DNA of 37,700 bases from an uncultured Actinomycetes bacterium (GTDB taxonomy: Bacteria; Actinomycetota; Acidimicrobiia; IMCC26256; JAGPDB01), in assembly GCA_937872965.1 (NCBI GenBank), contig CALMUU010000227.1, forward strand, positions 1 through 37,700. Direction: 5' to 3'. A program made the position numbers and the translations under genes. The notes beneath the pieces are model-generated. The model was not told the origin of the DNA. It was given only the letters and a program-made list of their open reading frames with translations, and ran no database searches. Positions 1-37,700 of this stretch are shown here, in pieces; the stretch's first letter is position 1; each line of letters starts with the position of its first letter.

Positions 1-281
1 TCGCGCACACGTCTTTCTTCAAAGAGCTCGTTCACATTGACGGTGAGCGGTTCAATAATCTCAACAAGTCCGTAACCACACTGTGCGGAATAATTTGTTT
101 GAACCGTTCCGTGAATGACAAATCCATGGCCAACACTTTCAATGGTTAAATCACAGGTAAGATCATCCACGATGCGTGCGAGAGTTGAAAAAAAAGTTTC
201 ACCGGGAACAACCAAATGAACATCGCGACGAGAACCAATATGGCTGCGAAGATCGCCCACATAGATCGAACTTTCGATCAT
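1..281 (-). CDS. DUF177 / YceD-family protein (partial)
   Basis: The reading frame starts with ATG at 281 and runs off the left edge, leaving about 93 N-terminal residues (begins MIESSIYVGDLRSH). The pattern of a short beta-rich start, a segment ending QCGYGLVE and then PLTVNVNELFEE matches the DUF177/YceD family. That family is usually encoded just upstream of rpmF (ribosomal protein L32) and is linked to 23S rRNA/L32 accumulation in bacteria and plastids. The usual C-x-R-C signature is reduced here to one Cys in CGYGL. It starts 5 nt after the stop of the SepIVA-like gene, so the two are probably co-transcribed. In mycobacteria Rv2927c-Rv2926c-Rv2925c have the same order. The assignment rests on motif pattern and context; rpmF and rnc would be expected just beyond the edge. 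Confidence 0.7.
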   Translation of the reverse strand, partial: MIESSIYVGDLRSHIGSRRDVHLVVPGETFFSTLARIVDDLTCDLTIESVGHGFVIHGTVQTNYSAQCGYGLVEIIEPLTVNVNELFEERRVR

Positions 282-286
282 TGTGC

Positions 287-856
287 TTAAATGTCTTGGT
301 CGAAGAATCCGCTTTCCGAATTTTCTTCTGCCGGAGTTGTCTCTTCTGGTTCAAGTTGAACCGACAAGCGATCACGACCTTTTTGAATGGTCTGTAATGT
401 TCGATCCAAAATCACTTCGAAACTTGCCAACTTCTGATCAATATAATCTTCGGCTTCGTGTTGGATTTGGCGCGCGTTGCTTTCTGCTTCGGTGACAATA
501 TGTTGAGCTGTCGCTTCACTTTGACGAACAATTTCTCGTTCTTCAACCATGCGTGCAGCAGTAGCTGCAGCACGTTCACGAATTTCATCTGCATCACGGT
601 GGGCTTCAGTGAGGAACTCTTCACGTTCTTTTAATAGCCACCGAGCATGACGCAATTCTTCGGGCAAACCGTCAAGTGCATCATCGAGCAACTCGAGAAG
701 TTCTTCGCGATTGACAAGCACCGATGCCGACATCGGCATTGATCGTGCTGTGTCAATTAAGTCACGCACTCGAAGGAGGAGCTCCTCAACACCCACAGGT
801 GTCGGGGCGAAATCATCCTCCGTAACGATTTCTTCTTCAAGCTCTATATCTGACAT
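287..856 (-). CDS. SepIVA/DivIVA-like coiled-coil protein
   Basis: A protein of 189 residues, acidic at the N-terminus and then almost wholly helical. A long coiled coil spans roughly residues 70-170, rich in Glu, Arg and Ala and resembling an ATP-synthase b subunit. There is no signal peptide or membrane segment. The position downstream of coaD and upstream of DUF177 matches mycobacterial SepIVA (Rv2927c), a DivIVA-like septation factor, so a cytoplasmic scaffold role in division or polar growth is inferred. I chose the ATG at 856 over the upstream TTG at 877 because AAAGGTAGG lies 5 nt before it and the TTG has no ribosome binding site. Similarity to DivIVA is by composition and context, not by an unmistakable motif. 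Confidence 0.65.
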   Translation of the reverse strand: MSDIELEEEIVTEDDFAPTPVGVEELLLRVRDLIDTARSMPMSASVLVNREELLELLDDALDGLPEELRHARWLLKEREEFLTEAHRDADEIRERAAATAARMVEEREIVRQSEATAQHIVTEAESNARQIQHEAEDYIDQKLASFEVILDRTLQTIQKGRDRLSVQLEPEETTPAEENSESGFFDQDI

Positions 857-880
857 TTTTCCTACCTTTGATAACAAGCC

Positions 881-1372
881 TCATACATCCGAGGCCTCCA
901 ATGCAAAACGACTGGCCACATCAGCTGCAATTACGGCTGGGACCAGGGATGATACGTCTCCGCCGTAACGCGCGATATCGCGCACCATCGACGAAGATAA
1001 GAAACTATGTTGAGGATTCGTACTTAAGAAAACCGTTTCAATATGACTGAGTTGACGATTCATTTGGGCCATTTGGAGTTCGTAATCAAAGTCAGAGATT
1101 GCGCGGAGGCCCTTGACAACAACATTTGCTCCTGCTTCACGTGCACAATCGACGAGGAGGCCATCAAAAGAAAGCACACTAACGTTGGAATGACTTTTAA
1201 GACAACGATTGAGAAAATCTACACGCTCTTCGGATGTAAGCGTTGCTTGTTTGGTTGCGTTGCGGATAACAGCAACAGTTACCTCATCAAAAAGCGTTGC
1301 GGCTCGTTCAATGATTTCAATGTGGCCCACTGTAGGCGGATCAAAGCTCCCAGGACAGAGCGCGTGTGACAT
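881..1372 (-). CDS. coaD: Phosphopantetheine adenylyltransferase
   Basis: CoaD transfers AMP from ATP to 4'-phosphopantetheine to give dephospho-CoA, the penultimate step of CoA synthesis in the cytoplasm. The 163-residue length is typical. The nucleotidyltransferase signature is PGSFDPPTVGH at residues 7-17, with the TxGH His. The KGLR segment and FLSSSMVRDIA..GGDVSSLVP near the C-terminus are family hallmarks. It lies 17 nt downstream of rsmD and 24 nt upstream of the SepIVA-like gene, all on the minus strand, so an rsmD-coaD-sepIVA-DUF177 operon is likely. The rsmD-coaD pair is widespread in bacteria. Confidence 0.96.
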   Translation of the reverse strand: MSHALCPGSFDPPTVGHIEIIERAATLFDEVTVAVIRNATKQATLTSEERVDFLNRCLKSHSNVSVLSFDGLLVDCAREAGANVVVKGLRAISDFDYELQMAQMNRQLSHIETVFLSTNPQHSFLSSSMVRDIARYGGDVSSLVPAVIAADVASRFALEASDV

Positions 1373-1389
1373 AGATCTATTCTACACTT

Positions 1390-1968
1390 CTATTTCACTC
1401 GAAGGATAATTACTCCGGCGCTTCCCATTTCTCGCGATATCAGAATCTCATCACATCGATCATGTGTACTCAGATCCTTTTCTGCTTCTGCAAGCTTGCG
1501 CTTATCAGTTTCATAGACCAATAGTCCTTGCGGTACAAGGATGTTGATCACAGATGCATCTATATCGTTATCATAAGGAGGGTCGCAAAAAACAAGATCG
1601 CATGACTGTTCCTGAGCCCGGGTAGACACAAACCTTTTTACATCTCCTTGCACACATGAGGTTGTCATTTTTGTTTTTTCATCTTGTTGAATATGATTCA
1701 CCACACGATCAATATTCTTGGTGATGATTTCGCAAGCTTTTTTGTCTCGTTCAACGAAAGTGACAGCATTCGCTCCGCGCGAAAGCGCTTCTAATCCGAG
1801 AGCTCCAGTACCTGCATATAAGTCGGCGACAGTACATCCATCGAAATCTATTCGCGCTTCCAACATATTGAAAATACTTTCGCGTACGCGATCGCTTGTT
1901 GGACGGGTCTTGTCGGCAACGTCATGAGACAAAGTGATTCCTTTGGCTCGACCCGCGACAATTCTCAT
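1390..1968 (-). CDS. rsmD: 16S rRNA (guanine(966)-N2)-methyltransferase
   Basis: RsmD methylates G966 of 16S rRNA using SAM. The 192-residue protein opens with the family start MRIVAGRAKG, followed by TRPTSDRVRESIFNML. The SAM-binding loop is DLYAGTGALGLEALSRGA, then FVERD, and the catalytic N6/N2-type motif is CDPPYD. All are present and in order. The gene precedes coaD in the usual arrangement. The 140 bp upstream, toward recG, is occupied by nested repeats. A CTAGGGTCTGATC repeat end falls within about 10 nt of the start codon, so the rsmD ribosome binding site (GCAGG at the 3' side) is embedded next to repeat DNA. Confidence 0.95.
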   Translation of the reverse strand: MRIVAGRAKGITLSHDVADKTRPTSDRVRESIFNMLEARIDFDGCTVADLYAGTGALGLEALSRGANAVTFVERDKKACEIITKNIDRVVNHIQQDEKTKMTTSCVQGDVKRFVSTRAQEQSCDLVFCDPPYDNDIDASVINILVPQGLLVYETDKRKLAEAEKDLSTHDRCDEILISREMGSAGVIILRVK

Positions 1969-1977
1969 CCTGCAAGT

Positions 1978-2106
1978 CTAGGGTCTGATCTTGGAAAGCG
2001 ACGCAGTCGTCCTGAGTCTTCAGCCGAAGGATCTCAACCTTGAAGTGGTGATTGATATTGAGATCCTTCGTAAACTCAGGATGACTTTTGCAGGACGGAC
2101 CTCGCA
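1978..2106. repeat. Decayed family A hairpin interrupted by a family C inverted repeat
   Basis: The outer arms are AGGGTCTGATCTTGGAAAG (from 1979) and CTTTTGCAGGACGGACCTC (to about 2103). The second is an imperfect reverse complement of the first and resembles the family A hairpin arms at 8655-8730 and 11335-11410. Between them sits a separate inverted repeat (2006-2085) of another family. The right edge also carries the family D sequence GGACGGACCTCGCACGCTAC, which reaches into the recG stop codon. The simplest reading is one element inserted into another. The region fills the recG-rsmD gap, so if the genes are co-transcribed it is transcribed. Confidence 0.6.
2006..2085. repeat. Family C inverted repeat (GTC.TCCTGAG...)
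   Basis: The left arm runs GTCGTCCTGAG then CCGAAGGATCTCAA. The right arm runs TTGAGATCCTTCG then CTCAGGATGAC, nearly the reverse complement, with a loop of about 21 nt. The same signature (TCATCCTGAG / GAAGGATCTC) returns at 26302-26374 and 28606-28761. Palindromes of this kind are scattered in many bacterial genomes, so the type is known although this local set is not characterised. Confidence 0.75.
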
Positions 2107-2108
2107 CG

Positions 2109-4244
2109 CTACGACTTAAAGAGAAAGTCGATGTCGTTTTCATCTAAGAAGTGACTCATCTCTTTTGCAAGCGTTGCATTGACATCAGAAGACATGGTCG
2201 GATCTGCCATAAGTTTTTTCATAGCAATGTCATGGGCATACTGCACATATTTTGCATCGCGCGGCAACCGTCCCAAGCGTAGATCACCTTGACCTGATTG
2301 AACTCCACCGAGCACATGGCCCGCCCCTCGGAGATCGAGATCAATCTCAGCAAGCTCGAACCCATCTGAAATTTTTTCCATTGCTTCAAGCCTGCGAACT
2401 GCATCCGTCGTGTCTTTCTCAGAAATCAGATAACAAAACGACTCATCTGCACCACGCCCTACTCGTCCACGCAATTGATGAAGCTGGCTCAATCCAAAGC
2501 GATCTGCGTCTTCGATCACCATCACCGTGGCATTGGCGACATCAACTCCCACCTCAATCACTGTTGTGGAGACAAGAACATCAATTTCTCCTGAAACAAA
2601 TAAAGCCATGACTTCGTCTTTATCGTTCGAACTCATCTGACCATGAACCAGTCCCAGCGAAAGGCCTTTTAGTTGATCCGCACGTAATTGTTGAACATGA
2701 TCAACAGCCGAAGAGGCTTGCACTTTGTCCGATTCATTGACCAACGCACACACAACATAGGCCTGACGTCCAGCTTTTACTTCACTCCGCACCCGTTCGT
2801 ACGCTTGGTCAACATCAGTTTGGGTTTTTGCCCACTTCGTCATTACGGGCTTGCGGCCCTTGGGCATATCTTTCATGATTGTATTTTTCAGATCACCGAA
2901 ATATAACATCGCGGCCGTTCGAGGGATAGGCGTTGCGCTCATGACAATCATGTGGGGCGTACTTTCCGAACGGGTCAAGAGCGCGGAGCGTTGCTCTACC
3001 CCAAACCGGTGTTGTTCATCGACCACTACAAGTCCAAGATTGGCAAACTTCCACTCGTTATACAACATCGCATGTGTGGAAATAACAATATCGCAATCAC
3101 CATTTTCGATATCGCGTTCAATACGTTCTCGATCTTTGGCCGATGTTGAGTTACTCAACATTTCTACACGCACCGGTCGCGCCGAAAAAAGATTCGAGTC
3201 ATCTTTTACTTCTAGTGAAGAAAATAATGCGCGTGCCGTGGCGTAGTGTTGATTCACAAGAACTTCTGTCGGAGCCATCACGATGGCCTGAGCCCCACTA
3301 CTGACAGCTCGCATACACGCCGCAAAAGCAACAACAGTTTTACCCGATCCCACATCGCCCTGGAGAAGGCGATGCATGGGATGCGACGATGCCATGTCTG
3401 CATCAATCTCAGCAATTGCATCGCCCTGACTTTTTGTCAGTTCAAACGGCAGGCTCGCGATAAAACTCTTCTCTAAAAAATCTTCATTGAGCGTCTGCGC
3501 CACCAGTACGTTTTCATTATGCAGATAACGGCCAACAAGTACCATCTGCAGCATGAGAAATTCATCGAAACGCAATCGACGTGCCCCTTGTCGTGCATCG
3601 TCTTCATTTTCTGGTTTATGAATATTGCGATATGCCTGTACGCGCGATACAAGTTTGAGCTCTTCGAGTAACTCCGGTTCGAGAATATCTTCAAGCTGAT
3701 CGGAGTACGACAAAACCTTTTCCATCATTGTGCGAACATGCCACGTAGAAAGATCCGCCTTTCCACTCTGAGGATAAATGGGAATAATGCTTCCTGTTCG
3801 ATCTAATTCTTCATCTTGATCTTCACGAATAATATCGACAACAGGATTAACGATTTGAGGCTGACCACGATACTCATCCATCTTCCCGAAAAATGCAGCC
3901 TGTGTACCAACCTTGAGTTGCTTGGCACGCCAGGGTTGATTGAAAAAAGTAATCTTCACTCGTGACGTTGCATCCGCAATCACAGCTTCCACCATTGTTT
4001 TGTAATTCTTCATGCGTCGTGTGGAAATAGCTTCGACAGTTGCATAGATAGTGGCTTCTTCACCGGGAAACAATTCTCCAATGCTGACCTGACGAGTTCG
4101 ATCTAAATAACGACGAGGATACCTTGAGAGCAAGTCATCGACGGTTTCCATTTCAGCGATTCGACACTTTTCAATAAAGGCAGGCTTGATACCCTCAACT
4201 GATTCTAAATTTATGGCCGCTAGATCGCTCCGTGAATAACCCAT
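2109..4244 (-). CDS. recG: ATP-dependent DNA helicase RecG
   Basis: RecG is an SF2 double-strand DNA translocase that remodels stalled replication forks and Holliday junctions. The 711-residue protein has an OB-fold wedge domain at about residues 55-145. Helicase motifs are Walker A GDVGSGKT at 296-303, DEQH at 409-412 and SATPIPRT at 435-442. The C-terminal helicase half includes TTVIEVGVDVANAT and QLRGRVGRG, followed by the RecG tail. The start MGYSRSDLAAI leaves only 17 bp to the divergent cold-shock-like gene. The stop TAG at 2109-2111 is itself the beginning of a repeat (TAGCGTGCGAGGTCCG on the minus strand). In mycobacteria recG also lies in the rsmD-coaD neighbourhood. Confidence 0.96.
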   Translation of the reverse strand: MGYSRSDLAAINLESVEGIKPAFIEKCRIAEMETVDDLLSRYPRRYLDRTRQVSIGELFPGEEATIYATVEAISTRRMKNYKTMVEAVIADATSRVKITFFNQPWRAKQLKVGTQAAFFGKMDEYRGQPQIVNPVVDIIREDQDEELDRTGSIIPIYPQSGKADLSTWHVRTMMEKVLSYSDQLEDILEPELLEELKLVSRVQAYRNIHKPENEDDARQGARRLRFDEFLMLQMVLVGRYLHNENVLVAQTLNEDFLEKSFIASLPFELTKSQGDAIAEIDADMASSHPMHRLLQGDVGSGKTVVAFAACMRAVSSGAQAIVMAPTEVLVNQHYATARALFSSLEVKDDSNLFSARPVRVEMLSNSTSAKDRERIERDIENGDCDIVISTHAMLYNEWKFANLGLVVVDEQHRFGVEQRSALLTRSESTPHMIVMSATPIPRTAAMLYFGDLKNTIMKDMPKGRKPVMTKWAKTQTDVDQAYERVRSEVKAGRQAYVVCALVNESDKVQASSAVDHVQQLRADQLKGLSLGLVHGQMSSNDKDEVMALFVSGEIDVLVSTTVIEVGVDVANATVMVIEDADRFGLSQLHQLRGRVGRGADESFCYLISEKDTTDAVRRLEAMEKISDGFELAEIDLDLRGAGHVLGGVQSGQGDLRLGRLPRDAKYVQYAHDIAMKKLMADPTMSSDVNATLAKEMSHFLDENDIDFLFKS

Positions 4245-4261
4245 AGAGCTAGGCTAATTGG
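4245..4261. promoter_or_regulatory. 17-bp divergent start-to-start spacer
   Basis: Only 17 bp separate the recG ATG (minus) from the cold-shock-like ATG (plus). There is no space for two conventional promoters with leaders or for Shine-Dalgarno sites on both sides. Either the -10/-35 elements lie inside the opposing coding regions with leaderless transcripts, which are common in Actinomycetota, or one start is misplaced. The plus strand reads TAGAGCTAGGCTAATTGG, in which TAGGCT is a weak -10-like hexamer. Confidence 0.3.
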
Positions 4262-4492
4262 ATGCAAGGCGTTATCGTATCTTTTGACCCCACAACTGAA
4301 ATCGGCTCCATCATGACCGACACGGTCGATCGGGCCCAATATCCCCTCGCGCCCGATGTCATGAAGAACTCTATCTTTACGGTTCTGCGCCAAGGTCAAA
4401 GGGTGAATTTTGATCTTGATGAAAAAGAGCGCGCCATTAACGTTCGTATCGGCTCCGAGGTCGACATGGGAATTTCTACAGCTCGCGTTTGA
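4262..4492 (+). CDS. Small cold-shock-domain-like protein
   Basis: A 76-residue protein whose whole length fits a single OB/cold-shock fold. It opens GVIVSFDPTTEIGSI, where Csp proteins have G-x-V-K-W-F followed by G-F/Y-G-F-I. It continues with an F-like position at about 38-42 and ends GQRVNFDLDEKERAINVRIG, matching the G-x-x-V-x-F...A-x-x-V end of CSD proteins. The RNP aromatic residues (KGFGFI, VFVH) are not conserved, so it is a divergent relative and nucleic-acid binding is only inferred. It is transcribed away from recG. A family B repeat begins 10 nt after its stop. Confidence 0.6.
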   Translation: MQGVIVSFDPTTEIGSIMTDTVDRAQYPLAPDVMKNSIFTVLRQGQRVNFDLDEKERAINVRIGSEVDMGISTARV

Positions 4493-4502
4493 TGGAAATG
4501 CT

Positions 4503-4562
4503 AATCACAAGGAGCGAAGGATGAGCGACTGCGAGTTGTGTCCGGCTTTGCCGGCACAACGA
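4503..4562 (+). repeat. Family B 60-bp structured repeat, copy 1
   Basis: The copy reads AATCACAAGGAGCGAAGG at one end, then GAGCGACTGCGAG, then a hairpin: GTTGTG, bulged T, CCGGC, loop TTT, GCCGG, CACAAC. The stem is perfect apart from the bulge. Copies 2-4 lie at 28654-28713, 32543-32602 and 32609-32668 on the opposite strand, each 60 bp from TCG to GTGATT. Copy 1 occupies the gap between the cold-shock-like gene and pckG. The pckG ribosome binding site GAAGGA lies outside the repeat at about 4645-4650. Confidence 0.8.
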
Positions 4563-4656
4563 AATAAGGAGAGTTCGACACAAATTATTCGAATTGTTCT
4601 TCTCATTCCCGTTAACGTAATGCGCAGTCATATCCGTTAGGTACGAAGGATCCCAC

Positions 4657-6507
4657 ATGGCTCAACAAACCACTGTTAAAAAAGCGGCACCTGCTACCCA
4701 AAATACTCACCTTGTGAATTGGGTCACCGACATTGCAACGCTCACACAACCCGACACAGTTCATTGGTGTGACGGAAGTGAAACGGAGCGTGATGCTCTG
4801 GTTGCTACATTGCTTGACAAAGGCACGTTGACACAACTCAACCAAGAACTTCGTCCCAATAGTTTCTGGGCAACTTCGGACCCTAGCGATGTAGCACGTG
4901 TCGAAGATCGCACCTTTATTTGTTCCGAAGAAGAAATTGATGCGGGTCCCACAAATCATTGGATGGACCCCGAAGAAATGCGAGAGATCCTTCACAAAAA
5001 GTTTGCAGGATCTATGTGTGGACGCACAATGTATGTCGTACCCTTTTGCATGGGTCCTCTCGGGTCACCGCTGAGCTATATAGGTGTAGAAATTACAGAC
5101 TCTGCTTATGTTGCACTTTCGATGCGCACCATGACTCGTATGGGCAAGGCCGTTCTTGATCAATTGGGAAATTCGCATGATTATGTACCCGCTGTTCACA
5201 GTGTGGGCATGCCCTTGATCGATGATGACGGCAAAGAAATTGAAGATGTCTCGTGGCCGTGTAACGATGAAAAATATATTGTCCACTACCCTGAAAAGCG
5301 CGAGATCTGGTCGTACGGTTCTGGGTACGGCGGAAACGCTCTGTTGGGTAAAAAATGTTTTGCTCTGCGTATCGCCAGTGTCATTGCCCGCGACGAAGGA
5401 TGGCTTGCCGAACACATGCTCATTATCAAAGTAACGTCTCCTCGCGGTGAAGTGCACTATATGGCCGGAGCTTTTCCTTCTGCATGTGGAAAAACTAACC
5501 TTGCCATGGTTGTACCAACCTTGCCGGGATGGAAAGTCGAAATGATTGGCGACGACATTGCGTGGATGAAGATCGGCCCTGATGGACGACTCCATGCCAT
5601 TAATCCCGAGTTTGGTATTTTTGGTGTAGCGCCGGGGACATCTCCAAAGACAAACCCCAGCGGGATCGACACGTTGACACACAACACGATCTTTACCAAC
5701 ACTGCTCTTACCGAAGATGGCGATGTGTGGTGGGAAGGGTTAACCAAAGAAGCTCCAGACAATCTCACAACATGGAAACATGAGAAATATGACCCGGCTT
5801 CTGGTGAACCTGCAGCGCACCCTAATTCTCGATTCGCTGCCCCTGCTTCGCAGTGTCCATCGATTGCACCCGAGTGGGAAGATCCTGCCGGTGTACCCAT
5901 CAGTGCGATTTTGCTCGGCGGTCGGCGCGCAACATCTGTACCCCTTGTTTATGAAGCATACGATTGGGAACATGGTGTCTTTATTGCAAGTGCAATCGCG
6001 TCAGAAAAAACAGCCGCTGCTGAAGGAACTGTCGGAGAAATTCGCCGCGACCCTATGGCCATGCTCCCCTTCTGCGGATACAACATGGGCGACTATTTTG
6101 CGCACTGGCTTTCCATGGCCGACAAGATGGATAAAGAAAAACTTCCTCGCATCTATGGAGTGAATTGGTTTCGTAAAGCTGATGGTACAGGAGAATTTCT
6201 CTGGCCCGGTTTTAGCGAAAATGTCCGTGTGCTTAGTTGGATCATCGATCGTTTAGAAGGCCGCACTCAAGGAGTGAAGACCCCTGTGGGCATTGTGGCA
6301 CACGAAGATGAAATCAATACCGATGGAAAACTCAATTCTGATCACGTCGCTCGCGCACTCGCGGTGCGAAAGTCCCAATGGGAAACAGAATGTGAATCCA
6401 TTGCGCAGCACTTCACTACTTTTGGAGATCGTTTACCCAGCGCTTTGTCAGACCAACTCAACGACTTAGCCGCACGTGTTGACGCCATGGACGTAGATGT
6501 TCTCTAG
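4657..6507 (+). CDS. pckG: Phosphoenolpyruvate carboxykinase (GTP)
   Basis: PckG interconverts oxaloacetate + GTP and phosphoenolpyruvate + GDP + CO2, the gateway of gluconeogenesis. The 616-residue length is typical of the GTP class. The kinase-1a loop [12 protein letters not shown] is at about residues 272-283. It is followed by [21 protein letters not shown] with the Mg-binding Asp pair, then NTIFTN and [10 protein letters not shown]. The gene follows AAGGA at 4646-4650, 6 nt before the ATG. GTP-type PEPCK is the usual form in Actinomycetota. The next gene, 62 bp downstream, is a small regulatory-type ligand domain that may or may not share its transcript. Confidence 0.97.
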
Positions 6508-6569
6508 CTAATTGTGCCCTAGAAATTGATGCACTCGCACGGAACCATGCCGAGCGCTATGCTGATCGC

Positions 6570-6806
6570 ATGACAGTTTCAGCATATATCCTTGTTCAAA
6601 CCGAAGTTGGTTCCGCATCCGATGTTGCAGTCGCAGCAAAAGATGTTGATGGAGTTGTTTTTGTTGACGCAATAACTGGTCCCTACGACGTTCTCGTCAA
6701 AGTCGAAGCTGAGACGATGGATGATCTCGGCAAAAAAGTTGTTTCTGAAGTGCAGAAGATTCAAGGCATTACACGTACGCTGACATGTCCCGCCATTAAC
6801 CTCTAA
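6570..6806 (+). CDS. Stand-alone Lrp/AsnC ligand-binding (RAM) domain protein
   Basis: This 78-residue protein is a complete RAM/ACT-like Lrp-AsnC effector domain without the N-terminal HTH. It has a first strand AYILVQTEVG, then GVVFVDAITGPYDVLVKVEAETMDDLGKKVV, then a terminal strand GITRTLTCPAI. The G-x-YD-x-x-x-x-V pattern is the family signature. Stand-alone RAM proteins form ring-like oligomers that bind amino acids and can work as metabolic sensors or partners of full-length Lrp proteins. The effector is not predictable here. It lies between pckG and the secreted protease, on the same strand. Confidence 0.85.
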   Translation: MTVSAYILVQTEVGSASDVAVAAKDVDGVVFVDAITGPYDVLVKVEAETMDDLGKKVVSEVQKIQGITRTLTCPAINL

Positions 6807-7075
6807 CACTTATCCACACACAGGGTTGGACCCTGGAAAGATATTGTAGATTCGCTTTGTTCGTGATGTGGCAATAGAGCTTTAATAATAAAATTGCGAG
6901 ATACTCAATTGTGTAGTGCGCTTTTGGGTCCTTCTTGTACATGAAAGAATCTTTACGCGCATCCTGCGAAACACGTAGATAAAGTACTTCTGCTTATCGA
7001 TTGACTTCCCGCAGTAAACCTTCCATGATGACCCCATGGCCCTAAATACATACAGCCGCTAAAGGGGAAAATTTC
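6807..7075. other. Repeat-free intergenic region with one DnaA-box-like site
   Basis: This 269-bp gap lacks the repeat families that fill most other gaps. It contains a single perfect DnaA-box sequence, TTATCCACA, at 6810-6818, immediately after the small RAM gene. It also holds an A/T-rich stretch around 6880-6900 and a promoter-like pair at 7001-7029. No tRNA, riboswitch or short gene was recognised in it. Confidence 0.5.
7001..7029 (+). promoter_or_regulatory. Putative sigma-70-type promoter for the metalloprotease gene
   Basis: TTGACT at 7001-7006 is followed after 17 bp by CATGAT at 7024-7029 (4 of 6 to TATAAT). The ribosome binding site AAGGGGA at 7062-7068 and the ATG at 7076 follow at suitable distances. 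Position and spacing fit, but the -10 is weak. Confidence 0.35.
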
Positions 7076-8479
7076 ATGGATGAGCAACCAAGTGAAACAC
7101 TAAGGGCAATACAGTCTGCAAAGAAACAAATCAGGCTTTCACGTTTTATCAATAAAACGTTCTTACATACCTGGGTAGTTCTTATCTTTGCACTGACAAG
7201 CATTGGACTTATTGCTGTTTCTCAAAGTTCATCCCAAGCAGCTTCAACATTTACTCAGCCGTCACCTCGCGGCGAGATTGGTGCAACCGACACTACCGGC
7301 ATCTACTGCGGTGGAACCGGGACGGACGGATCTCGTTTTCAAGCAATATATGCATACACAACAGACAGAGTTAATCGAAACGCCGCTATTACTTCTCAAT
7401 ATATAATTCCTACAATTAACGATGTTGATCGACTCTTGCGTGCCAGTGCAGAACAGACAGGAGGATTTCGTCAAGCTCGATGGGTGACAGATGCAAGCTG
7501 CAATCTCAATGTCAGGACGATAGCTGTTGGTTTTTCAACACAACAATGGGCACTTATGAACGCATCAGAAAGAGTGAATGCTCTCCTTGCGCTTGGTGGA
7601 GAACCCAACCGAAAATATGCTATTTGGCTTGATCTGGCATCAGCTGATTCTAACTGGACCGCTGCCGTAGGTAACATTGCTTTCTCTGCAAACACTATTT
7701 GGTGGACCCCGGGAGCTCAAAACGGTATAGCTCATGAAATGATGCATACACTTGGCGCAGTATCTGCGGGTGCTCCACACCGCACGAACCATGGACACTG
7801 CACGGATGGCTTAGACATCATGTGCTACGACGACGACCAACCAGGCGAACCCGACGGTCCAGGCAGCCAACGCAATGTCTGCTCCATCGCTTTATATGAC
7901 TGCAACCATGACGACTATTTCTATGCGGGAACTCCACCTCAAGGGAACTATTTGGCATCGAACCCCAGCGCAAATACCGCTAATAGCCCATTCTTGGCGA
8001 CTGCACCATCCGGGCCACCCACGACAACAACCACAACCACAACAAGACCCCCAGGACCAGTGCGACCTGCGAATGACAATTTTGCATCCGCAACAGTGAT
8101 CCCCTATGCCCCAACATCACAACTCAACGGAACCAACGTCAACGCAACGTCTGAAACAGGCGAACCCTCACACGCAGGAAATCGCGCCGTTAAGTCGATC
8201 TGGTACTCCTGGACTCCTACCGTGTCTGGAACCTTTCAGGTCAAAACACATACCGACGGGGGACCGACAAGTAACTTCAATACAGTTCTCGCGGTTTACA
8301 AACGAGGCCCGACAACTCAGTTCAATGGTCTCGTGCTCATTTCGTCGAACGATGACTTTAACGGGAGGATTCAAAGCAAAGTCCTCTTTAACGCTGAAGC
8401 AGGTAAAAGATACTGGATTGCCATTGACGGAAAGAATGGTGCCTCAGGAACAACAGTATTACAAATCAAAAAACTATAA
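7076..8479 (+). CDS. Secreted metzincin-like zinc protease with PPC-type C-terminal domain
   Basis: The 467-residue protein starts after AAGGGGA. It has a long charged N-region and one hydrophobic segment at about residues 29-50, ending near SSSQAAS, consistent with a signal peptide or anchor. The zinc site HEMMH is at 220-224 with G227 and a downstream His at 235. DIMCY follows at about 247-251 as a Met-turn. This is metzincin-like, although the third His is spaced further than in HExxHxxGxxH. Many Cys residues in the catalytic half suggest disulfides. A linker PPTTTTTTTTRPPGP leads to a beta-rich domain from about residue 330 (NDNFASATVIP ... AGKRYWIAIDG), typical of bacterial pre-peptidase C-terminal domains. 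Substrate unknown; extracellular proteolysis is inferred. Confidence 0.75.
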   Translation: MDEQPSETLRAIQSAKKQIRLSRFINKTFLHTWVVLIFALTSIGLIAVSQSSSQAASTFTQPSPRGEIGATDTTGIYCGGTGTDGSRFQAIYAYTTDRVNRNAAITSQYIIPTINDVDRLLRASAEQTGGFRQARWVTDASCNLNVRTIAVGFSTQQWALMNASERVNALLALGGEPNRKYAIWLDLASADSNWTAAVGNIAFSANTIWWTPGAQNGIAHEMMHTLGAVSAGAPHRTNHGHCTDGLDIMCYDDDQPGEPDGPGSQRNVCSIALYDCNHDDYFYAGTPPQGNYLASNPSANTANSPFLATAPSGPPTTTTTTTTRPPGPVRPANDNFASATVIPYAPTSQLNGTNVNATSETGEPSHAGNRAVKSIWYSWTPTVSGTFQVKTHTDGGPTSNFNTVLAVYKRGPTTQFNGLVLISSNDDFNGRIQSKVLFNAEAGKRYWIAIDGKNGASGTTVLQIKKL

Positions 8480-8502
8480 ACACCTACAAACTCAAACAAC
8501 GC

Positions 8503-8733
8503 AGAAGGTCTGTCCACTACGCAAGATGTTAAGACAACTGAACCAACTGCTGCTGCCTGCTTACTTACTTACTTACTTTAGGGGAGGACCGCATCTGCTG
8601 ACTCAAGTCGCGCTACAACTGAACGAACTGCTGAAACTACGTTATTTTAGGGGAGGGTCCGACCTTGCAAATCGCAGGTGAAGTCGCTTGTGCGACCCTC
8701 TGCTTTTTTCGTATTTGCAAGATCAGACCCTAA
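8503..8733 (+). repeat. Family A locus 1: two tandem units plus terminal hairpin
   Basis: Two units contain the core ACAACTGAACNAACTGCTG (second unit GGAGGACC from 8583). They are followed by GGAGGGTCC at 8652. The hairpin at 8655-8730 has arms GGGTCCGACCTTGCAAAT and ATTTGCAAGATCAGACCC and an inner stem AAGTCGC/GCGACC. The first unit is lengthened by a CTTA microsatellite at about 8561-8578. The right end, TTAGGG on the minus strand (8728-8733), lies 3 nt after the ddl stop codon. The locus separates the convergent protease and ddl genes. No T-tract follows the hairpin on the minus strand, so it is not a classic intrinsic terminator. Confidence 0.85.
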
Positions 8734-8736
8734 GAG

Positions 8737-9822
8737 CTAGTGGTTGAGATTCTTTTTAGATTCGCGACGATCGTGACGCGAAAGTGCGACAGCAATCAAT
8801 TCATCAAGAAGATCCGCATAGCTCATCCCTGAATATTCGAAGAGCTTGGGGAACATTGAAATCGGAGTAAAACCAGGAATAGTGTTGAGTTCATTGACCA
8901 TCCAGGCACCTGTTTCCTTTTCAAGGAACAAGTCCACCCGTGCCATTCCATCACAACACAATGCCTTATATGCTTTGACTGCCAGTTCTTGAGCCGCCTG
9001 CATTTCTCTTTCCGACAAGGGAGCAGGGATACGCAAATCCGCAGCATCATTGATGTACTTATCGTCATACGAATAAAACTCGTCACCCGGAACGATTTCT
9101 CCGGGTACAGAAACACGAACGTCGTCATCACCCATAACCGATAGCTCGATTTCGCGAGCATCGACTGCTTTTTCGACCAAAATCCATTCGTCATAGGTCA
9201 AGGCTGTTTCGATTGCTTCTGCAAGTTCTTCGCGATCGTGGGCCTTGGTAATTCCGACCGACGAACCGAGACTGGCAGGCTTCACGAAACAAGGATACGA
9301 AATGATTGTTTCGACTTTATCGACGAACCCAACGAGTTCACTTTCGCGTGTATAGATAAAAGGTGTTGTAGGAATGAGATGTCCTGTCAACATATTTTTC
9401 GCTGCGATCTTGTTCATACACATTGCCGACCCAAGAACGGATGTTCCCACATAGGGAATATTTGCCATCTCTAATAAACCTTGAATTGTTCCGTCTTCAC
9501 CATAAGGACCATGAAGCATAGGGATGACAAGATCGACAGGATTTCCGCCCACTGCAATGTCACCCGAGCGTTCGACGAGTTCGGTACCAGACAACGACAA
9601 TGTGCGTGGAAGCTCGAAACGAGAATCTTGAAGCTGCTTAAAGGTTTCCTCAGCAAAAAGCCACTCGCCCTGCTCCGCAATAATCACAGGCAACACGTCA
9701 TATTTTGCTGGGTCAAGATTTTGAAGAACTGCACGGGCACTAACAGCCGACACTTCACGCTCTGCGCTTTGACCACCATAGATAACGGCTACACGGAGGC
9801 GCTCAGATCGATTTTTACTCAT
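8737..9822 (-). CDS. ddl: D-alanine--D-alanine ligase
   Basis: Ddl joins two D-Ala with ATP to make the dipeptide that closes the peptidoglycan pentapeptide. The 361-residue protein has the full ATP-grasp layout. It opens VAVIYGGQSAEREVSAVSA, then HGPYGEDGTIQGLLE and PYVGTSVLGSAMCMNK. Next come FVKPASLGSSVGITK, then DGMARVDLF and the metal-binding MVNELNTIPGFT near the end. The start MSKNRSERL leaves 31 bp to the next repeat. ddl also belongs to the gpsA-recG neighbourhood in mycobacteria. The stop codon is 3 nt from a family A element. Confidence 0.96.
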   Translation of the reverse strand: MSKNRSERLRVAVIYGGQSAEREVSAVSARAVLQNLDPAKYDVLPVIIAEQGEWLFAEETFKQLQDSRFELPRTLSLSGTELVERSGDIAVGGNPVDLVIPMLHGPYGEDGTIQGLLEMANIPYVGTSVLGSAMCMNKIAAKNMLTGHLIPTTPFIYTRESELVGFVDKVETIISYPCFVKPASLGSSVGITKAHDREELAEAIETALTYDEWILVEKAVDAREIELSVMGDDDVRVSVPGEIVPGDEFYSYDDKYINDAADLRIPAPLSEREMQAAQELAVKAYKALCCDGMARVDLFLEKETGAWMVNELNTIPGFTPISMFPKLFEYSGMSYADLLDELIAVALSRHDRRESKKNLNH

Positions 9823-9853
9823 TTGTATAGTTTAGCCCACAACCCTCAAAATC

Positions 9854-10007
9854 ACCACTGCCCGTTAGGGTCGTTCCTGGTGGCCGCAATGCGGGAGACA
9901 ACTGAACGAACTGCTGCTACTTCGTTGCTTTAGGGGAGGGTCCGACCTTGGAAAGGATTGTGACCTTTGTAGGTCACTTTTCCTTACTTTCCAAGGTCAG
10001 ACCCTAA
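9854..10007 (+). repeat. Family A locus 2: complete 154-bp element
   Basis: The left end is TTAGGGTCGTTCCTGG and the right end CCAAGGTCAGACCCTAA, so both tips are TTAGGGTC in inverted orientation. Between them lie one core unit (GGGAGACAACTGAACGAACT, then CTGC and TTCGTT pairing back to AACGAA) and the hairpin at 9938-10004. The hairpin arms are GGGTCCGACCTTGGAAAG and CTTTCCAAGGTCAGACCC, with an inner stem GTGACCT/AGGTCAC around TTTG-type loop bases. The stem sequences differ from loci 1 and 3 but still pair. The right tip ends 2 nt from the stop of the gene at 10010. Confidence 0.88.
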
Positions 10008-10009
10008 AT

Positions 10010-10387
10010 CTACAAAAGCACCAGCAATGTTGAGCGTATTCCTAATCCAGCAAGGAAAAGTGAGGAAATGCCATAGATAAGTATTTTCTTTTTCCCAAGT
10101 GTCCGCGAATAAGAATAAATAATTCCTGCTGTCATGATTGCAATGAATCCATAGAAGTAGTGAAATCCTTTAGAAGGATCTACTTTTTCACCAGACATAT
10201 ACAGCGATATTCCTAAAAGGCTTTGCACAGAAATAGCAAGCCAACCAAAATACACCGGCGTAAAGAAATATTTTTTCCTTTTGAGATCGACAAATCTGAG
10301 CGAAATCAACATCAAGATGCCGGCGAATAGATTGATCGCGATTGAAGCATACGCCCAGTCATGATGGAACCGTAATAATTCATTCAC
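10010..10387 (-). CDS. Small four-helix membrane protein, function unknown
   Basis: The 125-residue protein has four likely transmembrane helices at about residues 10-32, 43-64, 76-93 and 102-123. These are separated by short basic loops (DLKRKKYF, TLGKKK), which suggests an inner-membrane protein with positive loops inside. A His-rich N-terminus (RFHHDW) and an FHYFYG motif in helix 3 are the only distinctive residues. I do not recognise the family. It is 19 nt downstream of the PH-domain membrane protein on the same strand, so the two are probably co-transcribed. A family A element abuts its stop codon. Confidence 0.7.
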   Translation of the reverse strand: MNELLRFHHDWAYASIAINLFAGILMLISLRFVDLKRKKYFFTPVYFGWLAISVQSLLGISLYMSGEKVDPSKGFHYFYGFIAIMTAGIIYSYSRTLGKKKILIYGISSLFLAGLGIRSTLLVLL

Positions 10388-10406
10388 AGCTTATTCACAA
10401 ACCATT

Positions 10407-11093
10407 TTACATTTGGTCAAGGAGACGTTGTTTTTTATCGAGAAACTCTGCTTCAGTAATAACATTTTGATCTCGAAGTTGTGCCAACTTTTCGATTTGT
10501 TCTGGGATAGACATGGGAGCGCTTCCTCCAAGATTCTGCAATCCATCCGTTGTATATCGTGCAGTCTTTTTCACGTTGCCTTCCATGCATCGATAAATTT
10601 CTTGTTGAACAGCATCTGGATGACGAACATCCTTGAAAAGACTCTGTCCATCTTCGCCCGCAGATTCGATTTCTAAAGATCCCGCACCAATAATTCTTTC
10701 AAAAATTGTTTGGCCGAAGTTAATGTTATTAATACGCTCGAGGGGTATTTCTACGCCACGCTTCGCAATGACTCCGGTGCGAAAAATAATGCGATCAGTC
10801 GTTACAACAAAAAGCGTAAAGGTCCACTGCAAGTATTGAGCTATAAGCATGATTACCCAAATGAGCGCCATAAATGCCCATACATAAAAAGCATACTTAT
10901 GAATGAGTTGAAGAAGATTGTCGCTGGAACCTGAGCTCGCGCTGCTGCTTCCCTTGGGAATAAACGCAACCATAATGGCCAACACTAAGAGGACGACTCC
11001 AAAAAGGAAATTGCGTGCAAAGTACCACCAGTGGGGACGAAGATCGAGAGAAAGCTCTTCACCTTCATTTAATAATTCGCGAGGATATGGCAT
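10407..11093 (-). CDS. Membrane protein with bacterial PH (bPH2) domain and SHOCT tail
   Basis: The 228-residue protein begins MPYPRELLNEGEELSLDLRPHWWYF, typical of the bPH2/YdbT-like family. Two transmembrane helices follow at about 30-50 and 75-98. The bPH2 core is TTDRIIFRTGVIAKRGVEIPLERINNINFGQTIFERIIGAGSLEIESAG when read in short pieces (TTDRIIFRTG; EIPLERI; GAGSLEIESAG). The C-terminal 33 residues (PEQIEKLAQLRDQNVIT ... EFLDKKQRLL) form a SHOCT domain, a short oligomerisation motif. Such proteins sit in the cytoplasmic membrane and their biochemical role is not settled. It is likely co-transcribed with the following four-helix protein. Confidence 0.8.
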   Translation of the reverse strand: MPYPRELLNEGEELSLDLRPHWWYFARNFLFGVVLLVLAIMVAFIPKGSSSASSGSSDNLLQLIHKYAFYVWAFMALIWVIMLIAQYLQWTFTLFVVTTDRIIFRTGVIAKRGVEIPLERINNINFGQTIFERIIGAGSLEIESAGEDGQSLFKDVRHPDAVQQEIYRCMEGNVKKTARYTTDGLQNLGGSAPMSIPEQIEKLAQLRDQNVITEAEFLDKKQRLLDQM

Positions 11094-11120
11094 TGGACGA
11101 TTCTAGCGCGTTTACTTTAA

Positions 11121-11413
11121 GGAGGGTTGCACCTGGAAACCTCAGACGTCGAGACAAGTGAACGAACTGCTGCAACTACGTTCGTTTAGGGGAGGGTCGC
11201 AACTAATAACTACTACCTTCGATACAACTGAACGGACTGCTGCTGGTTACTAGCTCATGGGGAGGGTCCGACCCTGGAAACCTCGGACCTCGAGACAACC
11301 GAACGAACTGCTGCAACTACGTTCGTTTAGGGGAGGGTCCGACCTTGCAAATCGCAGGCGAAGTCGCTTGTGCGACTCTCTGCTTTTTTCGTATTTGCAA
11401 GATCAAACCCTAA
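11121..11413 (+). repeat. Family A locus 3: three tandem ~70-bp units plus terminal hairpin
   Basis: GGAGGGT recurs at 11121, 11191, 11261 and 11332, a period of 70, 70 and 71 bp. Units 1 and 3 are close copies: both contain CCTGGAAACCTC, a GACGTCGAGACAA or GACCTCGAGACAA segment, and AACGAACTGC followed by GTTCGTT. Unit 2 is more diverged but keeps the ACAACTGAACGGACTGCTGC core. The array ends in the hairpin at 11335-11410, with arms GGGTCCGACCTTGCAAAT and ATTTGCAAGATCAAACCC. It fills nearly the whole 323-bp gap. It stops 3 nt from the def stop codon and begins 27 bp from the start of the PH-domain gene. Confidence 0.9.
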
Positions 11414-11416
11414 CTA

Positions 11417-11932
11417 CTAGGAGCGATAAGTTCTTCTGGTGAAGACGTCACGAGCCGTCGTTACACGGTCGAGAAATACTTTGCCTATAACATGGTCGAT
11501 CTCATGTTGGAAAACGCGAGCTTCGAAATCGTGTGCAACGAGCTCGAGCGACTTGCCCTCAGGATCAATCCCTGCAACAATCACGTGTTGTGCGCGGGTG
11601 ACGTTGCCCGTTAAATCGGGAACACTCATGCAGCCTTCACGTTGTTTTATCGGGTTGCTGTGCTCAACAATTAACGGATTGATAACAACAACAAAACCAT
11701 ATTCACTTGAAACTCTCGTATTTTTTGATGCATCGGCAACGAAAATATTCAAATCACTTCCTATTTGATTTGCCGCCAAGCCCACACAGTGGTCAAACTC
11801 TGCCATCGTCTGTGTAAGCCGACGAATAACATCGTGAACTTCCTCACTCGCAACATCAGTCACATCGCGCGCACGGGCGCGCAGAACAGGATCCGGATAA
11901 TAAACAATGCTTCCGATGTCAGAGTTGCACAT
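11417..11932 (-). CDS. def: Peptide deformylase
   Basis: Def removes the formyl group from the N-terminal Met of nascent proteins, using a metal ion. The 171-residue protein carries all three motifs: VGLAANQIG at 50-58, EGCMS with ligand C101, and HEIDH with ligands H143 and H147 and catalytic E144. The start lies 2 nt after the stop of the double-ACT gene, so the two form an operon on the minus strand. A family A array starts 3 nt after its stop. Confidence 0.95.
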   Translation of the reverse strand: MCNSDIGSIVYYPDPVLRARARDVTDVASEEVHDVIRRLTQTMAEFDHCVGLAANQIGSDLNIFVADASKNTRVSSEYGFVVVINPLIVEHSNPIKQREGCMSVPDLTGNVTRAQHVIVAGIDPEGKSLELVAHDFEARVFQHEIDHVIGKVFLDRVTTARDVFTRRTYRS

Positions 11933-11934
11933 GT

Positions 11935-12465
11935 TTATAAATCGACGTCATCCACTCGTTGAAAAACAACATCACCTGAAAAATTATCCACAGCTACTGA
12001 TAGTTCTTCGACAATCGTTTCTTCTTGGAGTAAGGGAACGTCAACATCAAGAATCATAGAAAAAACGCCTGTCGAATTATTTTTCCGCGTGGCGCAATCC
12101 ACAACATTGGCATCATGTGTTCCTAAGACTTCTGTTACCCTCGCAACAATTCCTGGCGTATCACTAACAGCCAAATGAAAAATATATTTGGCGACCTTGT
12201 GCTCATCCTCTCCGTGTGAAAGCTCATCCAATTCATTAGAGAATGAAAGCGATAATCCTGAAAGAATATGATTACTCGAAAGCATCTCTTCTAGTTCCGT
12301 CATAGAACAATTATCAATCGACACAACAAGGATCATCGCGAAATGTCCCTGGAGCAACGTCATCGAAGCGTCCTCTATGTTGGCTCCGTATTCTGCCAAT
12401 TGCTTGGTCAGAGCTGCGATGATGCCGGGTTGGTCACGGCCAAAGATACTGATTGCGATGCGCAT
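11935..12465 (-). CDS. Double ACT-domain protein (GcvR-like)
   Basis: The 176-residue protein consists of two ACT domains. The first, residues 1-80, opens MRIAISIFGRDQPGIIAALTKQLAEYGANIED. The second, residues 92-172, contains HLAVSDTPGIVARVTEVLG and NVVDCATRK. The D-x-P-G-I turn, which binds small ligands, is present in both. This layout matches GcvR/glycine-cleavage regulators and similar amino-acid sensors. No DNA-binding domain is present, so it probably acts through a partner. The ATG at 12465 was chosen because the upstream 61 codons show no domain and run into the divergent helicase. It is transcribed directly ahead of def. Confidence 0.8.
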   Translation of the reverse strand: MRIAISIFGRDQPGIIAALTKQLAEYGANIEDASMTLLQGHFAMILVVSIDNCSMTELEEMLSSNHILSGLSLSFSNELDELSHGEDEHKVAKYIFHLAVSDTPGIVARVTEVLGTHDANVVDCATRKNNSTGVFSMILDVDVPLLQEETIVEELSVAVDNFSGDVVFQRVDDVDL

Positions 12466-12530
12466 GCTATCGATGTTACCAAATGAAGTACGAGGTGACG
12501 GTTTACTTGACTTGCGAGTATCGTGAATAC

Positions 12531-14300
12531 ATGCACGAGGCAGAAAATGTAGTGACAATCGGTGATCTAGACGATGCTCAACGTGCCGCTGTAACCTCGA
12601 CCGCTTCGCGATTATGCATAGTTGCCTCTGCTGGTTCCGGCAAAACACGTGTCATCGTTAAGCGCATTGAGCACCTCTGTGAAGAAGGTCTGCTACCAAA
12701 CCATGTCGTTACTATCACTTTTACCCGCAAAGCAGGATTCGAGCTCGCAGCACGCCTAGCGAAAAGTTTCCCCCCCGAAACGCGCGAACGGCCGTTCGTA
12801 GGTACATTACATTCGTTCGCGATGAGTGAGCTGTCTTCCTATCACGATGAAAACCGGTCACGAATGAGAACCCTCATTGAACATTCGAAATCTGTTCTCG
12901 AACAACAAAAAGTTGCCCAAGCATCCAAAGTGGCCCGTGCAATCTCCTGGTGCAAAACACGTTTAATGGTGCCAGAAGATGTAACTGATGATGCGATGAT
13001 TGCCATTTGTCGCCATGCCCATATTCATCCTCGTACATTATCGAGAGAGACATTCGTTGCTGCATGGAAGTCCTATCAACATGAATGCAGTAAGCGTGGC
13101 GTCATGGATTACGACGATGTCTTGAACGAATACTGTCGACGCTTAGGCGATAAAAGCTACGCTCAATCACGTCAATACCTCTATCGTCATATTTTTGTTG
13201 ATGAGTTCCAAGACACGACTCCTCTGCACATGGAGATCTATCGACGACTCGTAGGAAAAAAAGGTTCATTAAGCGTTGTGGGCGATCCAGATCAATCAAT
13301 TTTTTCTTTTGCGGGATCAAGTGATGTATACCTCAATCATTTTGCAGACTACTTTCCTGGAGCACACTCAGTTTTTCTCAATACGAATTATCGATCGACA
13401 CGAGCGAATGTCGAAGTGGCACGCTGTCTTGTCCCTCCCATCGATAAGAGCCAAGAAATCACTGCTCCGCGTGCAAGCACAATTCTTCCTCAGGTTCATG
13501 TCTTCTCTGACCATGAGGCCGAAGCAGCTGGCATTATGCACATAATTTCCTCGGCTCATGCCCGCGGAACAGAGCTAAAAGATATCGCCGTTCTCGTCCG
13601 CACGAATGAACAGAAAAACGCATTCGTAACCGCTGCTGCAAAACTGGGAATAGGAGTTACTCGAGGAAGACATGTCGTCACAGATCCTGTGGCAGCAAAC
13701 GTATGGGCCACTATTGTGTCGCTGCGAAAAAAACGACGATGGAAGTCGATCTACGATGCCCTTGATGACATTGATGGTGCACAAACCATCGTGGGTGAAC
13801 TCGATGAAGAGCATAAAGGGTTGTTTCGTGCCTTACGGATGGCCGCGCGCGAATACATGGAGCTCTTCCCCCATGATCGCCATGGGGACGTATCGGGATT
13901 TTTTGAATATATGGAATCATCGCTTAGTACTCAGACCGATACAAAATCTGGATTTTCTCTCCTCACCTTTCATCAAGCTAAGGGACTCGAATTCCATACC
14001 GTTATTGTTGCTGGTTTCGAAAAGGGCCTGGTGCCGCTTTATCAGGATCGCGTTCGAAAGAAAGAAGAAGCACGACTTGCCTATGTAGCACTGTCACGTG
14101 CAATAGAAGAATTACACATCACTCGCGCCAGCGTCCGACTGAGGCACGGAAATTCTATGGTTCAACAACCCTCTGAATTTCTCGCTTCCATTAAAGATCA
14201 CATCTCGGAACTCGATTTACGAAATGATATTTATACCGCCGATGAGGCGATCAAGCGCATTGCGGACATTCGAGCGAAACACCTCACAAAAAAATCATAG
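12531..14300 (+). CDS. UvrD/Rep-type superfamily 1 DNA helicase
   Basis: A compact SF1A helicase of about 589 residues; UvrD/PcrA are about 720. Motifs in order from the chosen start: Q motif DDAQRAAV, Walker A SAGSGKTR near 34-40, TFTRKAG, Walker B FVDEFQDT near 222-229, GDPDQSIFSFAG near 250, TNYRST, TFHQAKGLEFHTV near 478, and YVALSRA near 518. It unwinds DNA 3'-5' with ATP; a role in repair or recombination is inferred. The ATG at 12531 places about 14 residues before the Q motif. In-frame starts at 12453 or 12483 would overlap or nearly touch the divergent ACT gene. The short tail suggests a UvrD2- or Rep-like accessory helicase, not classic UvrD1. Confidence 0.88.
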   Translation: MHEAENVVTIGDLDDAQRAAVTSTASRLCIVASAGSGKTRVIVKRIEHLCEEGLLPNHVVTITFTRKAGFELAARLAKSFPPETRERPFVGTLHSFAMSELSSYHDENRSRMRTLIEHSKSVLEQQKVAQASKVARAISWCKTRLMVPEDVTDDAMIAICRHAHIHPRTLSRETFVAAWKSYQHECSKRGVMDYDDVLNEYCRRLGDKSYAQSRQYLYRHIFVDEFQDTTPLHMEIYRRLVGKKGSLSVVGDPDQSIFSFAGSSDVYLNHFADYFPGAHSVFLNTNYRSTRANVEVARCLVPPIDKSQEITAPRASTILPQVHVFSDHEAEAAGIMHIISSAHARGTELKDIAVLVRTNEQKNAFVTAAAKLGIGVTRGRHVVTDPVAANVWATIVSLRKKRRWKSIYDALDDIDGAQTIVGELDEEHKGLFRALRMAAREYMELFPHDRHGDVSGFFEYMESSLSTQTDTKSGFSLLTFHQAKGLEFHTVIVAGFEKGLVPLYQDRVRKKEEARLAYVALSRAIEELHITRASVRLRHGNSMVQQPSEFLASIKDHISELDLRNDIYTADEAIKRIADIRAKHLTKKS

Positions 14301-14370
14301 CTGAGGCTTGACCTCGCTCACTTTTGGTAGCAGGATGGTGGAAGTACATCCCGGTAGATCGGAGGCCACC

Positions 14371-14694
14371 ATGCGTAGCCCATTTGAGACTCTTTCCGAA
14401 AGCGATGATTCATGGGTTTATCCCGATGAAGAATCACTTGCTTCATTTACATCACATGATGTTGAAGATCCGACAAGTGATGATGATTATTTTGAGCTCC
14501 GTACTGATCCTCATGCGTACGCATATCTCAGCGCTGCAGAATATGCGATTGTCGATCGACGTTTTGGCCTCTCCGGTGATGCCGCATCGATGAAAGACAT
14601 CGCAGCTGAACTTGGAATCACTCATACCGAAGTGCGCAACACATTAGGTTCTGCACTTTCGAAAATGCGGCAGAATATGCGAGAGAGCGTTTAA
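14371..14694 (+). CDS. Orphan sigma-70 region-4-like HTH protein
   Basis: The chosen ATG follows GGAGG (14361-14365) by 5 nt and gives 107 residues. An acidic, Ser/Asp-rich half (roughly 1-50) leads to a helical C-terminus. That part reads YLSAAEYAIVDRRFGLSG, then SMKDIAAELGITHTEVRNTLGSALSKMRQ, with the layout of sigma region 4: an R-FGL loop and a two-helix HTH ending in A-L-x-K-x-R. No region 2 is present, so it is not a complete sigma factor. It might bind -35 elements or a core-polymerase flap, or regulate a sigma factor. Its stop overlaps the stop of the convergent nuclease within one TTAA. Confidence 0.65.
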   Translation: MRSPFETLSESDDSWVYPDEESLASFTSHDVEDPTSDDDYFELRTDPHAYAYLSAAEYAIVDRRFGLSGDAASMKDIAAELGITHTEVRNTLGSALSKMRQNMRESV

Positions 14695-15236
14695 CAACTT
14701 CCCCACAACCCTTCACCTGATTTCTTCGCACGTAATTCATGACCAAGCAGCTCACTCGCATATTTCGTATTTGGTGATATATTCAATATCCTCGCAAAGC
14801 CTCGACGCACCAATTGGTCGTTGAAACGCTCTCGACGTACATATATATAGGCAAGAGTACGTCCGTATTTATCTTTGCGTTCTACGTCATATTCAAGCTC
14901 GATACTGCGACCATCTAATTGACTCCGAGTGAATTGCTCAGCTTCGGGACCAAAACATTCAACAGGCTTGTTGGGGTGGTGTGTTTCTGGAGTGTCAATC
15001 CCGAGGAGACGAATCGTTTCTTCATGACCATCCGAAAAACGCACACTTATCGTATCGCCATCAATCACCTGCGTGACACGAGCACGGACTAGGGATTGGG
15101 CATTCATTCCCATATTTGTTCCCGATAAAAATGCCAAAACCGAAACAATAGCGACGATAAGTAGTTGCAACCATGAGAATCGGCGAGGAGAGCGGTAGTT
15201 TCGGTAACCTATAGCAATGCGTCTGCGTCTCATCAT
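14691..15236 (-). CDS. Membrane-anchored or secreted staphylococcal-nuclease-like (SNase) protein
   Basis: The protein has a basic N-terminus (RRRRIAIGYRNYRSPRR), one hydrophobic segment (LLIVAIVSVLAFLSGT) and then a complete SNase domain. Catalytic features are visible: VIDGDTISV with its Asp, IRLLGIDTPETHH with Arg, Asp and Glu, and DKYGRTLAYIYV with the second catalytic Arg. SNases hydrolyse DNA and RNA phosphodiesters with Ca2+. Location outside the membrane, for nutrient scavenging or defence, is inferred. The ATGATG start at 15236/15233 overlaps by 17-20 nt the start of the divergent lipoprotein gene at 15217. An internal TTG start at the hydrophobic segment cannot be excluded. Confidence 0.85.
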   Translation of the reverse strand: MMRRRRIAIGYRNYRSPRRFSWLQLLIVAIVSVLAFLSGTNMGMNAQSLVRARVTQVIDGDTISVRFSDGHEETIRLLGIDTPETHHPNKPVECFGPEAEQFTRSQLDGRSIELEYDVERKDKYGRTLAYIYVRRERFNDQLVRRGFARILNISPNTKYASELLGHELRAKKSGEGLWGSC

Positions 15237-15771
15237 TCTTCTCGGCTTGGCATCTCTTTGCATCCTTGCATTTGTCATCAGTGGATGTTCTCAGCTTTCC
15301 TCTGCCGAGTCAACGGTGGAAAAGAAATTTTCTGCAATGGAACCTGAATTAACTATTCGATATAACAAATTGTCCGAAGCCACCTCACTCATGGAAAAGG
15401 CGGGTGGCAAACGTGATGTCGTAACTGACGCAAAGCAATCACTGAAAGCGTATAGCACTGCAAAGAAAAAGAAGGATGTAACCGGAGAACTCTCCGCTGC
15501 ACGAAAATTGGAAACCATACTTGGACGCTTACGAGCTAATGCAATAACATCCCCAAAATTGAGTAGTTCTGCCGAGGTATCACGTTCACTCGATACTGTT
15601 GATTCCGCCCTGCCCGCAAGTTTGGTGCGCAAGGCGTACACTGATTCTGTAAAATCGTATGAAAGCAAACGTACGTCATTGCGCTACTTTCTCTCTTCGT
15701 TGGTAGGAGGATACTCTTCACCCGAACAACTTGAATTTTCCCTTCCACCCGCACCCTCTGATGCAAAGTGA
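15217..15771 (+). CDS. LemA-like lipoprotein (divergent)
   Basis: The 184-residue protein has a lipoprotein signal: MRLRLIILLG, a hydrophobic core and the lipobox ISGC with Cys near residue 24, then Ser-rich mature protein. The mature part is helical. A segment VEKKFSAMEPELTIRYNKL near the start and a C-terminal VRKAYTDSVKSYESKR ... GGYSSPEQLEF resemble the order seen in LemA proteins. LemA function is poorly defined. No strong ribosome binding site precedes the ATG. The gene ends 7 nt before the preferred purK start, so it may be translated from the purK-GT39 transcript. Confidence 0.6.
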   Translation: MRLRLIILLGLASLCILAFVISGCSQLSSAESTVEKKFSAMEPELTIRYNKLSEATSLMEKAGGKRDVVTDAKQSLKAYSTAKKKKDVTGELSAARKLETILGRLRANAITSPKLSSSAEVSRSLDTVDSALPASLVRKAYTDSVKSYESKRTSLRYFLSSLVGGYSSPEQLEFSLPPAPSDAK

Positions 15772-15778
15772 TCTTTTC

Positions 15779-16939
15779 ATGACAAAGATTGCATGTGTTG
15801 GAGCCGGTCAACTTGCGCAAATGCTCGGCATCGCTGCAACAGAATTAGGGATAACACTTCGCAGCGCTGGCAAACCGGGCTCATGCGCGTTCATTACTTG
15901 TGAAGCTTTTACGGAAGACATTACCGACGATTTGATTCTCGATAATTTTCTTAACGGCATTGATGTTTTCACTTTCGAATCCGAGCATGAAGGCCTCGAG
16001 TATGCAGATCGCATTACAGCTTTGGGAGTACCCATTTACCCCTCCCCTGCTTTCGTTCACATTGCAGGTGATCGACTTCATGAAAAGACTTCTCTTAACG
16101 ATTTAGGAATACCCGTTGCTCCTTTTGAACTCATTCAACCCGACGCCTCACCTTTGCTTCTTGAGCAATACTTCGCACATTTAATGAGCGCACAAGATTT
16201 GTCTCCTTTGGGGATTGTCATTAAAACTCGTCATGGCGGATATGACGGCAAAGGCCAGTGGGTTATACGAACCGGCGAGAACACAGATTTTGCTCGCGTG
16301 GTTAAGGAAATTGCGCCCGTCGTCGCAACACCGGGATGCATCGTCGAAGGTCTGGTTGATTTTTCTATGGAATGTTCAATTCTGGCTTCACGCTCACGAA
16401 GCGGTGAAATCAAAACGTGGCCACTCACCCACAATATCCATGCCGACTCAATACTGCGATACTCCACTTCTCCGATTACAGATGTTCCCAATATCGAAAA
16501 ACTAGAAGAGCAAGCCATTGATATCGTTACAAAAATATGCACAGAGCATGACTATGTGGGAACAATTGCAGTGGAATGTTTTGTCACATCGAGCGGTTTA
16601 GTTGTTAACGAAATAGCCCCTCGCGTGCACAACTCAGGCCATTGGACAATTGAGGGTTCATCAACAAGTCAGTTTGAACAACATGTTCGTGCGATTACTG
16701 GTATGGAGTTGGGCGATACAACGTGCCCTGGCTTTGTAAGCATGTTCAACCTTATTGGTCAGACCGTAAATTCAGATGCACTAGATAAGATTGAGGGCGT
16801 ATTTCTCCACTGGTATGGCAAAGAAGTCCGGCCTGCTCGAAAAGTTGGCCACATCACCATTATTGGGTCCACAAAATCCGAACTTGAGTCCCGTGAACAA
16901 AAGGTCAAAGCAATCTTGAATCACGAGGACCTTCGGTGA
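15779..16939 (+). CDS. purK: 5-(carboxyamino)imidazole ribonucleotide synthase
   Basis: PurK uses ATP and bicarbonate to convert AIR to N5-CAIR in purine synthesis. The 386-residue protein starts MTKIACVGAGQLAQML, matching the family's G-G-G-Q-L-x-x-M opening. It continues with FTFESEH, VIKTRHGGYDGKGQWVI (ATP-grasp loop), VEGLVDFSMECSI and FVTSSGLVVNEIAPRVHNSGHWT, which carries the metal and substrate residues. The ATG at 15779 aligns with the family start; an ATG at 15761 would overlap the lipoprotein gene. PurE, its usual partner, is not in the window. The next gene starts at a GTG overlapping the purK stop (GTGA), so they are translationally coupled. Confidence 0.95.
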   Translation: MTKIACVGAGQLAQMLGIAATELGITLRSAGKPGSCAFITCEAFTEDITDDLILDNFLNGIDVFTFESEHEGLEYADRITALGVPIYPSPAFVHIAGDRLHEKTSLNDLGIPVAPFELIQPDASPLLLEQYFAHLMSAQDLSPLGIVIKTRHGGYDGKGQWVIRTGENTDFARVVKEIAPVVATPGCIVEGLVDFSMECSILASRSRSGEIKTWPLTHNIHADSILRYSTSPITDVPNIEKLEEQAIDIVTKICTEHDYVGTIAVECFVTSSGLVVNEIAPRVHNSGHWTIEGSSTSQFEQHVRAITGMELGDTTCPGFVSMFNLIGQTVNSDALDKIEGVFLHWYGKEVRPARKVGHITIIGSTKSELESREQKVKAILNHEDLR

Positions 16940-18474
16940 ATGATCAGAAAGAGAAAACAAACTTCTCTCTGGCATTTTCGCGAACCCACATCTACGTCGT
17001 TGTTATTTTTTTGGTCGCCCTCGTTGCACGCATTCCAGCCATGAAAGCCCACTACGCACTCGGAGCAGACGATGGCGTGTATGGAATGAGCGCTGTTGCA
17101 ATATCAGAGGGTGCACGACCATTTAAGGGAACATTTTCTTCTCAGGGCGGCTACTTCTTAGAACTTATATCTGCACCCTCACAGATATTTAACAACCTTT
17201 TCTGGGCCCCACGCATTGTTCCCATCTTGGCAGGTTGTTGCATCGCTGTATGCGTGTTTTTTCTTGGAAAAAGATTTATGCCAGAATCGCTTGCGTTGCT
17301 TGCAGCCTTGTCGTGTGCTGTTTCGGGAACGCTCCTACGGACGACCGGCCCCATAACGTCAGATGGAATCGTCACTCTCGTGATCCTCATATGTATTCTC
17401 ACCGCGTTTCACTTTATTGACAACCCGACCTTTGCACGCGCAATTGTTGCGGGCATTGCGCTTGGTTTTGGAACACAAATTAAAAATGTCTTTATGATTC
17501 CTGTCATCATTTTTCTGATCGCACTCACAATTCACACGCCCTTCACTAAACGTCTCGTAGCAGGATTCTCTGCCGTTATTGTTTTCGTACTGCCCTTTTT
17601 CCTTTATGGTTACAGGCGCGTCTGGGATCAGAGCATTGCATATCATCTCGAGAAACATGACGAGCGATCACTATCGACAAATCTTGAAAAAATCTTCACA
17701 ACACTTTCATCGTTTGACCTCGTCTACATCTTGCTTTTCCTCATCGCTACGTTTGGATTCTGTGCTGTTTTGATAAGAAAATTTCGCTCCCAGCAAAGCT
17801 TTTTCGTTGTTATAAAATCGCTTTTTCGCATTGGCAGTGCTGACCCGCACAATAAAAGATGGGAAGTTCGCGCCCTCGCCATTTTCTATTTTGTACCCGC
17901 AGTGTTGTTGATGGTGGTACAGACTCCTCTTTTCCGTAATCACCTCGCCATCATTATTCCAGTGGGCTATGTGGTGATGTATTCATTGGCATTTGATGCC
18001 TACGCAAGGCGAAGCGACAAACTTTCTCGAAGTGTCAGTATGGGCATAACAGGCGCTGTCCTAGCCATCATCGTCACTGCGAGCTTGTTCTCGTATATTG
18101 CAACAATCAATAACTCCACTTTTAAAGAGTCGCGCGACCACGTTCAAGCAACACGAATACTAAAACAAATCAAAAATGGCTCGATTGTATTAACAGATGA
18201 TCCCGGCATCGCTTGGTCCACTGGTTTGAGGGTGCCACAAATGTTTACTGACGCATCTCGCTATCGCTTCAGTGCAGAGACCAAGTCAATTCAATTCACG
18301 TCAGACAGTTTCGCGCAACACGTAAACGCCCCCAACGTGTGCGCAGCAGTACAGTCACCACTCCAGAAACCTGAGCTACTCAATATCGACGAATGGGTAC
18401 CGACTACATGGCAAAAAGCTGTACGTGGAAAATATACGCTCTGGATTAATCCTTCGCGGGAATGTCTTGACTAA
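16936..18474 (+). CDS. GT39/ArnT-like polytopic membrane glycosyltransferase
   Basis: The 512-residue protein has about 11 hydrophobic helices, the first at about residues 18-38. Just after it comes ALGADDGVYGMSAVAISEG, matching the catalytic Asp/Glu-x-x-Y loop of GT-C enzymes that use polyprenyl-phosphate sugars. A second loop (PITSDGIVT) and an extracytoplasmic C-terminal domain of about 110 residues follow. The likely role is transferring a lipid-linked sugar to a protein or envelope lipid; donor and acceptor cannot be told. The GTG start overlaps the purK stop by 4 nt. It ends 4 bp before the convergent bioY with no visible terminator. Confidence 0.75.
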   Translation: MNDQKEKTNFSLAFSRTHIYVVVIFLVALVARIPAMKAHYALGADDGVYGMSAVAISEGARPFKGTFSSQGGYFLELISAPSQIFNNLFWAPRIVPILAGCCIAVCVFFLGKRFMPESLALLAALSCAVSGTLLRTTGPITSDGIVTLVILICILTAFHFIDNPTFARAIVAGIALGFGTQIKNVFMIPVIIFLIALTIHTPFTKRLVAGFSAVIVFVLPFFLYGYRRVWDQSIAYHLEKHDERSLSTNLEKIFTTLSSFDLVYILLFLIATFGFCAVLIRKFRSQQSFFVVIKSLFRIGSADPHNKRWEVRALAIFYFVPAVLLMVVQTPLFRNHLAIIIPVGYVVMYSLAFDAYARRSDKLSRSVSMGITGAVLAIIVTASLFSYIATINNSTFKESRDHVQATRILKQIKNGSIVLTDDPGIAWSTGLRVPQMFTDASRYRFSAETKSIQFTSDSFAQHVNAPNVCAAVQSPLQKPELLNIDEWVPTTWQKAVRGKYTLWINPSRECLD

Positions 18475-18478
18475 ATAG

Positions 18479-19135
18479 TTATTGTTCGCTGGTCGAGTTT
18501 TCTTTTCTTATGCGACTCACAAGTAACCAGCTTCCGGGAAGAATAAGTCCTGCAACTGCCGCTTTCACGATATCGCCGACGATGAACGGGGCAACGCCAT
18601 ATGTCACAGCACTCGGACGGCCTGCCAAATCAGCGAAGACGGGTATGTTCATGACATGTGCGAGCCAGAGAGCGCCAAAAATATAAATCACTGCAGAAGC
18701 AGCAACAAAGGAAACAGTCGCGGTTATCACATTGCGATCATTCTTACGTTCGGACAAGTACCCAACAAGAGCTGCTGCAACGACGAAACCCACAATGTAG
18801 CCTCCTGATGCGCCCTTAAGGACATCCCATCCATGCGATTGATCTGCATAAAAGGGCAAGAAAAGTCCGGATACCAGATAAATGATTTGAGATCCCGCTC
18901 CATACATGGTTCCCAGTGTTGCTCCCGAGAGCAAGACGGCAAGGGTTTGGCCCGTTATAGGAACAGGAGTAAAACTGAGCTTAAAGGAAACTTGCGCCAT
19001 CGCAGCTGTAAAGAGCGCAAAGCCCACCATCAAAGCAACGTTGGTAACCATCGATGTGGCTTTGGTCTGATCGCCTCTTACTTGTGGAATGAGATCACGG
19101 AGGGTGCGGGGAGCTGTCATTGTTGTTGTAGTCAT
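18479..19135 (-). CDS. bioY: BioY biotin transporter component
   Basis: BioY is the substrate-binding membrane S-component of ECF-type biotin importers. From the ATG at 19135 the protein has 218 residues and six hydrophobic helices. The family signatures PVPITGQTLAVLLSGATLG and GASGGYIVGF are present, along with the C-terminal GDIVKAAVA. The longer frame to 19261 adds 42 residues without hydrophobic or conserved content and would overlap the divergent gene's start. The ECF ATPase and EcfT genes are absent from the window, so it probably uses a shared energising module. No biotin-operator palindrome was recognised upstream. Confidence 0.92.
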   Translation of the reverse strand: MTTTTMTAPRTLRDLIPQVRGDQTKATSMVTNVALMVGFALFTAAMAQVSFKLSFTPVPITGQTLAVLLSGATLGTMYGAGSQIIYLVSGLFLPFYADQSHGWDVLKGASGGYIVGFVVAAALVGYLSERKNDRNVITATVSFVAASAVIYIFGALWLAHVMNIPVFADLAGRPSAVTYGVAPFIVGDIVKAAVAGLILPGSWLLVSRIRKENSTSEQ

Positions 19136-19240
19136 GGCGATCAATCTAACGTGCACGATTTCCATCGCCCTGCATTGGAGGCTTGCCATTGTTTGCATGT
19201 TTGCCTTATCGGAACCACGCACTAAACTGATTATGACTTC

Positions 19241-21082
19241 ATGGATGGAGGGTACGTGCACGAAAAACTAAACAGTTCGACAACTCGGGCCATTCTTCAT
19301 GCCCTTCCCACTGCCCTTCTCGCTCTCGATTCGACCGATACCATCATTCTTGCGAATGCTTCTGCTTCTCGACTCCTTCACACCTCACGAGAGAACCTCG
19401 AAGGTGGCCCCCTTGCGCGTTTCGTCGCACCGCACACCCATATATCTTCTACATCACAACCCATTACTTTTCTTAGTGCGAATGGACCGATCGAGCTCAC
19501 CGGAATAGCAAAAGAAATCATTGCCGAAGACAGCGTTATACGCGTCATCCTCATTAAACCCATTTCAGCACGGCACGATCAAACGATTACACAATACGTA
19601 ACCGGCTTATCAGGATCGTTAACTGATCCGTTTATTTATGTTTGCAAAGCATTGATTCAACTCGGCATCACCCAACATGCCTGCGTTCGCTCGACCACTT
19701 CGACTGAATGTGAAGTGTTGGCCAGCACAACCGATACGCCAGAAATTTTTTCACACACTCCATCAATTGCTCGGACCATCTCTCATAATGAAGTAACCCA
19801 CGTCGAACTCGTCATTATTCCCGATTCGTCCCATGGGCTCAAAACCGACGACTTGGCTGTCATCGACATGTTCATATCGCTCTTACATTTACGTGTAGAC
19901 AATCAAGAGGTCGCATCTGATGCAAGCGGCTCCGAGACTGCCCTTGCCCTTGCATTAAAAGCGGGCGATATGGGAATGTGCTTTTTCGATACATCACGCG
20001 GTGATTGTTACCTCTCCGATCACCTTGCGACATGGTGTGGAATCAACATCGATACTTTTTCGGGAACAATTGAAGAATGGCTTGCTACTTTTAGAGAAGA
20101 TGATCGCATTCGCATTGCAACTTTGTTTTCCGAACTCAAAGAACACAAGAAATTCAAAACAGTTGTCCACGTTCAAACCCTGGAACAAGAAATTCGTCTC
20201 GAGCTGTTCGGTCGCCCTCTCCACGAGCACGTTATGAGCGAGTGGGTCACCATTGTTCGTCCTTACCGTGATGAACAAGAAGTTGAGGCTGCTTGGCAAA
20301 CACGTATCGCAATGGAAGAGTCGGCCCGCATTGAGGCAGAAACCCAAGCTGAGAATTTTGAACGAACATTGGTCGAAACTCTTCTGCCGACAACGAGCGA
20401 TGTGTCACTTAATCACTCTCGCCAAGATGCCGGCACCTGGCATATCGTGCGTCAACTCGACAGTCATACTTCCATCTATGCTGTGGGCGCGATTGTGTCG
20501 GAGAATCGCGCACAAGCAGTCATCGGCGCGACATTGACAGCAACTATTGCGGATGTTCTTGCATCCCAAGCGATTGATGTTGAAAACTTTGTCGAACTTG
20601 TCCGTGACCATGCACGGGCTCGCGATATCGAAACATCTATAGCTGCAGTTCGAGTGGTCAATGGAAACCTACACGCTGCGACGCACGGAGGCGCATCGGT
20701 CTACATTTCGGGAAGATCTTTTGTCGGAACAGAATCGATACAAGCGACGACTGCATTAAGCCTTTCTACCCATTCCCAAGCTACACCAGAAACAATTGAT
20801 GTGGCATCGAATGGACGTCCTTGGAGAATTATGTCCACAGTCATCGAGGTTACCTCTGTTATTGATGTCGATGAAACAGAACAGGTTGTAGAACTCGCAC
20901 TCGAAGAGTCCTTAGATCAGGCCCACCCAGATCTATCTGATAATCATTCTCGATATATCGATACCGCAGAAGATGAAGATCCAGAAGATACGGCTCCGAT
21001 CACCGAATACACACATGTGGGATCTGCCATCAAACACGACAACGTGTCGCCGTTTCGATCCGGATCTATTAGCCCGTCGTAG
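19241..21082 (+). CDS. Two-PAS sensor with degenerate PP2C/SpoIIE-like domain
   Basis: The 613-residue cytoplasmic protein begins with a PAS-like domain (about 12-110; ALPTALLALDSTDTIILANASASRLL), then a GAF-like stretch (about 120-225). A second PAS domain (about 235-345) includes GDMGMCFFDTSRGDCYLSD. A helix at 350-380 reads EEVEAAWQTRIAMEESARIE in part. The next portion (about 380-530) has the order of an RsbU/SpoIIE phosphatase: VETLLPTTSD, a WHIVRQLD strand, an AIVSEN turn, and GGASVYISGRS late. The metal-binding Asp residues (family VGGDFYD and GDVSGHG) are missing. The last 90 residues are acidic and low-complexity. A regulatory, non-catalytic role is inferred. GTG at 19256 after GGAGGG is an alternative start. 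Confidence 0.65.
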   Translation: MDGGYVHEKLNSSTTRAILHALPTALLALDSTDTIILANASASRLLHTSRENLEGGPLARFVAPHTHISSTSQPITFLSANGPIELTGIAKEIIAEDSVIRVILIKPISARHDQTITQYVTGLSGSLTDPFIYVCKALIQLGITQHACVRSTTSTECEVLASTTDTPEIFSHTPSIARTISHNEVTHVELVIIPDSSHGLKTDDLAVIDMFISLLHLRVDNQEVASDASGSETALALALKAGDMGMCFFDTSRGDCYLSDHLATWCGINIDTFSGTIEEWLATFREDDRIRIATLFSELKEHKKFKTVVHVQTLEQEIRLELFGRPLHEHVMSEWVTIVRPYRDEQEVEAAWQTRIAMEESARIEAETQAENFERTLVETLLPTTSDVSLNHSRQDAGTWHIVRQLDSHTSIYAVGAIVSENRAQAVIGATLTATIADVLASQAIDVENFVELVRDHARARDIETSIAAVRVVNGNLHAATHGGASVYISGRSFVGTESIQATTALSLSTHSQATPETIDVASNGRPWRIMSTVIEVTSVIDVDETEQVVELALEESLDQAHPDLSDNHSRYIDTAEDEDPEDTAPITEYTHVGSAIKHDNVSPFRSGSISPS

Positions 21083-21085
21083 ACA

Positions 21086-22099
21086 CTAACTCTTTTTGAG
21101 TTTTAACTTTTCGATCACGCTGGGTAAAACAACATTCACGTCTGCCACGATTCCTAAATCAGCCACTGAGAAAATAGGAGCTTGATCGTCGGTATTAATT
21201 GCAATGATATTTTTTGAACCTTTCATTCCCACAAGGTGTTGGGTCGCTCCCGAAATTCCACAAGCAATATATACATTGGGCTTAACCGTTTTGCCTGTTT
21301 GCCCAACCTGCTTGGAGTAGGGAACCCATCCAGCGTCCACAATTGCACGTGAGGCTCCTGTTGCTGCACCAAGCACATTAGCTGCTCCCTGGATCAGAGC
21401 TTCATAGTTCTGTTGAGTTCCGAGTCCCCTTCCTCCCGAAATAACAATGGAGGCATCTTCAAGTTCTGGGCCATCACTTGAAATGGTTTCGCTCGACACG
21501 ATTTCGGTGCGTGCAGTATCTGATACCAAGTCATGTGCCGTTGCATCGATGCGCTCACACGCCAAAGGCGTATCCGCTAATTCGGGAGCAACTGATTTAG
21601 GTCGAACAATAATAAGATACGGTGATGATCCTGAGGATTGTGCAGTAACAATTGTTGAACCTCCAAACACCATATGTGTTGTTGCAATACCCGAATCCGT
21701 CAACGTCGCATTCACTGCATTTGCCAACACGGCACGATCAACAAATACACTCAGATGTGCCTGAACATCGCGCCCTAAATATGTTTGAGGAGCCACAACC
21801 ACAACATCGCGACCACTCCCCACAGATACATCAATCAGGGACTTGACATACATGCCCAGAGCGAAACCAGAAAGTCCTGTGCTGCAATCCACACAGTGAA
21901 GAGAAGATGCACCTGCTTGACCCAATGCCGTTGTAGCGCCACCAACATCAAAATCCGTGCGTGCGCTGGGCAAACTTATTACGCAGGTCACTTTGGTACC
22001 CAGAGTCTGGGCCAGAGTGGTGAGCTCAAGAGTGTGACTTGCAAGTTCGCCACGAGAGATCTCGCCAATCACGATAACGTCAATAGATTCACGATTCAT
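21086..22099 (-). CDS. etfA: Electron transfer flavoprotein, alpha subunit
   Basis: EtfA carries the FAD that accepts electrons from acyl-CoA and other dehydrogenases and passes them to the quinone pool via ETF-quinone oxidoreductase. The 337-residue protein has the C-terminal FAD domain. This includes VISGGRGLG near 220, [45 protein letters not shown] (recognisable as [20 protein letters not shown] and CGISGA) and [12 protein letters not shown]. It directly follows etfB on the minus strand with no gap between the stop and the ATG. It ends 3 bp from the convergent PAS protein with no terminator. Confidence 0.96.
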
Positions 22100-22879
22100 T
22101 TATACAGCTCCTAGTGATTCTAAAAATTCAACAATTTTGTCTGCAGCGATATCTACATCAGTGATGACAACACCAGTGGATCGATCCGGTGCAGCGGACA
22201 CACCCGTTACGCGTTGAGACGCGATTTCTAGTGATGCAACGTCGATTCCTATTTCACCCAATGAAACAATGTCACAAGGCTTAGATTTTGCCGCCATGAT
22301 CCCTTTGAAATTCGGGTAACGCGGCTCAACAACACCAGCGGTTACACTCACCACCGCAGGAAGTGCAGCTTGAACGACATCGACGCCTTCGTTGCTTTGA
22401 CGTTTTATCGTAATTGTTTGTCCGTTGAGCTCAACAGATGTTGCAAAAGTTAATGCACTGACTTTCCGGAGCGCAGCAATCTGTGCAGGAATGGTACCTG
22501 TGTATCCGTCACTACTTTCTGTTCCGGCAATAATCAGATCGACAGAACCCATCTTGTTAATTGCAGCACTCAGAACTTTGGCAGTGGCGAGAGCATGTGA
22601 ATTAGCAAGCCCATCATCGCTAACAACAATTGCTTTGTCCGCACCCATTGCAAGAGCCGTACGTACACCCGCAGTTTCGCCTTCGGGAGCCATCGACACA
22701 ACACATACTTCGCCGCCCCCCGCTGCGTCGCGCAATTGCAGAGCTACTTCCACACCGTATAAATCAGCATCATCCAAAACGATTTTTCCGCTTCGAACAA
22801 AGCGAAAATCGGCATCGAGCTCTCCCACGAGACTGGGATCTGGTATTTGTTTCACCACTACGGCAATATTGAGAGTCAC
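22100..22879 (-). CDS. etfB: Electron transfer flavoprotein, beta subunit
   Basis: EtfB pairs with EtfA and holds AMP (or a second FAD in bifurcating forms). The 259-residue protein starts at GTG 22879 with a good ribosome binding site (AAGGAG, 6 nt upstream). Family features: NIAVVVKQIPDP at the start, ALAMGADKAIVVSDD, AGTESSDGYTGTIPAQIAAL, and AALPAVVSVTAGVVEPRYPNFKGIMAAKSKP in the region of the beta-family signature. It is the first gene of etfBA. The presence of the ATGxxDG-like loop (GTESSDGYTG) fits the usual ETF group. Confidence 0.96.
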   Translation of the reverse strand: MTLNIAVVVKQIPDPSLVGELDADFRFVRSGKIVLDDADLYGVEVALQLRDAAGGGEVCVVSMAPEGETAGVRTALAMGADKAIVVSDDGLANSHALATAKVLSAAINKMGSVDLIIAGTESSDGYTGTIPAQIAALRKVSALTFATSVELNGQTITIKRQSNEGVDVVQAALPAVVSVTAGVVEPRYPNFKGIMAAKSKPCDIVSLGEIGIDVASLEIASQRVTGVSAAPDRSTGVVITDVDIAADKIVEFLESLGAV

Positions 22880-22964
22880 TTAGGTCTCCTTACAGGACTT
22901 ACGCAACATGACGCCGCGCGGTTCTAGCTTACGAGACATTGCACGCGAGGTGTAGAATATCTCC

Positions 22965-23642
22965 ATGACTTATACAGATATGACCACAACCGCCCTAACC
23001 AATGTTAACCCTGCGGACTACTATCACTTAGATGCCCTCCGTGAAAATGGGTACTGTGTATTGAGAGATGCTGATTTCGCTATTCCCGAAGAAGAGTTCA
23101 TGGATATGGAATACATGGATTGGAAATCAGGTGGCGACACAAACTTTGCACCCATTGCATCTGCCGTAGGAAATATTGAATGCGCAGGATTTTGGGAACA
23201 CTCAAAACCAGATAAAGATGGCGTATGGACAAAGAATGCAGACATATGCCCGACTCTTAAAAAATATGTTGAAAGCATTGGAGCAAATTACGGTCGCGTC
23301 CGTACCATTAAATTAAATCCTCAGAGCTACGAAACTGCGCTCACTCAAATTCATCTCGACGACAATAACCGCATCAATCCCAAGGGCACCGGCTGGGTAG
23401 TTCGAACATGGTTAGAGCTCACAGAAACTCCTGGGGCTGCAATGATTTTGCGACACGTTAAAGATGATCCCGATACCGAGGTCCGTCTTCCTCTTCACAA
23501 AGGTATGCGTTATGTCGTCGATTCACAACGCATGTATCACGTCGTTATGAACCCAACAGATGCAGCACGCTATTCGTTGATTACAAGTATCGAATCAACT
23601 CCCCTGCTCGGTGAGTGGATCCAGAACAACGCTCCTGCCTAA
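22965..23642 (+). CDS. Predicted 2OG-Fe(II) / aspartyl-hydroxylase-like oxygenase
   Basis: The 225-residue protein has no signal peptide. The C-terminal half has a plausible iron facial triad: QIHLDDNN gives H-x-D near residues 126-128, and RMYHVVMNPTD gives a distal His near 189. An Arg in AARYSLI about ten residues later could bind 2-oxoglutarate. The spacing resembles aspartyl/asparaginyl beta-hydroxylase and related cupin oxygenases. I cannot assign a substrate. It lies divergently from etfBA, 85 bp away. An in-frame ATG at 22980 is an alternative start. No clear ribosome binding site is present. Confidence 0.55.
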   Translation: MTYTDMTTTALTNVNPADYYHLDALRENGYCVLRDADFAIPEEEFMDMEYMDWKSGGDTNFAPIASAVGNIECAGFWEHSKPDKDGVWTKNADICPTLKKYVESIGANYGRVRTIKLNPQSYETALTQIHLDDNNRINPKGTGWVVRTWLELTETPGAAMILRHVKDDPDTEVRLPLHKGMRYVVDSQRMYHVVMNPTDAARYSLITSIESTPLLGEWIQNNAPA

Positions 23643-23654
23643 AGTTTTATCTCG

Positions 23655-23764
23655 CGTTGGAGCACCAAAGACTCATGCAGTGAGTCCTACTCGACCAAAC
23701 ACTTTTCCGCTTTACGCGTTTTGTCATTTGAGACTCATATGGTGAGTCTTTGGCGCTCCAACGC
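23655..23764. repeat. 110-bp nested palindrome
   Basis: The arms GCGTTGGAGCACCAAAGACTCA (described in two pieces: GCGTTGGAGCACC and AAAGACTCA) at 23655-23676 and their reverse complement at 23743-23764 match at 21 of 22 positions. Each arm also ends in its own small palindrome: GACTCA-TGCAG-TGAGTC at 23671-23687 and GACTCA-TATGG-TGAGTC at 23732-23748. The centre is A/T-richer and unrelated. It begins 12 nt after the oxygenase stop codon. The architecture suggests terminal inverted repeats of a very short element, or an extruding hairpin pair. Confidence 0.85.
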
Positions 23765-23798
23765 TTCTGAAGTGATCAATTAAACATTCGTATTTTTT

Positions 23799-23851
23799 GA
23801 GGACGGACCTCGTGCGTTAACGAGTTTTTGAAGGCGGACCTCGCACGCTAC
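23799..23851 (+). repeat. Family D tandem pair (GGACGGACCTCG...)
   Basis: GAGGACGGACCTCGTGCGTTA starts at 23800 and GAAGGCGGACCTCGCACGCTA at 23830, one period of about 30-31 bp. A third copy, GGACGGACCTCGCACGCTAC, lies at 2094-2113 across the recG stop codon. The nearby stretch to 23966 (the rest of this 324-bp gene-free region) holds no other recognised element. Confidence 0.6.
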
Positions 23852-23966
23852 TTATTTACAAGTTAAGACAAGATCACCGGTGTTAATGTCCTGATTATTC
23901 GCTTCAGGCACTTCCATTCGTAAGTTACTTATGAGAAACTTATACAAGGGCGGGGAAGGCCAGGGG

Positions 23967-26288
23967 ATGGAAGCACAGTATGACCATGCAAATAATTCGG
24001 TCAAAAACTTTTTAGACGCACGCACCCACCTCTTCGAAGCTCACGATATTTCTACTCACGAGATTGAAGTGGATCACCACGAACCACTTGTGTTGGCTCC
24101 TCGCGAATGGAGAACACAAGCTCTATCACTCATTCATCGTCTCAGCCATGATGTCATCGATGTCACTTTGGTTGCACCCATCCTCAAAGATATTGCCTCC
24201 GTGATTACTTCCTCATTCCCCATCACATTCGCATCAATAGAAACATACGATGGCGACGCCGTTACTTTTTCGACAACAAGCATGGCGCACGATGCCCCCT
24301 ACCCTGACGGCATGACGCTCGTTGCTCCGCTTGCCAACACGCTCGCGGGTGAAGTGATGAGACGCGGTACAACATTAATACTGAGCGATGCACATAAGAA
24401 TGACTATTTTGTGTGTCCCAGTCTCCCCCAGCCCTTCCACGTTTATCACTATTTAGGTGTGCCTCTCACTATCGATGGAAAAATTGCAGGAGTTTTATCG
24501 ATTGCAACGTCACATCACATTGTTGTAGATAAAGAAACAGTGACCTGGTCCGAGACGATCGCTCACCATGTTTCTGCATTACTTACTCGCGAAGCTGTCG
24601 CAACAAAATTACAGTCACAAGAAAATATGGCTGCAAACATGCTTAATGCATTGACATCCCCGACCATGATGTGTTCCCAAGACGGAACCATTATCCACGT
24701 CAATGCAGCATTTCGTTCGATCGTCGAAGCATTTCACAACCGGACTATCGACGAGAGCACGACCAACATCTTCCGTCTTTTTGATAACCCCTCACAATCA
24801 AATTCCTACGTGTCGGAGTTACGCGAGCACATTACTAATATCTTCCTCGACCACAACACTCACACTCGACTCGACATTCTTCTTACGCGTGCGGGCTTCC
24901 ATCGCTGGTATCTCGCCACAATGTCTTTGATGCCCGACAAAAAAACTGCCATCGTAATGTTCGTTGATATTTCAGACCGCAAAAAAGCAGAAGAGAAACT
25001 TGAACACGAAATGTTACATGACCAGAGCACGGGATTAGCGAATCGCATTCTTTTTCACGATCACGTCAATACCGCTCGCATACACGACGTTAACAAACAA
25101 ACCTCAACTTGCGTCATGGCTATAGACATAGGACGGTACGCTTTCATTGTCGAATCGCTCGGGCACGATGCCGCGGATCGAATCATTTTTAAAGTTGCTC
25201 AGAGACTTGAAGGAATTATTGGATCCTCTGATCTCCTCGCCCGCGTTGGCGCCCATGAATTTGCTCTCCACATCGATCATATTCACGATGCTGATCTTGC
25301 ACGAGAATTTAGTTTGAGTATCATCGACCTCTTTCGCAAGCCCTTTGACGTGGACGGACAAGAAATTCTTCTTGTTCCTGCTGTAGGGATCACATTGGCA
25401 GATGCACATACTGAACTTGATGCCGACATGGTTCTCCATGATGCGCACGCCGCAATGACAGGAGCGCGCGACAACAGCATTACACGATACGCTTTCTCTA
25501 GCGTGTCGAGTTCCTCAGAAGCATACAAAAAACTTAAACATGAACGTGAACTGCATACCGCGATCAACACTGGCCAGCTCTGTGTTTACTATCAGCCTGA
25601 AGTTGAGCTTTTGACAGGTCGCATCATTGGAGTCGAGGCACTTGTGCGCTGGATGCATCCTCAACATGGAATATTGACACCCGACCATTTTGTTGGTCTG
25701 GCTGAAGAAAGCGGACTTATCGATTCTCTCTTTGAATGCGTATTTTCAGAAGTTGTGGCTGACGCCCAAACTCTTTACGCTGCCGGCTACGACTTCACCC
25801 TATGGACCAATTTAAGTGCGAAGCAATTTACAATTAATACCACAACGAAGCTTCTTTCTCATCACGTGATCAATTCAGGTGTCCCAGCATATATGTTCGG
25901 AATTGAGATCACGGAAACTGCTGTCATGGAAAACTCTGAATCAGCCTGTGAAACCTTGCAGCAACTGAAGTCATTAGGCGTTTCCCTGGCTCTTGACGAT
26001 TTTGGAACGGGATACTCCTCTCTTGCTTACCTCCAAAGTTTTCCTGTAGATGTGATCAAAATCGATAGAACTTTCATCAAAGAATTAGGAAAGACGAAAG
26101 CCTCCACTGAAATTGTCTCTGCCGTCATAGGACTCGCTCACGGATTGCGCCTTCAAGCGTTGGCAGAAGGAATTGAAACAGAACAGAATGTTTCTCTCTT
26201 GCGTGAGTTGGGATGCGATCTCGCGCAAGGATACTTTTATTCTCACCCGCTTTCGTTTGAAAATCTACAGGCTTACCTCGCAAAATAG
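23967..26288 (+). CDS. GAF-PAS-GGDEF(degenerate)-EAL cyclic-di-GMP phosphodiesterase
   Basis: From the ATG at 23967 the protein has 773 residues. A GAF domain (about 45-215) is followed by a PAS domain (about 230-345, ending in the PAC-like FVDISDRKKAEE). A GGDEF-type domain (about 350-515) begins HDQSTGLANR, but its signature is VGAHEF, so diguanylate cyclase activity should be lost. The EAL domain (about 525-770) looks active: GVEALVRW near 553, NLSAKQF, EITET, DDFGTGYSSL near 676, KIDRTFI, EGIET and QGYFYSHPL. It therefore probably hydrolyses c-di-GMP under control of GAF/PAS signals. A start at 23931 would add twelve residues (MRNLYKGGEGQG) that look like translated G-rich ribosome-binding sequence. 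Confidence 0.9.
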   Translation: MEAQYDHANNSVKNFLDARTHLFEAHDISTHEIEVDHHEPLVLAPREWRTQALSLIHRLSHDVIDVTLVAPILKDIASVITSSFPITFASIETYDGDAVTFSTTSMAHDAPYPDGMTLVAPLANTLAGEVMRRGTTLILSDAHKNDYFVCPSLPQPFHVYHYLGVPLTIDGKIAGVLSIATSHHIVVDKETVTWSETIAHHVSALLTREAVATKLQSQENMAANMLNALTSPTMMCSQDGTIIHVNAAFRSIVEAFHNRTIDESTTNIFRLFDNPSQSNSYVSELREHITNIFLDHNTHTRLDILLTRAGFHRWYLATMSLMPDKKTAIVMFVDISDRKKAEEKLEHEMLHDQSTGLANRILFHDHVNTARIHDVNKQTSTCVMAIDIGRYAFIVESLGHDAADRIIFKVAQRLEGIIGSSDLLARVGAHEFALHIDHIHDADLAREFSLSIIDLFRKPFDVDGQEILLVPAVGITLADAHTELDADMVLHDAHAAMTGARDNSITRYAFSSVSSSSEAYKKLKHERELHTAINTGQLCVYYQPEVELLTGRIIGVEALVRWMHPQHGILTPDHFVGLAEESGLIDSLFECVFSEVVADAQTLYAAGYDFTLWTNLSAKQFTINTTTKLLSHHVINSGVPAYMFGIEITETAVMENSESACETLQQLKSLGVSLALDDFGTGYSSLAYLQSFPVDVIKIDRTFIKELGKTKASTEIVSAVIGLAHGLRLQALAEGIETEQNVSLLRELGCDLAQGYFYSHPLSFENLQAYLAK

Positions 26289-26301
26289 TTCTCCCTCCAC
26301 T

Positions 26302-26374
26302 GTCATCCTGAGCTTGCGAAGGATCTCACGTTCGCAGTGTTTGAGGAGAGATTCTTCGCTCCGCTCAGAATGAC
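26302..26374. repeat. Family C inverted repeat, second locus
   Basis: GTCATCCTGAGCTTGCGAAG then GATCTC forms the left arm. GAGATTCTTCG then CTCAGAATGAC forms the right arm, an imperfect reverse complement with a ~22-nt loop. It starts 13 nt after the stop of the EAL protein and ends 40 bp before the hydrolase ATG. The hydrolase frame stays open back through it, which would falsely extend that gene. Confidence 0.75.
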
Positions 26375-26414
26375 ACGACTATGCACACAAAGCGTCTCGC
26401 ATATACTGGTTGAT

Positions 26415-27269
26415 ATGACCTTTCCCTCTTTCGATGTTGATGGCGATGTGCGCATACGCGTTCACCATTTCACTCCTGATGCCGATAAAAACGCACCTGT
26501 TGTAGTGATGTGTCATCCCACAGGAATGTGCGCGTTAATGTACGAACCATTCGTTAGGCATACAAGCGGAGTCAATTTTTTTGCGATGGATACGCGCTGT
26601 CACGGTGAATCTGCCCGTGGCGATGTAACCGACTGGGCTGGCTTCGAACATGATACATCTGCAGTTATTGCTGCAGTATTAGAACGCACAAAGCACAGCA
26701 AAGTGGTAGGCCTAGGAATTTCATCAGGAGCGAGCGCCCATCTTCTCAACGCTGCAACCTCTCGCGACATGTACCGCGGACTTTTTCTCTGCGAACCCAT
26801 TGCTTTCTCTGCAGATACCGACCTAAGCACGCGGGCAGCATTGATATCATCGGCAGAACGACGGCGAAGTACCTTCGAATCTTTTGATGATGCCTTAAAG
26901 CGATTCAGTGCAGGTGGTCCGCTCTCTCATCTTGATAGTGATTGTCTCGAGTTATATTGTCGACACGGTTTTAAACCGAAAGGAGAACACGAAGAGATCA
27001 CCCTATGCTGTGCACCGGAAGACGAAGCTGCAATTTATCGTTCTGGACCAGTTAATGGTGTTTTCACAATTCTTTCTCACGTCGAAGCCCCTACTCTTGT
27101 TATCTACGGAGCAAAATCAACAACTTTTAATGAGGAATCCGCACGAAATCTTGCAAGGAAGATACCCCGAGCACACTACAAAGAGCTTGAAAACGCGGGG
27201 CACTTTACGCTGTTCGAAAATCCACGTCTCGGAGCAGATTATTTTATGGACTTTATGCAATCTCTTTAA
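26415..27269 (+). CDS. Alpha/beta-hydrolase-fold protein
   Basis: The 284-residue protein has the standard hydrolase layout. An oxyanion-type loop is VVMCHPTGMC near residues 35-43, followed by FFAMDTRCHGESARG. The nucleophile elbow is GLGISSGAS (G-x-S-x-G) near 100. A late acid strand is PTLVIYGAKSTTF, and the catalytic His lies in NAGHFTLFENP near the end. It resembles esterases and C-C hydrolases; substrate unknown. The ATG at 26415 was preferred to an open-frame start at 26337 because the first 26 codons there would be family C repeat. It is followed after 23 nt by the RecB-like nuclease gene, probably as one unit. Confidence 0.8.
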   Translation: MTFPSFDVDGDVRIRVHHFTPDADKNAPVVVMCHPTGMCALMYEPFVRHTSGVNFFAMDTRCHGESARGDVTDWAGFEHDTSAVIAAVLERTKHSKVVGLGISSGASAHLLNAATSRDMYRGLFLCEPIAFSADTDLSTRAALISSAERRRSTFESFDDALKRFSAGGPLSHLDSDCLELYCRHGFKPKGEHEEITLCCAPEDEAAIYRSGPVNGVFTILSHVEAPTLVIYGAKSTTFNEESARNLARKIPRAHYKELENAGHFTLFENPRLGADYFMDFMQSL

Positions 27270-27292
27270 AGAGGCCCATTAAGCTTGGAAAT

Positions 27293-28075
27293 GTGAGTTT
27301 CCCCGTCCCTAGCAGTTTTTCCCCGTCGTCTCTTTCGCAATTCACATCATGTCCGCTCGCATTTCGATTTTCCTATGTCGAACGTCGTCCTTCACAGCCA
27401 CAGCCCGCTGCAACCAAAGGAACCATCGTCCACCGCGCACTCGAGCATCTTTTTCATCGTGATCCACTCACCAGGACACGAGACAATGGACACTTTGATC
27501 TCGATCTCGCTTTTGAAGAGTATTCGCAGATCAGCGATCTTACGGATTTACAGCTCAGTGAGAGCGAACTTACAATCATGAAATCACAAGCACATGTTCT
27601 CATGGATAAATACTTCGAAATGGAAGACCCCACCCACATCCACCCTATCGGTTTAGAGCTCAAGCTCGAAGCCAAAGTAGGTGACACAACGATCCGCGGA
27701 ATCATCGACCGACTCGAACTTGATAACAATGGCGACTTGGTTGTAACAGACTACAAGACAGGATCCGTTCCCCGTGCCACATCAGAACAATCGCGAATGG
27801 GTGGTGTCCATATTTACGCACTGCTCTGTGAAAAAGTTTTTGGAAAGCTTCCTGCTCGCGTCCAACTTCTCTATCTTTCCCAACCGACAACAATTATTTC
27901 TATTCCCACAGCCGGCACAGTCAAAGGTGTGCAAGTAAAAAGCTCCGCGGTACACAGAGCTGTTGTCTCTGCTTGTGAGAGTGGAGATTTTCGCCCTAAC
28001 CCTTCAGCTCTGTGCAGTTGGTGTTCCTATCAAGATCTTTGTCCTGCCCAAGGAGGAATACTCCCCCATGATTAA
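27293..28075 (+). CDS. Stand-alone RecB-family PD-(D/E)XK nuclease with Fe-S cysteines
   Basis: The 260-residue protein starts at GTG. It has the Cas4/AddB-type nuclease order. SLSQFTSCPLAFRF supplies the first Cys, near residue 20. GTIVHRALEHLF carries a conserved His, then GLELKLEAKVGDTTIRGIIDRLE (short pieces GLELKLEAK; GIIDRLE) and DYKTG supplies the catalytic Asp/Lys. GGVHIYALL is the Q/Y helix. The C-terminal CSWCSYQDLCP gives three more Cys, so a [4Fe-4S] cluster is likely. No helicase domain is attached and no CRISPR array is near, so the partner is unknown; it could cooperate with the UvrD-like helicase at 12531 or with AddA elsewhere. Its stop overlaps the PAP2 start by 8 nt. Confidence 0.88.
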   Translation: MSFPVPSSFSPSSLSQFTSCPLAFRFSYVERRPSQPQPAATKGTIVHRALEHLFHRDPLTRTRDNGHFDLDLAFEEYSQISDLTDLQLSESELTIMKSQAHVLMDKYFEMEDPTHIHPIGLELKLEAKVGDTTIRGIIDRLELDNNGDLVVTDYKTGSVPRATSEQSRMGGVHIYALLCEKVFGKLPARVQLLYLSQPTTIISIPTAGTVKGVQVKSSAVHRAVVSACESGDFRPNPSALCSWCSYQDLCPAQGGILPHD

Positions 28076-28595
28076 GGCAATTGATAAATTTGGCGACCGC
28101 TACCTCACTCTCGCACGAACTACGGGCCGCGACGCCTTTTGGTTCCGGTTATCTCACTTAGGCGACCATTCTTTTTTATGGTTCACTCTCGCTCTGGTGC
28201 GTTTTGCCTTTGTACGAGACTGGCGCGATTTTGTGCGGTTCGTGCTCGTAATCGCGATCGAATCTGGCCTTACGAATGGTCCCATCAAATATATCTTTCG
28301 ACGCACACGTCCACATGAACAAGAAAATACTTATGCGCCCGGAGAAAAACTCCCCCATGGAATGCGAAGACCCATTACATCATCCTTTCCTTCAGGCCAT
28401 GCAGCCGCAGCAATGTGCTCAGCAACGCTTCTTTCAAGTTCGTATCCCATTGTTGCATTAGTTGCATTTCCTTTAGGATTAACAGTTGCCTATTCACGGA
28501 TGTACACGCGCATGCACCACCTCACTGATGTACTAGGTGGACTGGCACTAGGTCTCGCGTATGGGTATCTCGCCTGTCGATTTATTGTGTGGTGA
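28068..28595 (+). CDS. PAP2-family membrane phosphatase
   Basis: From the ATG at 28068 (AAGGAGG about 12 nt upstream) the protein has 175 residues with about five membrane helices. The three phosphatase motifs are complete: KYIFRRTRP (K-x6-RP), FPSGHAAAA (PSGH) and SRMYTRMHHLTD (SR-x5-H-x3-D). Such enzymes dephosphorylate lipid phosphates, such as undecaprenyl pyrophosphate or phosphatidic acid, on the outer face of the membrane. It is coupled to the RecB-like nuclease by the ATG-TAA overlap. The family normally works in envelope lipid recycling, so the coupling is probably positional. Confidence 0.92.
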   Translation: MIKAIDKFGDRYLTLARTTGRDAFWFRLSHLGDHSFLWFTLALVRFAFVRDWRDFVRFVLVIAIESGLTNGPIKYIFRRTRPHEQENTYAPGEKLPHGMRRPITSSFPSGHAAAAMCSATLLSSSYPIVALVAFPLGLTVAYSRMYTRMHHLTDVLGGLALGLAYGYLACRFIVW

Positions 28596-28605
28596 ACTAC
28601 GCACC

Positions 28606-28761
28606 GTCATTCCGAGCCTGCGAGGAATCTCCGCGCAGCGGGTCTACTTGTTGTCGTTGCGCCGGCAAAGCCAGACGTTGCTCGCGGTCACTCATCCTTC
28701 GCTCCCTGTGATTCGTCTCGTACACCGCTGCGCGGAGATCCTTCACTTCGTTCAGGATGAC
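28606..28761. repeat. Family C inverted repeat, third locus, enclosing family B
   Basis: The left arm GTCATTCCGAGCCTGCGAGG then AATCTCCGCGCAGCG (28606-28640) pairs with the right arm CGCTGCGCGGAGATCC then TTCAGGATGAC (28726-28761). The interior contains family B copy 2 (28654-28713). It begins 10 nt after the PAP2 stop. The outer stem is longer than in the other family C loci because CGCTGCGCGG is perfectly palindromic between arms. Confidence 0.78.
28654..28713 (-). repeat. Family B 60-bp structured repeat, copy 2
   Basis: On the plus strand it reads TCGTTGCGCCGGCAAAGCCA, then GACGTTGCTCGCGG, then TCCTTCGCTCCCTGTGATT. It is the reverse complement of the order at 4503-4562. The central CCGGC-AAA-GCCAG hairpin has one changed pair, and the flanking stem is weaker than in copies 1 and 4. 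It sits inside the family C inverted repeat. Confidence 0.82.
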
Positions 28762-28790
28762 ATGCAAGAACGACTCAAGAAGGACAGCAG

Positions 28791-29141
28791 CTAATGATGG
28801 AGACGCTGCTCCCCCGTCACCGTGCTCCATTCGGATGCTAAGGGATCTCGCCATAAGACATGAACACAACTGTTGTCTTCCCACACGTAAAGATGAACGG
28901 ATTCAGAATTCTCGGCCAAATCAACAAGTTGTGTTATTAGCTCCGACTCATCTGTACGGACATTACTCAGTTCATCAAGCAGTGTATTAAAGGGCTCAGT
29001 TGCAATGACCGAACTGTTACATGTCACACAAGACGATACTCGTGGATCGAGTGATCCAGAAAAACCTTCCAAGATAAAAGAGGCTTGGGAATCAGACAAC
29101 TGAACAAACTGACCGAGTGCATCGAGGATCTTGACAACCAT
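28791..29141 (-). CDS. Hypothetical protein with CxxC motif
   Basis: The 116-residue, acidic, soluble-looking protein is not a family I recognise. A CVTC pair near residues 38-41 could bind a metal or form a redox pair. The rest alternates short strands and helices (SESVHLYVWEDNSCVHVLWRDP). There is no signal peptide or membrane segment. It is alone on the minus strand between the PAP2 and VanW genes, both on plus. Its 3' end lies 30 bp from the family C right arm. The Met start is near the end of a repeat-poor 111-bp gap. Coding is supported by an uninterrupted frame with normal composition, but no homology was recognised. Confidence 0.5.
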   Translation of the reverse strand: MVVKILDALGQFVQLSDSQASFILEGFSGSLDPRVSSCVTCNSSVIATEPFNTLLDELSNVRTDESELITQLVDLAENSESVHLYVWEDNSCVHVLWRDPLASEWSTVTGEQRLHH

Positions 29142-29252
29142 ACGGCCAGGGTATCATCTCGTCATTGCTTCGATGCGACTTTTGCATACTATAAACCATG
29201 ACAGCCTATGGCCAATCTGACAAAATTGGCTATACTCCACTAACCTTGCTCA

Positions 29253-31136
29253 GTGATAATTTCTTCTTCCGACATAACTGAAGTTGCACGTTCTCGCGAA
29301 AAATCTCAAGCGGATGGAGATATTGCTGTTGATTTAGCAGCGCTCGAAAAACAGGATGTTTCCATCAGCAACGAAAGTCCGAAGCAATCCCAGGATAAGA
29401 AAGTGCCCGCATTTAAATCCTTCTCCACACGACGACGAAATATCTTCATCACTCTTCTCGTTGTGACGACTTTGATTATTGCCCCTGCTTACGGCGAACG
29501 CATTTTTCGAGGTGACTCCATCGCTCATGGAATCAGCGTAGGTGGAATCGACATTGGTGGAATGTCCCCAAAAAATGCAAGTAGTAAACTTGAATCTCAA
29601 TCAAAAAAAGCACTCGAGACACCCTTTGTTTTTGTACTCGGCAAAGATCGCGTTTCCATTTCTTCTCAAGACCTTGGACTTTCCTACGACATTTCTGACT
29701 CAATCAAACGAGCGAGCAACGTTGCAGATTCATACAATCCGACATCCGTGATTGGTGGATTCTTCCAGCGATATACCGTAGGTAATGACATCGATCCAGC
29801 TGTCCGATACGACAGTAAGAAATTTGATGCAGTTGCAGAATCAATCGTTAACCACTTTTCCAAAGGTCGTTCTAATGCCGGAGTAACCATCGAAGGCACC
29901 GAAGTCAGTGTTGTCAAGGCCCAAAGCGGTCGAGGAGTTTCGTTAGAGCAAGCAAGCAAAGCTCTCCGTGAATCAATCCACACTTTCTCTCGATCTCGAC
30001 ATGCTCTCACGAACGAAAAAATCGAAGCACAAATTACTCTTGCCGAGGCAGAAAAAACGGCTGCCATTGTGCGCACCATGCTGAGGGAAAACTCAACTTT
30101 GACTACGCCAGCAGGCAATTCGATTACCATCACCCCTGTTCAACTAGGTAGCGTCATTGCTATAGCACCCAAGGGTTCTCGACTTGATATAAGTATTAAC
30201 CCGTCTACTGTCCGCAGTGTTTTGGGCACACAACTCAGTACTGTAGAAGCAGCGCCAACAGACGCAAGTTTTTCTGTGAGCGGTTCTGGAGTTAGTGTCG
30301 TTCCGAGCATTCCGGGAAAACAAATCGACTTTAACTCGGCCATGACCCATTGGATTAAGGGTGAACATATTTTCTCTGTAAACGTGACCGAAGTTGAACC
30401 TGAGCGAAACACACAATGGGCTCAAAATCTTAACATCACTGAAGCCGTCTCTAGTTTTACAACCAACTTCCCCGCAGGACAAGAGCGGATAAAAAATATT
30501 CGACGAGCTGCAGAAGTAACTAACAATACCGTTGTCGTCCCTGGAGAAACTTTTTCTCTCAACGCCAAACTCGGTCGCCGAACCGCAGAAAGCGGATACG
30601 TCAAAGCACCTGTCTTTTCTAGCGTAGATGGTTTCTTTGATGATTACGGCGGTGGTGCAAGTCAGTTTTCTACAACCCTCTTCAATGCTGCCTTCATTGG
30701 CGGATATAAGGACATAACTCACTCTCCCCACAGCATTTATATCTCTCGATATCCCATGGGTCGTGAAGCAACGCTCAACTACGGTTCGATTGATATGGCA
30801 TTTAAGAACGATTCAAATTCTGGAATACTGATCCGCACTAGTGTTGGGGCAACATCTGTCACCGTCACACTCTATGGCAATAAAGAGGGCCGTGTCGTGA
30901 AACTCGAAGGTCCCGTAGAACTGGGTCGGACAGAGATCGGCACCAAATACATCGATGACCCTAACCTCGAAGCCGGGAAAGAAATTCAAAAGCAAGGTGG
31001 ATATACTGGCATCGTTGTGGATAATTTCCGCACAGTCGATCGCCCTGGACAGCCCGGCAAGAAAGAACGATACCGATGGACCTATCAGATGGTCCCCCGA
31101 GAAGTTATACGCGGCACGAAGGTAGCAGCACCTTAA
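29253..31136 (+). CDS. VanW-family cell-wall-associated protein
   Basis: The 627-residue protein starts at GTG. A cytoplasmic acidic segment (1-55) and a transmembrane helix (about 62-82; IFITLLVVTTLIIAPAY) lead to an extracytoplasmic region. Two weakly similar domains follow, resembling the PG_binding_4 type that commonly precedes VanW domains (GISVGGIDIGGMSPKNA start). The VanW domain spans about 410-560 (NTVVVPGETFSLN, then GGGASQFSTTLFNAAF, then SPHSIYISRYPMG). VanW proteins are linked to the cell wall and vancomycin-type clusters, but the enzyme activity is unclear. It ends at TAA 31134-31136, and a family A element starts one nucleotide later. Confidence 0.88.
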   Translation: MIISSSDITEVARSREKSQADGDIAVDLAALEKQDVSISNESPKQSQDKKVPAFKSFSTRRRNIFITLLVVTTLIIAPAYGERIFRGDSIAHGISVGGIDIGGMSPKNASSKLESQSKKALETPFVFVLGKDRVSISSQDLGLSYDISDSIKRASNVADSYNPTSVIGGFFQRYTVGNDIDPAVRYDSKKFDAVAESIVNHFSKGRSNAGVTIEGTEVSVVKAQSGRGVSLEQASKALRESIHTFSRSRHALTNEKIEAQITLAEAEKTAAIVRTMLRENSTLTTPAGNSITITPVQLGSVIAIAPKGSRLDISINPSTVRSVLGTQLSTVEAAPTDASFSVSGSGVSVVPSIPGKQIDFNSAMTHWIKGEHIFSVNVTEVEPERNTQWAQNLNITEAVSSFTTNFPAGQERIKNIRRAAEVTNNTVVVPGETFSLNAKLGRRTAESGYVKAPVFSSVDGFFDDYGGGASQFSTTLFNAAFIGGYKDITHSPHSIYISRYPMGREATLNYGSIDMAFKNDSNSGILIRTSVGATSVTVTLYGNKEGRVVKLEGPVELGRTEIGTKYIDDPNLEAGKEIQKQGGYTGIVVDNFRTVDRPGQPGKKERYRWTYQMVPREVIRGTKVAAP

Positions 31137-31137
31137 T

Positions 31138-31262
31138 TTAGGGCCTGATCTTGCAAATACGAAACAAGCAGAGAGTCGCACAAGCGACTTCACTTGCGAT
31201 CTGCTAGGTCGGACCCTCCGCCGAATCAACTACGTTGCAGCAATTCGTTCAGTTGTCTCAAG
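31138..31262 (-). repeat. Family A locus 4, hairpin plus one unit
   Basis: Reading plus, TTAGGGCCTGATCTTGC starts 1 nt after the VanW stop. The partly decayed hairpin is 31141-31216, with inner stem AGTCGC/GCGACT around ACAA. The reverse complement of the unit core (TTCGTTCAGTTGTCTC) ends the element. One outer arm has drifted (GATCTGCTAGGTCGG instead of GATTTGCAAGGTCGG). It separates VanW from the convergent PhoU/RCK_C gene. Confidence 0.82.
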
Positions 31263-31270
31263 TCTTGCAC

Positions 31271-32494
31271 TTAACTAATCGGCACCAGTTCCCAATCTCC
31301 TGTTTCTTCATCTTGCATGAAGTGGTAACCGCACAATTCTGCCAAATGCTCGCGACCTTCTCCCGGACCAATCGCAATGAGTTCATCACCAGCAACGATT
31401 GTGTCTTTACTCCGCGGACGATAGATGTACCGCGACGACCGTCGAATAGCAAGAAGAAAATAACCTGTTTCTATTTCTAAACGTACTTGGCCTAAGGTTT
31501 TATCTGCAATTGCACTGCCATCAGCCACCGGCATGCGCATTACTACTTCATCACTCTCACCAAGAGAAATTTGCAGGATAGGATGCATCTCTTCGTCGCG
31601 CTCAATAAGCCATACAAGCTGTTGAGCAGCATCACCGATTTCTTCCGCTGCACCTCCAAGACGCAACAATCCTCGCAAAGAAGAAGGGTCGAGCATTTCC
31701 GATGCTGCACGCAAGATCCATACTTCCAGGTGCTCGCGCATCTCATCTATACGATCCTCCAAGTGCGCAACTTCAGCTGCAAGAGACCGATCAGAAAAAA
31801 GAATGGCACTATAGGCAAGACCAACTGCAACTTCAGAGATGTCTTTCATCTCAACAAGAACATCGACTGCTCGATCAAGGTCGCTTAAGGCCCCATCATC
31901 GACAGCAGGAGGAACATTCCATTGTGGAGCTCCTGCCATTTGACGTAGGCCACTGATACCTTCTGGTGAGCCACGTACGATAAGAACATCGTCGGGCATA
32001 ATTACATCGTCGCCATCAGGATCAATCATCCACTGCTTTGATCGTTTGATAGCCACAACACGCATAGAAAGCTCTGTAGGCAGCTCCAGTGTCTCAAGGC
32101 TCTTATGGGCCAATGCAGAGTCATCGCGCACACGGACGCGGTGCGATACCTCTTGCGCATGTGCAAGGTCATGAAGCAAGGCTGGCGGAATCCCCAAGTT
32201 ATGTGTGACGATACGAGAAATGTCTGTTGCGGCGACACTCATACGCTCAATCGCGCTAACAACAAGAAGTACAGAACTCATCTGCTCGGCTTCGCGTACA
32301 TTACGCGCCGCAAGAATACAGATTTCACGCATGTCATGTACACGATCGAGTAAATCTCTTTCAAGATCATCAACCTCTTCGGCCATGTCCTTGTCGTCGA
32401 AAAACAATGCAGCGTAAGCAAGGTCGATCATTAATTCAGAATGATCTTTTGCGTCTGCAAGCATCGTCCGCAAGTTGCGGGGGTATTCATCCAT
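31271..32494 (-). CDS. Soluble PhoU-RCK_C tandem protein (putative transporter regulator)
   Basis: The 407-residue protein has no membrane helix. A PhoU-like helical domain (about 8-110) is followed by an RCK_C/TrkA-C domain (about 118-195; DDVLIVRGSPEGI). A second PhoU-like domain (about 205-300) and a second RCK_C (about 310-395; IVAGDELIAIGPGEG) complete the duplication. RCK_C domains bind ions or cyclic-di-AMP and gate transport proteins. The ribosome binding site AAAGGAG sits 6 nt before the ATG. The gene lies downstream of the MgtE/SLC41-like transporter on the same strand, suggesting that it is the regulatory subunit that transporter lacks. The gap between them contains two family B repeats. 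Confidence 0.8.
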   Translation of the reverse strand: MDEYPRNLRTMLADAKDHSELMIDLAYAALFFDDKDMAEEVDDLERDLLDRVHDMREICILAARNVREAEQMSSVLLVVSAIERMSVAATDISRIVTHNLGIPPALLHDLAHAQEVSHRVRVRDDSALAHKSLETLELPTELSMRVVAIKRSKQWMIDPDGDDVIMPDDVLIVRGSPEGISGLRQMAGAPQWNVPPAVDDGALSDLDRAVDVLVEMKDISEVAVGLAYSAILFSDRSLAAEVAHLEDRIDEMREHLEVWILRAASEMLDPSSLRGLLRLGGAAEEIGDAAQQLVWLIERDEEMHPILQISLGESDEVVMRMPVADGSAIADKTLGQVRLEIETGYFLLAIRRSSRYIYRPRSKDTIVAGDELIAIGPGEGREHLAELCGYHFMQDEETGDWELVPIS

Positions 32495-32542
32495 TGTTGG
32501 CTCCTTTAGCTAACAGAATAATTGTTTTTCTGTGATTTTTAG

Positions 32543-32668
32543 TCGTAACGCCGGCAAAGCCGGACGTAACTCGCGGTCGCTCCTCTGTCGCTCCCTGTGA
32601 TTCATTTATCGCAATGCTGGCAGAACCAGACATTGCTCGCGGTCGCTCCTCTGTCGCTCCCTGTGATT
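32543..32668 (-). repeat. Family B copies 3 and 4, direct tandem
   Basis: Two 60-bp copies (32543-32602 and 32609-32668) are spaced by 66 bp. Both end CGCTCCCTGTGATT, preceded by TCGCGGTCGCTCC(T)CTGT-type sequence. A tail-like TGTGATT at 32531-32537 suggests a third, truncated copy. The hairpins differ: copy 3 has CCGGC-AAA-GCCGG; copy 4 has CTGG-CAGAA-CCAG with flanking stem GCAATG/CATTGC (read on the minus strand), so the pairing is compensated. They separate the transporter and its probable regulator. Confidence 0.85.
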
Positions 32669-32683
32669 CGTGATAATTTCCGT

Positions 32684-33928
32684 TCATATTTGCAGTACTC
32701 CGATCGTCATCATCAAAACCACGGCACCAATAAGATCAGATACGCTTGTTACTGCAGGAACAGCAAAATTATCGGGATCAAAACCAAAACGATAGGTCAT
32801 CACAGCGGTCACATACCCGACAATATTCGAAAAAGTTGTCGCGATAACTCCTGCAATAACAGAAATCGCAACGACAGAAAACCAACCTGGTCCTGCAAGA
32901 TGACCAAAAGAAGAAATAGCTGCACAAAAAATACCGAGGACAAAGAAAATGGGCACTGTCAAAAGGTAGGAAATTGTTACGTCTTCGCTCACGGGAGAAA
33001 ACCCAAATCGATCAGCGCGGACTGTACCAAGATGAAGTTTCGTTGAGATACGAGCTGAAAGTATAGATCCGATTGCTCCATTTATGCTTAACAGTGGTGG
33101 AACAAGAACAATGAGTATGGGATATCGACTAAGAGAATCCAACCTCCCCTGAACAGTAAGCCCTGCGAGGATTGATATAGACCCACCAATAATCAAGACA
33201 GTAAGCGACTCCCTAATGATTCTTTTGATTGTTGCATACCGAGAGAAGAATCCATAGGCAAATGAAGCAATCGCAAGAGCAGATACCAAAACGGATATCG
33301 TCGGTGTAACCCATCCGAGTCGAACAAGCAATGTTGCAAGTACGAGGGAAGGAATAGTAACCACGTCACCGGTTGCCGTAATAAGAGGAGCTCCTACATT
33401 ATCGAGATCCCATTTACGTGCAACGCATAGTTTTGCGAGATAAATTGTGACGAGCATCACAACAGCTGTAGGAATTAGTCCTCCAACAATAGAAATCACA
33501 AAAAAATCAGAAAAAGAGATCGCATTACGAACACCAAAAGCCTCTGAAACAATTTTGGCGATTCCTGCAAGAATAAATGAACACGAGATTGACAATATGG
33601 CTGCTGAAGCAAGGTTCTGGCCTACCGATGTAGACAATCGACGTGAAAATCGCAAATCTCCCAACTGAGTCATTGTGGAAAGCCGACTTGCCAATGCGCC
33701 AAAAACATTGCCACGAAGACCAATTGCAGCAGGGGCAAGAACAATAAGGCCTGGCAACGAAACAAGGGTTCCCGTTATGGATCCAAGTACCACCCCGGCA
33801 ACAAGTCCCGCAAAAGTAGAAATTATGAGCGCAGAGAATCCCGCACGCACACTGACCGGGTCGGTACGCAATAATGCTGTTGCACGTCTAAAGGTGCGTT
33901 CAGGCGTGACTCGGAGTTTCATTGACAC
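32684..33928 (-). CDS. MgtE/SLC41-like divalent-cation transporter, duplicated membrane domain
   Basis: The 414-residue membrane protein has about ten hydrophobic helices and two copies of the MgtE membrane domain. Corresponding signatures are LIVLAPAAIGLRGNVFGALASR with LIVLVPPLLSINGAIGSI in the second half. DLDNVGAPLITATGDVVTIP and DPDNFAVPAVTSVSDLIGA form the D-x-x-P...D pore motifs. It lacks the cytosolic N domain and CBS pair that regulate classical MgtE, which fits regulation by the downstream PhoU-RCK_C protein. Mg2+ is the likely ion. It lies between a family A element (upstream) and family B copies (downstream). Confidence 0.85.
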   Translation of the reverse strand: MSMKLRVTPERTFRRATALLRTDPVSVRAGFSALIISTFAGLVAGVVLGSITGTLVSLPGLIVLAPAAIGLRGNVFGALASRLSTMTQLGDLRFSRRLSTSVGQNLASAAILSISCSFILAGIAKIVSEAFGVRNAISFSDFFVISIVGGLIPTAVVMLVTIYLAKLCVARKWDLDNVGAPLITATGDVVTIPSLVLATLLVRLGWVTPTISVLVSALAIASFAYGFFSRYATIKRIIRESLTVLIIGGSISILAGLTVQGRLDSLSRYPILIVLVPPLLSINGAIGSILSARISTKLHLGTVRADRFGFSPVSEDVTISYLLTVPIFFVLGIFCAAISSFGHLAGPGWFSVVAISVIAGVIATTFSNIVGYVTAVMTYRFGFDPDNFAVPAVTSVSDLIGAVVLMMTIGVLQI

Positions 33929-33967
33929 CCAGGCTAGACGCGCCGGTCCTTATATTTGGATCTCTAC

Positions 33968-34081
33968 TTTAGGGTTGTTCCTGGTGCGAAGCAGCAGGTG
34001 CGGCCCTCCCCCAAAGCAACAAACCCGCAGCAGTTCGTTCAGTTGTCTCCCATCTTGCAGACAGCCAGGAACGACACTAAA
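33968..34081 (-). repeat. Family A locus 5: 114-bp element with 17-bp terminal inverted repeats
   Basis: TTTAGGGTTGTTCCTGG at 33968-33984 and CCAGGAACGACACTAAA at 34065-34081 are inverted repeats with two mismatches. Inside, on the minus strand, lie the core ACAACTGAACGAACTGCTGC and GGGGGAGGGCCGCACC. It lacks the second hairpin of other loci, so it may be the shortest unit. On the minus strand the terminal TTAGTG starts 2 nt after the stop codon of the NifU_N-like gene. Confidence 0.85.
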
Positions 34082-34082
34082 A

Positions 34083-34403
34083 CTACTCAGCCACTGCCCA
34101 ACCCGCATGATCCCCATAAAAACGGAAAAGATTCTCGATCGTTTCGCTTATCTGCTTTTCGAGCTTTCCAAATGCTTCCGGCTCACAATTGATTGTCACA
34201 ATATTCGAATATACAGAGACTGTGTCCACTCCCATTGCAAGGAGACGTTGGGCTAAAACTTCTGCGGGATTATTTGTGTCAACCGTCATCGTCTCGTCAG
34301 AGTAAGTGATGATTTCCATTCCTGTTAAAGACCGGTTTAGTGAATATATATGCGCTGATTCGACTCCGCTCTCAACACGAGTAACTGTGATGTCTTGTCC
34401 CAT
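34083..34403 (-). CDS. NifU N-terminal (Nfu_N)-like protein
   Basis: The 106-residue protein matches the small Nfu/NifU N-terminal domain: TNNPAEVLAQRLLAMGVDTVSVYSNIVTINCEP can be read as NNPAEVLAQRLL, then GVDTVSVYSNIVTI. A C-terminal helix (FGKLEKQISETIENLF) follows. These domains occur alone or fused to the Cys-containing NifU scaffold domain, which is absent here, so Fe-S assembly is only suggested. It starts 6 nt after rnhB on the same strand, so it is likely the last gene of plsC-gpsA-rnhB. A family A element begins 2 nt after its stop. Confidence 0.7.
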   Translation of the reverse strand: MGQDITVTRVESGVESAHIYSLNRSLTGMEIITYSDETMTVDTNNPAEVLAQRLLAMGVDTVSVYSNIVTINCEPEAFGKLEKQISETIENLFRFYGDHAGWAVAE

Positions 34404-34409
34404 GGCTTA

Positions 34410-35072
34410 TTACATTAGCCCTTCAAGCGGCGTGTCCGAGAATGAATCTCCCAAAATATTCCACGACACACGATGCAATGGCGTAGGCCCACATCGCGCG
34501 AGGGCGTCTTTATGAACAGGAGCGGGATACCCCTTATTCTTTTCAAAAGAAAACTGGGGATATCTCCCGGCCACTTCTGTACTACTCATGTAATTATCAC
34601 GAAATACCTTTGCAACAATAGAAGCGGCAGCAATCGCGTGAGAAACATTGTCGCCCTTAATGATGGTGTCAACACGGTAGCGATCGTTGCGAATAAAGTT
34701 ATATTGTCCATCCAATAAGACAGCGTCCACTTGCATGCTCGTTTTTTCAAGTTGCTCCAAAGCTCGTGCTGAACCAATATGAAGAGCCTGGGACATCCCC
34801 CATTGATCAATTTCCGCATTTGTTACGATGCCGAGACCAATCCCTTTCGCCCAGGAATGTATCTCATCAGACAAGCGCATACGTTTTTTAGGTGCAATCT
34901 TTTTTGAATCTCTTACACCCGTAATTGTTCCCGATCCAGGAATCACAGCGGCCAAAACAAGAGGACCAGCCCAGGCCCCTCGACCTACTTCGTCCATGCC
35001 GCACACAATCGAACCATCCCGAGAGAGCTCCGATTCGATCTCGTCAGTGGGACATATCAAACTCAGGGACAT
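34410..35072 (-). CDS. rnhB: Ribonuclease HII
   Basis: RnhB cleaves RNA in RNA:DNA hybrids and starts ribonucleotide excision from DNA. The 220-residue protein has GMDEVGRGAWAGPL with D27 and E28, then DSKKIAPKKR, VDAVLLDGQYNF with the third acid, GDNVSHAIAAASIVAKVFRD with the fourth, and a final GYPAPVHKDAL segment. This is a full RNase HII pattern. The gene lies 36 nt downstream of gpsA and 6 nt upstream of the NifU_N-like gene. Confidence 0.95.
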   Translation of the reverse strand: MSLSLICPTDEIESELSRDGSIVCGMDEVGRGAWAGPLVLAAVIPGSGTITGVRDSKKIAPKKRMRLSDEIHSWAKGIGLGIVTNAEIDQWGMSQALHIGSARALEQLEKTSMQVDAVLLDGQYNFIRNDRYRVDTIIKGDNVSHAIAAASIVAKVFRDNYMSSTEVAGRYPQFSFEKNKGYPAPVHKDALARCGPTPLHRVSWNILGDSFSDTPLEGLM

Positions 35073-35108
35073 GGGGCTACTCTACTTCTTGAGATAACTA
35101 CTGCGAGG

Positions 35109-36095
35109 CTATTCTCGCGCTGCAGGGCGTGTCATGAGTCGCTCTACAGCGTCGGGGGACACAACTCCTGTTTCGATAACCTTAGCTACAGCTGTCACTA
35201 TAGGCATATCAATATTTAAACTCTGGGCGCGGCTACTCAGTGCGCGAGCAGAATAAACACCTTCGGCTATATCATGAGACGTCCCTTGAATTTCTTTCAA
35301 CGACTTGCCTTGTCCAAGCAAGAATCCAACTGTACGATTGCGTGAGAGTGGACTCGCACACGTAGCAATCAGGTCGCCAATACCAGCCAAACCAGAAAAT
35401 GTAGTTTTGTCTCCACCTTCTGCCACACCTAATCGTGTGATTTCGGCTAGTGCACGCGTCATCACTGCTGCCTTTGCATTGTCACCATATCCCAATCCAT
35501 CGCCAATACCCACTGCGATAGCAACAACATTTTTTGCCACTCCCCCAATTTCACAACCCACGACATCATCAGTTGTATACACGCGAAACGTTTGAGTCAT
35601 CAAAACTGTTTGTAGAGAAAGTGCGATTTCATTGTCTGTACAGGCAACGAGAGTGGCTGCGGGATGTCCTGTTGCAATTTCATGAGCCAGATTAGGTCCG
35701 CCGATCACTGCTGTGTGCACACCACTGCGACGAGGATCAGCTTGCGCAATAACTTGACTCATCCGCAAATTGGTTTCTTGCTCAAGACCTTTCGTGACTG
35801 ACACATACGGAACATCAGGTCTCAGAAAAGAAAACTGCGTGATGGAATCACGAAACCCAATTGACGGAACGGCAAAAATCACATGATCAGCCTGTGCAAC
35901 GAGAGATTCCTCCGCCGTTACCATAATGGGGTCCGGCAAGGTAACGTCGGGCAAATACTGAGAGTTAATACGCGTTGACTGCATGTCCTCTGCACGCTCA
36001 GATCGACGCGTATAAAGGATCACATCTGTATTCTGTGAGGCGACACACGCCAGTGTCGTTCCCCAAGCACCTGCACCCACCACTGCCAACGTCAT
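35109..36095 (-). CDS. gpsA: Glycerol-3-phosphate dehydrogenase [NAD(P)+]
   Basis: GpsA reduces dihydroxyacetone phosphate to sn-glycerol-3-phosphate for phospholipid synthesis. The 328-residue protein has the Rossmann loop GAGAWGTTLA at 7-16, then VSVTKGLEQ, GGPNLAHEIATGHPAA, the catalytic-region GGVAKNVVAIAVGIGDGLGYGDNAKA (readable as GGVAKNVVAIAVG and GYGDNAKA), and GDLIATCASPLSRN. It overlaps the plsC stop by 4 nt (ATGA), so it is translationally coupled with the next step of phosphatidate synthesis. Both genes are on the minus strand. Confidence 0.97.
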   Translation of the reverse strand: MTLAVVGAGAWGTTLACVASQNTDVILYTRRSERAEDMQSTRINSQYLPDVTLPDPIMVTAEESLVAQADHVIFAVPSIGFRDSITQFSFLRPDVPYVSVTKGLEQETNLRMSQVIAQADPRRSGVHTAVIGGPNLAHEIATGHPAATLVACTDNEIALSLQTVLMTQTFRVYTTDDVVGCEIGGVAKNVVAIAVGIGDGLGYGDNAKAAVMTRALAEITRLGVAEGGDKTTFSGLAGIGDLIATCASPLSRNRTVGFLLGQGKSLKEIQGTSHDIAEGVYSARALSSRAQSLNIDMPIVTAVAKVIETGVVSPDAVERLMTRPAARE

Positions 36096-36742
36096 CGGTG
36101 TACTCCCAATTTTGCTTTCGCCAATGCCGTGGCATGCAACATTTTTTCCGCAAGGACTTCCCGTCCTTTATCAATATCTTCATCAGCTGCCAGAGTGTAA
36201 GGAGGCAACACAACCATTGCAAGAGGTCGTCGAAAACGGAAATGTGGACGGTGACCTTTGCGCCAGATGTCCTGCGAACCCCATACACCAACAACCACAA
36301 TAGGAACAGAGGCTTGCACGGCTAAGCGTAATGCTCCCGATTTAATAGGCAGTTGAACAAGATCAGCCGACATGGTGGCTTCTGGATAAATAGCGACAAG
36401 ATGTCCACGTTGCAGCGCTGCTTGAGCGTGAATTAAAGAATCAGCGGCTTGTACCGTATTTCGCGCAACTGGTATTGCTCCTGCAGAGGTAAAGAACCAT
36501 CTTAAAATTGGATTTTTAAAAAGAGAATCTTTGGCAAGAAAATGCACCTGGCGCTTTCTCCGATGGACAAGACATCCAAGGCTCAGAGGATCCACAAAAG
36601 AGATGTGATTACTCGCAAGGATCGCACCCCCTTTACTGGGCACAAAGTGCTCTCCTTCAATGTGCGTTCTTGCCACTAAAGAATAAAGCGGCAACGCAAC
36701 CGCACTCGCAAGAGAATATACAATAGAGAAACGTCGAGACAT
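36092..36742 (-). CDS. plsC: 1-acyl-sn-glycerol-3-phosphate acyltransferase
   Basis: PlsC transfers a fatty acyl group to lysophosphatidate, giving phosphatidate. The 216-residue protein from ATG 36742 has an N-terminal hydrophobic helix. Motif I is NHISFVDP, with catalytic His46 and Asp51; motif II is GAIPVAR near 88-94. Motif III is usually FPEGTRS, but here it is YPEATMS near 119-125, lacking the Gly and the Arg that help bind phosphate. Longer starts at 36754-36763 would overlap the divergent cofC start (36756). It is coupled to gpsA. The loss in motif III is worth checking but the rest is typical. Confidence 0.85.
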   Translation of the reverse strand: MSRRFSIVYSLASAVALPLYSLVARTHIEGEHFVPSKGGAILASNHISFVDPLSLGCLVHRRKRQVHFLAKDSLFKNPILRWFFTSAGAIPVARNTVQAADSLIHAQAALQRGHLVAIYPEATMSADLVQLPIKSGALRLAVQASVPIVVVGVWGSQDIWRKGHRPHFRFRRPLAMVVLPPYTLAADEDIDKGREVLAEKMLHATALAKAKLGVHR

Positions 36743-36755
36743 TGGACATAGCATA

Positions 36756-37343
36756 ATGGCCATGCAGTGTGCTCTTGTAATTCCCGTGCGCTCTTTTGCA
36801 GATGCCAAGACACGTTTAGCAAGCACCCTGAACCCCACACAACGCGAAGAACTGATGAGAAATTGTGTTTCAAGGGTGATTGCTGCGGGCCAGAACACAA
36901 CCTATATCCAGGAAATTGTTCTCGTTTCTGCCGACAAACATGTAAAACACTTTGCTCAACTCGCATCGGTTAATTTTTTCAGTAGCGATGTGAGCCTTAA
37001 CGAGGATCTCAACGCCTGCGTCTACGGGCTCAACCTTTCACTCGATGGAATCATCATCTCGCATGGAGATCTTCCTTGGATCACCACTTTTGATGATGTA
37101 CATGAGTACCTTCTTCATCATCAAATAGTCATTGCTCCGGATAGACATCGAAAAGGAACAAATATTTACGCACACAATAGAGAGGTATCCGCCCAATACG
37201 AATTTGGCGCGGACTCACTTAGCAAACACATCCGAAACATCCGTGCTACTCGAATGTCCTATACATTGATTCAGTCACCTGAGTATGGACTTGATATTGA
37301 CACACCACATGACCATAAGTTTGTAAATGAAAAAGGGCAATAA
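36756..37343 (+). CDS. cofC: 2-phospho-L-lactate/phosphoenolpyruvate guanylyltransferase (F420 synthesis)
   Basis: CofC activates 2-phospholactate or, in Actinomycetota, PEP with GTP for assembly of coenzyme F420. The 195-residue protein reads ALVIPVRSFADAKTRLASTL, with the nucleotide-binding loop. It continues with LNEDLNACVYG, ISHGDLPWIT, VIAPDRHRKGTNIYAHNREV (GTN loop) and GLDIDTPHD, all family signatures. An in-frame ATG at 36762 is an alternative start. It is divergent from plsC with little space between. In mycobacteria cofC (Rv2983) also lies between gpsA and hupB. Other F420 genes are not in the window. Confidence 0.92.
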   Translation: MAMQCALVIPVRSFADAKTRLASTLNPTQREELMRNCVSRVIAAGQNTTYIQEIVLVSADKHVKHFAQLASVNFFSSDVSLNEDLNACVYGLNLSLDGIIISHGDLPWITTFDDVHEYLLHHQIVIAPDRHRKGTNIYAHNREVSAQYEFGADSLSKHIRNIRATRMSYTLIQSPEYGLDIDTPHDHKFVNEKGQ

Positions 37344-37369
37344 AAAAGGAGCCGGCATAAGCCGACTCC
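37342..37369 (-). terminator. Intrinsic terminator of the HU-like gene
   Basis: On the minus strand GGAGTCGGC-TTAT-GCCGGCTCC forms a nine-pair stem with one mismatch, followed by six T. It follows the HU-like stop at 37391 by about 20 nt. The T-tract overlaps the cofC stop codon, so two convergent genes share the site. On the plus strand the same stem is followed by only TT, a weak terminator for cofC. Confidence 0.85.
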
Positions 37370-37390
37370 TTATTCACGTATCGTGACTCG

Positions 37391-37700
37391 TTATCGAGCG
37401 CGACGCTTTGTAGCTTTACGTGCAGTTGTTTTGCGAGCTGCTGGTTTGCGAGCTGCAGTTTTCTTCGCAGGAGCTTTTTTAGCTGCTGCTTTCTTAGCTG
37501 CTGGCTTACGCTTCGCTGCTGCCTTCTTCGCAGGAGCTTTTTTAGCTGCTGCCTTCTTAGCTGCTGGCTTACGCTTCGCTGGAGCTTTCTTCGCTGTAGC
37601 TTTTTTAGCAGTAGTCTTCTTTGCAGTTGACTTCTTTGCTGCAGTTTTCTTAGCTGCTGGCTTACGCTTCGCTGCTGCCTTCTTCGCAGGAGCTTTTTTA
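37391..37700 (-). CDS. hupB: HU/histone-like protein with Lys-Ala-rich tail (partial)
   Basis: The reading frame enters from the right edge and ends at TAA 37391-37393. Nearly all 102 visible residues are repeats of [18 protein letters not shown] type, ending [13 protein letters not shown]. This matches the C-terminal tail of actinobacterial HupB, a nucleoid protein whose tail wraps DNA, or a histone-H1-like protein. The N-terminal HU fold would lie beyond the edge, so the gene symbol is tentative. In mycobacteria hupB is close to cofC and gpsA, which supports it. A strong intrinsic terminator follows. The DNA repeats make the gene prone to slippage and assembly error. Confidence 0.75.

Follow-up and report, generated by a model that had tools for sequence, protein, structure and literature searches.

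The hairpin-core repeat is a species-specific family of about 50 scattered, non-coding copies. It is most likely mobile DNA that is copied by a single-strand-DNA transposase of the type that spreads REPs, and not a classical inverted-repeat MITE. The copies are probably composite REP/REPIN-like elements (termed BIME-like here because of their tandem core) that are mobilised in trans by a Y1 transposase. The host genome (G000; 1.88 Mb, 264 contigs, 96% complete) was compared with two genomes of the same genus, G001 and G002. Copies at the contig ends of G000 are cut, and several contigs end within copies.

Copies in the window

The window (the whole stretch of 37,700 nucleotides that was analysed) includes a copy at 33968-34081 (minus strand), which is made of three REP-like arms with a hairpin module and one core and comes within 1 nt of the stop codon of gene 34083-34403 (minus strand). 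By direct reading, its outer arm TTTAGGGTTGTTCCTGG (33968-33984, plus strand) is the 5' arm of a hairpin on the plus strand. The inner arm GCAGGTGCGGCCCTCCCC (33993-34012, plus strand) pairs with this outer arm to form the family hairpin. The core unit lies at 34013-34060 (minus strand) and reads GGGAGACAACTGAACGAACTGCTGCGGGTTTGTTGCTTT on the unit strand, and a second outer arm, CCAGGAACGACACTAAA, follows in inverted orientation (34065-34081, plus strand); only 3 of 64 units carry an arm of this kind. The initial annotation had described inverted ends of 17 bp around a single core. This layout is present, with 15 of 17 positions complementary: TTTAGGGTTGTTCCTGG and TTTAGTGTCGTTCCTGG (the reverse complement of CCAGGAACGACACTAAA) are identical at 15/17 on direct reading. 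When the plus strand of this 114-bp copy is folded as single-stranded DNA, the tips pair (z = -2.7), and 2 of 200 shuffled sequences fold equally well.

Several other copies are found in the window. The copy at 9865-10008 (plus strand) has an outer inverted arm TTAGGGTCGTTCCTGG, one core and a hairpin, and lies about 2 nt from the stop codon of 10010-10387 (minus strand). It had been annotated as a 154-bp element at 9854-10007; the tip is indeed there, but it starts at 9865 and the element is approximately 144 bp long. The copy at 8522-8733 (plus strand) has two tandem cores and a hairpin and is located between two convergent genes, 3 nt from the stop codon of 8737-9822 (minus strand). The copy at 11119-11413 (plus strand) consists of a hairpin and three cores in tandem, spaced 70-71 bp apart, and is 3 nt from the stop codon of 11417-11932 (minus strand). 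The copy at 31137-31269 (minus strand) occupies the entire space between the stop codons of two convergent genes, at 31136 and 31271. A lone arm of the kind found on either side of the Y1 transposase gene, AGGGTCCAACCC, lies at 6823-6834 (minus strand).

The window also carries repeats of other types. A dispersed repeat with GAGGACGGACCTCG (reverse CGAGGTCCGTCCTC) occurs at 2083-2112 and 23791-23851; its sequence is similar to the Y1-flanking motif of G001 and it is possibly a third REP-type family of G000. A distinct dispersed family, AATCACAGGGAGCGA...GTCCGGCTTTGCCGGC, is present at 4503-4562, 28648-28714 and 32537-32669, and elsewhere in the genome it sometimes adjoins copies of the hairpin-core family. 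The GTCATCCTGAGC...GAAGGATCTC repeat (2059-2085 and 26302-26328 in the window; loci L012, L013 and L021) is interleaved with the hairpin-core family and is once found within a copy, in the loop at L021. The right end of the window (37422-37700) is an array of repeats with a 15-bp period, one minus-strand frame of which reads as an alanine/lysine/arginine-rich protein tail.

A conserved hairpin with an attached core

A 16-base core word allowing up to two mismatches has 61 matches in the 1.88-Mb genome, compared to one for a reversed-pattern control. A covariance model built from 44 copies of the family has 53 matches in G000, and one marginal match (E-value about 0.003) in each of G001 and G002; the 58 other genomes searched from the order and class have no match. 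Among public genomes, a core 20-mer is matched exactly at two isolated places in cyanobacterial records, which is not a sign of a family, and it has no match in viral contigs.

Copies read on the unit strand follow a single plan: core (CGATACAACTGAACGAACTGCTGCTNNTTAGTTGCTTT), then GGGGAGGGYCSNACCT, a variable loop and AGGWNCRACCCTAACT. The constant part is the hairpin module GGGGAGGGYCSNACCT...AGGWNCRACCCTAACT, to which a core of approximately 57 nt is usually attached. One to three cores are found in tandem, mostly 68-72 bp apart; a GGGGAGGGYCGCACCTG-type half-arm joins each of them, and the full hairpin is present only after the last core. Hairpin modules free of a core also occur, with sharp ends GGGG and CCCTAACT. 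Upstream of the 64 cores with sufficient upstream sequence, the outer inverted repeat occurs in three (33968, 9865 and L017 on contig C61), a GAGGGYCGCACCT junction in 24 and neither of these in 37. Because core-free hairpins exist and the outer arm is this rare, the hairpin and not the outer inverted repeat is taken as the constant unit.

There is strong evidence that this hairpin of two inverted REP-like arms is conserved through compensatory change. On the strand TTAGGGT...ACCCTCCCC, 96.2% of the proposed pair cells are standard, compared to 86.2% after shuffling, and pairing falls to 47-48% (maximum 48%) when the partner is slid by one base. Double changes are found at 9 of the 15 hairpin pairs (74 double-change cells versus 26 in shuffled data). 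The loops belong to several unrelated sequence classes, and the arms remain complementary. Wobble pairs are G.U on the TTAGGGT strand and A.C on the opposite strand; this one-strand G.U pairing suggests selection on one single strand, either RNA or single-stranded DNA. A candidate helix within the core (helix 2 of the model) was rejected, as its pairs hardly vary and lack covariation support.

Integron attC sites carry a GTTRRRY box and are found in cassette arrays. Resemblance to such sites was considered and rejected by eye: the hairpin variability is similar, but the tips of the family have no GTTRRRY box and the copies lie outside cassette arrays.

Some copies bear on the history of the family. 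L138/L139 (C111:7058) and L140 (C136:399) have near-identical flanks and the same hairpin module with different loops; the extra AGTCGCTTCGCTCCTGG in one of these loops suggests loop growth after duplication. At L100 and L107, hairpins are nested or back-to-back, with one tip beside or inside another, an arrangement that is useful for determining insertion order.

Orthologous gaps, target sites and gene ends

Orthologous loci in G001 and G002 were located through shared neighbouring genes. At 31137, the gap between the convergent genes, filled in G000, is element-free in both G001 (approximately 57 bp) and G002 (approximately 60 bp). The G001 gap orthologous to 11119 is element-free as well (approximately 62 bp), and at 33968 G001 has approximately 76 bp of unrelated sequence. 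These are presence/absence differences and not base-exact empty sites, for which the genomes are too distant (approximately 57-60% protein identity at RNase HII). Movement of the family is inferred. The initial annotation had proposed a non-autonomous mobile element and had named vertical conservation of all loci with no empty sites as the observation that would speak against it. That observation was not made: the elements are absent from orthologous gaps in same-genus genomes. This absence and their dispersed, non-coding nature support the proposal.

Target-site duplications had also been proposed as a check. At eight sharp-ended, hairpin-only copies, the mean duplication is 0.88 nt versus 1.37 nt in shuffled data, which is not above chance. 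A CT dinucleotide is found one base past ACCCTA in 22 of 55 copies, where about three are expected; REP transposases cut at a CT adjoining the hairpin (PMC8266576).

If the family were a classical MITE, they would have terminal inverted repeats of 17 bp and would have arisen by deletion from a DDE transposon, whose transposase would move the copies with duplication of the target. The inverted outer tips of the 33968 and 9865 copies and the non-coding, dispersed nature of the elements are consistent with this origin. However, the outer tips occur in only 3 of the 64 units, and the eight hairpin-only copies give no signal of target duplication. In a search for two DDE families, no DDE_Tnp_1 (PF01609) gene was found in G000, and the one match to rve (PF00665) is sub-threshold and lacks matching ends. 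With a hairpin as the conserved part and a Y1/HUH protein as the candidate partner, the MITE interpretation of the initial annotation is not supported in its strict sense, and an origin from a DDE transposon is highly improbable.

The hairpin tip lies -4 to +10 nt from a stop codon in 14 of the 21 cases that have a stop on that side, according to automatic gene calls with uncurated starts. By the same automatic calls, the offset is -4 in three of these 14 cases, such that the element's own TTAG provides the TAG stop. Closeness to stop codons has also been described for GTAG REPs (PMC3733652). This proximity, together with the covarying G.U pairs on one strand only, would fit amplified 3'-UTR RNA structures or transcription terminators, retained for their action at gene ends, with mobility being incidental or past. 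Other hairpins in the genome do resemble intrinsic terminators (e.g., GGAGGGCCGTGGGCGG...CCCTCTTTTTTT in L027). The 39 resolved copies, however, comprise 7 in convergent, 24 in tandem and 8 in divergent gene contexts, the last being between two gene starts, and because orientation to the neighbouring genes is this mixed a pure terminator role does not fit. In addition, there is no Rfam match at the gathering score, no consistent T-run after the hairpin, and no element at the same genes in the sister genomes. Amplification for such a role is therefore unlikely.

The Y1 transposase and its flanking palindromes

The initial annotation had predicted a transposase elsewhere in the genome, and a Y1 gene with similar flanking repeats is indeed present. 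G000 has one Y1_Tnp gene (PF01797), located on contig C130, which scores above the Pfam cut-off and has an intact frame. Its protein scores 39.2 bits against the NCBIfam model REP_Tyr_transpos, below the cut-off of 80, and has no match among PDB chains. Exactly one Y1 gene is found in each of the three genomes of the genus, and such a gene is present in only 2 of the 58 others searched. All three proteins share conserved HxH and YIHLNP regions, and the three genes have different neighbours. Inverted repeats lie on both sides of each gene (TTTGCAGGGTCCAACCTTGC in G000, CAAGGTCCGTCCCTGC in G001 and TAAGAGGGTCCGACCCTCC in G002), and all of these repeats contain GGTCC(G/A)(A/T)CC.

Related motifs are dispersed in all three genomes. 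A search with RGGTCCGWCCYT gives 36 dispersed copies in G000, 28 in G001 and 32 in G002 (controls: 0-2). In G001, 25 of the 28 copies read GGTCCGTCC, and in G002 all 32 read GGTCCGACC; in both cases these are the letters of the genome's own Y1 flanks. The palindrome flanking the G000 gene, AGGGTCCAACC, is dispersed too, and exact inverted doublets of it are found on C167 and C243.

The flank arm of the G000 gene, AGGGTCCAACCTTGCAA, matches one class of family arm, AGGGTCCGACCTTGCAA, at 16 of 17 positions; in a control, 4 of 513 G000 windows also match at 15-16 of 17, some of which may hold unfiltered family copies. At least one central base differs between the family arm and the flank palindrome (GGTCCGACC vs GGTCCAACC), and so the family is not simply the C130 transposase's own ends. 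The family has TTAG and GGAG tags and lacks the GTAG (GYRG-type) tag, and the G000 flank palindromes carry GCAG. The case for linking the family to the C130 protein is good but circumstantial, and we infer this protein to be the mover.

Alternatively, the mover of the family may be a single-strand recombinase, of the IS200/IS605 or another type, that the incomplete assembly lacks, with the resemblance to the C130 flank reflecting descent from a shared older REP. The fragmented state of the assembly leaves room for such a gene, and the one-base difference in the arm points the same way. On the other hand, G000 has a single Y1 gene and no TnpB gene was found in it, and genomes of the genus as a rule have one Y1 gene together with dispersed motifs that match it. 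A missing recombinase is very unlikely.

Mobilisation by the Y1 transposase would proceed as follows. The mobile part would be the hairpin, in which two inverted REP-type arms (GGAG-GGTCCGACCTTGGAAA and TTAG-GGTCTGATCTTGGAAA, with variants) enclose a variable loop. The core is attached on one side and may be repeated in tandem together with half an arm. The single C130 protein, a putative Y1 (HUH) tyrosine transposase of the REP-associated type, would bind the folded hairpin in single-stranded DNA, cut beside it (at the CT dinucleotide enriched at the 3' tip) and paste it elsewhere without target duplication. Copies persist mainly in short intergenic gaps, often beside stop codons. Plain REPs have nothing equivalent to the conserved tandem core, which argues against this model; we favour the core as a passenger. 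It is quite unlikely that core and hairpin together are a functional RNA, in which case a REP-type system would have recruited a conserved passenger of approximately 57 nt and would spread it to gene ends as a post-transcriptional module or a supply of stop codons.

Relation to known repeat systems

The family resembles REPs and REPINs with their RAYT/TnpA-REP proteins (PMC3116915, PMC2817692, PMC8266576), which are short extragenic palindromes forming an inverted-doublet hairpin with compensatory changes. Shared features also include a CT beside the hairpin, the absence of target duplication and, in G001 and G002, genome-specific variants that match the transposase flank. The single Y1 gene also has inverted REP-like flanks, which in G000 match one class of family arm except at a central base. 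Unlike those systems, the family has TTAG/GGAG tags in place of GTAG, an attached conserved tandem core of approximately 57 nt, and an arm that is not identical to the Y1 flank of G000. As the GTAG tag is lacking and the transposase falls below the RAYT cut-off, strict RAYT/REP membership is not claimed, and the system is said only to work like one.

TIRtrons and TIRYT genes, with their moderately abundant TIR families (PMC3733652), similarly combine a RAYT-like gene with longer inverted repeats that are dispersed as single copies or dimers. The description of these systems includes no composite core, and their shared TIR motif GGGGWSAS is similar but not identical to GGGGAGGG of the present family. 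BIMEs (PMC2817692) are likewise mosaics of palindromic units and linkers that are amplified in tandem and mostly extragenic; they alternate full palindromes, whereas the tandem units here are half-arm plus core in one orientation. The family is like MITEs in being small, non-coding, dispersed and missing at orthologous sites, but it lacks a constant terminal inverted repeat, target duplication and, among the two families searched, a DDE partner. The 17-bp "terminal inverted repeat" of one copy can thus mislead.

If some other transposase gene carried TTAGGGTYGTTCC at its ends, the Y1 reading would be refuted. The present results add a REP/transposase pair in this genus, where the repeat motif exists in a separate version in each of the three species. 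As the dispersed repeats of two of these species carry the letters of their transposase flanks, co-evolution of Y1 protein and hairpin becomes directly testable, and the composite core raises the question of passenger capture by REP hairpins.
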